Assembly (NCBI GenBank): GCA_007571315.1 | Contig: RKRP01000174.1 | Coordinates: 1 to 39,201, forward strand | Direction: 5' to 3' | Length of the DNA stretch: 39,201 bases | Source: Gammaproteobacteria bacterium | GTDB lineage: Bacteria > Pseudomonadota > Gammaproteobacteria > Steroidobacterales > Foliamicaceae | Shown here: positions 1-39,201 of the stretch, piece after piece | Numbering within the stretch: the first letter of the stretch is position 1 | Layout of the letters: each line of letters starts with the position of its first letter | Translations under genes and position numbers: made by a program | Notes under the pieces: generated by a model | Databases searched by the model: none | Seen by the model: only the letters and a program-made list of their open reading frames with translations | Told to the model about the DNA's origin: nothing

Positions 1-212
1 GCGTTCATTTGAGCTATGTGCCAGGGGTTATCCGCATGTTCCGCAGCCGTTGCTACGTAACTGTGCGAACAATCATAACCGCCTGAGTCATTTTCAACGC
101 AACTGAAATGCTTCAGGCCAGGCGGCCAAAAGGATGCGCCATGACTGCAGGCCGCCAACGCGCAAAAGGCGGCGATGGCCGCAAGATTCGCGGCCGCTCG
201 TTTCATGTTCAT
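1..212 (-). CDS. Small lipoprotein, partial (C-terminus beyond the window edge)
   Basis: A reading frame runs from ATG at 212 (a second in-frame ATG is at 206) off the left edge, giving 70 visible residues. The N-terminus is a lipoprotein signal peptide: Lys4-Arg5, an Ala/Leu-rich hydrophobic core, and a lipobox L19-A20-A21-C22. The mature part starts SHGASFWPPG and contains two further Cys, flanking an END-SGGYD stretch. A weak GGTGA lies upstream, better spaced for the second ATG. I do not recognise the family. The signal peptide strongly supports a real gene, probably anchored in the inner or outer membrane. The function is unknown and the 3' end is not visible. Confidence 0.6.
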   Translation of the reverse strand, partial: MNMKRAAANLAAIAAFCALAACSHGASFWPPGLKHFSCVENDSGGYDCSHSYVATAAEHADNPWHIAQMN

Positions 213-547
213 AAGGTCACCGGTTAGTCCTAACGGTTGCTCCGGCGGGTATGCCGAGCATAGACCTTTTTCCGCTCAAGCTTCCCCCTTCGGGCCTCGC
301 CCGCGTTTCGCGCGAGTGTAACTCCCCGCGGAAGCTGCGCTAGAATCCCAACCATCAGGCGGCGGCCTCATTGAAGCTGGTCATCGTCCGTGAAAGTGAC
401 TTCGGCGGCGCCGTTTTCCGCCGCTTGGCCCCAAGCTATGAGATCCGCCGCCGGATGCCGGAGCCAAGCGGCAGGGATGCATTCATGCGTCTCCCGCAGG
501 GAGGGGAAACCAAAGGGAGAAGGAAGCGCGCCTCCTGAAGCAGCGGG
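213..547. other. Intergenic region with a possible promoter, a short orphan frame and a repeat copy
   Basis: No convincing gene is seen. A TAGAAT hexamer (341-346) could be a -10 box reading right. It is followed by a TTG-started frame, 371-538 (55 codons, beginning LKLVIVRESDFGG), which runs into a copy of a dispersed repeat at 482-518. The frame may be the stump of a gene interrupted by the repeat, or chance. The repeat lies just past the 3' end of the antiporter gene. Confidence 0.3.
482..518 (+). repeat. REP-like dispersed repeat, copy A
   Basis: The 14-nt core TTCATGCGTCTCCC (482-495) recurs exactly at 37524-37537. In both places it is followed by a G-rich tract and a CAAAGGG motif, so the similarity extends over about 35 nt. 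CTCCC-GCA-GGGAG forms a small hairpin here. The element sits at the 3' end of the antiporter gene, which is typical of intergenic REP-like repeats. Confidence 0.5.
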
Positions 548-1510
548 TTAGCTGCCGAGTGCGATTGCCAGGGCTATGTAGCTTGCGAAGGGAAGCAGCA
601 GGGTGGCGCTCCAGGCGCGGCCCAGTCCGTTGCGCCATCGGCAGAGCGCCGCCAGGAACACGAACCAGAACGTGAATCCCAGCAGCATGGGAACGTGAAG
701 GGTTAGCAACTGGCTCGGGAAACCCGCAGGGGCGATCATGCCCGCAACGCCGACCACTACGAGAAGATTGAAAATATTGGATCCAATCACGTTCCCCAGA
801 GCGATTTCCGACTCGCGCTTGATCGCCCCGGCCACAGTGATCGCCAGCTCCGGCAGGCTGGTGCCGATGGCGACGACCGTGGCGCCGATCACCAGCTCGC
901 TCACCCCTGCGATGCGGGCCACTTCCTGCGCGGCGCGCACCAGCGCTTCCGCCCCCGCCAGCAAAAGCGCCAGCCCGCCGCCGGCATAGATCGCGTTTCG
1001 CGCAATACTGCGCTGGCTGGCTCCTGCCGTGCCGGACCCCGAAGCCGCCTGAGCCGCGCCGGTTTTTTGAATCAGCAGCCAGCTTAAGGCCGGCAGGGCG
1101 GCCAGCAGCGCCAGGGCATCCAGCCGCGACAGATAGCCGTTGGAGATGAGCAGGCAGGCCAGCGCGGTAACTCCCACCATGGCCCATAGCTCCGCCCTTG
1201 CAGGCGCCTGCCCGGGGCGCAAGCCCATGAACATGATCCCCGCGCCCAGCACCAGGCCGATATTGGCGATGTTCGAGCCCATTGCGTTGCCGAGCGCCAG
1301 TTCGACGCTGCCCCGCAAGGCCGCTACCGCGGCCACCACGGCCTCCGGGAGAGAGGTGGCGAAGCCGGCCAGGAACAGCCCCACCAGCATCGGCGAAATA
1401 CCCGATCGCCGCGCTCCGTCGGCGGCCCCGTCGATAAATATCTTGGCTCCGAACGCCAGCAGCGCCAGGCCGGCCACGCCGATCGACAGCCATAGGTAGA
1501 AGCTGCTCAC
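548..1510 (-). CDS. Calcium/sodium antiporter, CaCA family (YrbG-like)
   Basis: This is an inner-membrane cation/Ca2+ exchanger of the CaCA superfamily. About 320 residues matches YrbG (about 325). The two inverted alpha repeats are clear. The first has GFATSLPEAVVA followed by GNAMGSNIANIGLVLG; the second has GTSLPELAI followed by GNVIGSNIFNLLVVVG. Their acidic and Asn residues form the ion site in known structures. Hydrophobic helices fill both halves around a central low-complexity loop. The frame stays open far upstream without membrane character, so I place the start at GTG 1510 (SSFYLWLSIG...), the only nearby candidate. No Shine-Dalgarno is visible because a GC-alternating tract occupies the leader. 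Divergent from ibaG. In E. coli yrbG is also near ibaG-murA. Confidence 0.85.
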   Translation of the reverse strand: MSSFYLWLSIGVAGLALLAFGAKIFIDGAADGARRSGISPMLVGLFLAGFATSLPEAVVAAVAALRGSVELALGNAMGSNIANIGLVLGAGIMFMGLRPGQAPARAELWAMVGVTALACLLISNGYLSRLDALALLAALPALSWLLIQKTGAAQAASGSGTAGASQRSIARNAIYAGGGLALLLAGAEALVRAAQEVARIAGVSELVIGATVVAIGTSLPELAITVAGAIKRESEIALGNVIGSNIFNLLVVVGVAGMIAPAGFPSQLLTLHVPMLLGFTFWFVFLAALCRWRNGLGRAWSATLLLPFASYIALAIALGS

Positions 1511-1511
1511 A

Positions 1512-1538
1512 GGCGCGCGGCGCGCGCGGCGCGCGCGG
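1512..1538. repeat. Alternating GC tract (about three GGCGCGCGC units)
   Basis: Three near-tandem units, the first shortened to 7 nt and the next two 9 nt, make an almost purely alternating G/C stretch. It lies between the divergent antiporter and ibaG genes and abuts the antiporter GTG. Such tracts slip easily in replication and can adopt Z-form DNA. A regulatory role is speculation. Confidence 0.6.
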
Positions 1539-1552
1539 ACCGGGATTGCAGA

Positions 1553-1558
1553 TAAAAT
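1553..1558 (+). promoter_or_regulatory. Candidate -10 box of ibaG (leaderless position)
   Basis: TAAAAT ends 7 nt before the ibaG ATG (1566). There is no clear -35 and no usable Shine-Dalgarno (GGGG directly abuts the ATG). Transcription would begin at or next to the start codon. Confidence 0.35.
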
Positions 1559-1565
1559 TCCGGGG

Positions 1566-1832
1566 ATGACACCGGGGGAAATTTCGGCACTGATTTCGGC
1601 GCAGCTTCCTAGCTGCCGGGTTACTATCGAAAGCGAGGATAACACGCACTTCGCCGCTACGGTGGTGAGCGCGGCCTTTGCGGGCCTCCCCCAATTGGGC
1701 CGCCATCGCCTTGTGTACCAGGCGCTGGGAACGCGCATGGGCGCGGAGATTCATGCCCTTTCAATTCGCGCCCACACGCCCGAGGAATGGCTGCGGCTGA
1801 ACCCGGCTGAAGAGAACGCCCCGCGTGGATAA
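1566..1832 (+). CDS. ibaG: BolA-family protein IbaG
   Basis: An 88-residue BolA-fold protein. BolA/IbaG proteins bind monothiol glutaredoxins through a shared [2Fe-2S] cluster and act in iron-sulfur trafficking and acid or envelope stress. The sequence shows the family pattern: a short N-terminal helix, CRVTIESEDNTHFAATVVS, the strand-helix element LGRHRLVYQALGTRMGAEIHALSI, and the closing ARTPEEW-like motif (here AHTPEEW). The cluster-ligand His (GRHRLVYQAL) is present. The length is typical (84-89). It sits directly before murA and overlaps it by 8 nt (TAA at 1830-1832, murA GTG at 1825), the same ibaG-murA order as in E. coli, so the two are probably translationally coupled. Confidence 0.9.
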   Translation: MTPGEISALISAQLPSCRVTIESEDNTHFAATVVSAAFAGLPQLGRHRLVYQALGTRMGAEIHALSIRAHTPEEWLRLNPAEENAPRG

Positions 1833-3078
1833 ATTTGTCGTTTCCGGCGGCAGGGCGCTGGACGGCGAGGTGGCTATTTCCGGCGCCAAGAACGCCGCCC
1901 TGCCGATGCTCGCGGCCTCTCTGCTCAGCGCCGAGCCGCTCCGTCTCAGCAATCTGCCCGAACTCCGCGACGTGCAAACCATGCGCCGCCTGCTGGAGAT
2001 GCTGGGGGCCGAAGTGCGCGCCGAAGCTTCGGGGAGGATCTGCGCCTCGCTGGCCGCTCCCAAGTCCTTGTCCGCCCCGTACGATCTGGTGCGCACCATG
2101 CGGGCTTCAATCCTTGTTCTGGGTCCGCTGCTGGGCCGTTTCGGGCGCGCCGATGTTTCCCTGCCCGGCGGTTGCGCCATCGGCGCCCGGCCCGTGGACA
2201 TCCACGTTGATGCGCTGCGCAGCATGGGGGCCGAAGTGAAGATCCGCGGCGGGCATATCTCCGCGCGCAGCAAAGGCCTGCGCGGCGCGCGGATCGACCT
2301 GCCGCTGCCCACCGTTACGGGCACCGAGAACGTCATGATGGCCGCGGCGCTGGCGGATGGCGATACCGTAATAGAGAATGCCGCCAGAGAGCCCGAAGTG
2401 CGCGATCTTGCGGGTTGCCTCAACGCAATGGGCGCAAGGATTTCCGGCGCCGGGGGCTCGAAAATAACGATCAGCGGCGTCAGGCGCTTGCACGGCGCCG
2501 AGCGGGAGATACTGCCGGACCGGATTGAGGCGGGCACCTACCTGGTGGCCGGGGCAATGACAGGGGGCCGGGTTGCGCTCCGCTTCAGCGGCGAACTTGC
2601 TCTCGGCGAAGTGGCGGCGGCGTTGCGCAAGGCGGGCGCCAAAGTCCGCTTTGGCGAGGGGTTCGCGGAACTCGACATGGCCGGGCGCAGACCCCGTTCC
2701 GTTAACTTGGCGACCGCCCCCTGGCCTGGATTTCCTACCGACATGCAGGCCCAGTTTACGGCGCTCAACGCCATCGCCAGCGGCCACGCGCTGGTTAGGG
2801 AAAGCGTGTTCGAGCAGCGCTTCATGCACGTTGCGGAGCTCAAGCGCATGGGCGCCGATATTGAGCCGCTGGGCCGCGAGGTGCTGATACGCGGAGTCCG
2901 GCAGCTGCAAGCCGCCCCGGTTATGGCCACCGATTTGCGGGCCTCCGCCAGCCTGGTGCTGGCGGCGCTGGTTGCCGAGGGCGAAACGGTCATTCACAGG
3001 GTTTACCACATGGACCGCGGCTACGAGCGGATCGAGCAAAAGTTCAGCGCCCTTGGGGCGGAAATCCGGCGCGTATAA
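1825..3078 (+). CDS. murA: UDP-N-acetylglucosamine 1-carboxyvinyltransferase
   Basis: First committed enzyme of peptidoglycan synthesis: transfers enolpyruvate from PEP to UDP-GlcNAc in the cytoplasm. 417 residues, the usual length (about 419). The active-site Lys22 lies in SGAKNAALP, and the PEP-binding, fosfomycin-sensitive Cys117 in LPGGCAIGARPVDIH. The C-terminal domain contains TDMQAQFTAL and ends with the family-typical DRGYERIEQKFSALGAEI. The start is GTG at 1825, inside the end of ibaG; no other start gives the conserved N-terminus (MDKFVVSGG). The intact Cys predicts fosfomycin sensitivity at target level. A perfect TATAAT overlaps the stop codon and may drive sspA. Confidence 0.97.
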   Translation: MDKFVVSGGRALDGEVAISGAKNAALPMLAASLLSAEPLRLSNLPELRDVQTMRRLLEMLGAEVRAEASGRICASLAAPKSLSAPYDLVRTMRASILVLGPLLGRFGRADVSLPGGCAIGARPVDIHVDALRSMGAEVKIRGGHISARSKGLRGARIDLPLPTVTGTENVMMAAALADGDTVIENAAREPEVRDLAGCLNAMGARISGAGGSKITISGVRRLHGAEREILPDRIEAGTYLVAGAMTGGRVALRFSGELALGEVAAALRKAGAKVRFGEGFAELDMAGRRPRSVNLATAPWPGFPTDMQAQFTALNAIASGHALVRESVFEQRFMHVAELKRMGADIEPLGREVLIRGVRQLQAAPVMATDLRASASLVLAALVAEGETVIHRVYHMDRGYERIEQKFSALGAEIRRV

Positions 3079-3079
3079 T
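3052..3079 (+). promoter_or_regulatory. Candidate sspA promoter inside the end of murA
   Basis: A perfect -10 TATAAT lies at 3074-3079, overlapping the murA stop codon. CTTGGG (3052-3057) could be a poor -35 at 16-nt spacing. The -10 ends 7 nt before the sspA ATG, so the transcript would be leaderless or nearly so. No Shine-Dalgarno precedes sspA (CCGGCGC-ATG). Confidence 0.5.
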
Positions 3080-3086
3080 CCGGCGC

Positions 3087-3683
3087 ATGATTCTGTATTC
3101 CAGTCCAACCAATCTGCACAGTCACCGGGTTCGAATAGTTGTAGCAGAGAAGGACATCGGCGTGCGGATTGTTCAGGTGCGCGGCGGCGGCCTGCCCCCC
3201 GACATACAACTGCTGAATCCCTATAACTCCCTGCCCACGCTGGTTGATCGCGAACTGGCCGTTTACAACTCCCGCATCATCATCAATTACCTGGATGAGC
3301 GTTTCCCCCAGCCGCCGCTGATGCCCCTGGATCCCAAACGCCGGGCGCAGTTCCGCCTGGCCCTGCACCGCATTGAGCATGACCTCTACGAACTGGCCGC
3401 AAAGCTGGAATCCAGCGGCGGAGAGGCGGAAAAACGGCAGCTCCGCGAGACCGTGATAGAGATTTCCGAAGCGGTTGAATCCACCCCCTTTTTTTTGGGC
3501 GAAGAGTTTTCATTGGTGGACTGCAGTCTGGCCCCTCTGCTGTGGCGTCTGCGCAGCTACGGCATTGATCCCGGTCCTCGCGCCGATGCCCTGTACGCCT
3601 ACATGCGGCGCATCTTCAGCCGCCCGGCGTTCACCGAGGGCTTGTCCGAGCTGGAGCGCGATATGCGCACTGCGGCCGCCTGA
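3087..3683 (+). CDS. sspA: Stringent starvation protein A (GST-like, RNA polymerase-associated)
   Basis: SspA is a glutathione-S-transferase-fold protein without GST activity. It binds RNA polymerase holoenzyme and modulates transcription in starvation and acid stress. 198 residues, slightly shorter than E. coli SspA (212). The N-terminal thioredoxin-like half contains LYSSPTNLHSHRVRIVVAEK and the cis-Pro loop NSLPTLVDRELAVYNSRII; the all-helical half ends SRPAFTEGLSELERDMR. The first residues lack the longer N-terminal extension of E. coli. It lies 8 nt after murA and 29 nt before sspB, the standard sspAB pair. The putative -10 box is 7 nt from this ATG. Confidence 0.92.
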   Translation: MILYSSPTNLHSHRVRIVVAEKDIGVRIVQVRGGGLPPDIQLLNPYNSLPTLVDRELAVYNSRIIINYLDERFPQPPLMPLDPKRRAQFRLALHRIEHDLYELAAKLESSGGEAEKRQLRETVIEISEAVESTPFFLGEEFSLVDCSLAPLLWRLRSYGIDPGPRADALYAYMRRIFSRPAFTEGLSELERDMRTAAA

Positions 3684-3685
3684 AG

Positions 3686-3706
3686 CGCAGTCTTGCGCAA
3701 GACGCG
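3686..3706 (+). promoter_or_regulatory. Palindrome between sspA and sspB
   Basis: GTCTTGCGCAAGAC (3690-3703) is a perfect 14-nt palindrome. CGC/GCG extend it by three pairs around one bulged A. In RNA it folds as a GTCTT/AAGAC stem with a GCGC loop, just before sspB, which has no obvious Shine-Dalgarno. It could be an intra-operon processing or attenuation hairpin. There is no U-run, so it is not a classical terminator. Confidence 0.35.
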
Positions 3707-3712
3707 GTTTCC

Positions 3713-5094
<1,382 letters not shown>

Positions 5095-6920
5095 GTCAAT
5101 TCCCTTTCCAGTTTGCCGCCCGGCGCGCGGTAGATGGTTCCCGTCAGGCCCCGAATACCCTCCGCAAGCGCTTCGGAGCCGTTATACAGCGCCAGAGCCA
5201 GCTTGAAGCTGTCGTATCCCATTGCAAAAAGGGACACGTTGAAATCCGGTCCCGAAAGCGCGGCCTCGCTCAACTGTCCGTGCAGCGCCTGCACATGCTG
5301 ATGCGTCAGGATCGGCAGGGCGGGCAGTTCCACTCCGTTGAGATCATGATTTTCAGGGTGGTCCGGATCAAAAATGCTTTGGGTGGCAAACACGGGCAAG
5401 TCTCCAGAATAGTTGTAGCGCAATTGCGGCACCAGCAACTGGCCCTGCTGCGCGCGCGCCACCACGAAAACCAAGTCGGCATCCTGGCGCCGGCGTGGCT
5501 GAAAGCGGAGATTTCTCCCCAGCCTGGATTCAAGCGCCCGGGCCCGGCGGTTGCTGGCGCCGACCTTGAGCAGGCGGCCGATCTGTTCGGAGTAGTCCAC
5601 GTCGGCGGGGCTGTATGGCTCGCGGGCGATCAATCGGCCGCCTCCGGCCTGGTATTCCTGTGAAAAGCTGCGGTAGATTCGCTGGCCCCGGGCGGTTTGG
5701 GGATAAAGGACCAGCGCCCGGCGCAAGCCCTGCCGCAGCGCCTGGCGCGCGGCCTGGCGCGCTTCGTGTTCCGGGGCAAGCGCGAACTCCTCAAAGTTGT
5801 CCGGCGCGCTGCGCCTGCGCAAACGGTTCAAGGCCAGGGTCGGCAATCCCCCGGCCGCCTCCGCGGCCCTTTCCACCGATTGCGGAAGCAGCGGCCCCAC
5901 GATGAATTCCGCCCCTTCGCTTGCGGCACGGGTCCATTGCGTTGCTGCATCGTTGCTGCCGGCCACCTCGTAGAACGCGATTTGAGGCGCCGCGCAGGAC
6001 GACATGAGGGCATAACGCGCCGCCAGGAATCCGTCCCTGAGTGATTGCCGGGCGGTGTCATACGCTTGCGAGCCCGGCAGCAGCATCGCCAGGCGCGCGG
6101 GCACCCGAGTGCCTTCGCAAATTTCCGCCCTGACCGTGCCCGCCAGCAGCGAAGCAGCGGGATGGTCCGGGAATTTCCCGCGCCAGTTATTCATCGCCGC
6201 TCCGGCATCGGTGGGATCTTTGGCGAACCGGTCCGCAAGCAGGGCCAGCTCTATCCAGCCGAGCGCAGCGCCGGTTGCGCCAGCCGTTGAGAGTTGCGCC
6301 CGGTGCTCGCGCAGCAACGACCAGGCAAAGCTCGCGCCGCCGCCGTCTCTCTCGGAAAAGTTGGCGCCGAGCCGCGCGAGCTCGTCCAGGCCCTCGACCG
6401 GCTGCCGCAGGGCGAAAAGCAGTTCTGAACGGGTTCGAATCAGGCGGCCGGCAATGCTCGGGAAATCTGTCGGATCAATGCCTGCCAGCCGGGCGTAGGC
6501 CGCCTGGGCGCCTGTAAGGATGCGTTCGTTTTCAGCCGCCGCAAGAGACCATAGGCCCAGCCAGCGGGGCAGGGGCTCAATGTCCTCCAGCGTTTCCAGC
6601 GCCCGGCGATGCCGGCCGGCTCGTCCTGCTTCGCGGGCCGCAAGGATGCGGTAACGGTTGCGGCCCGGGTCCGCCGCCCGGCGCGCCATCGACAGGTAAA
6701 CTTGGCGCGCGGCATCGTGGTTTCCGGTCCGTGAAAGCGCCAGCGCCTGCTCTTCCATGGTGGCCAGCTCTTCGCTGGATGCCATGCGGTCGGTCGCTGC
6801 GCAGCCCGCCAGGGCAAGGATCGCCAAGCTCGCTAGCGCCGCGATGCAGGCGCGCAGCGTTGGTTCACGCCCGGCTGAGCGCCTGCCTGGCGCGCCGCTT
6901 CGCGGGGAGGAGGTAATCAT

Positions 6921-7820
6921 ATGGCGGTTGAAGAAATGGAGGAGGTTATGCCGCCAGAAGGAGCGGGAGCCGTGATTGTCGCCGCCACTCCAATCGGCAA
7001 CCTCAGCGATGTTAGCACGCGGCTAAGGGACACCTTGCGCGAGGCCAGGAAGGTGGCGGCGGAAGATACCCGCCGCGCCGCCAGGCTGCTTGAAAGCGTG
7101 GGCGCCCGCGCCCGCATGGTGTCGCTGCACGCCCACAACGAGCGCTCGCGCATCGCGCAACTCCTCAACGGAGTGCTCGGCGGGGAGGACCTGGTGCTGC
7201 TTTGCGATGCCGGCACGCCGGGCATCAGCGATCCGGGAATGCGGCTGGTCAGCGAGGCCCGGCGCGCAGGCATCCGGGTTACGCCGCTGCCCGGCCCCTG
7301 CGCCGCTATTGCCGCCTTGTCCATTGCCGGCTTTTCGGCTGAGCGGTTCCGCTTCGAGGGATTTCTGCCAGCCCGGCAGGCGGCCCGGCGCGCGCGTCTT
7401 GAGCAACTGAAGCCGGTTGCCGAAACGCTGGTTTTCTACGAAGCCGTTCATCGGCTGAGCGCCACGCTGGAAGATATGCGCGAGGCATTCGGCGCCGGGC
7501 GCAACGCGGTCCTCGCGCGCGAAATGACCAAGCTGCACGAAAGCGCCTACGGCGAAACGCTGGACGGCTTGTGCCGAAAGGCGGCATCGGGAACGATTGT
7601 GCCCAGGGGCGAATTCACCCTGGTGGTGGCCGGCGCCTCCACGCCGAAGGAGAATGAAGGCGCCGCAGCCCTTGACGCAGTCCTCAACGTGCTGCTAAGC
7701 GAACTCTCCACACGCCAGGCGGCCCGCCTCGGCGCCCAACTCGCCGGAACCCCGCGCCGCGCCGCCTACCAGCGCGCCTTGGAACTCAATCGCCCGAAAC
7801 AGTCCGCCAAAGGAAAGTAG
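6921..7820 (+). CDS. rsmI: 16S rRNA (cytidine(1402)-2'-O)-methyltransferase RsmI
   Basis: Methylates the ribose of C1402 in the decoding centre of 16S rRNA, using SAM. 299 residues, tetrapyrrole-methylase fold: VAATPIGNLSD (20-30), AEDTRRAARLL, LLCDAGTPGISDPG for SAM binding, LPGPCAAIAALSIAG, and the C-terminal KLHESAYGETL and PRGEFTLVVAG. An excellent Shine-Dalgarno (GGAGGAGG) 6-7 nt upstream supports the ATG at 6921. The divergent lpoA/rsmI arrangement is conserved in gammaproteobacteria. There is no base between the two start codons, so each leader and promoter must lie inside the other gene's coding sequence. Confidence 0.95.
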   Translation: MAVEEMEEVMPPEGAGAVIVAATPIGNLSDVSTRLRDTLREARKVAAEDTRRAARLLESVGARARMVSLHAHNERSRIAQLLNGVLGGEDLVLLCDAGTPGISDPGMRLVSEARRAGIRVTPLPGPCAAIAALSIAGFSAERFRFEGFLPARQAARRARLEQLKPVAETLVFYEAVHRLSATLEDMREAFGAGRNAVLAREMTKLHESAYGETLDGLCRKAASGTIVPRGEFTLVVAGASTPKENEGAAALDAVLNVLLSELSTRQAARLGAQLAGTPRRAAYQRALELNRPKQSAKGK

Positions 7821-7841
7821 CCTTTTCTTTGCGCTCAATGT

Positions 7842-7874
7842 TGACGTGAGCAGGGCGCAAGCAGCGCCCCGTCA
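7842..7874 (+). other. Bulged hairpin after rsmI
   Basis: GGGCGC(7853-7858)-AAGCA-GCGCCC(7864-7869) is a perfect 6-bp stem. TGACG (7842-7846) and CGTCA (7870-7874) extend it around a 6-nt bulge. No U-tract follows, so it is not a standard intrinsic terminator. The rest of the 7821-8004 gap shows nothing else except the -10 box near 7990. Confidence 0.3.
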
Positions 7875-7989
7875 GCGATGTTACGCCTGGCTTCCAGCGG
7901 GAAAGCGATGGCTTGCGGTGGATGGCTGGGCGCTCGCTTCGCGTTCGGAGACGGGCGTGTGGCTGACGTGGCGCGGGGAGACCAGACGC

Positions 7990-7995
7990 TAGAAT
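7990..7995 (+). promoter_or_regulatory. Candidate -10 box of the orphan ATPase gene
   Basis: TAGAAT within GCTAGAAT ends 9 nt before the ATG at 8005. The same GCTAGAAT octamer occurs near 339-346 and 37590-37597. Transcription from it would leave a leader of only a few nucleotides. Confidence 0.35.
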
Positions 7996-8004
7996 ACGGC
8001 GGGA

Positions 8005-9285
8005 ATGAATAGCGAACAACGCAAGAATCTGCGCAGCTACGCTGAGCGCGAGGACAGGGAGCCCGAACCGGTTTTCGTAGGCCGCGAGAACTTGTTCGAG
8101 ATCGTTGCGAAGAATGTTCGCGGGGCTGCGGAGCGAAAAATCAGCACCGGGAAAACCGTCTGCATTACCGGACCCCCCGGCGTTGGCAAGTCCGCCTTCG
8201 TCGACGCGCTGAAAAAGCGCAAGGACTTCGGCGGCATCACCGCGCATTGCGTTGAGGTTTCCCGCGCCGATCTTTATCATCCGGCGTGCGTGATGGCCGC
8301 GTTCGCAGATGCCGTACCCGGCTTCAAGACGGACTCCGCCCTGCGCAAGTGGCTGAAGAGTGGAGGGTTGAAGGCCGGCGTGACGGCCTCTGCCGGCACC
8401 GGCGTTTACGTTGCCGCCGACTGGCGGCATACCGCCCCGCCGCCGTTCACGACTTTCCCTGTCGGCAATTTCGCGCAAGGCGCGAAATTGCCGCTGGCCC
8501 GCGGCGATGCCTTTATCCTGGTCGTGGACGAGGCGCAGGGAATCAAGAATACGCCGGAAAGCAAGTCGAACAATCTGCTCGCCGACCTTCACCAGGGCGT
8601 GAAGCTCCCGATCGTGCCAGTGCTGGCGGGTTTGCCGAACACGCAGCAAAACTTGCGGGAAACCATATCGCGGTACTCCAGCGGTAACGAACCATTCATG
8701 GTGGGGCTGAGCGCCGGCGAGTCCCGGCAGTACGTTGAACAAATGTTTGCATGGCTTGAGGTCGAAGGTTCGCTGGCGCAGCACGAGGCGCTCGCCGACT
8801 GGATTGTCCAGGAATGCGGCGGCTGGCCGCATCATCTCTCGAATGCGATGAAAGCCGTGGCTGAGGGACTTGCGCAGGCGCGCTCGCTGCGCTTGCGCGA
8901 TTTGAATGGAGAAGAGGTGGCGGCATCGCTGAAAAGCAGAAGGGAAGAGTATTACAACGCCCGTTTTTCAAGCCAGAGGGCGCTGTCTTCCTGCCGGGAG
9001 GCTGTGATGTCCCTCGTGGAGAAAGATGGCGCGCTTCGCGTGATTCCGAACATTAAGCTGAGCGAAGAGGTTGCCGCGGCGCTGGCTGCGCACCCCTCGC
9101 CGCAGGGCGTGAGCGCGGCGGCTCTTGAGGATGCGCTGCGGGCGAGCGGAGTGTTGGCGCGGAGGAAGCACGAATGGATCTGCCCCATCCCCAGCATGGC
9201 GCGATTCATTGAGACCGGCGCGCCTGCCCTGACCGCCCCTTTCCCTGACTTGCGCGAAGGGGGCGGGCGTATAATGCGGGGTTGA
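8005..9285 (+). CDS. Orphan AAA+-type ATPase, function unknown
   Basis: 426 residues. A P-loop ATPase: FVGREN at 24-29, Walker A GPPGVGKS (56-63), Walker B ILVVDEAQ (171-178), a sensor-like VLAGLPNT (206-213), and a GGWPHHL motif like the 'GG.PH' helix of Orc1/Cdc6- and STAND-like ATPases. The C-terminal about 100 residues (REAVMSLV...ARRKHEWICPIPSM) look like a winged-helix domain. No transmembrane segment. It could be a DNA-binding or signalling ATPase; I cannot assign a reaction or partner. It stands alone between the housekeeping genes rsmI and metK, with no nuclease, transposase or integrase nearby. A perfect inverted repeat (8463-8493) encodes part of the loop between Walker A and B. 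Shine-Dalgarno weak. Confidence 0.75.
   Translation: MNSEQRKNLRSYAEREDREPEPVFVGRENLFEIVAKNVRGAAERKISTGKTVCITGPPGVGKSAFVDALKKRKDFGGITAHCVEVSRADLYHPACVMAAFADAVPGFKTDSALRKWLKSGGLKAGVTASAGTGVYVAADWRHTAPPPFTTFPVGNFAQGAKLPLARGDAFILVVDEAQGIKNTPESKSNNLLADLHQGVKLPIVPVLAGLPNTQQNLRETISRYSSGNEPFMVGLSAGESRQYVEQMFAWLEVEGSLAQHEALADWIVQECGGWPHHLSNAMKAVAEGLAQARSLRLRDLNGEEVAASLKSRREEYYNARFSSQRALSSCREAVMSLVEKDGALRVIPNIKLSEEVAAALAAHPSPQGVSAAALEDALRASGVLARRKHEWICPIPSMARFIETGAPALTAPFPDLREGGGRIMRG
8463..8493. repeat. Perfect 13-bp inverted repeat inside the ATPase gene
   Basis: Arms 8463-8475 and 8481-8493 (CGGCAATTTCGCG and its exact complement) flank a 5-nt loop CAAGG. It encodes VGNFAQGAKLP in the ATPase, between Walker A and B. 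It is strikingly stable for a coding region and more AT-rich in the middle than its surroundings. Confidence 0.85.
9270..9275 (+). promoter_or_regulatory. Candidate -10 box of metK
   Basis: A perfect TATAAT inside the last codons of the ATPase gene, 30 nt before the metK ATG. The -35 is unclear: TTGCGC at 9250 is only 14 nt away, and CTGACT at 9245 is 19 nt away. The predicted leader of about 24 nt is too short for a SAM or SAH riboswitch. Confidence 0.45.
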
Positions 9286-9305
9286 TCTGAACGGCGTTCC
9301 CGGCC

Positions 9306-10508
9306 ATGCCAAAGACTTCGCTTTTTACTTCTGAATCGGTTTCCAACGGCCATCCTGACAAGATGGCGGACCAGATTGCGGACGCTGTTCTCGATTCCAT
9401 TCTGGGGGAGGATCAGGACGCGCGTGTGGCTGCTGAGGTGCTGGTTAAAACCGGGTTTGTTCTGGTGGCCGGGGAAATCACCACATCCACCTGGGTTGAT
9501 CTGGAAGCGCTGGTGCGGAAGTTGATAAAGGAGGACCTGGGCTACAACAGTTCGGAACTGGGCTTCGACGGCGACACTTGCGGGGTTCTCAACGCCATCG
9601 GCAAGCAATCGCCGGATATTCGAAGGGGTGTTAATGCTGGCGAGGGCAAGCCGCTGGGGGCAGGCGATCAAGGGATGATGTTTGGCTTCGCCTGCAAGGA
9701 CACGCCTTCGCTGATGCCGGCGCCCATTGATTTGGCTCACCGCCTGATGCGCCGCCACGCCGAGTTGCGCGATTCTGGCGAACTGCCCTGGCTGCGCCCG
9801 GATGGCAAGGCGCAGGTTACGGTGCGCTACGAGGACTATCGCCCGGCCGCGGTTCGCGACGTGGTGGTCTCCACCCAGCATAATCCGCAAGTCTGGCCCG
9901 AAGATTCTCCGCGAGGCGAGTGTCCGGAGGATTTCCGCGAGGCGATTATCGAACAGCTCATCAAGCCGGTTTTGGGCGCGGAATGGCTGCGCGGCCCGAT
10001 CAATTACCTGGTCAATCCGGCGGGCCGCTTTGTGGAAGGCGGGCCGCAGGCGGATTGCGGCCTCACGGGACGCAAGATCATCGTGGATACCTACGGCGGA
10101 ATGGCGCGCCACGGCGGCGGCGCCTTTTCCGGCAAGGACCCCTCCAAGGTGGATCGTTCCGCTGCCTACGCGGTGCGCCATGTGGCCAAGAATATTGTGG
10201 CGGCGGGCCTCGCCGAGCGTTGCGAGGTGCAGGTTTGCTACGCCATCGGCAGGCCGGAGCCGGTGGCCGTGGATGTGGAAACCTTCGGCACGGCAACGGT
10301 GAGCGACGAGCGTTTGCGGGCTCTGGTGCGCGCTCATTTCGATCTTTCGGTGGAGGGCATCATCCGGTCGCTGGATTTGCGCCGTCCCATATACCGTCCG
10401 GTGGCCGCGTTTGGTCATTTCGGCCGCGATGACCGCGGCTTGAGCTGGGAAGCGACGGACCGGGCGGCGGCGCTCGCCGATGATGCGCGCGGGGCGAAGG
10501 TGGCTTGA
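9306..10508 (+). CDS. metK: S-adenosylmethionine synthetase
   Basis: Makes SAM from methionine and ATP in the cytosol. 400 residues (E. coli 384). Signature residues: GHPDK (15-19, catalytic His16), [10 protein letters not shown] (118-127), [23 protein letters not shown] for metal, phosphate and substrate binding, and a C-terminal FGRDD. The first residues ([17 protein letters not shown]) match the family, fixing the start at 9306. Directly followed (15 nt) by ahcY, so SAM production and SAH removal are likely co-expressed. No riboswitch is visible upstream; a TATAAT box lies 30 nt before the ATG. Confidence 0.97.
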
Positions 10509-10523
10509 TTAAGGCCGCTTGAT

Positions 10524-11849
10524 ATGGCTGAGACTATGGCTAACACCGCGGTAACGCAGCTCCGCCAGGACTATCAGGTGGCGGATATTTCGCTGGCCGA
10601 ATTTGGCGAACGCGAAATCGCCATCGCCCGCAGTGAAATGCCCGGCCTGATGGCGCTGCGCGAGGAATACGGAAACAGCCGGCCGCTGTCCGGGGCGCGC
10701 ATCGCGGGCTGCCTGCACATGACGGTGCAGACCGCCGTTTTGATTGAAACGCTGATGGAGCTGGGCGCGGAAGTGCGCTGGTCGTCGTGCAACCGGCTAT
10801 CGACCCAGGATCACGCGGCGGCGGCCATGGCGCGCCGGGGCGTGCCGGTTTTTGCCTGGAAGGGCGAAACCGAGCAGGAATACCTGCGCTGCATCGACCG
10901 CACGCTGACCGGGCCGGGAGGCTGGGCGCCCAACCTGCTGCTTGACGACGGCGGCGACCTCACCGTGATCGTCCACCAGCAGCATCCCCGGCTGGCGGCC
11001 CAACTGCGGGGCTTGAGCGAAGAAACCACGACCGGGGTGCACCGGCTGTACCAGATGGAGGCAGCCGGCGCCCTGAGTTGCCCGGCCATGAACGTTAACG
11101 ATTCCGTCACCAAATCCAAATTCGACAACCTTTACGGCTGCCGGGAGTCGCTGGTGGATGGCATCAAGCGCGCCACCGACGTGATGGTGGCCGGCAAGAT
11201 TGCCGTGGTGTGCGGCTACGGCGATGTGGGCAAGGGTTGCGCGCAATCGCTAAAGGCCCTCGGGGCGCAAGTGTGGATTACCGAAATCGATCCGATCTGC
11301 GCCCTGCAGGCGGCCATGGAGGGTTATCCGGTTGTGACCATGGACCAGGCCTGCGGCCAGGGCGACATATTCGTGACCGCAACCGGCAACAAGGGCGTGA
11401 TCACCTTCGAGCATATGTCGCGCATGAAGGATCAGGCCATCCTGTGCAACATCGGCCATTTCGATGTGGAAATCGACGTGGCCTCGCTGCTGAAGGAATG
11501 CCGCTTCGAGGAGATCAAGCCTCAGGTCGATCATGCGATTTTTCCCGGAGGCAAGCGCCTGATCCTGCTGGCCAGGGGGCGGCTGGTGAACTTAAGCTGC
11601 GCCACCGGGCACCCCAGCTTCGTGATGTCGGCCAGTTTCACCAATCAGGTGCTGGCGCAAATCGAACTGCTCACCGGCCAGGAATACGGCAACCGCGTTT
11701 ATACGCTGCCGCGCCGGCTTGACGAAAAAGTGGCCCGGCTGCACCTGCCCAAGCTGGGTGCCTCGCTTACTTCACTCACCGCGGAGCAGGCCGAATACCT
11801 CGGTATTCCGGAGGCGGGGCCGTTCAAGCCCGAACGCTACCGCTACTAG
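10524..11849 (+). CDS. ahcY: Adenosylhomocysteinase (SAH hydrolase)
   Basis: Hydrolyses S-adenosylhomocysteine, the by-product of methylation, to homocysteine and adenosine; NAD-dependent. 441 residues. Motifs: [15 protein letters not shown] in the substrate domain, [20 protein letters not shown], the Rossmann loop [24 protein letters not shown], and the C-terminal KPERYRY tail that reaches the NAD site of the partner subunit. A later ATG at 10536 is possible. Pairs with metK in the activated methyl cycle; no metF follows here. Usual family Asn and Lys/Asp catalytic residues are present within the motifs listed. Confidence 0.96.
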
Positions 11850-11881
11850 TTTGTGAACAGACCCTGGTCAAGGAGCCGGTC

Positions 11882-13345
11882 ATGACGGTGTTTGATTCCT
11901 TGCGCGAATATGCCGATGCCATGGAGCAGCAGGGCAAGTTGCTGCGCATCCCGGAAATGGACCAGGACCGCTACGAGATGACGGCTTTTTCGTACCGCCT
12001 GGAGGACCGCATGCGGACCTCCGCGCCGGCCTTCCTGGTGGAACGAACCAGGATGAGCGGCCGCTGGTACGAAACGCCGGTTATCTGCAATGTTCTCAAC
12101 AGCTTCAAGACTGTGGCCATGTGCCTGGGCGTGGAAGAACTCAGCAACGACGAGCGCGAGATGAACCAGGTGGTGGAGCGCGAGTTGCTCAAGCGCATGG
12201 ACGAGCACTACCGCTTCGAGAAGCGGGCGCCGGTGGAAGTTGGAGAGTCCGGCGCGCCATGCAAGCAGGTCAAGCTGTTCGGCAAGGATGCCAATGTGGA
12301 CCGTTTCCCCTGGATTATGAACAATCCCGCCGACGGCGGCCGTTTCATAAGCACGGGCTCGGTCATCATGGAAGACCCTCAGATCGGCCGCAACGTAGGA
12401 ACCTACCGCCTGCAGGTCAAGGGCCCGCAAAAACTCGGCATTTGCTTTACCGGCCAGAACCACGGCGCGATGATGATGCGCAAGGCCATTGCGCAGGGGA
12501 AAAAGAGCGTGCCCTGCGTGGTGGCCACCGGGCTGGACCCCATTACCTGGATGATGAGCAGCACTCGCGTAGGCGAATTGGGCGACGACGAATTCGCGCT
12601 GTCGGGCGGCTTCAGGGGCAAGCCGGTGGAACTGGCAAGGGCCGAAACGAATACGCTGATGGCGCCGGCGCAAGCCGAAATCGTTATCGAAGGCGAAATC
12701 AGCACGGACAAGGAGATGGAAGGCCCGTACGGCGAAATGCTGGGCTACATTGGCGAGCCAGCGCCCAATCATTACATGACGGTCAAGGCGATTACCCACC
12801 GTGAAAACCCGTGGGTGTACAACATTTGGCCCGGAATTGGCGGCGCCTACCTTACCTGGCCCTGGCAGGTGGGGCACTTCGCCCGCCTGAAGCGGATCAT
12901 GCCCAACCTGGTGAAGCTGCATATGCCGCCCGACATCCCTTCCATGGTGATCGCATGCATCAACAAGCGTTTGCCGGGCGAAGGGATTGAAGCGGGCCTG
13001 CTGATCATGGGCTACCGGATGATCGGCTTCAGCAAGAAGATGATTATCATTCTGGACAAGGATGTGGACCCCACCGACCTCTCCAGGGTGATGCACGCCG
13101 TAACCACGCGCTGGCAGCCGTGGCCCGCCAGCCTTACGGTGCGGCAAACGTTTTCCTTCATGATCGATCCCAGCACTCAGCGCAATGCGTTATCCAGCAA
13201 GATTTTGATCGATGCCACGCGGCAACTTCCTGCGGAAGGCGGCCCCAACGTGTTTGCCGAGGACAACCGCACGGTAATGGAAGAGCGTGCCGCGGATGCG
13301 TTCGCGCTGGTTGACGAGCGCTGGGACGAATATTTCGGGAACTGA
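11882..13345 (+). CDS. UbiD-family (prenylated-FMN dependent) decarboxylase
   Basis: 487 residues. UbiD-family enzymes use prenylated FMN, made by UbiX, to decarboxylate, or in reverse carboxylate, aromatic or unsaturated acids. Visible family features: NVGTYRLQ near 171-178 (the catalytic Arg region), ATGLDPITWM, the acidic motif ending EMEGPYGEMLGY (278-289), and the C-terminal VDPTDLSRVMHAVTTRW metal/flavin segment. AGGAG 6-7 nt upstream supports ATG 11882. Its divergence from the UbiD consensus and its location outside any ubiquinone cluster argue for another substrate. The context (after ahcY, 26 nt before glmM) gives no hint, and no ubiX is in the window. Function beyond the family is not assigned. 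Confidence 0.85.
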   Translation: MTVFDSLREYADAMEQQGKLLRIPEMDQDRYEMTAFSYRLEDRMRTSAPAFLVERTRMSGRWYETPVICNVLNSFKTVAMCLGVEELSNDEREMNQVVERELLKRMDEHYRFEKRAPVEVGESGAPCKQVKLFGKDANVDRFPWIMNNPADGGRFISTGSVIMEDPQIGRNVGTYRLQVKGPQKLGICFTGQNHGAMMMRKAIAQGKKSVPCVVATGLDPITWMMSSTRVGELGDDEFALSGGFRGKPVELARAETNTLMAPAQAEIVIEGEISTDKEMEGPYGEMLGYIGEPAPNHYMTVKAITHRENPWVYNIWPGIGGAYLTWPWQVGHFARLKRIMPNLVKLHMPPDIPSMVIACINKRLPGEGIEAGLLIMGYRMIGFSKKMIIILDKDVDPTDLSRVMHAVTTRWQPWPASLTVRQTFSFMIDPSTQRNALSSKILIDATRQLPAEGGPNVFAEDNRTVMEERAADAFALVDERWDEYFGN

Positions 13346-13371
13346 ACCCGCATAGAAACGGCTGGCCCAGC

Positions 13372-14703
13372 ATGAGATTTTTCGGTACTGACGGGGTGCG
13401 CGGCGCCGTGGGGCAATACCCCATGACGGCCGAGTTTGCGCTGCGGCTGGCCGGGGCGGTGGCGCGCGCCCTGCTGCCCGGCGGCGGCATGGTAGTGATT
13501 GGCAAGGACACGCGGGTGTCCGGCTACATGTTCGAGTCGGCGCTGGAGGCGGGGTTCGTTTCCGCCGGAGTGGATGTGCGGCTTTCCGGGCCTTTGCCCA
13601 GCCCTGGCGTGGCCCTGCTTACACAGGAGTTGGGGGCCGACCTGGGAGTGGTGATCAGCGCTTCCCACAACGCCTATTCCGACAACGGCATAAAGTTTTT
13701 CAAACACGACGGCTTCAAGCTGGCCGCCGAAGACGAGGCGCGCATCGAAGGCCATATCGACGCTCCCGCGGTAACCCTGGACTCCACCGCCCTGGGCCAG
13801 GTGCGCCGGGTTGACGACGCGCGCGAGCGCTACGAGAACCACTGCCTTGGCACCGTGCCCGAGGACATGTCGCTGGAAGGGCTGAAGATCGTGGTCGATT
13901 GCGCTCACGGCGCCTCCTACCGCGTGGCCCCGGCAACGCTTACCGCGCTGGGCGCGGAACTGGTGCCGCTGGGCTGCTCGCCAAACGGCCGCAACATCAA
14001 CGACCGCTGCGGCGCCACCCAGCCGGATCTTCTGCGCCGCACCGTGAAGGCGGTGGAGGCCGACCTCGGCATTGCGCTGGACGGTGATGGCGATCGCGTG
14101 ATCATGGTCGATAATGAAGGAAAGACGCTCAACGGCGACGCGCTGCTTTTGATTTTGGCGCGGGCGCGCCGGGATGCCGGGCGGCTGCATGGGCCGGTGG
14201 TGGGCACCGAGATCAGCAGCCTGGCGCTGGAGCAGGCGCTAAAGGCGGAGGATATCGCCTTTTGCCGCGCCAGGGTGGGCGACCGCCAGGTTGTCAACAT
14301 GCTTCGCGAGCGGGGCGGCGTGCTGGGCGGAGAAAGTTCGGGCCATGTGCTGTGCCTGGATAAATCCACCACCGGCGATGGCATGGTTGTGGCCCTGGAG
14401 GTGCTGGATGTCATGCGCCGCAATCGCTGTTCGCTGGCGGATTTGGCCGGGCGCATGCCGCGCATTGAGCAAACCAGCTTCAGCGTTCCGTCGAACGGCG
14501 CGGATCCGCTGGAGCATCCGGCGGTGAGTCTGGCCGTGCGCAAGGCCCGCGAACTGCTGGGCAAGGAGGGCCGCATCGTGGTGCGGCGTTCGGGCACTGA
14601 GCCGGTGGTGCGCGTTATGGCCGAAGGCTCCGACCGGTTTCGGGTGGAGCAGGCGGCATCCGGCGTGGCGCGCGCCCTCGGCGCCCAGGATGCATCGGCG
14701 TAG
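13372..14703 (+). CDS. glmM: Phosphoglucosamine mutase
   Basis: Interconverts glucosamine-6-phosphate and glucosamine-1-phosphate, feeding UDP-GlcNAc for peptidoglycan and LPS. 443 residues, the family length. The phosphorylated Ser98 is in ISASHN (95-100), the Mg2+ loop is DGDGDR, the sugar-specificity motif GGESSGH, and the phosphate-binding end RRSGTEPVVRVM. The N-terminus FFGTDGVRG sets the start. In many gammaproteobacteria ftsH-folP precedes glmM; here a UbiD-family gene does instead. Followed by tpiA and secG as expected. Confidence 0.97.
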   Translation: MRFFGTDGVRGAVGQYPMTAEFALRLAGAVARALLPGGGMVVIGKDTRVSGYMFESALEAGFVSAGVDVRLSGPLPSPGVALLTQELGADLGVVISASHNAYSDNGIKFFKHDGFKLAAEDEARIEGHIDAPAVTLDSTALGQVRRVDDARERYENHCLGTVPEDMSLEGLKIVVDCAHGASYRVAPATLTALGAELVPLGCSPNGRNINDRCGATQPDLLRRTVKAVEADLGIALDGDGDRVIMVDNEGKTLNGDALLLILARARRDAGRLHGPVVGTEISSLALEQALKAEDIAFCRARVGDRQVVNMLRERGGVLGGESSGHVLCLDKSTTGDGMVVALEVLDVMRRNRCSLADLAGRMPRIEQTSFSVPSNGADPLEHPAVSLAVRKARELLGKEGRIVVRRSGTEPVVRVMAEGSDRFRVEQAASGVARALGAQDASA

Positions 14704-14707
14704 CGGC

Positions 14708-15502
14708 ATGGTTGGCGCTGACCGCCGCCGCATTGTGGCGGGCAACTGGAAGATGCACGGCAACCGGGCCGCGCTGGGCGAGTTGGCGGCGGGTTTGGCC
14801 GCCCAGCCTGCTGCGAATGCGGGGTCCTTATCGGAGATGGGGCCGGAAGTGGTGGTTTTCCCTCCCTTCCCCTACCTTTCAACCGTTAAACGGATTCTTG
14901 AGGAGCGCAAGGGGGAGGGCGGAATTGCCGTCAAGGTGGGCGCGCAGGATGTTTCCGCCCATGCCGAAGGCGCGCATACCGGGGAAGTTTCCGCCTCCAT
15001 GCTTGCCGATTGCGGCTGCTCCCACGCGCTGGTGGGCCACTCTGAGCGCCGGGCATCCTGCGGCGAAACGGACGAGCAGGTGGCGGCGAAGTTTGCCCGG
15101 GCGGCTTCGGCGGCGCTAACGCCGGTGCTGTGCGTTGGCGAAACGCTGAGCGAACGCAATGCGGGCCGCGCCGCCGAGGTGGTTCTGAGGCAGCTGGGCG
15201 CGGTGCTGGACCGTTGCGGCGCAGGCGGCTTTGAGAACGCGGTGCTGGCCTATGAGCCTGTTTGGGCCATCGGCACGGGTCATACCGCCACGCCCGCCCA
15301 GGCGCAGGAAGCGCATGCGCTTTTGCGCGGCGCAATCGCTCGCGCCGATGCTAAAATTGCATCCAGCCTGCGTATTCTGTACGGGGGCAGTGTAAAAGGC
15401 GCCAACGCGGCGGCATTGTTTGAGCAGCCGGACATTGACGGTGGCCTAGTTGGAGGCGCGTCGTTGGACCTGAAGGATTTTTGGCGGATCATTACGGCCT
15501 AG
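14708..15502 (+). CDS. tpiA: Triosephosphate isomerase
   Basis: Glycolytic and gluconeogenic interconversion of DHAP and glyceraldehyde-3-phosphate. 264 residues. Active-site residues: Lys in AGNWKMHGN, His in LVGHSERR, Glu in AYEPVWAIGTG, and phosphate-loop motifs YGGSV and GGLVGGASL. I place the start at ATG 14708, 4 nt past the glmM stop. An in-frame ATG at 14690 (inside glmM) would add six residues; neither has a good Shine-Dalgarno. Conserved glmM-tpiA-secG cluster. Confidence 0.96.
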   Translation: MVGADRRRIVAGNWKMHGNRAALGELAAGLAAQPAANAGSLSEMGPEVVVFPPFPYLSTVKRILEERKGEGGIAVKVGAQDVSAHAEGAHTGEVSASMLADCGCSHALVGHSERRASCGETDEQVAAKFARAASAALTPVLCVGETLSERNAGRAAEVVLRQLGAVLDRCGAGGFENAVLAYEPVWAIGTGHTATPAQAQEAHALLRGAIARADAKIASSLRILYGGSVKGANAAALFEQPDIDGGLVGGASLDLKDFWRIITA

Positions 15503-15516
15503 GGCCTGTTAACACC

Positions 15517-15876
15517 ATGTTGCAGCAATTGTTTCTGGCGGCGCATGTACTGATTGCCCTTCTGATTATCGTTTTTGTGCTTCTGCAGCGCGGGAAAGGC
15601 GCGGAAACAGGCGCGGCTTTCGGCTCGGGCGCTTCCGGCACCGTGTTTGGGGCCCGCGGCTCGGCCAATTTCCTGTCGCGGGTAACGGCGGTCCTGGCCA
15701 CCCTGTTTTTCGCCAGCAGCCTGATCCTCACCGGGATTGGCAGGCCGCAGCCGGAACAGAGCGTTCTGGATGCCCTGCCTGAATCCGCTCCGGCCGAAGA
15801 GCCCGCTCCGGTTGAACCTGCCGAGCAGGATTTGCCGCAGTTGCCGTCCGACGGCCCGGCGGAACAGTCCGATTAG
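15517..15876 (+). CDS. secG: Preprotein translocase subunit SecG
   Basis: Small inner-membrane subunit of the SecYEG export channel. 119 residues with two transmembrane helices (about 3-23 and 51-72) joined by the conserved cytoplasmic loop LLQRGKGAETGAAFGSG. An acidic, Pro/Glu-rich tail (EPAPVEPAEQDLPQ) follows. The ATG at 15517 gives the usual N-terminus; a TTG upstream (15481) would start inside tpiA and is rejected. It lies 14 nt after tpiA and just before tRNA-Leu, the classic secG-leuU order. Confidence 0.95.
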   Translation: MLQQLFLAAHVLIALLIIVFVLLQRGKGAETGAAFGSGASGTVFGARGSANFLSRVTAVLATLFFASSLILTGIGRPQPEQSVLDALPESAPAEEPAPVEPAEQDLPQLPSDGPAEQSD

Positions 15877-15902
15877 CCGCATGAAGCCCGAGTTCTGTCC
15901 TT

Positions 15903-15984
15903 GCCGATGTGGTGGAAATGGTAGACACGCTGTCTTGAGGGGGCAGTGGCGCAAGCCGTGCCGGTTCGAGTCCGGCCATCGGCA
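15903..15984 (+). tRNA. leuU: tRNA-Leu (anticodon GAG)
   Basis: A full cloverleaf. The acceptor GCCGATG pairs perfectly with CATCGGC (7 bp), discriminator A at 15984. The anticodon stem CTGTC/GGCAG encloses loop TTGAGGG (anticodon GAG). The long variable arm GGC-GCAA-GCC is typical of class II tRNA-Leu. The T arm is GCCGG-TTCGAGT-CCGGC. The 3' CCA is not encoded (CAC follows), so CCA-adding enzyme is needed. Its position between secG and nuoA is conserved in gammaproteobacteria. Confidence 0.97.
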
Positions 15985-16031
15985 CACCCATGCCGGGTAG
16001 GCGATAAAAGGGCCTGATACTTCGATCGCAA

Positions 16032-16388
16032 ATGCCGGACAGTTATCTTCCCGTCCTGCTTTTTCTGTGCGTGGCGCTGGCCATTGCGCTGGCGCTGCTG
16101 GCGCTGGGGCTGCTGCTGGGCCGCGGCCAGAAGGACGAGCGCAAGCTGGCGCCGTACGAATGCGGTTTCGACGCCTTTGAAGATTCGCGCATGCGCTTTG
16201 ATGTGCGCTATTACCTGGTGGCCATCCTGTTCATCATTTTCGATTTGGAAATCGCCTTCCTGTTTCCGTGGGCGGTGGCGCTGGATGCCATCGGCGTTCA
16301 GGGGCTCATCGCCATGGGAATCTTTTTGCTGGTGCTGGTGGTGGGTTTTGTTTACGAATGGCGCAAGGGGGCCCTGGAATGGGATTAG
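16032..16388 (+). CDS. nuoA: NADH-quinone oxidoreductase subunit A
   Basis: First gene of the complex I operon (proton-pumping NADH dehydrogenase). 118 residues, three transmembrane helices. Conserved [20 protein letters not shown] loop between TM1 and TM2, then [20 protein letters not shown], whose acidic residues sit near the quinone channel. It starts 47 nt after the tRNA. Its stop overlaps the start of nuoB by 10 nt. Confidence 0.96.
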
Positions 16389-16939
16389 AACCGTCGTCTG
16401 AAACAGCCCCGGGACCCCGCTTGGAGGGATTTTCGGACACGCTGACCGAGGTCCGTGAACAGGGCTTTGTCCTGACTTCCATCGACAAGCTGCTCAACTG
16501 GGCGCGCACCGGTTCGATGTGGCCGATGACCTTTGGCCTGGCTTGCTGCGCGGTGGAAATGATGCATGCGGGCGCCTCCCGTTACGATCTGGACCGGTTT
16601 GGCGTGATGTTCCGGCCCAGCCCCCGGCAGTCCGACGTGATGATCGTGGCCGGCACCCTCTGCAACAAGATGGCTCCTGCGCTGCGCCGCGTTTACGATC
16701 AAATGCCGGAGCCGCGCTGGGTAATTTCCATGGGCTCCTGCGCCAATGGCGGCGGCTACTATCACTATGCCTATTCGGTTGTGCGCGGCTGCGACCGCAT
16801 TGTGCCGGTTGATGTGTACGTGCCCGGGTGCCCGCCCACGGCGGAAGCGCTGTTCTATGGAATCCTCCAGTTGCGCAACAAGATTCGCCACAGCAAGGCG
16901 CTGGCTCGCCCCCCTGCGCGTTCCAGGCACGCTTCCTGA
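16379..16939 (+). CDS. nuoB: NADH-quinone oxidoreductase subunit B
   Basis: Peripheral-arm subunit carrying [4Fe-4S] cluster N2, the last electron donor to quinone. 186 residues. The N2 ligands are visible: the tandem Cys pair in [10 protein letters not shown], then [10 protein letters not shown], then [26 protein letters not shown] is the hallmark loop. Start at ATG 16379 ([11 protein letters not shown]), inside the last codons of nuoA. The C-terminal end is short and Arg/Ala-rich. Coupled translation with nuoA is likely. Confidence 0.96.
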
Positions 16940-16952
16940 GCCGGCCGTGCCC

Positions 16953-17702
16953 ATGCCGCCGCGCCTTGAGTCCATGGCCCAGGCCCTGCGGGCGCGATTC
17001 AGCGGCGCGCTGCGCCCGCGCGATTCATCCTGCGGGGAGTTGAGCTACGACCTGAACGCGGCGGACCTTGTGGCCACCGCCACCGCGCTGCGGGACGAGG
17101 AGGAGTTTGCGTTTGAATCGCTGATCGACGTGTGCGGCGTTGATTATCTGGGCTACGGCCAGGCGCAATGGCGCACCGAGCAGGCTACCGGCACGGGTTT
17201 CAGCCGCGCGATGGAGCGTGGCCGCGCGGCGGCCGTTTCCGCCGCGGGCGATGCGCCGCCAGAGGCGGCTTCGGGGATTTCCACGCGCTTTGCCGGGATT
17301 TACCATCTGTTGTCGCTGCGCCATAACCTGCGCATCCGCCTGCGGGCGTTCGCGCGCGGCGAAAACCCGCCGCTTCTCCCCTCTGTAACTGGCGTTTGGC
17401 AGGCTGCGGACTGGTTCGAGCGCGAAGCTTTCGACCTGTTCGGCATCGTGTTTGAGGGTCATGGCGACCTGCGCCGCATCCTTACCGACTACGGGTTTAT
17501 CGGCCATCCCTTCCGCAAGGACTTTCCATTGAGCGGCAAGGTCGAGCTGCGCTATGACGAAAGCCGCCGCCGGGTGGCGTACGAACCGGTCAGCATTGAA
17601 CCGCGAACCCTGGTGCCGCGGGTGATTCGCGACGATCACCGTTACCGCCCCGAACTGCGGGCCGAGCCATCCGCCGCCCTGGAAGAAGGCGAAGAGGCTT
17701 AA
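16953..17702 (+). CDS. nuoC: NADH-quinone oxidoreductase subunit C
   Basis: Peripheral-arm structural subunit (30-kDa type) contacting NuoD. 249 residues. The family signature is [17 protein letters not shown] followed by [11 protein letters not shown] and [12 protein letters not shown] low-complexity Ala/Gly-rich insert of about 40 residues lies between DYLGYGQ and [10 protein letters not shown]; from memory a similar insert occurs in Xanthomonas-type NuoC, so it looks lineage-specific rather than damage. Unfused from nuoD, unlike E. coli. Start ATG 16953 chosen; GTG 16947 and ATG 16974 are alternatives. Confidence 0.94.
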
Positions 17703-17707
17703 GGCCA

Positions 17708-18961
17708 ATGGCTGAGTTCCAAAGCTACACCATGAATTTTGGGCCGCAGCATCCTGCCGCTCACGGCGTATTGCGCCTGGTGCTGGAGATGGACGGCGAG
17801 GTGGTGGTGCGCGCCGACCCGCATGTGGGGCTGCTTCACAGAGCCACCGAGAAGCTGGCCGAATCGAAGCCTTACAACCAGAGCATCGGCTACATGGACC
17901 GCCTGGATTACGTTTCGATGATGGCCAACGAGCACGGTTATGTGGCCGCCATCGAAAAACTTCTCGGCATACAGCCCCCCGTCAGAGCCCGCTACATCCG
18001 CGTGATGTTCGATGAAATCACCCGCATCCTCAACCATCTTTTGTGGCTGGGCTGCCATGGGCTGGATGTGGGGGCGATGACCATATTCCTGTACTGTTTC
18101 CGCGAGCGCGAAAACCTGATGGACTGCTACGAGGCGGTTTCCGGGACCCGCATGCACGCCACCTACTACAGGCCCGGCGGCGTTTACCGGGACCTGCCCG
18201 ATTCCATGCCCACGCATCTGGCGCGCGCCGAGCGCAAAGGCGACCGCGACGCGGCCATGGACGAAGGCCGGGACGGCTCGCTGCTCGACTTCATCGAGCA
18301 TTTCACGCAGCGCTTTCCCGCCCGTGTGGACGAATACGAAACCTTGCTTACCGACAACCGCATCTGGAAGCAGCGCACCGTGGGCATTGCGGTGGTGCCG
18401 CCTGAGCGGGCCATCAACCTGGGTTTCACGGGGCCCATGCTGCGCGGTTCGGGCGTGGAGTGGGACCTGCGCAAAAAGCAGCCGTACGCGGCTTACGCCA
18501 ACATGGATTTCGACATTCCGGTGGGGGTTAACGGCGATTGCTACGACCGCTATCTGGTGCGCATGGAGGAGCTGCGCCAGTCCAACCGGATTATCCGCCA
18601 GTGCGTGGACTGGCTGCGGGCCAATCCCGGACCGGTGATGCTCGACGACTACAAGCTGGCGCCGCCCCGCCGCGCCGAAATGAAGGAAAAGATGGAATCG
18701 CTCATCCATCATTTCAAACTTTTCACCGAAGGCTACTGCGTGCCGGAGGGCGAAGCCTATGCGGCGGTGGAGCATCCCAAGGGCGAGTTCGGCGTTTACC
18801 TGGTGTCCGATGGCGCCAACAAGCCGTTCCGCGTAAAGATTCGGGCGCCGGGCTTCGCGCACCTGGCGGCCATGGACGAGATGGTGCGCGGCCACATGCT
18901 CGCCGACGTGGTGGCCACCATTGGCACCATGGATATTGTGTTTGGCGAGATCGACCGCTAA
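17708..18961 (+). CDS. nuoD: NADH-quinone oxidoreductase subunit D
   Basis: 49-kDa type subunit that forms the quinone-reaction pocket with NuoB. 417 residues. Conserved N-terminus [20 protein letters not shown] (quinone-site His), then [40 protein letters not shown]-type linker, and the C-terminal [20 protein letters not shown] and VFGEIDR end. Six nt after nuoC, eight nt before nuoE. Nothing unusual. Confidence 0.97.
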
Positions 18962-18968
18962 CGGGCTG

Positions 18969-19463
18969 ATGAGCGACAAAACCCCGCTTTCCAGCGCCGC
19001 GCTTTCCGCCATTCGGGCATCGGCGGCGCGCTTTCCTGCCGGGCGCCAGCGCTCCGCAGTGCTGGATGCCCTGCGTCTGGCCCAAAGTGAAAACGGCGGC
19101 TGGCTTTCCGTGCCGTTGATGGACGCGGTTGCGGAGGCGCTCGATATGCCGCCGATTCAGGTCTATGAGGTGGCTACCTTCTATTCGATGTTCGAGGTTC
19201 GTCCTGTAGGCCGTCACTGCGTGTCGGTGTGCACCAATATTTCCTGCTGGCTGCGCGGCGGCGAGGAACTGCTCGCGCACTTGGAAAAGCGCTTGAGCAT
19301 AGGCGTGGGCGAGAGCACCGCGAACGGGCGCATCTACCTCAAGAAGGAGGAGGAATGCCTGGCGGCCTGCGCGGGCGCGCCCATGATGATGGTCGATCAC
19401 AGGTACTACGAACATGTCAGCGCGGAAGATGCCGACCGCATTATCGGGGAATTGCAGCGATGA
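18969..19463 (+). CDS. nuoE: NADH-quinone oxidoreductase subunit E
   Basis: 24-kDa type subunit of the NADH-oxidising module. 164 residues, thioredoxin-like fold with [2Fe-2S] cluster N1a. Ligands CTNISC and CLAAC follow the C-x4-C...C-x3-C pattern. Conserved VYEVATFYSMF and the downstream AP-MMMVD. Start ATG 18969. The stop overlaps the nuoF start as ATGA at 19460-19463. Confidence 0.95.
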   Translation: MSDKTPLSSAALSAIRASAARFPAGRQRSAVLDALRLAQSENGGWLSVPLMDAVAEALDMPPIQVYEVATFYSMFEVRPVGRHCVSVCTNISCWLRGGEELLAHLEKRLSIGVGESTANGRIYLKKEEECLAACAGAPMMMVDHRYYEHVSAEDADRIIGELQR

Positions 19464-20752
19464 GCATGCCGCTGGTGAATGTGTGCATGCCGCCGCCCGG
19501 CGCGGAGCAGCCGTGGCGGCTGGAGTCGTATAGCAAGAGGGGCGGCTACCGCGTATGGAAGCGGGCGCTGTCGGGAAAACTGAAGGCGGCGAAGATACTG
19601 GACACGGTCAAGGCCTCGGGCCTGCGCGGCCGCGGCGGCGCCGGCTTTCCAACAGGTTTGAAATGGAGTTTCATGCCCGCCGGCTGCAAGCAGCCCAGCT
19701 ATCTGGTGTGCAATTCCGACGAAAGCGAGCCGGGCACTTGCCACGACCGCGACATCCTGCGCTACAACCCGCATGCGCTGATTGAAGGCATGGCGCTGGC
19801 GGCCTACGCCATGGGCGCCACGGTGGGCTACAACTACATTCGCGGGGAGTTTCTGGACGAGCCGGTTCCCCGGTTCCTGGCGGCGCTGGATGAGGCCTCC
19901 GCCGCGGGTCTGATAGGCCGCGGACTGGGGCGCGCCAGGGTCGATTTTGAATTGCACCCCTTTGTGGGCGCGGGCGCCTATATTTGCGGCGAGGAAACCG
20001 GCCTTCTGGAATCTCTGGAAGGCAAGCCCGGCAAGCCTCGGTTCAAGCCTCCTTTTCCGGCCCAGAGCGGTTTGTACGGACGCCCGACCACCGTCAACAA
20101 TACGCAAACGCTGGCCTGCGTGCCGTCCATTCTGCAAAACGGCGCGGAGTGGTTCAAGGCGCTCGGCTCTCCCAACTCGGCCGGAACCATGATCTATTCG
20201 GTTTCGGGGCATGTGGAGCGTCCCGGAAACTACGAGGCGCCGCTGGGCGTTTCCTTCAACGATTTGCTGGAGCACGCTGGCGGGGTGTGGAAGGGCCGCC
20301 AGCTGAAGGCTGTGATACCGGGAGGCTCATCGGTTCCGGTGCTGCCGGCGGAAATCATCCGTGAATGCGCCATGGATTACGACTCGCTGGCCCAGGCCGG
20401 CTCCTCTTTGGGCACCGGGGCCGTGATCGTGATGGACGAGACAACCTGCATGGTGAGCGTTCTGCGCCGCATTGCGCGCTTTTATTACGCCGAGTCCTGC
20501 GGGCAGTGCACGCCATGCCGGGAAGGCACAGGATGGCTCTACCGCATGCTCACCCGGATGCTGGAAGGCCGCGCTGGCGTGGCTGATCTCGACCTGCTGC
20601 TGAGCGTGGCCAACAACATTGAAGGGCATACGATTTGCGCGCTGGGCGATGCCGCGGCCTGGCCGGTGCAAAGCTTCCTCAAGCATTTCCGCCCCGAATT
20701 TGAAGCCAGGATTCGCTCGTCCGTTGCCCGGCGCGAGGTTGCCCATGCCTGA
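19460..20752 (+). CDS. nuoF: NADH-quinone oxidoreductase subunit F
   Basis: 51-kDa type subunit: binds NADH and FMN and carries cluster N3. 430 residues. FMN/NADH loop GRGGAGFPTGLKW (57-69), then NSDESEPGTCHDRDI, GAGAYICGEETGLLESLEG, and the N3 ligands in ESCGQCTPCREG with the distal Cys in GHTICALGD. The start at ATG 19460 overlaps nuoE by 4 nt, which fits coupling. The stop at 20750 overlaps nuoG by 8 nt. Confidence 0.97.
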   Translation: MSMPLVNVCMPPPGAEQPWRLESYSKRGGYRVWKRALSGKLKAAKILDTVKASGLRGRGGAGFPTGLKWSFMPAGCKQPSYLVCNSDESEPGTCHDRDILRYNPHALIEGMALAAYAMGATVGYNYIRGEFLDEPVPRFLAALDEASAAGLIGRGLGRARVDFELHPFVGAGAYICGEETGLLESLEGKPGKPRFKPPFPAQSGLYGRPTTVNNTQTLACVPSILQNGAEWFKALGSPNSAGTMIYSVSGHVERPGNYEAPLGVSFNDLLEHAGGVWKGRQLKAVIPGGSSVPVLPAEIIRECAMDYDSLAQAGSSLGTGAVIVMDETTCMVSVLRRIARFYYAESCGQCTPCREGTGWLYRMLTRMLEGRAGVADLDLLLSVANNIEGHTICALGDAAAWPVQSFLKHFRPEFEARIRSSVARREVAHA

Positions 20753-22808
20753 CAACAGCGTGCGCTTTACAGTGGATGGCCGCGAACTGGAAGGCGCAGC
20801 CGGCGAAATGCTGATTGCGGCCACCGACCGGGAAGGAATCTACGTTCCGCGCTTTTGCTACCACCCCAAGCTGAGTGTGGCGGCCAATTGCCGAATGTGC
20901 CTGGTGGATGTGGAAGGCGCGCCCAAACCCCTGCCGGCCTGCGCCACGCCGGTTGCCGAAGGCATGAGCGTGCGCACCCATTCGCAGCGGGCCATTTCCG
21001 CGCAGCGCGCCACCATGGAATTTCTGCTGATTAATCATCCCTTGGACTGCCCCGTGTGCGATCAGGGCGGAGAGTGCGAGTTGCAGGACCTGGCCATGGG
21101 CTTTGGGCGCGACATCTCGCGGTTCTCCGAAGGCAAGCGCGCGGTGCCGGACCCCGACCTGGGGCCGCTGGTTTCCACCGACATGACCCGTTGCATTCAC
21201 TGCACGCGCTGTGTTCGCTTTGGCGAGGAAATCGCGGGGGTTCAGGAACTGGGCGCTACCGGCCGCAGCGAGCATATGGAAATCACCACCTGGGTCAAGC
21301 GGTCGTTGCGGCATGAACTGTCGGGCAACGTGATCGACGTGTGTCCCGTAGGCGCGCTGAACAACAAGCCCTATCGCTTTACGGCGCGCGCCTGGGAAAT
21401 GACCGCCCATCCCACGGTGGCCCCGCATGACTGCGTAGGCTCGGCGCTGTACGCGCACGTGTTGCGCGGCCGGGTGCGGCGCATTGTTCCGCGCGAGAAC
21501 GAGGCGGTGAACGAGACTTGGATTTCGGACCGGGACCGCTTCAGTTGCGAAGGGCTGTATGTGGGAGACCGGCTTGAAAAACCGCTGGTGCGGCGCAACG
21601 GGCGGCTGGTCGAAACCGGCTGGGAGGAGGCGCTTGCGGCCGCTGCCGACGGCCTCGCGCAACTCAGGGAGGAGCAGGGGGGACAGGCGCTGGGGGCGCT
21701 GGTTTCGCCTTCCGCCACCTGCGAGGAAGGCTACCTGCTGAAGAAGCTGATGCATGCGCTGGGCTCCGCCAACATTGATTACCGGCTCAGGCGGCGTGAT
21801 TTTCGCGGCCAGCAGAAGGAGCCGCCCGCCCCCTGGCTGGGGATGCGTTTCGCCGAAGTGGAATCCCTGGATTCGCTGCTGATGGTGGGCTGCGATTTGC
21901 GCGGCGAGGCGCCGATTCTGGCGCATCGCGTCCGCAAGGCCGCGCTGTCCGGCGCGCGGGTCAGCTATTTGGATTTGGCCGAGCGGGAGTACCTGCATCC
22001 GATCGAAAAGGCCATTGCCGCGCCTCCCGGGGACTGGGCGGATGCCCTGGCGCGCGCTGCCGCCGATAGCCTGAGCGGGCAAGGTTGCGCCGTGTGGCTT
22101 GGCGGACTTGCGCTGCGTCATCCAGCCTGTTCGGAGTTGCTCGAAATTGCCGCCGATTTGCCTGCGGAGGTCGTCAGCGGCCGGGTTAGCGAGGGAGGGA
22201 ACGCCGCGGGGCTCGGCCTGGCGGGCGTGCTGCCCTTTGCCGATATTCCGAACGATGCGTCCTTTTCACCGGGAATGGACGCCGGGCTTATGCAGCGGCA
22301 GGCGCCTGGCGGCATGGTTCTGATGGGCGCCGAGCCGGAATTCGATTGCGCCGCCGGCGCCGAAGACGCGCTCGCCGAGGCCCAATTCATTCTCGCCCTG
22401 AATCCCTGGGCCTCGGACTGGATGCGGCAGCACGCGCATGTTGTCCTGCCTACCGCAACCTATCTCGAAACGCCCGGAACTTTCGTGAACGGGCAACTGG
22501 ACTGGCAAAGCTTTGCCGCCGCGGCGCCGCCTCCGGGCCTGGCCCGGCCGGCCTGGAAGGTTCTAAGAGCCCTGGCCGGCCGGCTGGAACTGGAGGGATT
22601 CGGTTATTCCAGTCCGGATCAGGCGCTGGCCGATCTGCGGCGGCAGGCGGACTCGCGCCCGGATGCCGGCCCAGCCTCCAGCGGCGGCTCTGCGGTTGAT
22701 TCGCAGGCGGCGGAGGAAGAGCGCTTTGCCGGGCTGCAACTTCCGATGCATTCGGTCGATGGGCTGGTGCGCCGCTCCTTGCCGCTGCAGCAGGCCGCGG
22801 CAGCCTGA
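20745..22808 (+). CDS. nuoG: NADH-quinone oxidoreductase subunit G
   Basis: 75-kDa type subunit with the chain of Fe-S clusters of the peripheral arm. 687 residues, the shorter form (E. coli 908). The N-terminal ferredoxin-like [2Fe-2S] region has FCYHPKLSVAANCRMC; the His/Cys motif HPLDCPVCDQGGECELQDL fits N5; TRCIHCTRCVRF plus DVCPVGAL fits N4. At the expected extra-cluster (N7) position there is only HDCVGSALY with one Cys, so N7 is probably absent. The molybdopterin-oxidoreductase-like rest lacks cofactor function in this family. The start ATG 20745 lies in the end of nuoF. Confidence 0.95.
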   Translation: MPDNSVRFTVDGRELEGAAGEMLIAATDREGIYVPRFCYHPKLSVAANCRMCLVDVEGAPKPLPACATPVAEGMSVRTHSQRAISAQRATMEFLLINHPLDCPVCDQGGECELQDLAMGFGRDISRFSEGKRAVPDPDLGPLVSTDMTRCIHCTRCVRFGEEIAGVQELGATGRSEHMEITTWVKRSLRHELSGNVIDVCPVGALNNKPYRFTARAWEMTAHPTVAPHDCVGSALYAHVLRGRVRRIVPRENEAVNETWISDRDRFSCEGLYVGDRLEKPLVRRNGRLVETGWEEALAAAADGLAQLREEQGGQALGALVSPSATCEEGYLLKKLMHALGSANIDYRLRRRDFRGQQKEPPAPWLGMRFAEVESLDSLLMVGCDLRGEAPILAHRVRKAALSGARVSYLDLAEREYLHPIEKAIAAPPGDWADALARAAADSLSGQGCAVWLGGLALRHPACSELLEIAADLPAEVVSGRVSEGGNAAGLGLAGVLPFADIPNDASFSPGMDAGLMQRQAPGGMVLMGAEPEFDCAAGAEDALAEAQFILALNPWASDWMRQHAHVVLPTATYLETPGTFVNGQLDWQSFAAAAPPPGLARPAWKVLRALAGRLELEGFGYSSPDQALADLRRQADSRPDAGPASSGGSAVDSQAAEEERFAGLQLPMHSVDGLVRRSLPLQQAAAA

Positions 22809-22827
22809 GCCGCGGCCTGAGCCGCGG
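22804..22827 (+). repeat. 12-bp exact tandem duplication between nuoG and nuoH
   Basis: CCTGAGCCGCGG occurs twice head to tail (22804-22815, 22816-22827). The first copy contains the nuoG stop codon. It makes up the whole nuoG-nuoH spacer and displaces any Shine-Dalgarno of nuoH. Confidence 0.8.
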
Positions 22828-22829
22828 GC

Positions 22830-23894
22830 ATGACGGAAATTCTCGGCAACTGGCTGGCCTTTCTGCCCGCGGAGGCGGTTGAGGCGGTGGCCAGCCTGGT
22901 GGCGATTCTCGCGCTCGCCATTGTGGTGATTTTGTGCGTGGCCTACGCCACCTGGCTGGAACGCAAGGTAATTGGCTTCATGCAGCTTAGGCAGGGTCCT
23001 AACCGCGTGGGTTTCCGGGGGCTGCTTCAGCCCTTCGCCGATGTGCTCAAGCTGCTGGTCAAGGAAATCGTGATTCCCGGGCGGGCCAACCGCTGGCTGT
23101 TTCTGACCGCGCCGGTGCTGGCGCTGGTTCCGGCGCTGGCCGCGTGGGCGGTGGTTCCGGTGTTTCCCGGCTTTGCGATTGCCGACCTGGATGCGGGGCT
23201 GCTGTACCTGCTGTCGATGACTTCGCTGGGCATATACGGAATCATTCTGGCCGGCTGGGCCAGCAATTCCAAGTACGCGCTGCTGGGCGCCATGCGCTCG
23301 GCGGCGCAAATGGTGGCCTACGAAATCGCCATGGGATTCGCCCTGGTGGGCGTTCTGATGGCGGCCGGGAGTCTGAACCTGGGGGAGATCGTTGCCCGCC
23401 AGTCAGGCGGTGTAACCCAATGGTTCATCTTTCCTTTGGCGCCGCTGTTTCTGGTGTATTTCATTTCCGGCGTGGCGGAAACCAATCGCGCTCCGTTTGA
23501 CGTGGCGGAAGGCGAGTCGGAAATTGTGGCGGGCTTTCACGTGGAATACGGCGGCGCCACTTTCGCCATGTTCTTTTTGGCGGAGTACGCCAACATGATT
23601 CTCATCGCCGCTCTCACGGCGGTGCTGTTTCTGGGCGGCTGGGATTCGCCCTTCCACGGGCTGGTGGATCCAGGCTGGCCGGTAGTGGGGATTTTGGCGG
23701 CGCCCAGCCTTTTTTGGCTTGCCGCCAAAACGTTTTTGTTCCTTTTCGTGTTCTTGTGGCTGCGCGCCACTTTTCCGCGCTACCGTTACGACCAGATCAT
23801 GCGCCTGGGCTGGAAGGTTTTCATCCCGGTGACGCTGGTGTGGATTTCGGTGGAGGCGGTGTTTTTCACGCTGCAAATCGGGCCCTTCGCATGA
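22830..23894 (+). CDS. nuoH: NADH-quinone oxidoreductase subunit H
   Basis: Membrane subunit that links the peripheral arm to the proton-pumping arm and shapes the quinone tunnel. 354 residues with about eight transmembrane helices. Hallmarks: [38 protein letters not shown]-type loop, [27 protein letters not shown], and the closing [19 protein letters not shown] tandem duplication precedes it and no clear Shine-Dalgarno is seen. Stop overlaps nuoI start (ATGA). Confidence 0.96.
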
Positions 23895-24424
23895 ATGATT
23901 TCTCCAACCGCGTCCCGCCGACTCGCCCCGGGGCCGGCGACCGCATGCGGGCGGTGTTCCGCACCTTTCTGCTCGGAGAATTGCTCAAGGGGCTGCGGGT
24001 TACGCTGCGCAATTTCTTCCGGCGCAAGATTACCCTCAACTATCCGGCGGAAAAGGCCCCGCAGTCGCCTCGTTTTCGCGGGCTGCATGCCTTGCGCCGC
24101 TACAGCAACGGCGAGGAGCGCTGCATTGCCTGCAAGCTGTGCGAGGCGGTTTGCCCGGCTTTGGCCATCACCATTGAATCCGAGCTGCGCGAAGACGGCA
24201 CGCGCCGCGCCAGCCGCTACGACATTGATCTGTTCAAGTGCGTGTATTGCGGTTTTTGCGAGGAAGCCTGCCCGGTGGACGCCATTGTGGAAACCCGGAT
24301 TCACGAATACCACATGGAGCGCCGGGGCGAGAATATTCTGACTAGGGAACGGCTGCTGGAAATTGGCGACCGCTACGAGGAGCAAATCGCCGCCGACCGC
24401 AGTTCCGATGCCTCCTACCGCTGA
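23891..24424 (+). CDS. nuoI: NADH-quinone oxidoreductase subunit I
   Basis: TYKY-type ferredoxin subunit with clusters N6a and N6b. 177 residues. Two complete 4Fe-4S motifs: [12 protein letters not shown] and [12 protein letters not shown], each C-x2-C-x2-C-x3-C-P. Conserved [20 protein letters not shown] and the C-terminal helix. Start ATG 23891, overlapping the nuoH stop. A start a few codons later (Met at residue 19) would also retain all ligands. Confidence 0.95.
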
Positions 24425-24434
24425 GCCGCAATCC

Positions 24435-25055
24435 ATGCAGCCGCTTGTTGATCTGTTTCCGTTTATTCTTTTTTCCGGCTGGTCGGGCATGCTGATCGCC
24501 TCGGCGCTGGGCGTTATCCTGGCGCGCAATCCGGTTCATTCGGTGCTGTTTCTGGTGCTGTGCTTCGTGATTTCGGCAGCCATATGGCTGCTTCTTCACG
24601 CGGAATTCCTGGCTGTGGCGCTGGTGCTGGTTTATGTGGGCGCGGTTATGGTGCTGCTGCTGTTCGTGGTAATGATGCTGGACATCAACGCGGAGCGGAT
24701 GCGCGAGGGGCTAACGCGCTATGCGCCGTTTGGCGTGCTGGTGGGTTTGCTGCTGGCGGCGCAACTGGCGTCGGTGTGGTGGCTGCGCGGCTCGGACGCG
24801 GAGTTGCTGGCGCAGCCGCAAACGCCGTATTTTTCCGAAGGCAACACGCGGGCGCTGGGGGAGCTTCTCTATACCGAGCACCTGTACGCTTTTGAAATTG
24901 CCGGCTATATCCTGCTGCTGGCGATTGTCGGGGCGATTACGCTCACGCTGCGCCGCCGCCAGGGTTTGCGGGTTCAGCAGGTTTCGGAGCAGGTTGCGGC
25001 GCGCGCCAAGGACCGGGTGCGGCTGGTGAAAATGCCGGCCGAGCGTGACGAATGA
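24435..25055 (+). CDS. nuoJ: NADH-quinone oxidoreductase subunit J
   Basis: Membrane-arm subunit with five transmembrane helices. 206 residues from ATG 24435 ([12 protein letters not shown]). An in-frame ATG at 24408 would start inside nuoI and add nine non-membrane residues. TM3 carries the conserved [19 protein letters not shown], whose pi-bulge region regulates the enzyme in known structures. [18 protein letters not shown] forms the last helix. A charged tail follows. ATGA overlap with nuoK. Confidence 0.94.
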
Positions 25056-25357
25056 TTGGCCTGCCGCACCTTCTGACCTTGAGCGCGGTGCTGTTCGCGA
25101 TCGCGGTTTGCGGAATATTCATCAACCGCCGCAGCGTGATTTTGCTGCTGATGTGCGTGGAATTGCTGCTTCTGGCGGTGAATTTCAACTTTGTGGCTTT
25201 CGCCTGGTTTTTGGGTGATCTGGCCGGGCAGGTGTTCGTGTTCTTCATCCTCACCGTGGCTGCGGCCGAAGCAGCGATCGGCCTGGCGATTCTGGTGGTG
25301 CTGTTCCGCAACCGGATCAGCGTGAACGTGGACGAGTTCCAGTTGCTCAAGGGATGA
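25052..25357 (+). CDS. nuoK: NADH-quinone oxidoreductase subunit K
   Basis: Membrane-arm subunit of 101 residues (family standard), three transmembrane helices with the buried Glu residues needed for proton transfer: one in [20 protein letters not shown], another in [15 protein letters not shown]. Both overlaps (with nuoJ and nuoL) are ATGA, suggesting coupled translation. Confidence 0.96.
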
Positions 25358-27303
25358 GGCACGAGGCAATCCTGCTGGCCCCGCTGTGCGCGGCGCTGCT
25401 GGTGGCTCTGGGCTGCCGCGCGCTTCCGCGCCTGCTGGCGCATGGCCTGCCGATTGCCGCCGTCGGGGCCTCAGCGGTCCTTTCGACATGGGCGCTGGTG
25501 GACCAGCTCAATGGCCCGCCCGTGGTGGTGAAGCTGTTTGATTGGCTCAGCATTGGCGGTTTGCATTTGAGTTTCGGGCTGCTGATCGACCGGCTTTCCG
25601 CGCTGATGATGTGCGTGGTCACCTGGGTGTCGCTGGCCGTGCATGTTTATACGGTGCGCTACATGCGCGACGACCCGGGATACGCGAGGTTCTTCGCATG
25701 CATCGCGTTTTTCACCTCCGCCATGCTGCTGCTGGTTATGGCCGACAACTTCATGCAGCTATTTGTGGGCTGGGAGGCGGTGGGCCTGGCTTCCTACCTG
25801 CTGATCGGCTTCTGGTTCAAGCGTCCTTCGGCGAATTTCGCCAGCCTCAAGGCCTTTCTGGTCAACCGGATTGGCGATCTGGGCCTGCTGCTGGGCATTG
25901 GGCTGATCGCCGGCGCGGCGGGCACGCTGGACTATGCCGAAGTGTTCGCCGGCGCCGGGACGCTGGCCGTCAGGGAAATCACGGTATGGCCGGGGATCAG
26001 CTGGCCAGCGCTGGATTTGGGCTGCGTGCTGCTGTTTGTGGGCGCCATGGGCAAATCCGCGCAAATGCCCCTGCATATTTGGCTGCCGGACTCCATGGAA
26101 GGCCCCACGCCAATATCGGCGCTGATCCATGCGGCCACCATGGTCACCGCGGGCGTTTTCATGGTGGCGCGCATGTCGCCTTTGTTCGAGCACAGCGCGA
26201 TGGCGCTTTCCCTGGTGCTGGCCGCGGGCGCCACCACCGCGCTCGCGACCGGCTTGGTAGCCATCGTTCAGCAGGACATCAAGCGCATCGTGGCCTGGTC
26301 CACGCTGTCGCAATTGGGCTACATGATGGCCGGGGCGGGCGTGTCGGCGTACTCGGTGGCCATCTATCACCTGTTCACTCACGCCTTTTTCAAGGCTTTG
26401 CTGTTCCTTGCGGCCGGCGCGGTGATCGTGGCCCTGCATCATCAGCAGGACATCCGGCGCATGGGAGGCTTGTGGCGGCGAATGCCGATTACCTACGCTA
26501 CGGCCCTGATCGGAGGCTTGGCGCTGGCCGGCATTCCCGGCACCGCCGGCTTCTTTTCCAAGGATGCGTTGATTGCCGCCGTAAGCCGGGCCGATGGCGC
26601 GCTGGGCGCGTACGCCGGCTGGTGCCTGTTGCTGGGGGTGGCGGCAACCGCCTTTTACACGGCCCGCTTGTTGCTGGTGGTGTTTCACGGCGAGCCGCGC
26701 GGCGAGCCGCAAGCCAGCCCGCGCAGTCCGCTGGAGCCGGTTGGACCGTGGATGCTGGCGCCGTTGCTGTTTCTCGCCGTCCCCTCCCTGCTGATCGGCT
26801 GGTTTACTTTCGCTCCGGTGGTGCTGGGCGATTATTTCGCCGGTTCCGTCGTCAATTTGCCGAGCGGCGGCCCCGGCGGCGCCAATCTGAGCGAGAGCAC
26901 TGCGGAGTTCTTCCTTCATGGCCTGTATTCGCCGGTGTTCCTGCTTGCCGCGCTGGGAGGCGCGGCGGCCTGGGCTCTGTACGAATGGCGCCCGCAATGG
27001 CGCGAGCTCGCGGCGCCTGCGCTGCGCTGGCCCGCGCGCGCCCTCAAGCTGGGCTACGGCTTCGACATGCTCGTTGAGCGGGCAGTGATTCCCGGCACCC
27101 GGGGGTTGGCGCGAGGCGCCGCGGAGCAGGCGGACGCGCGGTTCATTGACGGGCTGCTGGTGAATGGCCTGGGGCGGATCGTTCGCTGGAGTTCCAGAGC
27201 GATGCGGCGGCTGCAAACGGGCCTTCTGTATCACTATGCGTTTGCGATGGTAACCGCCATCTGCCTGCTGATCGCCTGGGTCATCCTGATGGTGAGTGGT
27301 TAG
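25354..27303 (+). CDS. nuoL: NADH-quinone oxidoreductase subunit L
   Basis: Distal antiporter-like subunit with the long lateral helix. 649 residues. Hallmarks: [19 protein letters not shown] (the Glu of the pumping site), [72 protein letters not shown], and the amphipathic C-terminal segment after about 500. Final [16 protein letters not shown]. No anomalies. Confidence 0.97.
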
Positions 27304-27307
27304 CCTG

Positions 27308-28819
27308 ATGCCTGATTTTGGTTTGTTGAGCGTCATTATTTGGCTGCCGGCGCTGGCCGGCGCGCTGATTGCCCTATTCGCGGGCAATGCCGCCGGGGCG
27401 CGCTGGGCCGCTCTGGCGGTGTCCCTGCTCCAGTGGATTCCCGGCGTAATGCTGTGGCGCGCGTTCGCGCCGGGCGCGGGGTACCAGTTTGTCGAACGAA
27501 ACGCCTGGATCGAGCGCTTCAACGTTGAGTACTACCTCGGCGTGGACGGCATCGCGCTGGCGTTGATTCTGCTTACTCTGCTGCTTACGCCGGCGGCGGT
27601 TGTTGCCGGCTGGCGCGCCATTAACCGGCGCGCGGGTTTGTATTACGGCGCCCTGCTGGTCCAGCAGGGCCTGATGCTTGGCGTGTTCTGCGCGCTGGAC
27701 AGCCTGCTGTTTTACGTGTTCTGGGAATTCATGCTGGCGCCGATGTTCCTGATTATCGGCGTGTGGGGCGGCGAGCGCCGCATCTACGCCACGGTGAAGT
27801 TCTTTCTGTTCACCTTCCTGGGTTCGGTGTTCATGCTGGTCGCGCTGGTTTATCTGTACTTGCAATCGGGCAGTTACGCCATTCCCGACCTCCACGCCCA
27901 GCCGCTTTCGCTAACGGAGCAGCAGTGGCTGTTTTTCGCTTTCCTGGCCGCGTTTGCGGTCAAGGTGCCCATGTGGCCGGTGCATACCTGGCTGCCCGAC
28001 GCGCATGTTGAGGCGCCCACCGGCGGCTCGGTCATTCTGGCGGCCATCCTGCTGAAGATGGGCGGCTTTGGCTTGCTGCGCTTCGGCCTGCCGGTTACTC
28101 CGGATGCCGCCGCGCAGTTCGCGCCGCTGATCGTGGGCCTGTCGCTGGTGGCGATCGTGTATATCGCCGTTGTCGCGCTGGCCCAGCGCGACCTCAAGAA
28201 GCTGATTGCGTATTCCTCGGTGGCCCACATGGGTTTCGCGACTCTCGGCATGTTCATTCCCCTGTCCCGCGCCAGCGCGGAGGGCGCCGCGCTGCTGACC
28301 CTGGGGATGGGTGGCGGCATGGTGCAAATGATCTCTCACGGCTTTATTTCAGCCGCGCTGTTTATGTGCGTGGGCGTGCTCTACGACCGTGCGCATACGC
28401 GCCGCATAAGCGATTTTGGAGGGGTGGCCAACACCATGCCGGTGTTCGCCGTGCTGCTGGCGCTGTTTGCGCTGGCCAACGCCGGGCTGCCCGGCACTTC
28501 CGGGTTCGTGGGGGAGTTTTTGGTTATCCTCGCCTCCTTCCGCGCCGAGCCTCTGGTGGCCCTGGGCGCGGGGACGATTTTGGTGCTGGGCGCCGCCTAC
28601 AGCCTGTACATGATCAAGCGCGTGCTGTTTGGCGAGGTGGCCAACGAAAAGGTCGCCGCGCTTGCGGACCTGGATGTCAGGGAGGCGATTGCGCTGGGCG
28701 GGCTGGCGCTGCTGGTGGTGGCGCTGGGCCTTTATCCCGGCCCGCTGGTTGAACTGATGGAGCCGTCTCTGGATGCCCTGGCGCGGCAGGTTATGGCCGG
28801 CAAGGCGGGCGCCTTGTGA
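27308..28819 (+). CDS. nuoM: NADH-quinone oxidoreductase subunit M
   Basis: Antiporter-like membrane subunit, 503 residues. Hallmarks: VFWEFMLAPMFLIIGVWGG, KVPMWPVHTWLPDAHVEAPT, SVILAAILLKMGGFGLLRF, DLKKLIAYSSVAHMGF, ISHGFISAALFMCVGVLYD and NAGLPGTSGFVGEFLV. A GTG at 27296 within nuoL could add four residues; ATG 27308 is preferred. Its stop overlaps the GTG start of nuoN (GTGA). Confidence 0.97.
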   Translation: MPDFGLLSVIIWLPALAGALIALFAGNAAGARWAALAVSLLQWIPGVMLWRAFAPGAGYQFVERNAWIERFNVEYYLGVDGIALALILLTLLLTPAAVVAGWRAINRRAGLYYGALLVQQGLMLGVFCALDSLLFYVFWEFMLAPMFLIIGVWGGERRIYATVKFFLFTFLGSVFMLVALVYLYLQSGSYAIPDLHAQPLSLTEQQWLFFAFLAAFAVKVPMWPVHTWLPDAHVEAPTGGSVILAAILLKMGGFGLLRFGLPVTPDAAAQFAPLIVGLSLVAIVYIAVVALAQRDLKKLIAYSSVAHMGFATLGMFIPLSRASAEGAALLTLGMGGGMVQMISHGFISAALFMCVGVLYDRAHTRRISDFGGVANTMPVFAVLLALFALANAGLPGTSGFVGEFLVILASFRAEPLVALGAGTILVLGAAYSLYMIKRVLFGEVANEKVAALADLDVREAIALGGLALLVVALGLYPGPLVELMEPSLDALARQVMAGKAGAL

Positions 28820-30225
28820 TTGACCTTGCTTTCTGGGCGCCTATGCGCGCCGAGCTTGCGCTGGCGGCGCTTGTGCCTGTGGCACTGCTCGTGGACCTGG
28901 CGGCCGGCAGCCGCAAGCAAGCGGTAACGCGCGCCGTGAGTCTGGCCGGGCTGGCGCTGGTGGCCTGGGCCGCTATCAAGGCGCCCAACGGCGAGATGTT
29001 CGGGGGCTCCTTTGCGATGGACGGCCTGGCCCGGATTCTGAAGCTGTCCGGGACGCTCCTGACGGGCCTGGCCTTCGCCTACGCGCCGCGCGATTTGAAG
29101 GCCGCGGGCGCCTTGCGCGGCGAGTACTACCTTTTGGGAATGTTCGCGCTGCTGGGAGTGTTCGTAACCGCTTCGGCCGGCAGCCTGCTAACGCTGTATC
29201 TGGGGCTGGAACTGCTGGCGCTGGCGCTATATACCCTGGTGGCGCTGCAGCGCCACTGCGCGCAAGCGGCGGAAGCGGCCATGAAGTATTTCGTTTTGGG
29301 GGCGATCGGTTCCGGGGCGATGCTGTACGGCATCTCGCTGCTCTACGGCCTTTCCGGATCGCTGCTGCTTGATGAGGTGGCCGCGCAAGGCAGCGCCGGG
29401 GCCGGCTCGTATGTGGCCGCGGCTCTGGTTCTCGCCGGGGTGGCCTTCAAGCTGGGCGCCGCGCCTTTTCATCAATGGGTTCCCGATGCCTATCAGGGGC
29501 CGCCTCTGGGGGTGGCGGTGATTCTCGCAACGGTGCCCAAGCTGGCCTACTTCGCATTGATCGTGCGGTTGATGGTAACCGGGCTTCCGGTTGCGCAGGA
29601 GCAATGGAACCCGCTGCTGATCGTGATGGCCGCGGCCTCGCTGGCCATGGGCTCCATCGTCGCCATAGCCCAGACTCATGCCGCCCGGCTGTTTGCCTGG
29701 GCGGCGATCGGGCATGTGGGCTTCCTGCTTCTGGGGGTGGCGGCGGGCAGCGGCGAAGGACTGGCCGCGGCCCTTTTTTACACGCTTGTCTATACCCTGA
29801 TGGTGGCCGGAGCGTTTGGCGTAATCATCGCGCTTCAGCGGCAGAATGCGCCGCTGGACAGCCTGCGCGGCCTTTACCGCCGGCATCCGGGCCTTGCGCT
29901 GATTATGCTGCTGATTATGCTGAGCATGATTGGCCTGCCGCCGCTGGCCGGTTTCCTGGCCAAGTGGCAGATCCTGATGGCGCTGATCGAGCAGGGCATG
30001 ACGGTCCTCGCGGTGGTGGCGGTGGTGTTTGCGGTGGTGGCGGCCTATTACTATCTCCGCATCGTTCGGCTGATGTTTATGGAAGCGCCCGAGGAGGAAG
30101 GTCGGCTCACGCCGGGCTGGACCACGACTTTGCTTTTGAGCGCTAACGGCCTGGCGCTGCTGGTTTTGGGAATCTGGCCCAATTTCCTGCTTGATCTATG
30201 CCGCGCCGCTTTCGCCTCGGGCTAG
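28816..30225 (+). CDS. nuoN: NADH-quinone oxidoreductase subunit N
   Basis: Antiporter-like membrane subunit next to NuoK, 469 residues. GTG start at 28816, overlapping the nuoM stop. Hallmarks: LLTLYLGLELLALALYTLVAL (pumping-site Glu), KLGAAPFHQWVPDAYQGPP, ARLFAWAAIGHVGFLLLGV, GLPPLAGFLAKWQIL and the closing YYLRIVRLMFM. Last gene of the nuo operon; no convincing intrinsic terminator follows. Confidence 0.96.
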   Translation: MIDLAFWAPMRAELALAALVPVALLVDLAAGSRKQAVTRAVSLAGLALVAWAAIKAPNGEMFGGSFAMDGLARILKLSGTLLTGLAFAYAPRDLKAAGALRGEYYLLGMFALLGVFVTASAGSLLTLYLGLELLALALYTLVALQRHCAQAAEAAMKYFVLGAIGSGAMLYGISLLYGLSGSLLLDEVAAQGSAGAGSYVAAALVLAGVAFKLGAAPFHQWVPDAYQGPPLGVAVILATVPKLAYFALIVRLMVTGLPVAQEQWNPLLIVMAAASLAMGSIVAIAQTHAARLFAWAAIGHVGFLLLGVAAGSGEGLAAALFYTLVYTLMVAGAFGVIIALQRQNAPLDSLRGLYRRHPGLALIMLLIMLSMIGLPPLAGFLAKWQILMALIEQGMTVLAVVAVVFAVVAAYYYLRIVRLMFMEAPEEEGRLTPGWTTTLLLSANGLALLVLGIWPNFLLDLCRAAFASG

Positions 30226-30245
30226 CGTTTTGAGGGGGAAGGCAA

Positions 30246-30349
30246 GCGTTCAGTTCAGAACGGCCGAGCGCCGGCCGCGTGACACCAAGCACAGTGACTG
30301 CCTCTTCCACCGCCTTCACGAACCCGCCGGGATGGACAGAATTCTTCAT
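30246..30349 (-). pseudogene. Remnant of a HigA-type antitoxin gene
   Basis: From ATG 30349 the minus strand encodes MKNSVHPGGFVKAVEEAV and continues TVLGVTRPALGR. HigA/VapI-type (XRE, COG3093) antitoxins typically begin R-MKN-P-HPG-F-(I/V)K, then have about ten more residues and (S)VTEAA-VLGVTRPALS-LLN. The match is close (about 12 of 15 in the HTH part), but the roughly ten residues between the two blocks are missing, and homology ends after about 30 residues, running into the nuoN 3' end. No HigB toxin is recognisable beside it. The rest of the 30226-30487 gap shows nothing else. Confidence 0.6.
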
Positions 30350-30487
30350 GCGTATGCGAAATGCCGCTGCCATTGATCTCCATTGCGCGATCATCACGGC
30401 CCTTGGTGAAATATGCGGGCTACAGATGCAGGACATCCCAATAGATAACAGTCCGCGTTCCGTTGTCTCAAACCAGAGCGGGTCCGG

Positions 30488-33400
30488 CTAGATATCCCAG
30501 TTAAGCTCCACGAACAGCACTTGGCCGCGCGCGTCGTAACGAGTGAGGTCGTAAGGCCGGCCTCCCCATGGGGTGGCGGGCGGGTCAGCATCCAGCACGT
30601 TGCGCCCGCCGCCGCGCAATCTCAGCCCGTTGTCGAAGCGATAGCTCGCGGTCAGATCAACGGTTACATGCGAGTCAACCTGCATCGACGGCCGAGGGGC
30701 GTATAGCCGTTCGCAGCGGCCAATCACCGCTGTGCAGGTACCGGTGCGATCATTCTCGTAGCCGGGCGTGTAGCGCACGAACAGATCCGCAGCATACTTG
30801 CCCAACGACCATTCCAGCGAAGCCACCAGCCCGTACTCGTTGCTGCCCCAAGTGGTGCCTACGCGGTCAACCGGCTCCGACCCCGGCAGTATCTTGAAAT
30901 ACTCGTCAAGCACCCGCGTGTAGCTGATCCTCGGCGTGAAGGCGCCCCAGGCACTGTTGAAGCTGTACTCCAGTTCGGTAGTGAGGATTTCACTGACTTT
31001 TTCGGAGAGGTTGATTTGCCTGGCGAATACCCTGATTGCGTTTCCGTCCGCGTCGCGCTCCACAATCTCGGGAAGTCTGAAAGCGACTTCCGGATCTCTG
31101 AAAAGCAGGTTGTAGGAATACTCGATCTTGTCCGTGAAATCGACCTTTGACCAATGCACGGACCACAGCAAGCCCGGCAGAGCGGCGGGCGTCCAGTCGA
31201 AACTGAAAGAATAGTTGTCGGAAGTCTCAGGGTTTATGTCGTCGCCGACGCTATAAACATTTACCCTGCGAACCTGGCAACCAAACGGAAGGCAAAAGGG
31301 GCCCCCGGGAACATCATAGGGGTCTTGCACATAAACGGTGTCCTCGCGAGTCTCCCACAGGTGAAATGTATCGCTGAACACCGGCGGGCGAAACGATTCC
31401 GACCAGGCGGCCCGAAACGCCAAGCCTTCGGTGGGCTCATAGCGCAAGCCTATCCGCGGGCTGGTGTGAGTATGCGTAACAGTAATGATGTTGGGCTCGC
31501 CCGAGAACGCCCATCTGCGGTTCTCGTCACGGTATCGGGTAAGGCCGCCAAAGGCGCCAGAGGCCTCGTAGCGGTCATGGCGCGCCTGCAGGTTCAGCAC
31601 CAGCGAGTGAAAACCCGGACGAGCGTTGCCGGAGCCAACGATGGGAAAAGAGAGTTCGGTAAAAAACGCCGTGAGATCCTGCCCAGGATTCTCCAGGCCG
31701 AGCAACACTTCCAGCCCCTTGGTTACAGTGCCCGGCGACTCATCCGAGTAGTCTTCCTGCTCCAGGCGTATGCGTTTCTCGCGGATTTGCACGCCCGCCG
31801 CGTAGCTAGCCGAACCCCCTCCCCACAACTCAAACAGCTGTCCGCGCAGCAGCAACTCGTAAGTGTCCGTCTCGGTGATGCCTCTGTGCGGCCCTATCCA
31901 GGGCGAGACCAGTCCCGCCAGTTCAGGACTTTGCATCGATCCGTCGCCGAACAGGTTGATCGCCACGGCAGGGTCCGGGCTGGCAAGCAGTTCCAGTACC
32001 CGTTCCTTCGCCGGATCGAAATCGGGCAGGAAGCGGGGTTGCACAAAGGCAACCTGCCAGCCGAAGTTCTCCGAGGTGGAGCGCGCCGCCTGAAATTCCA
32101 ACTGATGGTTGTCCGCAAGATTCCAGATTGCCCCGGCGTTAACGTTGCGCTGTTCGTTTCTGGATTCATGGTAGGCGCCGGGCAACGCGCCGGCATTCAC
32201 CTCGGCGGTCGGCAAATAGTTCACCTCCACATCCTGACCGAACGGATTGAACGCATTGCTTGCCGGCACGATGTAGCCGGCCAACTGGGTTCGATATTCC
32301 TGGTAGGCCTCATGCTCGGAATACAGAAAATCCGCGAAAACCCGAAAATCGTCGGAGAAGAAGTGTTCGGCAAACAGAGTGAGCGAAGTATTGCTGGCAT
32401 CCTCTCCATTCTCGGGCGGCACATAATCGACCGGGATGATGTCGGTGCTGAAGTCGTCTTCGGTCGCCCCCTCGCCGCTGTGCCCGGCAGAAAGCTGAAG
32501 CCGGTTGCCGCAAGGGTATTGCCCCCAGGAGAATGTGCAAAGCTTCCGCAGCACGCCCGGCTGCCCCCTGGTGGTGTCGCGGTCGTCGAATTCCGGGCCG
32601 AACAAGCTGCGATGATCATTGGTGGTCCAGCCGGTCTTGGCATTGACAATGGGCTTTTGATCGACTCGCTGCAAAGTTCCTGTAATCTGGCCGATGCCCC
32701 AGCCGAAACCACCCTGAAGGCCGACCTTTCTTCTGTCAGCGTCGGTGGAGCTGAAGTCGTTGCGAAGGGTAACGGAGGCTCCGGTGTAGTTCTTCCTGGT
32801 AATGAAGTTGACTACACCTCCAATGGCATCGGCGCCGTACACCGCCGAGCCGCCATCCAGTTGAATGTCAACCCGTTCAATGGCCGAAAGAGGCACATTC
32901 AGCAGATTGACAAAATCCTCCTCATCCCCGGCGCGACCGGCAATGCGCCGCCCGTTCAAGAGCACCAGGGTGTTGCCCGAACCCAGGGCGCGCAAGTTGG
33001 CCGTCGAAGTGCCAAAGCCTGTTATGACTCCAAAGAGGATAACCCCGCTCAAGGGGTTGTCCACATTTCTCGGGTTCTTGTCCACATCGCTCGGAGCGAG
33101 AGCGCTGCTGTCCACCGCGCTTGTTTGCTGCGTGATCGACGGATAGGTCCAAGGCAGGGTGCGCATCAACTCCTCTACGCTCGACACGCCGCGCCGGGCA
33201 ATGTCTTCCGCCGTAAGGCTATAGACGCGCGCCGTAGGGTCGCCTATGGCGAGTCGGGAGCCGGTGACCGTCTGGGTGCCCAGCGCCGCGGGTTCTTCAA
33301 CCTGCTTCGGCGCGGAATCCTCCTCGACCGACCCCTCGTCCGCGGCGGTCTCGCTCACGGCGTCCGCATTTCGAGTCGCCCCACTCTCGGAAATTTTGGA

Positions 33401-33526
33401 CTGCTGCGTGCGCGCCAGCAGAGTCGGCTCGGATGCGGCAGCGCTTTTCGGTGTTTCCGACATTGCCTGCAAGGGAAACAGCAACGCCAAAAGAGCAAGC
33501 CCGGCAGATATGCGATCGTCGTTCAT
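30488..33526 (-). CDS. TonB-dependent outer-membrane receptor
   Basis: 1012 residues. Signal peptide of about 22 (hydrophobic core LALLALLFPLQAMS), then a roughly 60-residue Ser/Ala/Glu-rich spacer without a clear TonB box, then a plug domain (about 85-260): DIARRGVSSVEELMRTLP, NLRALGSGNTLVLLNGRRI, AIERVDIQLDGGSAVYGADA, GGVVNFITRK. The rest is a 22-strand barrel pattern with PRIGLRYEPTEGLAFRAAWS and SFRPPVF, ending LFVELNWDI. It belongs to the large receptors that import siderophores, cobalamin, glycans or other bulky ligands. The substrate is not predictable: no ligand-specific neighbour, Fur box or cobalamin riboswitch is seen. GGGAGG 6 nt before the ATG supports the start. Confidence 0.92.
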   Translation of the reverse strand: MNDDRISAGLALLALLFPLQAMSETPKSAAASEPTLLARTQQSKISESGATRNADAVSETAADEGSVEEDSAPKQVEEPAALGTQTVTGSRLAIGDPTARVYSLTAEDIARRGVSSVEELMRTLPWTYPSITQQTSAVDSSALAPSDVDKNPRNVDNPLSGVILFGVITGFGTSTANLRALGSGNTLVLLNGRRIAGRAGDEEDFVNLLNVPLSAIERVDIQLDGGSAVYGADAIGGVVNFITRKNYTGASVTLRNDFSSTDADRRKVGLQGGFGWGIGQITGTLQRVDQKPIVNAKTGWTTNDHRSLFGPEFDDRDTTRGQPGVLRKLCTFSWGQYPCGNRLQLSAGHSGEGATEDDFSTDIIPVDYVPPENGEDASNTSLTLFAEHFFSDDFRVFADFLYSEHEAYQEYRTQLAGYIVPASNAFNPFGQDVEVNYLPTAEVNAGALPGAYHESRNEQRNVNAGAIWNLADNHQLEFQAARSTSENFGWQVAFVQPRFLPDFDPAKERVLELLASPDPAVAINLFGDGSMQSPELAGLVSPWIGPHRGITETDTYELLLRGQLFELWGGGSASYAAGVQIREKRIRLEQEDYSDESPGTVTKGLEVLLGLENPGQDLTAFFTELSFPIVGSGNARPGFHSLVLNLQARHDRYEASGAFGGLTRYRDENRRWAFSGEPNIITVTHTHTSPRIGLRYEPTEGLAFRAAWSESFRPPVFSDTFHLWETREDTVYVQDPYDVPGGPFCLPFGCQVRRVNVYSVGDDINPETSDNYSFSFDWTPAALPGLLWSVHWSKVDFTDKIEYSYNLLFRDPEVAFRLPEIVERDADGNAIRVFARQINLSEKVSEILTTELEYSFNSAWGAFTPRISYTRVLDEYFKILPGSEPVDRVGTTWGSNEYGLVASLEWSLGKYAADLFVRYTPGYENDRTGTCTAVIGRCERLYAPRPSMQVDSHVTVDLTASYRFDNGLRLRGGGRNVLDADPPATPWGGRPYDLTRYDARGQVLFVELNWDI

Positions 33527-33904
33527 TTTCTACCTCCCGTCAGAAGCAAGCGAGAAACGGGATTATTCAAGATCGCGTCTGATTTCCTAATCATACTCGC
33601 TGCCTTGAACAAAGGCGCGAACCCGTTCGGCGTGTAGCGTTACGATCATCCTCCGATGATCCCAAACGCACGCCTGCAGGCTCATAAGTCGTTGGATTTA
33701 CATCCCCCGTTCAGGCTCACGTCTCATTGGAGAAGGCTAAAACTGTATGCAGCTTCTTGTTGTGGGTTATCATCCGCCAGTCATGGGCAAGGTGTCTAAC
33801 CTGAGTTAAGACACTGAATGATATGGGGAAACTAAAGTCTTGCCCGGCTCAATAATGGATATGCGGGCTGATGGCGCCGGTGAACAGACGCCGGGAGGCC
33901 AAGT
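33527..33904. other. Divergent intergenic region with an inverted repeat
   Basis: About 380 nt, more AT-rich than the genes on either side, separate the divergent receptor and transporter genes. I see no gene here. An imperfect palindrome, GTGTC-TAAC (33792-33800) / GTTA-A-GACAC (33805-33814) around CTGA, is the only notable structure. It could be an operator. Promoters are not clear on either strand. Confidence 0.35.
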
Positions 33905-35269
33905 TTGTTGAAGTCCGTCATGCGCATCGCAGGGCCGCTGGCGGCTCTGGCGGCGGGCCTGCTAACGCGGGATGCCGGCCCGGCGGTGGCCTGGACGGTG
34001 GCCGCAACCACCTTGTGCGCGCTGTGGTGGGTTACGGAAGCCGTGCCCATTCCGGTAACTGCGCTCATTCCGATCGCGCTGCTTCCGCTGGTTGGCGCAA
34101 TTACGCCGGAGCAGGCCGCGCGCGCCGTGGGCGATCCGCTCATTCTGCTGCTGATGGGGGGATTCATGCTGTCCACGGCCATGGAGAAAAGCGGCGCCCA
34201 CCGGCGCATCGCGCTCGGCATGATTAACCTGTTTGGAGCGGGAAACGGACGGCGGCTGGTGTTTGGCTTCATGGCTGCCGCGGCCGTGCTGAGCATGTGG
34301 ATATCCAATACCGCCACCGCCTTGATGCTGCTGCCCATCGCTGTTGCCGTCATACAGGGCTGCGAGGACAAGCGCCTGGCGCTGCCCCTGCTGCTGGGCA
34401 TGTGCTACGCCGCCAGCATCGGCGGCACGGGAACGCCCGTGGGCACCCCGCCCAACCTGATCTTCATGCGCGTCTATCAGGACAGCACAGGCATGGAGGT
34501 GGGATTCACGCAGTGGATGCAATGGGCCCTGCCCGTTGTGCTGCTGATGCTCCCGTTGGCGGGCTTTTGGCTTACGCGCGGACTGAAGCTCAGCGCGCCG
34601 GTTTCCCTGCCGGCCGCGGGCGCGTGGCGCAGGGAGGAGGTGCGCACGCTCGCAGTGTTCGCAGTTACCGCGCTGCTGTGGGTAACCCGGCGCGAACCCT
34701 TCGGCGGATGGTCCGGAGCGCTGGACCTGCCTCAGGCAAACGACGGCAGCGTGGCCTTGCTGGCCGTGGCGGCGATGTTCCTGGTGCCGAACGGATCCGG
34801 CGGGCGCCTGCTGGACTGGAAAACAGCCGCCAGCATCCCCTGGGGCATACTGCTGCTGTTTGCCGGCGGCATTTGCCTGGCCGGCGCTTTCGCCAGCACC
34901 GGCTTGAGCGCGCGTATCGGCGAAGCGCTGGCTTCCTATGCCGGCTGGCCGTCTTGGTTGCTGATCCTGCTTATTTGCCTGGCGGTTACCTTCCTCACCG
35001 AAATCACCAGCAACACCGCCACCACTTCGCTGCTGATGCCAATCCTGGCCGCCGCCGCCATTGCCGCCGGAGTCGCCCCGCGATTGATTATGGTTCCTGC
35101 GGCCATCAGCGCCAGCTTCGCATTCATGCTGCCGGTGGCTACCGGACCCAACGCCGTGGTGTTCAGTTCCGGGCGTTTGACCGTTCCGCAGATGGCCCGC
35201 GAGGGTCTGATCCTCAACCTGCTCGGCGCATTCATCATCTCCACCATCGCCTATTTGCTGCTGGGCTAA
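33905..35269 (+). CDS. SLC13/DASS-family sodium-coupled anion symporter
   Basis: 454 residues with about 11-12 transmembrane helices, divalent-anion/Na+ symporter family (as VcINDY). The duplicated SNT motifs that bind Na+ and substrate carboxylate are present: MWISNTATALML (131-142) and EITSNTATTSLLMP in the second half, plus GGTGTPVGTPPNLIF and MLPVATGPNAVVFSSG. Likely substrates are C4-dicarboxylates, citrate or, in some members, sulfate; the sequence does not decide. GGGAGG lies 6 nt before TTG 33905, so I use that TTG; ATG 33920 would leave a 21-nt gap to it. Confidence 0.88.
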   Translation: MLKSVMRIAGPLAALAAGLLTRDAGPAVAWTVAATTLCALWWVTEAVPIPVTALIPIALLPLVGAITPEQAARAVGDPLILLLMGGFMLSTAMEKSGAHRRIALGMINLFGAGNGRRLVFGFMAAAAVLSMWISNTATALMLLPIAVAVIQGCEDKRLALPLLLGMCYAASIGGTGTPVGTPPNLIFMRVYQDSTGMEVGFTQWMQWALPVVLLMLPLAGFWLTRGLKLSAPVSLPAAGAWRREEVRTLAVFAVTALLWVTRREPFGGWSGALDLPQANDGSVALLAVAAMFLVPNGSGGRLLDWKTAASIPWGILLLFAGGICLAGAFASTGLSARIGEALASYAGWPSWLLILLICLAVTFLTEITSNTATTSLLMPILAAAAIAAGVAPRLIMVPAAISASFAFMLPVATGPNAVVFSSGRLTVPQMAREGLILNLLGAFIISTIAYLLLG

Positions 35270-35324
35270 CCCCGCCTGCTGCGCCGGCCCTGCGGCTTGC
35301 TCCCTCCCCTGCTTCGCGGCTCGT

Positions 35325-35520
35325 TCAAGGGATGAGTTCGAGTTGGTGGATTTTCCTTAAGGGAAGCGCGGTGATCCGGCCGGTTAGCGGATACTCGCGC
35401 TCTCCCGGATAGACAACCCACAAATGCTCAAGTTTCAGGGCATCCATGGCGATGCGCTTCCCAAGAGAAGAAACACGGCCTTTCGTTGCGGGTTGTCGCA
35501 AATCGGCCGCCCGTGTTAAA
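35325..35520 (-). pseudogene. DUF4143-type AAA ATPase remnant with large internal deletion
   Basis: Two pieces of one protein family meet here in different frames. The C-terminal piece ends at 35325: RIAMDALKLEHLWVVYPGER then EYPLTGRITALPLRKI, matching the conserved end of DUF4143 ATPases. The N-terminal piece, just upstream on the minus strand (about 35517-35447), reads RPICDNPQRKAVFLLLGSASP, matching the post-Walker 'FLLLGSASP' region. The two overlap at about 35443 out of frame, as if an internal deletion of roughly 250 codons fused them. Walker A and most of the protein are missing. Such ATPases are common mobile accessory genes of unclear role. Remnant only. Confidence 0.6.
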
Positions 35521-35570
35521 GCAGAAAAACTCTTCGCGTTTATGAATGCGGACAGGGCCTGAAGGAAAGA

Positions 35571-35881
35571 CTATTTTTTCAGTGAATTTTGAGGTGGACG
35601 AACCGGTATGAGTCCGTCAGGCTTGCTGCCAAAGTTGCAAGACGGCCTCGGTGTTCCATAATGGAGAAGGAGAATGGCTTGATTGAATCGTCGATTGCGA
35701 TGGCTTGTTTCGCGGCGATTCGTTTGTATCATATGATTCATGCAGTGCCATAGAAGTGCTCAATGTTGATCCCGAGGCGCATAGACGCGAGCTTGCGGCT
35801 CTTGCGCGAAGGCCGGGCGCGCGGCGCCTGCGTTTCCCTCATGAGTGGCAGCCTTGGACAGTTCGCAGCACTGTCACCGGC
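35571..35881. other. Gap before the toxin-position gene, with a candidate promoter
   Basis: No convincing gene. A -35-like TTGTTT (35705-35710) and -10-like TATCAT (35727-35732) are 16 nt apart. The perfect palindrome ATCATATGAT (35728-35737) overlaps the -10. Frames continue open from here into the next gene but show no recognisable domain. Confidence 0.4.
35705..35737 (+). promoter_or_regulatory. Candidate promoter with palindromic operator
   Basis: TTGTTT-16 nt-TATCAT with ATCATATGAT across the -10. A palindrome over the -10 is typical of autorepressed toxin-antitoxin promoters. It differs from the MqsA operator known in E. coli (AACCT...AGGTT). It lies about 145 nt before the first gene of the pair. 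Confidence 0.35.
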
Positions 35882-36186
35882 ATGGCGTTTACGGATTCCG
35901 AGGCCTGGAGCTTCATTGCCGATCGCCTGCCCGCCGGAGGGGGCGGGATTCCGAGGCCTGGAGCTTCATTGCCGATCGCCTGGAAGAAGGGCATCCCATT
36001 GAGGTTGTTGAAATGCGCGACAAACCGGGCGCGTATGGGTTCGTCATGCTGGTTGATATTAGCGGGCAAGAGCGTCCTCTTTACATCAAGGTGCAACTGG
36101 GCGCTGGCGTGATTATTGGACGCAGTTTTCATTGGTCGAAGATGGACGTGAATACGTGGCCACGCAAAAGAGGAGATACGCCATGA
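35882..36186 (+). pseudogene. Toxin-position gene frameshifted by a 53-bp duplication
   Basis: From ATG 35882 the frame reads MAFTDSEAWSFIADRL, then a 53-bp tandem duplication shifts it. The original frame resumes in the second repeat copy with EEGHPIEVVEMRDKPGAYGF, VMLVDISGQERPLYIKVQLG and AGVIIGRSFHWSK, ending at TGA 36184-36186, which overlaps the antitoxin ATG. Subtracting 53 bp from 305 leaves 252 bp, exactly 83 codons plus stop. Small proteins of this kind sit upstream of YgiT/MqsA-type antitoxins; the family and activity are inferred from position and recall, not proven. As it stands the gene is probably inactive unless an upstream ATG (35845) gives a chimeric 113-residue product. Confidence 0.65.
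35893..35982 (+). repeat. 37-nt direct repeat (53-bp tandem duplication)
   Basis: 35893-35929 and 35946-35982 are identical over 37 nt and separated by 16 nt (a G-rich spacer, 35930-35945). The unit of 53 is not a multiple of three, so it breaks the reading frame of the toxin-position gene. The second copy carries the frame that matches the downstream protein. Confidence 0.9.
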
Positions 36187-36644
36187 CCGCCAATGCTCGT
36201 GAACCGGGTATGACCTGCGCGGTTTGCGCCAGCCGTCGCCTGGCCGCTCGAATGGAGGTGGAGGAATTCCCATACGGCACAGAGGGAGCTTCTGTCGTCC
36301 TCAAAACGCGCGTGCGGGTATTTCGCTGTCATGATTGCCAGTTTGAATTTACCGGGCGCGATGCGGTGAAGGCGCGGCATATTGCCGTATGCCGCCATCT
36401 GGGCGTGATGACACCCGAGGAAATAAGAAATTTGCGCGAGCAATACAGGCTATCGCGGGCAGATTTCGCATCCGTTACGCGAATCGGCGAGGCTTCCCTT
36501 GGCCGGTGGGAAGCAGGGGCGCTTTTGCCAAGCCGGGCATACGACAACTATCTCTATCTGCTTCGATACGAAGAGAATCTCGTTCGGCTGAAGAACAGGC
36601 ACAGGCCATTCGACGGCAAGGATGCCACATCCGCTGTTGTCTGA
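36183..36644 (+). CDS. MqsA/YgiT-type zinc-finger HTH antitoxin
   Basis: 153 residues. An N-terminal zinc-binding module has CAVC (12-15) and CHDC (49-52), the YgiT-type CxxC...CxxC pattern. The C-terminal XRE-like helix-turn-helix spans about 77-130: MTPEEIRNLREQYRLSRADF, then IGEASLGRWEAGALLPSRAY and LYLLR. In MqsA the N-terminal zinc domain binds the toxin and the HTH represses the operon; the same role is inferred here. A good Shine-Dalgarno (AGGAG) precedes ATG 36183, and the ATGA overlap with the upstream gene is the classic coupled arrangement. The gene appears intact although its partner is frameshifted. Confidence 0.8.
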   Translation: MTANAREPGMTCAVCASRRLAARMEVEEFPYGTEGASVVLKTRVRVFRCHDCQFEFTGRDAVKARHIAVCRHLGVMTPEEIRNLREQYRLSRADFASVTRIGEASLGRWEAGALLPSRAYDNYLYLLRYEENLVRLKNRHRPFDGKDATSAVV

Positions 36645-36701
36645 TCGTTTCAGATGCCTGCCTGCGCCGGGCACCCGGAAGCGTCACCGCGGGAGACGGA
36701 C

Positions 36702-36884
36702 ATGACACAAAAATTTACGAAATTGGAGGTTGCCGAGCACTTGCGGACCGGGGCAGATGCCCGCCTCTATCTTGAAGCATGCGCGGAGGAAGGTCCGGGC
36801 GATGGCGGCTTGGTTCGCGCTGCTCTGAGCGGCATCGCCCGGGCGGTTAATCAGAAGAAGTCTTTATCGACGGAGTTCTCGTAG
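36702..36884 (+). pseudogene. Truncated COG3636-type addiction-module antidote gene
   Basis: From ATG 36702, preceded by GGGAGA, 60 codons are open. The first 50 (MTQKFTKLEVAEHLRTGADA, then RLYLEACAEEGPGDGGLVRA and ALSGIARAVNQ) match the N-terminal half of HigA-like addiction-module antidotes of COG3636, which are about 95-100 residues. The helix-turn-helix half that should follow (beginning RGMTQLARDTGLS in relatives) is gone; instead the frame runs ten codons through the 3' end of the SnoaL-like gene on the other strand. No RelE/HigB-type toxin is adjacent. Confidence 0.65.
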
Positions 36885-37315
36885 AGTTTGCGCATGTAGA
36901 GGATGGGGGCCAGGGGCGCTTCGGCGTAGCGGCAGATTCGCCAGCCTTCGGGGAGTTTGCGAAACAGCGCCACGGCGCGATTGTCGGCGCCCACTGGCTT
37001 GGCGTAGCCCTCGGCCACGGCGTCCCAGTGAAACTGGTAGGAAACCCATGCCAGGTTTTCGCCCGCCAGCGCGGCCTGGATGTCCCAGATGCGCATTTTC
37101 AGGCGCGGAATAGACGCCATGGTCTTGTCCCAGTAGGCGCGGATCGCATCCCAATCGCGCAGGGGTTTCTCCACTTCCTCGGGCAGATAGAAGGGTTCGG
37201 GGTCCGAGGCGTCCCACAAGTCGGCCATGGCCTTGAGGTCCATGCGGTTCCAGTTGCGCTGGAGCTGCTCAAGGACCGCTTCGATGTCTTTCTTAAGGCT
37301 TGGGTGAGTATTCAT
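36851..37315 (-). CDS. SnoaL-like / NTF2-fold protein
   Basis: 154 residues with the NTF2/SnoaL-type alpha+beta cone pattern: an N-terminal helix (VLEQLQRNWNRMDLKAMADL), WDASDPEPFYLPEE, a middle strand WVSYQFHWDAVAEG, and the closing strand pair VALFRKLPEGWRICRYAEAP. Proteins of this fold bind small molecules; some are isomerases or hydrolases, many are uncharacterised. No catalytic assignment is possible. Its 3' end overlaps the truncated antidote by 34 nt. A CATAAT (37327-37322) lies 6 nt before the ATG, with AGGA adjacent to the ATG, suggesting a leaderless or near-leaderless transcript. Confidence 0.75.
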   Translation of the reverse strand: MNTHPSLKKDIEAVLEQLQRNWNRMDLKAMADLWDASDPEPFYLPEEVEKPLRDWDAIRAYWDKTMASIPRLKMRIWDIQAALAGENLAWVSYQFHWDAVAEGYAKPVGADNRAVALFRKLPEGWRICRYAEAPLAPILYMRKLYENSVDKDFF

Positions 37316-37321
37316 TCCTGC

Positions 37322-37327
37322 ATTATG
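37322..37327 (-). promoter_or_regulatory. Candidate -10 box of the SnoaL-like gene
   Basis: CATAAT on the minus strand ends 6 nt before the ATG at 37315, the distance expected for a transcript starting at the start codon. Confidence 0.3.
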
Positions 37328-37455
37328 CCCGCCGCAAATGCCGGGAGGCGCTTCGATTCCGCCTGGCTACTGCGTCTGCGAACCCTCCGCCCCGGCGTGA
37401 GGAGGGACAGGAAAATCGCGCTCACCCAAGAGCCTCACTTAGGTAATAAGCTAAA

Positions 37456-37561
37456 GCCCTTTGCCTGCCCCCTCCTCATGGGAGCGTCTGGGACAGGATG
37501 CTCCAGCCGAGCGTCAGGATGACTTCATGCGTCTCCCACGAGGAGGGGGCAGGCAAAGGGC
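37456..37561. repeat. REP-like element: 29-nt inverted repeats
   Basis: Arms 37456-37484 and 37533-37561 are complementary over 29 nt with one mismatch (a possible G-U pair), with 48 nt between them. The right arm follows the 14-nt core TTCATGCGTCTCCC shared with the copy at 482. The loop holds a near direct repeat (GACAGGATG at 37492, GTCAGGATG at 37513). The element sits in the 37316-37637 gap between divergent genes, where I see no other feature except a TAGAAT near 37592 that could serve the hydroxylase gene. Confidence 0.75.
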
Positions 37562-37637
37562 GGGGACGCGCGGCCCCGTGAAATATGCGGCTAGAATCGC
37601 TGGCAGGATTTGATGCCGGCGGCAGAGTGTTTTTATC

Positions 37638-39092
37638 ATGGCAGCGAGAACGGGAGCTCAACTGATGCAGGCGCTTAGGGAAGCGCCCATGGAACTGTGG
37701 CACCGGGGGCGCAAGGTTCTGGACATCACCGCCGAAGAAGGCTTGGCCGGCGGGGTGCGGAGCTTGGCGGCGCGCTACGATCTGCAGCACGAGGAACCCG
37801 GCCAACTGCTTTTCCCGTCCCCCGAAACCGGCGAGCCGGCGGGCATGAGCTTCATGATCCCGGAAACGGCGGAGGACCTGGCCCGGGTGGGCAGCGCCAT
37901 GCACCGGCTGGCGGATTTCAGCTTCGGCATGGCGGGGCGCGACCCCAGCTACCTGAACCGCGCCATGAGCGCCTACGCCGCGGCCGCCGGCTGGCTGGAC
38001 TCGGCGCACGCCGGGGGAGGCGCTAACGCCCGCGCCTGCCACCGGGACCTGCGCGAGCGCGACCTGGCGCTTACGCACACGCTGATCAACCCGCAAATTA
38101 ACCGCGCCGCAAGCGCCGCCAAACAGGCCGACCCGTTCCTGGCGGCGCGCGTGAAGAAAGAGACCGATGCAGGTCTGGTCATCAAGGGCGCCCGCATGCT
38201 GGCCACTCTGCCCATTTCCGATTCCATCATGGTGTTTCCTTCCACGCTTTTGAAGAATCCCGAAGAGGACGCGCCGTATTCCTTCGCCTTCTGCCTGCCC
38301 AACGCCACGCCGGGACTTAAGTTCATTTGCCGCGAATCGGTGGATTACGGGCGCAATCGCTTCGACCATCCGCTGGGGTCCCGGTTTGAGGAAATGGATG
38401 CCCTGGTGGTTTTCGACGATGTGTTCGTGCCGTGGGAAAACGTGTTTCTGTACCGCGACGTGAAGGCTTGCAACGAGGCCTATGCCGCCACCTCGGCGGT
38501 AGCCCACATGTCCCACCAGGTGATCTGCAAGAACATCGCCAAAACCGAATACCTGCTGGGCCTTGTTTCCCTGATGATCGACGCGGTGGGCATCGAGATT
38601 TTTCAGCATGTGCAGGAAAAGGTGGCCGAAATCTGGGTCAACCTGGAAACCATGAAGGCGTTTCGGCGCGCCGCCGAGGCTGACGCCCAACTCAACGAGC
38701 ACGGCATGATGACGCCGGCTTTCGATCCGCTGGACGCCGCGCGCAACCTCTACCCGCGGCTTTATCCGCGCATGATCGAAATTGTGCGCCTGCTGGGCGC
38801 CAGCGGCCTCGTGGCCATGCCCACGCAAGCCGATCTTGAGGGCCCCTTGAATGAGGAAGTGCATCGCTATTACCAGTCGGCCCGGCTGGAAGCCAAGGAC
38901 CGCATACCGCTGTACCGCTTGGCCTGGGACACGGCGCTTTCGGCCTTTGCGGCGCGGCAGGTGCAATACGAAACCTACTTTTTCGGCGATCCGGTGCGCA
39001 TGGCAAGCGCCATTTTTCACAGCAAGGACCGCGCGCCTTATATGGACCGCGTGCGCGAGTTCCTTCGTTCCTCCGCCGAGGCCAGCGATTAG
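37638..39092 (+). CDS. HpaB-family flavin-dependent aromatic monooxygenase (oxygenase component)
   Basis: 484 residues, like the large component of 4-hydroxyphenylacetate 3-monooxygenase. It uses reduced FAD delivered by a separate reductase to hydroxylate phenols ortho to the OH. Acyl-CoA-dehydrogenase-like fold: start RTGAQLMQALREAP-MELWHRG, RDPSYLNRAMSAYAAAA, LTHTLINPQINR, FPSTLLKNPEEDAPYSFAFC, HPLGSRFEEMDALVVFDDVF, VPWENVF, and a C-terminal helix bundle. The real substrate is open (4-HPA, chlorophenol and other phenol members exist). No reductase HpaC or ring-cleavage gene is in the window. TAGAAT near 37592 could be its -10. Confidence 0.88.
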   Translation: MAARTGAQLMQALREAPMELWHRGRKVLDITAEEGLAGGVRSLAARYDLQHEEPGQLLFPSPETGEPAGMSFMIPETAEDLARVGSAMHRLADFSFGMAGRDPSYLNRAMSAYAAAAGWLDSAHAGGGANARACHRDLRERDLALTHTLINPQINRAASAAKQADPFLAARVKKETDAGLVIKGARMLATLPISDSIMVFPSTLLKNPEEDAPYSFAFCLPNATPGLKFICRESVDYGRNRFDHPLGSRFEEMDALVVFDDVFVPWENVFLYRDVKACNEAYAATSAVAHMSHQVICKNIAKTEYLLGLVSLMIDAVGIEIFQHVQEKVAEIWVNLETMKAFRRAAEADAQLNEHGMMTPAFDPLDAARNLYPRLYPRMIEIVRLLGASGLVAMPTQADLEGPLNEEVHRYYQSARLEAKDRIPLYRLAWDTALSAFAARQVQYETYFFGDPVRMASAIFHSKDRAPYMDRVREFLRSSAEASD

Positions 39093-39164
39093 ACCGCTCC
39101 TCCCATCAGTCAATGCCATGTATCCTGCGCGGTTTGTTTTGCGCCGGTCCTTGGGTGTCTTTCT

Positions 39165-39185
39165 GTTTCCCCCTTTGCGGGAGGC
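39165..39185 (+). repeat. Possible third copy of the repeat (opposite orientation)
   Basis: GTTTCCCCCTTTGCGGGAGG resembles the reverse complement of copy A (GTTTCCCCTCCCTGCGGGAG) closely. It lies in the tail 39093-39201, where I see no gene. Confidence 0.35.
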
Positions 39186-39201
39186 ACCATCCTTGGCTCG
39201 G

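Follow-up and report, generated by a model that had tools for sequence, protein, structure and literature searches.

Between an rsmI-like and a metK-like gene, a gammaproteobacterium of the family Foliamicaceae carries a gene for a P-loop ATPase, and the locus raises the question of what such a gene is and what it may do among housekeeping genes. The original prediction, made from the letters of the DNA, had taken it for an orphan AAA+-type ATPase of Orc1/STAND-like kind, without partner genes, that possibly forms a single-gene system. We analysed the gene within a stretch of 39,201 nucleotides (the window; contig C169 of a draft genome of 2.21 Mb in 204 contigs, called G000 in the following, in which several copies of the gene lie at contig edges) and compared it with its relatives in the same genome, in sister species and in wider collections. 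Our best reading is that it represents an accessory one-gene unit in variable sites that are also used by restriction-modification (RM) and toxin-antitoxin (TA) genes.

The reading frame and its motifs

The predicted reading frame proved intact, with 426 codons between an ATG start and a TGA stop, and the Walker A, Walker B and GGWPHH motifs that had been read from it were all in place. The coordinates of these and of the other features discussed are collected in Table 1.

Table 1. Features of the ATPase gene and of its insertion site (positions in the window).
Feature	Position	Strand	Evidence
rsmI-like gene, flanking the site on the left	6921..7820	+	homology
TAGAATAC, -10-like box 15 nt ahead of the ATG	7990..7997	+	sole TAGAATRC match in the window
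P-loop ATPase ORF, 426 aa, member of a multi-copy family	8005..9285	+	translation, homology searches
FVGRE, residues 24-28, presumed N-terminal hhGRE-type motif	8074..8088	+	alignment
Walker A GPPGVGKS, residues 56-63	8170..8193	+	translation and alignment
Walker B ILVVDEAQ, residues 171-178	8515..8538	+	translation and alignment
GGWPHH, residues 272-277, GxP / sensor-2-like motif	8818..8835	+	W274, P275 and H277 unchanged across the 12 aligned rows
Residues 321-380, most variable internal part among the 8 copies	8965..9144	+	26-31% mean pairwise identity per 20-residue block
Residues 381-400 with CPIPSMAR, conserved C-terminal stretch and candidate winged-helix end	9145..9204	+	63% mean pairwise identity
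metK -10-like TATAAT within the final codons of the ATPase ORF	9270..9275	+	sequence; 4 sister species
metK-like gene, flanking the site on the right	9306..10508	+	homology

The Cdc6/Orc-STAND-like class of AAA ATPases is defined by an hhGRE-type motif before Walker A and a GxP motif after it. In the window protein Walker A is preceded by FVGRE at residues 24-28, which we take to be the hhGRE-type motif, and followed by the invariant W274-P275. The complete set (GR motif, Walker A, DE Walker B and GxP motif) is shared with AAA_16 (PF13191) and AAA_22 (PF13401) and fits the Cdc6/Orc-STAND-like ATPases of that kind, which supports the earlier Orc1/STAND-like assignment. A 12-row alignment of the family showed invariance of G56, G59, G61, K62, D175 and E176, of W274, P275 and H277, and of P394, I395 and S397 in the C-terminal block; conservation is high along the ATPase core, low over residues 321-380 and high again over residues 381-400.

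The Pfam AAA_16 model (cut-off 32.6) scored 31.9 for the window copy (2.2e-7), and exceeded the cut-off for the copy on contig C144 (37.5; 4.5e-9) and for a relative in genome G004 (50.7; 3.7e-13). Pfam recovered no further domain of note in the 426 residues of the window copy. Classic STAND proteins of the Avs/NACHT type carry sensor repeats and an effector domain, whereas the window ATPase has neither. The models in PADLOC, PHROGs and NCBIfam gave weak or P-loop-end matches to the window ATPase and none of them covers the family: PADLOC 2.0.0 matched it at the P-loop only (best E 0.012) and gave no match for the C6 copy, and the PHROGs model phrog_296 ('DNA transposition protein', 1.2e-5) had its best stretch at residues 4-69, the P-loop end. 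A protein search of the PDB gave nothing of note, and PDB profile matches (ClpB, RuvB-like, Cdc6, ORC4) were confined to the surroundings of the N-terminal P-loop half. The single-sequence AlphaFold2 model was poor (pLDDT 37, pTM 0.23), and within this low-confidence model residues ~371-392 fold as a helix and two short strands; a winged-helix end at the C-terminus is plausible on this model. According to PMC8195603, STAND NTPases are placed within the CDC6/Orc clade, antiviral defence is named among their bacterial roles, and an origin from the ATPases of transposases and Mu-like phages is cited.

A multi-copy family of solo genes

The designation as an orphan had to be abandoned: besides eight long copies of the family, the genome itself contains two pieces at contig edges and five that are decayed or truncated. 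A protein search found matches in 3 of 58 genomes (13 in G000 and weaker ones in two others), and a profile built from the eight copies (A1) listed 25 places in G000 at E-values up to 0.1, 15 of which were family pieces on reading and the other 10 P-loop-only matches or short stretches. The long copies lie on C169 (the window), C144, C45, C6, C101, C92 (right end), C109 and C150, the contig-edge pieces on C92 (left end) and C4, and the decayed ones on C114, C50, C67, C36 and, as a second piece, C150. Contig C4 breaks off within the first 22 codons of its family member, immediately downstream of uvrA (L130:3052-3118).

The window copy shares 43-58% identity with the other seven long ones. At synonymous sites the copies have diverged (pS 0.57-0.81) as much as, or more than, metK, rsmI and an EF-G-like gene have between G000 and its sister species (0.45-0.61), and the copies are therefore not the product of a recent burst. 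For 22 of the 28 pairs dS is finite, and dN/dS was 0.08-0.38 in these, rough values with dS high throughout and saturated in the other 6 pairs; the long copies are under purifying selection. Because 426 codons are open, seven homologous long reading frames exist in the genome and dN/dS is low, the reading frame exceeds what chance would leave.

Every copy is a solo gene whose neighbours differ from those of the other copies, and no constant partner recurs, which bears out the predicted one-gene arrangement and the lack of partner genes. A blastn comparison of the copies found no flanking DNA in common: apart from short matches elsewhere, the similarity comprises the genes and ~15 bp before the start. 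No transposase was seen in the neighbourhoods read, in which part of the neighbours were searched by profile. Some repeats were noted besides. C109 (L023:1313-1418) and C150 (L024:1-106) share 106 bp at 98% identity inside otherwise strongly diverged genes, which points to recombination or to a junction in the assembly, and a dispersed short, partly palindromic repeat occurs at 453-539 and 37456-37590 of the window, with further copies on C45, C109 and C36. The sole tRNA gene in the window is a tRNA-Leu (GAG) at 15903-15985.

The start of the gene is preceded by a -10-like box, the pattern of which (TAGAATRC) has one match in the window against a chance mean of 0.69. TAGAAT was present 14-16 nt ahead of the start in five of the six long copies with an intact start, and TATACT in the sixth, which suggests that each copy may carry its own promoter and give a near-leaderless transcript. 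Directly before a type ISP RM gene on C109 there is a palindromic, MITE-like element (L023:4909-5079), the ends of which match, and one of its ends lies upstream of a second type of ATPase gene on C144 (L017:11986-12048); at both places the element supplies the TAGAAT box. We considered this element as a mobility signal of the family and rejected it, as its end sequence is absent from the window and was found, among the stretches scanned in G000, only on C109 and, in part, on C144.

Outside G000, full-length relatives were found in 3 of the 396 genomes of the order: G004, of the same genus and with two copies, and G027 and G119, of another family; the remaining low-scoring rows of that search were partial. 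Searches of 274 genomes in the class and 398 in the phylum showed none besides G000. The tblastn searches of phages and plasmids with the window family were empty, as were those of plasmids with the G004 and G027 relatives, and scans of genome contigs with the window protein and with profile A1 gave no relative. The best reading of these distributions is that the family is lineage-restricted. A viral origin was rejected: scans of viral contigs gave nothing, or three loci from two contigs that on reading were unrelated (by eye, a MoxR-like and a DnaB-like protein). A literature search over titles and the starts of abstracts found no paper describing the family, which is not proof of absence. 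In G004 both copies stand among ordinary or housekeeping genes. In G027 (L031:9519-11789) and G119 (L120:7065-9338) the relative is fused, at the C-terminal side of a longer reading frame, to an N-terminal domain of ~350 aa; the domain in G027 matches part of NF011066 (PRK14495) at 7.1e-58, below the cut-off of the model, and possibly represents a natural fusion to an effector or a sensor, and that of G119 has no Pfam match.

Insertion sites and neighbourhoods

The flanking genes are rsmI-like and metK-like by homology, and the site between them was informative in all seven sister genomes compared (an eighth, G002, 66% complete and lacking a metK match, was dropped). It is empty in G003, G005, G007 and G008, where the two genes are adjacent across a short gap that holds the same TATAAT upstream of metK, and is filled otherwise in the remaining three. 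G004 contains an insert of ~10.5 kb with a type I RM system (HsdR, EcoEI_R_C 8e-40; HsdS; HsdM, N6_Mtase 2e-68) and AbiEii, PIN and SLFN_AlbA genes, G006 one of ~10 kb with N6_N4_Mtase, ResIII, DUF222-HNH and GNAT, and G001 one of ~6 kb that includes, by eye, a RelE-like gene next to a DUF222-HNH relative at 59% identity to its G006 counterpart. The seven genomes thus have, in the place of the window copy, either nothing or genes of RM/TA type.

Two further sites were compared. Contig C92 of G000 has a long copy beside ssb at its right end, and uvrA is on C4, the far end of which starts another copy; we infer from synteny that C92 and C4 adjoin. The ssb-uvrA interval was informative in four of the seven sister genomes (G004 and G008 being cut by contig ends and G007 having no query match): it is empty in G003 and G005 and contains, in G001 and G006, an MmeI-like reading frame that is 70-72% identical to an MmeI-type protein on C196 of G000. 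The site between an EF-G-like gene and DUF192, occupied by the C45 copy, was empty beside the EF-G-like gene in none of the seven genomes, and DUF192 lay within the fetched stretch in only three of them; its contents there, named by eye, were ABC-transporter, GntR-like and antitoxin/toxin-like genes and not RM. RM genes hence occurred at two of the three tested sites in sister species. Taken together, the family is multi-copy, with some copies decayed, consists of solo units with a -10-like box, and alternates at two sites between occupied, empty and RM-filled states.

The direct neighbours were surveyed for nine copies, namely the eight long ones and the contig-edge C-terminal piece on C92, leaving out the contig-edge C4 piece, the decayed pieces on C114, C36, C50 and C67 and the second piece on C150; neighbours without a Pfam call were named by eye. 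A defence-type gene directly adjoins four of the nine: on C144 a C5 methylase (Dcm, 5.7e-60) on one side, with an ATPase of a sister family on the other; on C6 a Cas9-like gene (HNH_4 5.3e-22, RuvC_III 1.9e-25) that is cut by the contig end; on C109 a type ISP RM gene (1.4e-40); and at the left end of C92 an AAA_11/AAA_12 helicase with an MTES_1575/DUF559 nuclease, which PADLOC matched as MkoC and more weakly as Hhe. The copies on C144 and C6 are transcribed divergently from their neighbour. The other five lack such a neighbour (the window copy, C45, C101, C92 right end and C150, the last three at contig edges), the C45 copy having an M.Eco57I-like methylase at ~5 kb. With respect to the 12 MTase genes of G000 in two Pfam families (8 PF00145 genes by our own count from 11 matches, and 4 PF02384 genes), one is found within 0.5 kb of 2/8 long copies (P 0.005) and within 5.5 kb of 3/8 (P 0.013), both from a rough binomial that was chosen after the neighbours had been seen and that treats the genome as one piece.

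The sister family, of bacterial 'ATP-binding protein' genes, is homologous to the window family over its full length (hhalign probability 99.6, E 1.5e-24, 352 columns, 18% identity). Like the window family it consists of single genes, is multi-copy in G000 and has, in its close group, an IPSLM-like C-terminal end; the window family differs in lacking the N-terminal NPFxPGxG (which in the sister family occurs together with LAGR) and in being far rarer. G000 has four long sister copies (C144, C132, C162, C204) and pieces on C145, C56, C196 and C45, with more distant members on C17 and in G004 and G006. Next to the C162 copy (L122:7760-11364) are genes for Vsr, a C5 methylase and an NgoMIV-type enzyme (3.4e-111), which together look like a complete RM cassette; the C196 piece stands beside an MmeI-type RM gene and the C204 copy beside a gene that is PIN-like by eye; the C144 copy shares the Dcm neighbourhood with the window-family copy. 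Plasmid relatives were found in 47 of 72,556 records, from diverse hosts. In the six records opened the gene, named 'ATP-binding protein' or 'ATPase', stood by itself; no partner recurred, and no RM gene lay within 7 kb. This argues in favour of a self-sufficient gene and against a compulsory link with defence.

Possible roles of the ATPase

The role that we tentatively put first is anti-phage defence, in which a single gene would supply an ATP-driven switch and its variable C-terminal stretch the recognition. The conserved N-terminal ATPase core would act as the ATP-dependent switch, steered by the variable residues 321-380; these probably belong to a winged-helix module, which would sense or bind nucleic acid or a component of the invader, and candidate outputs of the switch are a block on replication or transcription of the invading DNA or an arrest of the host cell. 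We infer the defence role from location, that is from the RM/TA genes at the same sites, the defence-type neighbours and the RM genes beside copies of the sister family. Against it count the absence of an adjoining defence gene at the window copy itself and at four other copies, the contents of the third site, the ordinary surroundings of the G004 copies, the plasmid contexts of the sister family, the confinement of PADLOC matches to the P-loop and the absence of an effector domain and of sensor repeats. As for the single-gene system proposed originally, the one-gene arrangement, the site with presence and absence and, in sister species and at other copies, the defence-rich surroundings were found. 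Variable accessory defence genes at fixed chromosomal sites are likewise described for the defence hotspots of E. coli in PMC10121019; those are mostly carried by identifiable mobile elements, whereas none was identified here.

The main rival, which we regard as somewhat unlikely, is that of a solitary regulatory or stress ATPase (a transcriptional or replication regulator, carried on plasmids in other taxa) without any part in defence, the plastic sites merely tolerating insertions. The plasmid contexts of the sister family, the contents of the EF-G-DUF192 site, which is not dominated by RM genes, and the housekeeping surroundings of the G004 copies are in agreement with such a regulator, whereas the RM genes at two of three sites and the defence-type genes adjoining four of nine copies argue against it, and a repertoire of eight copies with a variable C-terminal stretch would be unusual for a plain regulator.

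A helper of transposition or mobility (TniB/MuB/IstB-like), or a remnant of a mobile element that spread the copies, appears quite improbable. The TniB/MuB-type ATPases have the P-loop in common with the window ATPase, and the phrog_296 match, the copy number and the presence or absence at defined sites would suit such a helper, yet that match is confined to the P-loop end, the phage and plasmid searches were empty, and the family shows no transposase in the neighbourhoods read and no element ends, target duplications, recent duplicates or flanks shared beyond the start region; we therefore disfavour it. That the ATPase would serve the adjacent RM or CRISPR systems as a subunit or an accessory is very unlikely: copies do adjoin Dcm, type ISP RM and Cas9 genes, but each copy has different neighbours, no such gene stands beside the window copy, and two copies are transcribed divergently from their neighbour. 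A non-functional, decaying reading frame is hardly credible, since in spite of the five decayed pieces the eight long copies are open with their Walker motifs, dN/dS is below 0.4 in all 22 finite pairs and the start-proximal TAGAAT is kept.

Returning to the defence reading, an extension of it that we rate as clearly unlikely is that the genome possesses an innate-immunity repertoire of at least eight one-gene ATPase receptors, with a common core and each with its own C-terminal recognition stretch, which would evolve by birth and death as in NLR gene families and come and go at shared defence hotspots in the place of restriction systems. What the analysis brings forward is an unnamed, single-gene, multi-copy ATPase family that, together with its sister family, uses the same insertion sites as restriction systems. 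If defensive, it would represent a compact switch without a separate effector, and the eight natural variants and two hotspots make the question of defence directly testable.
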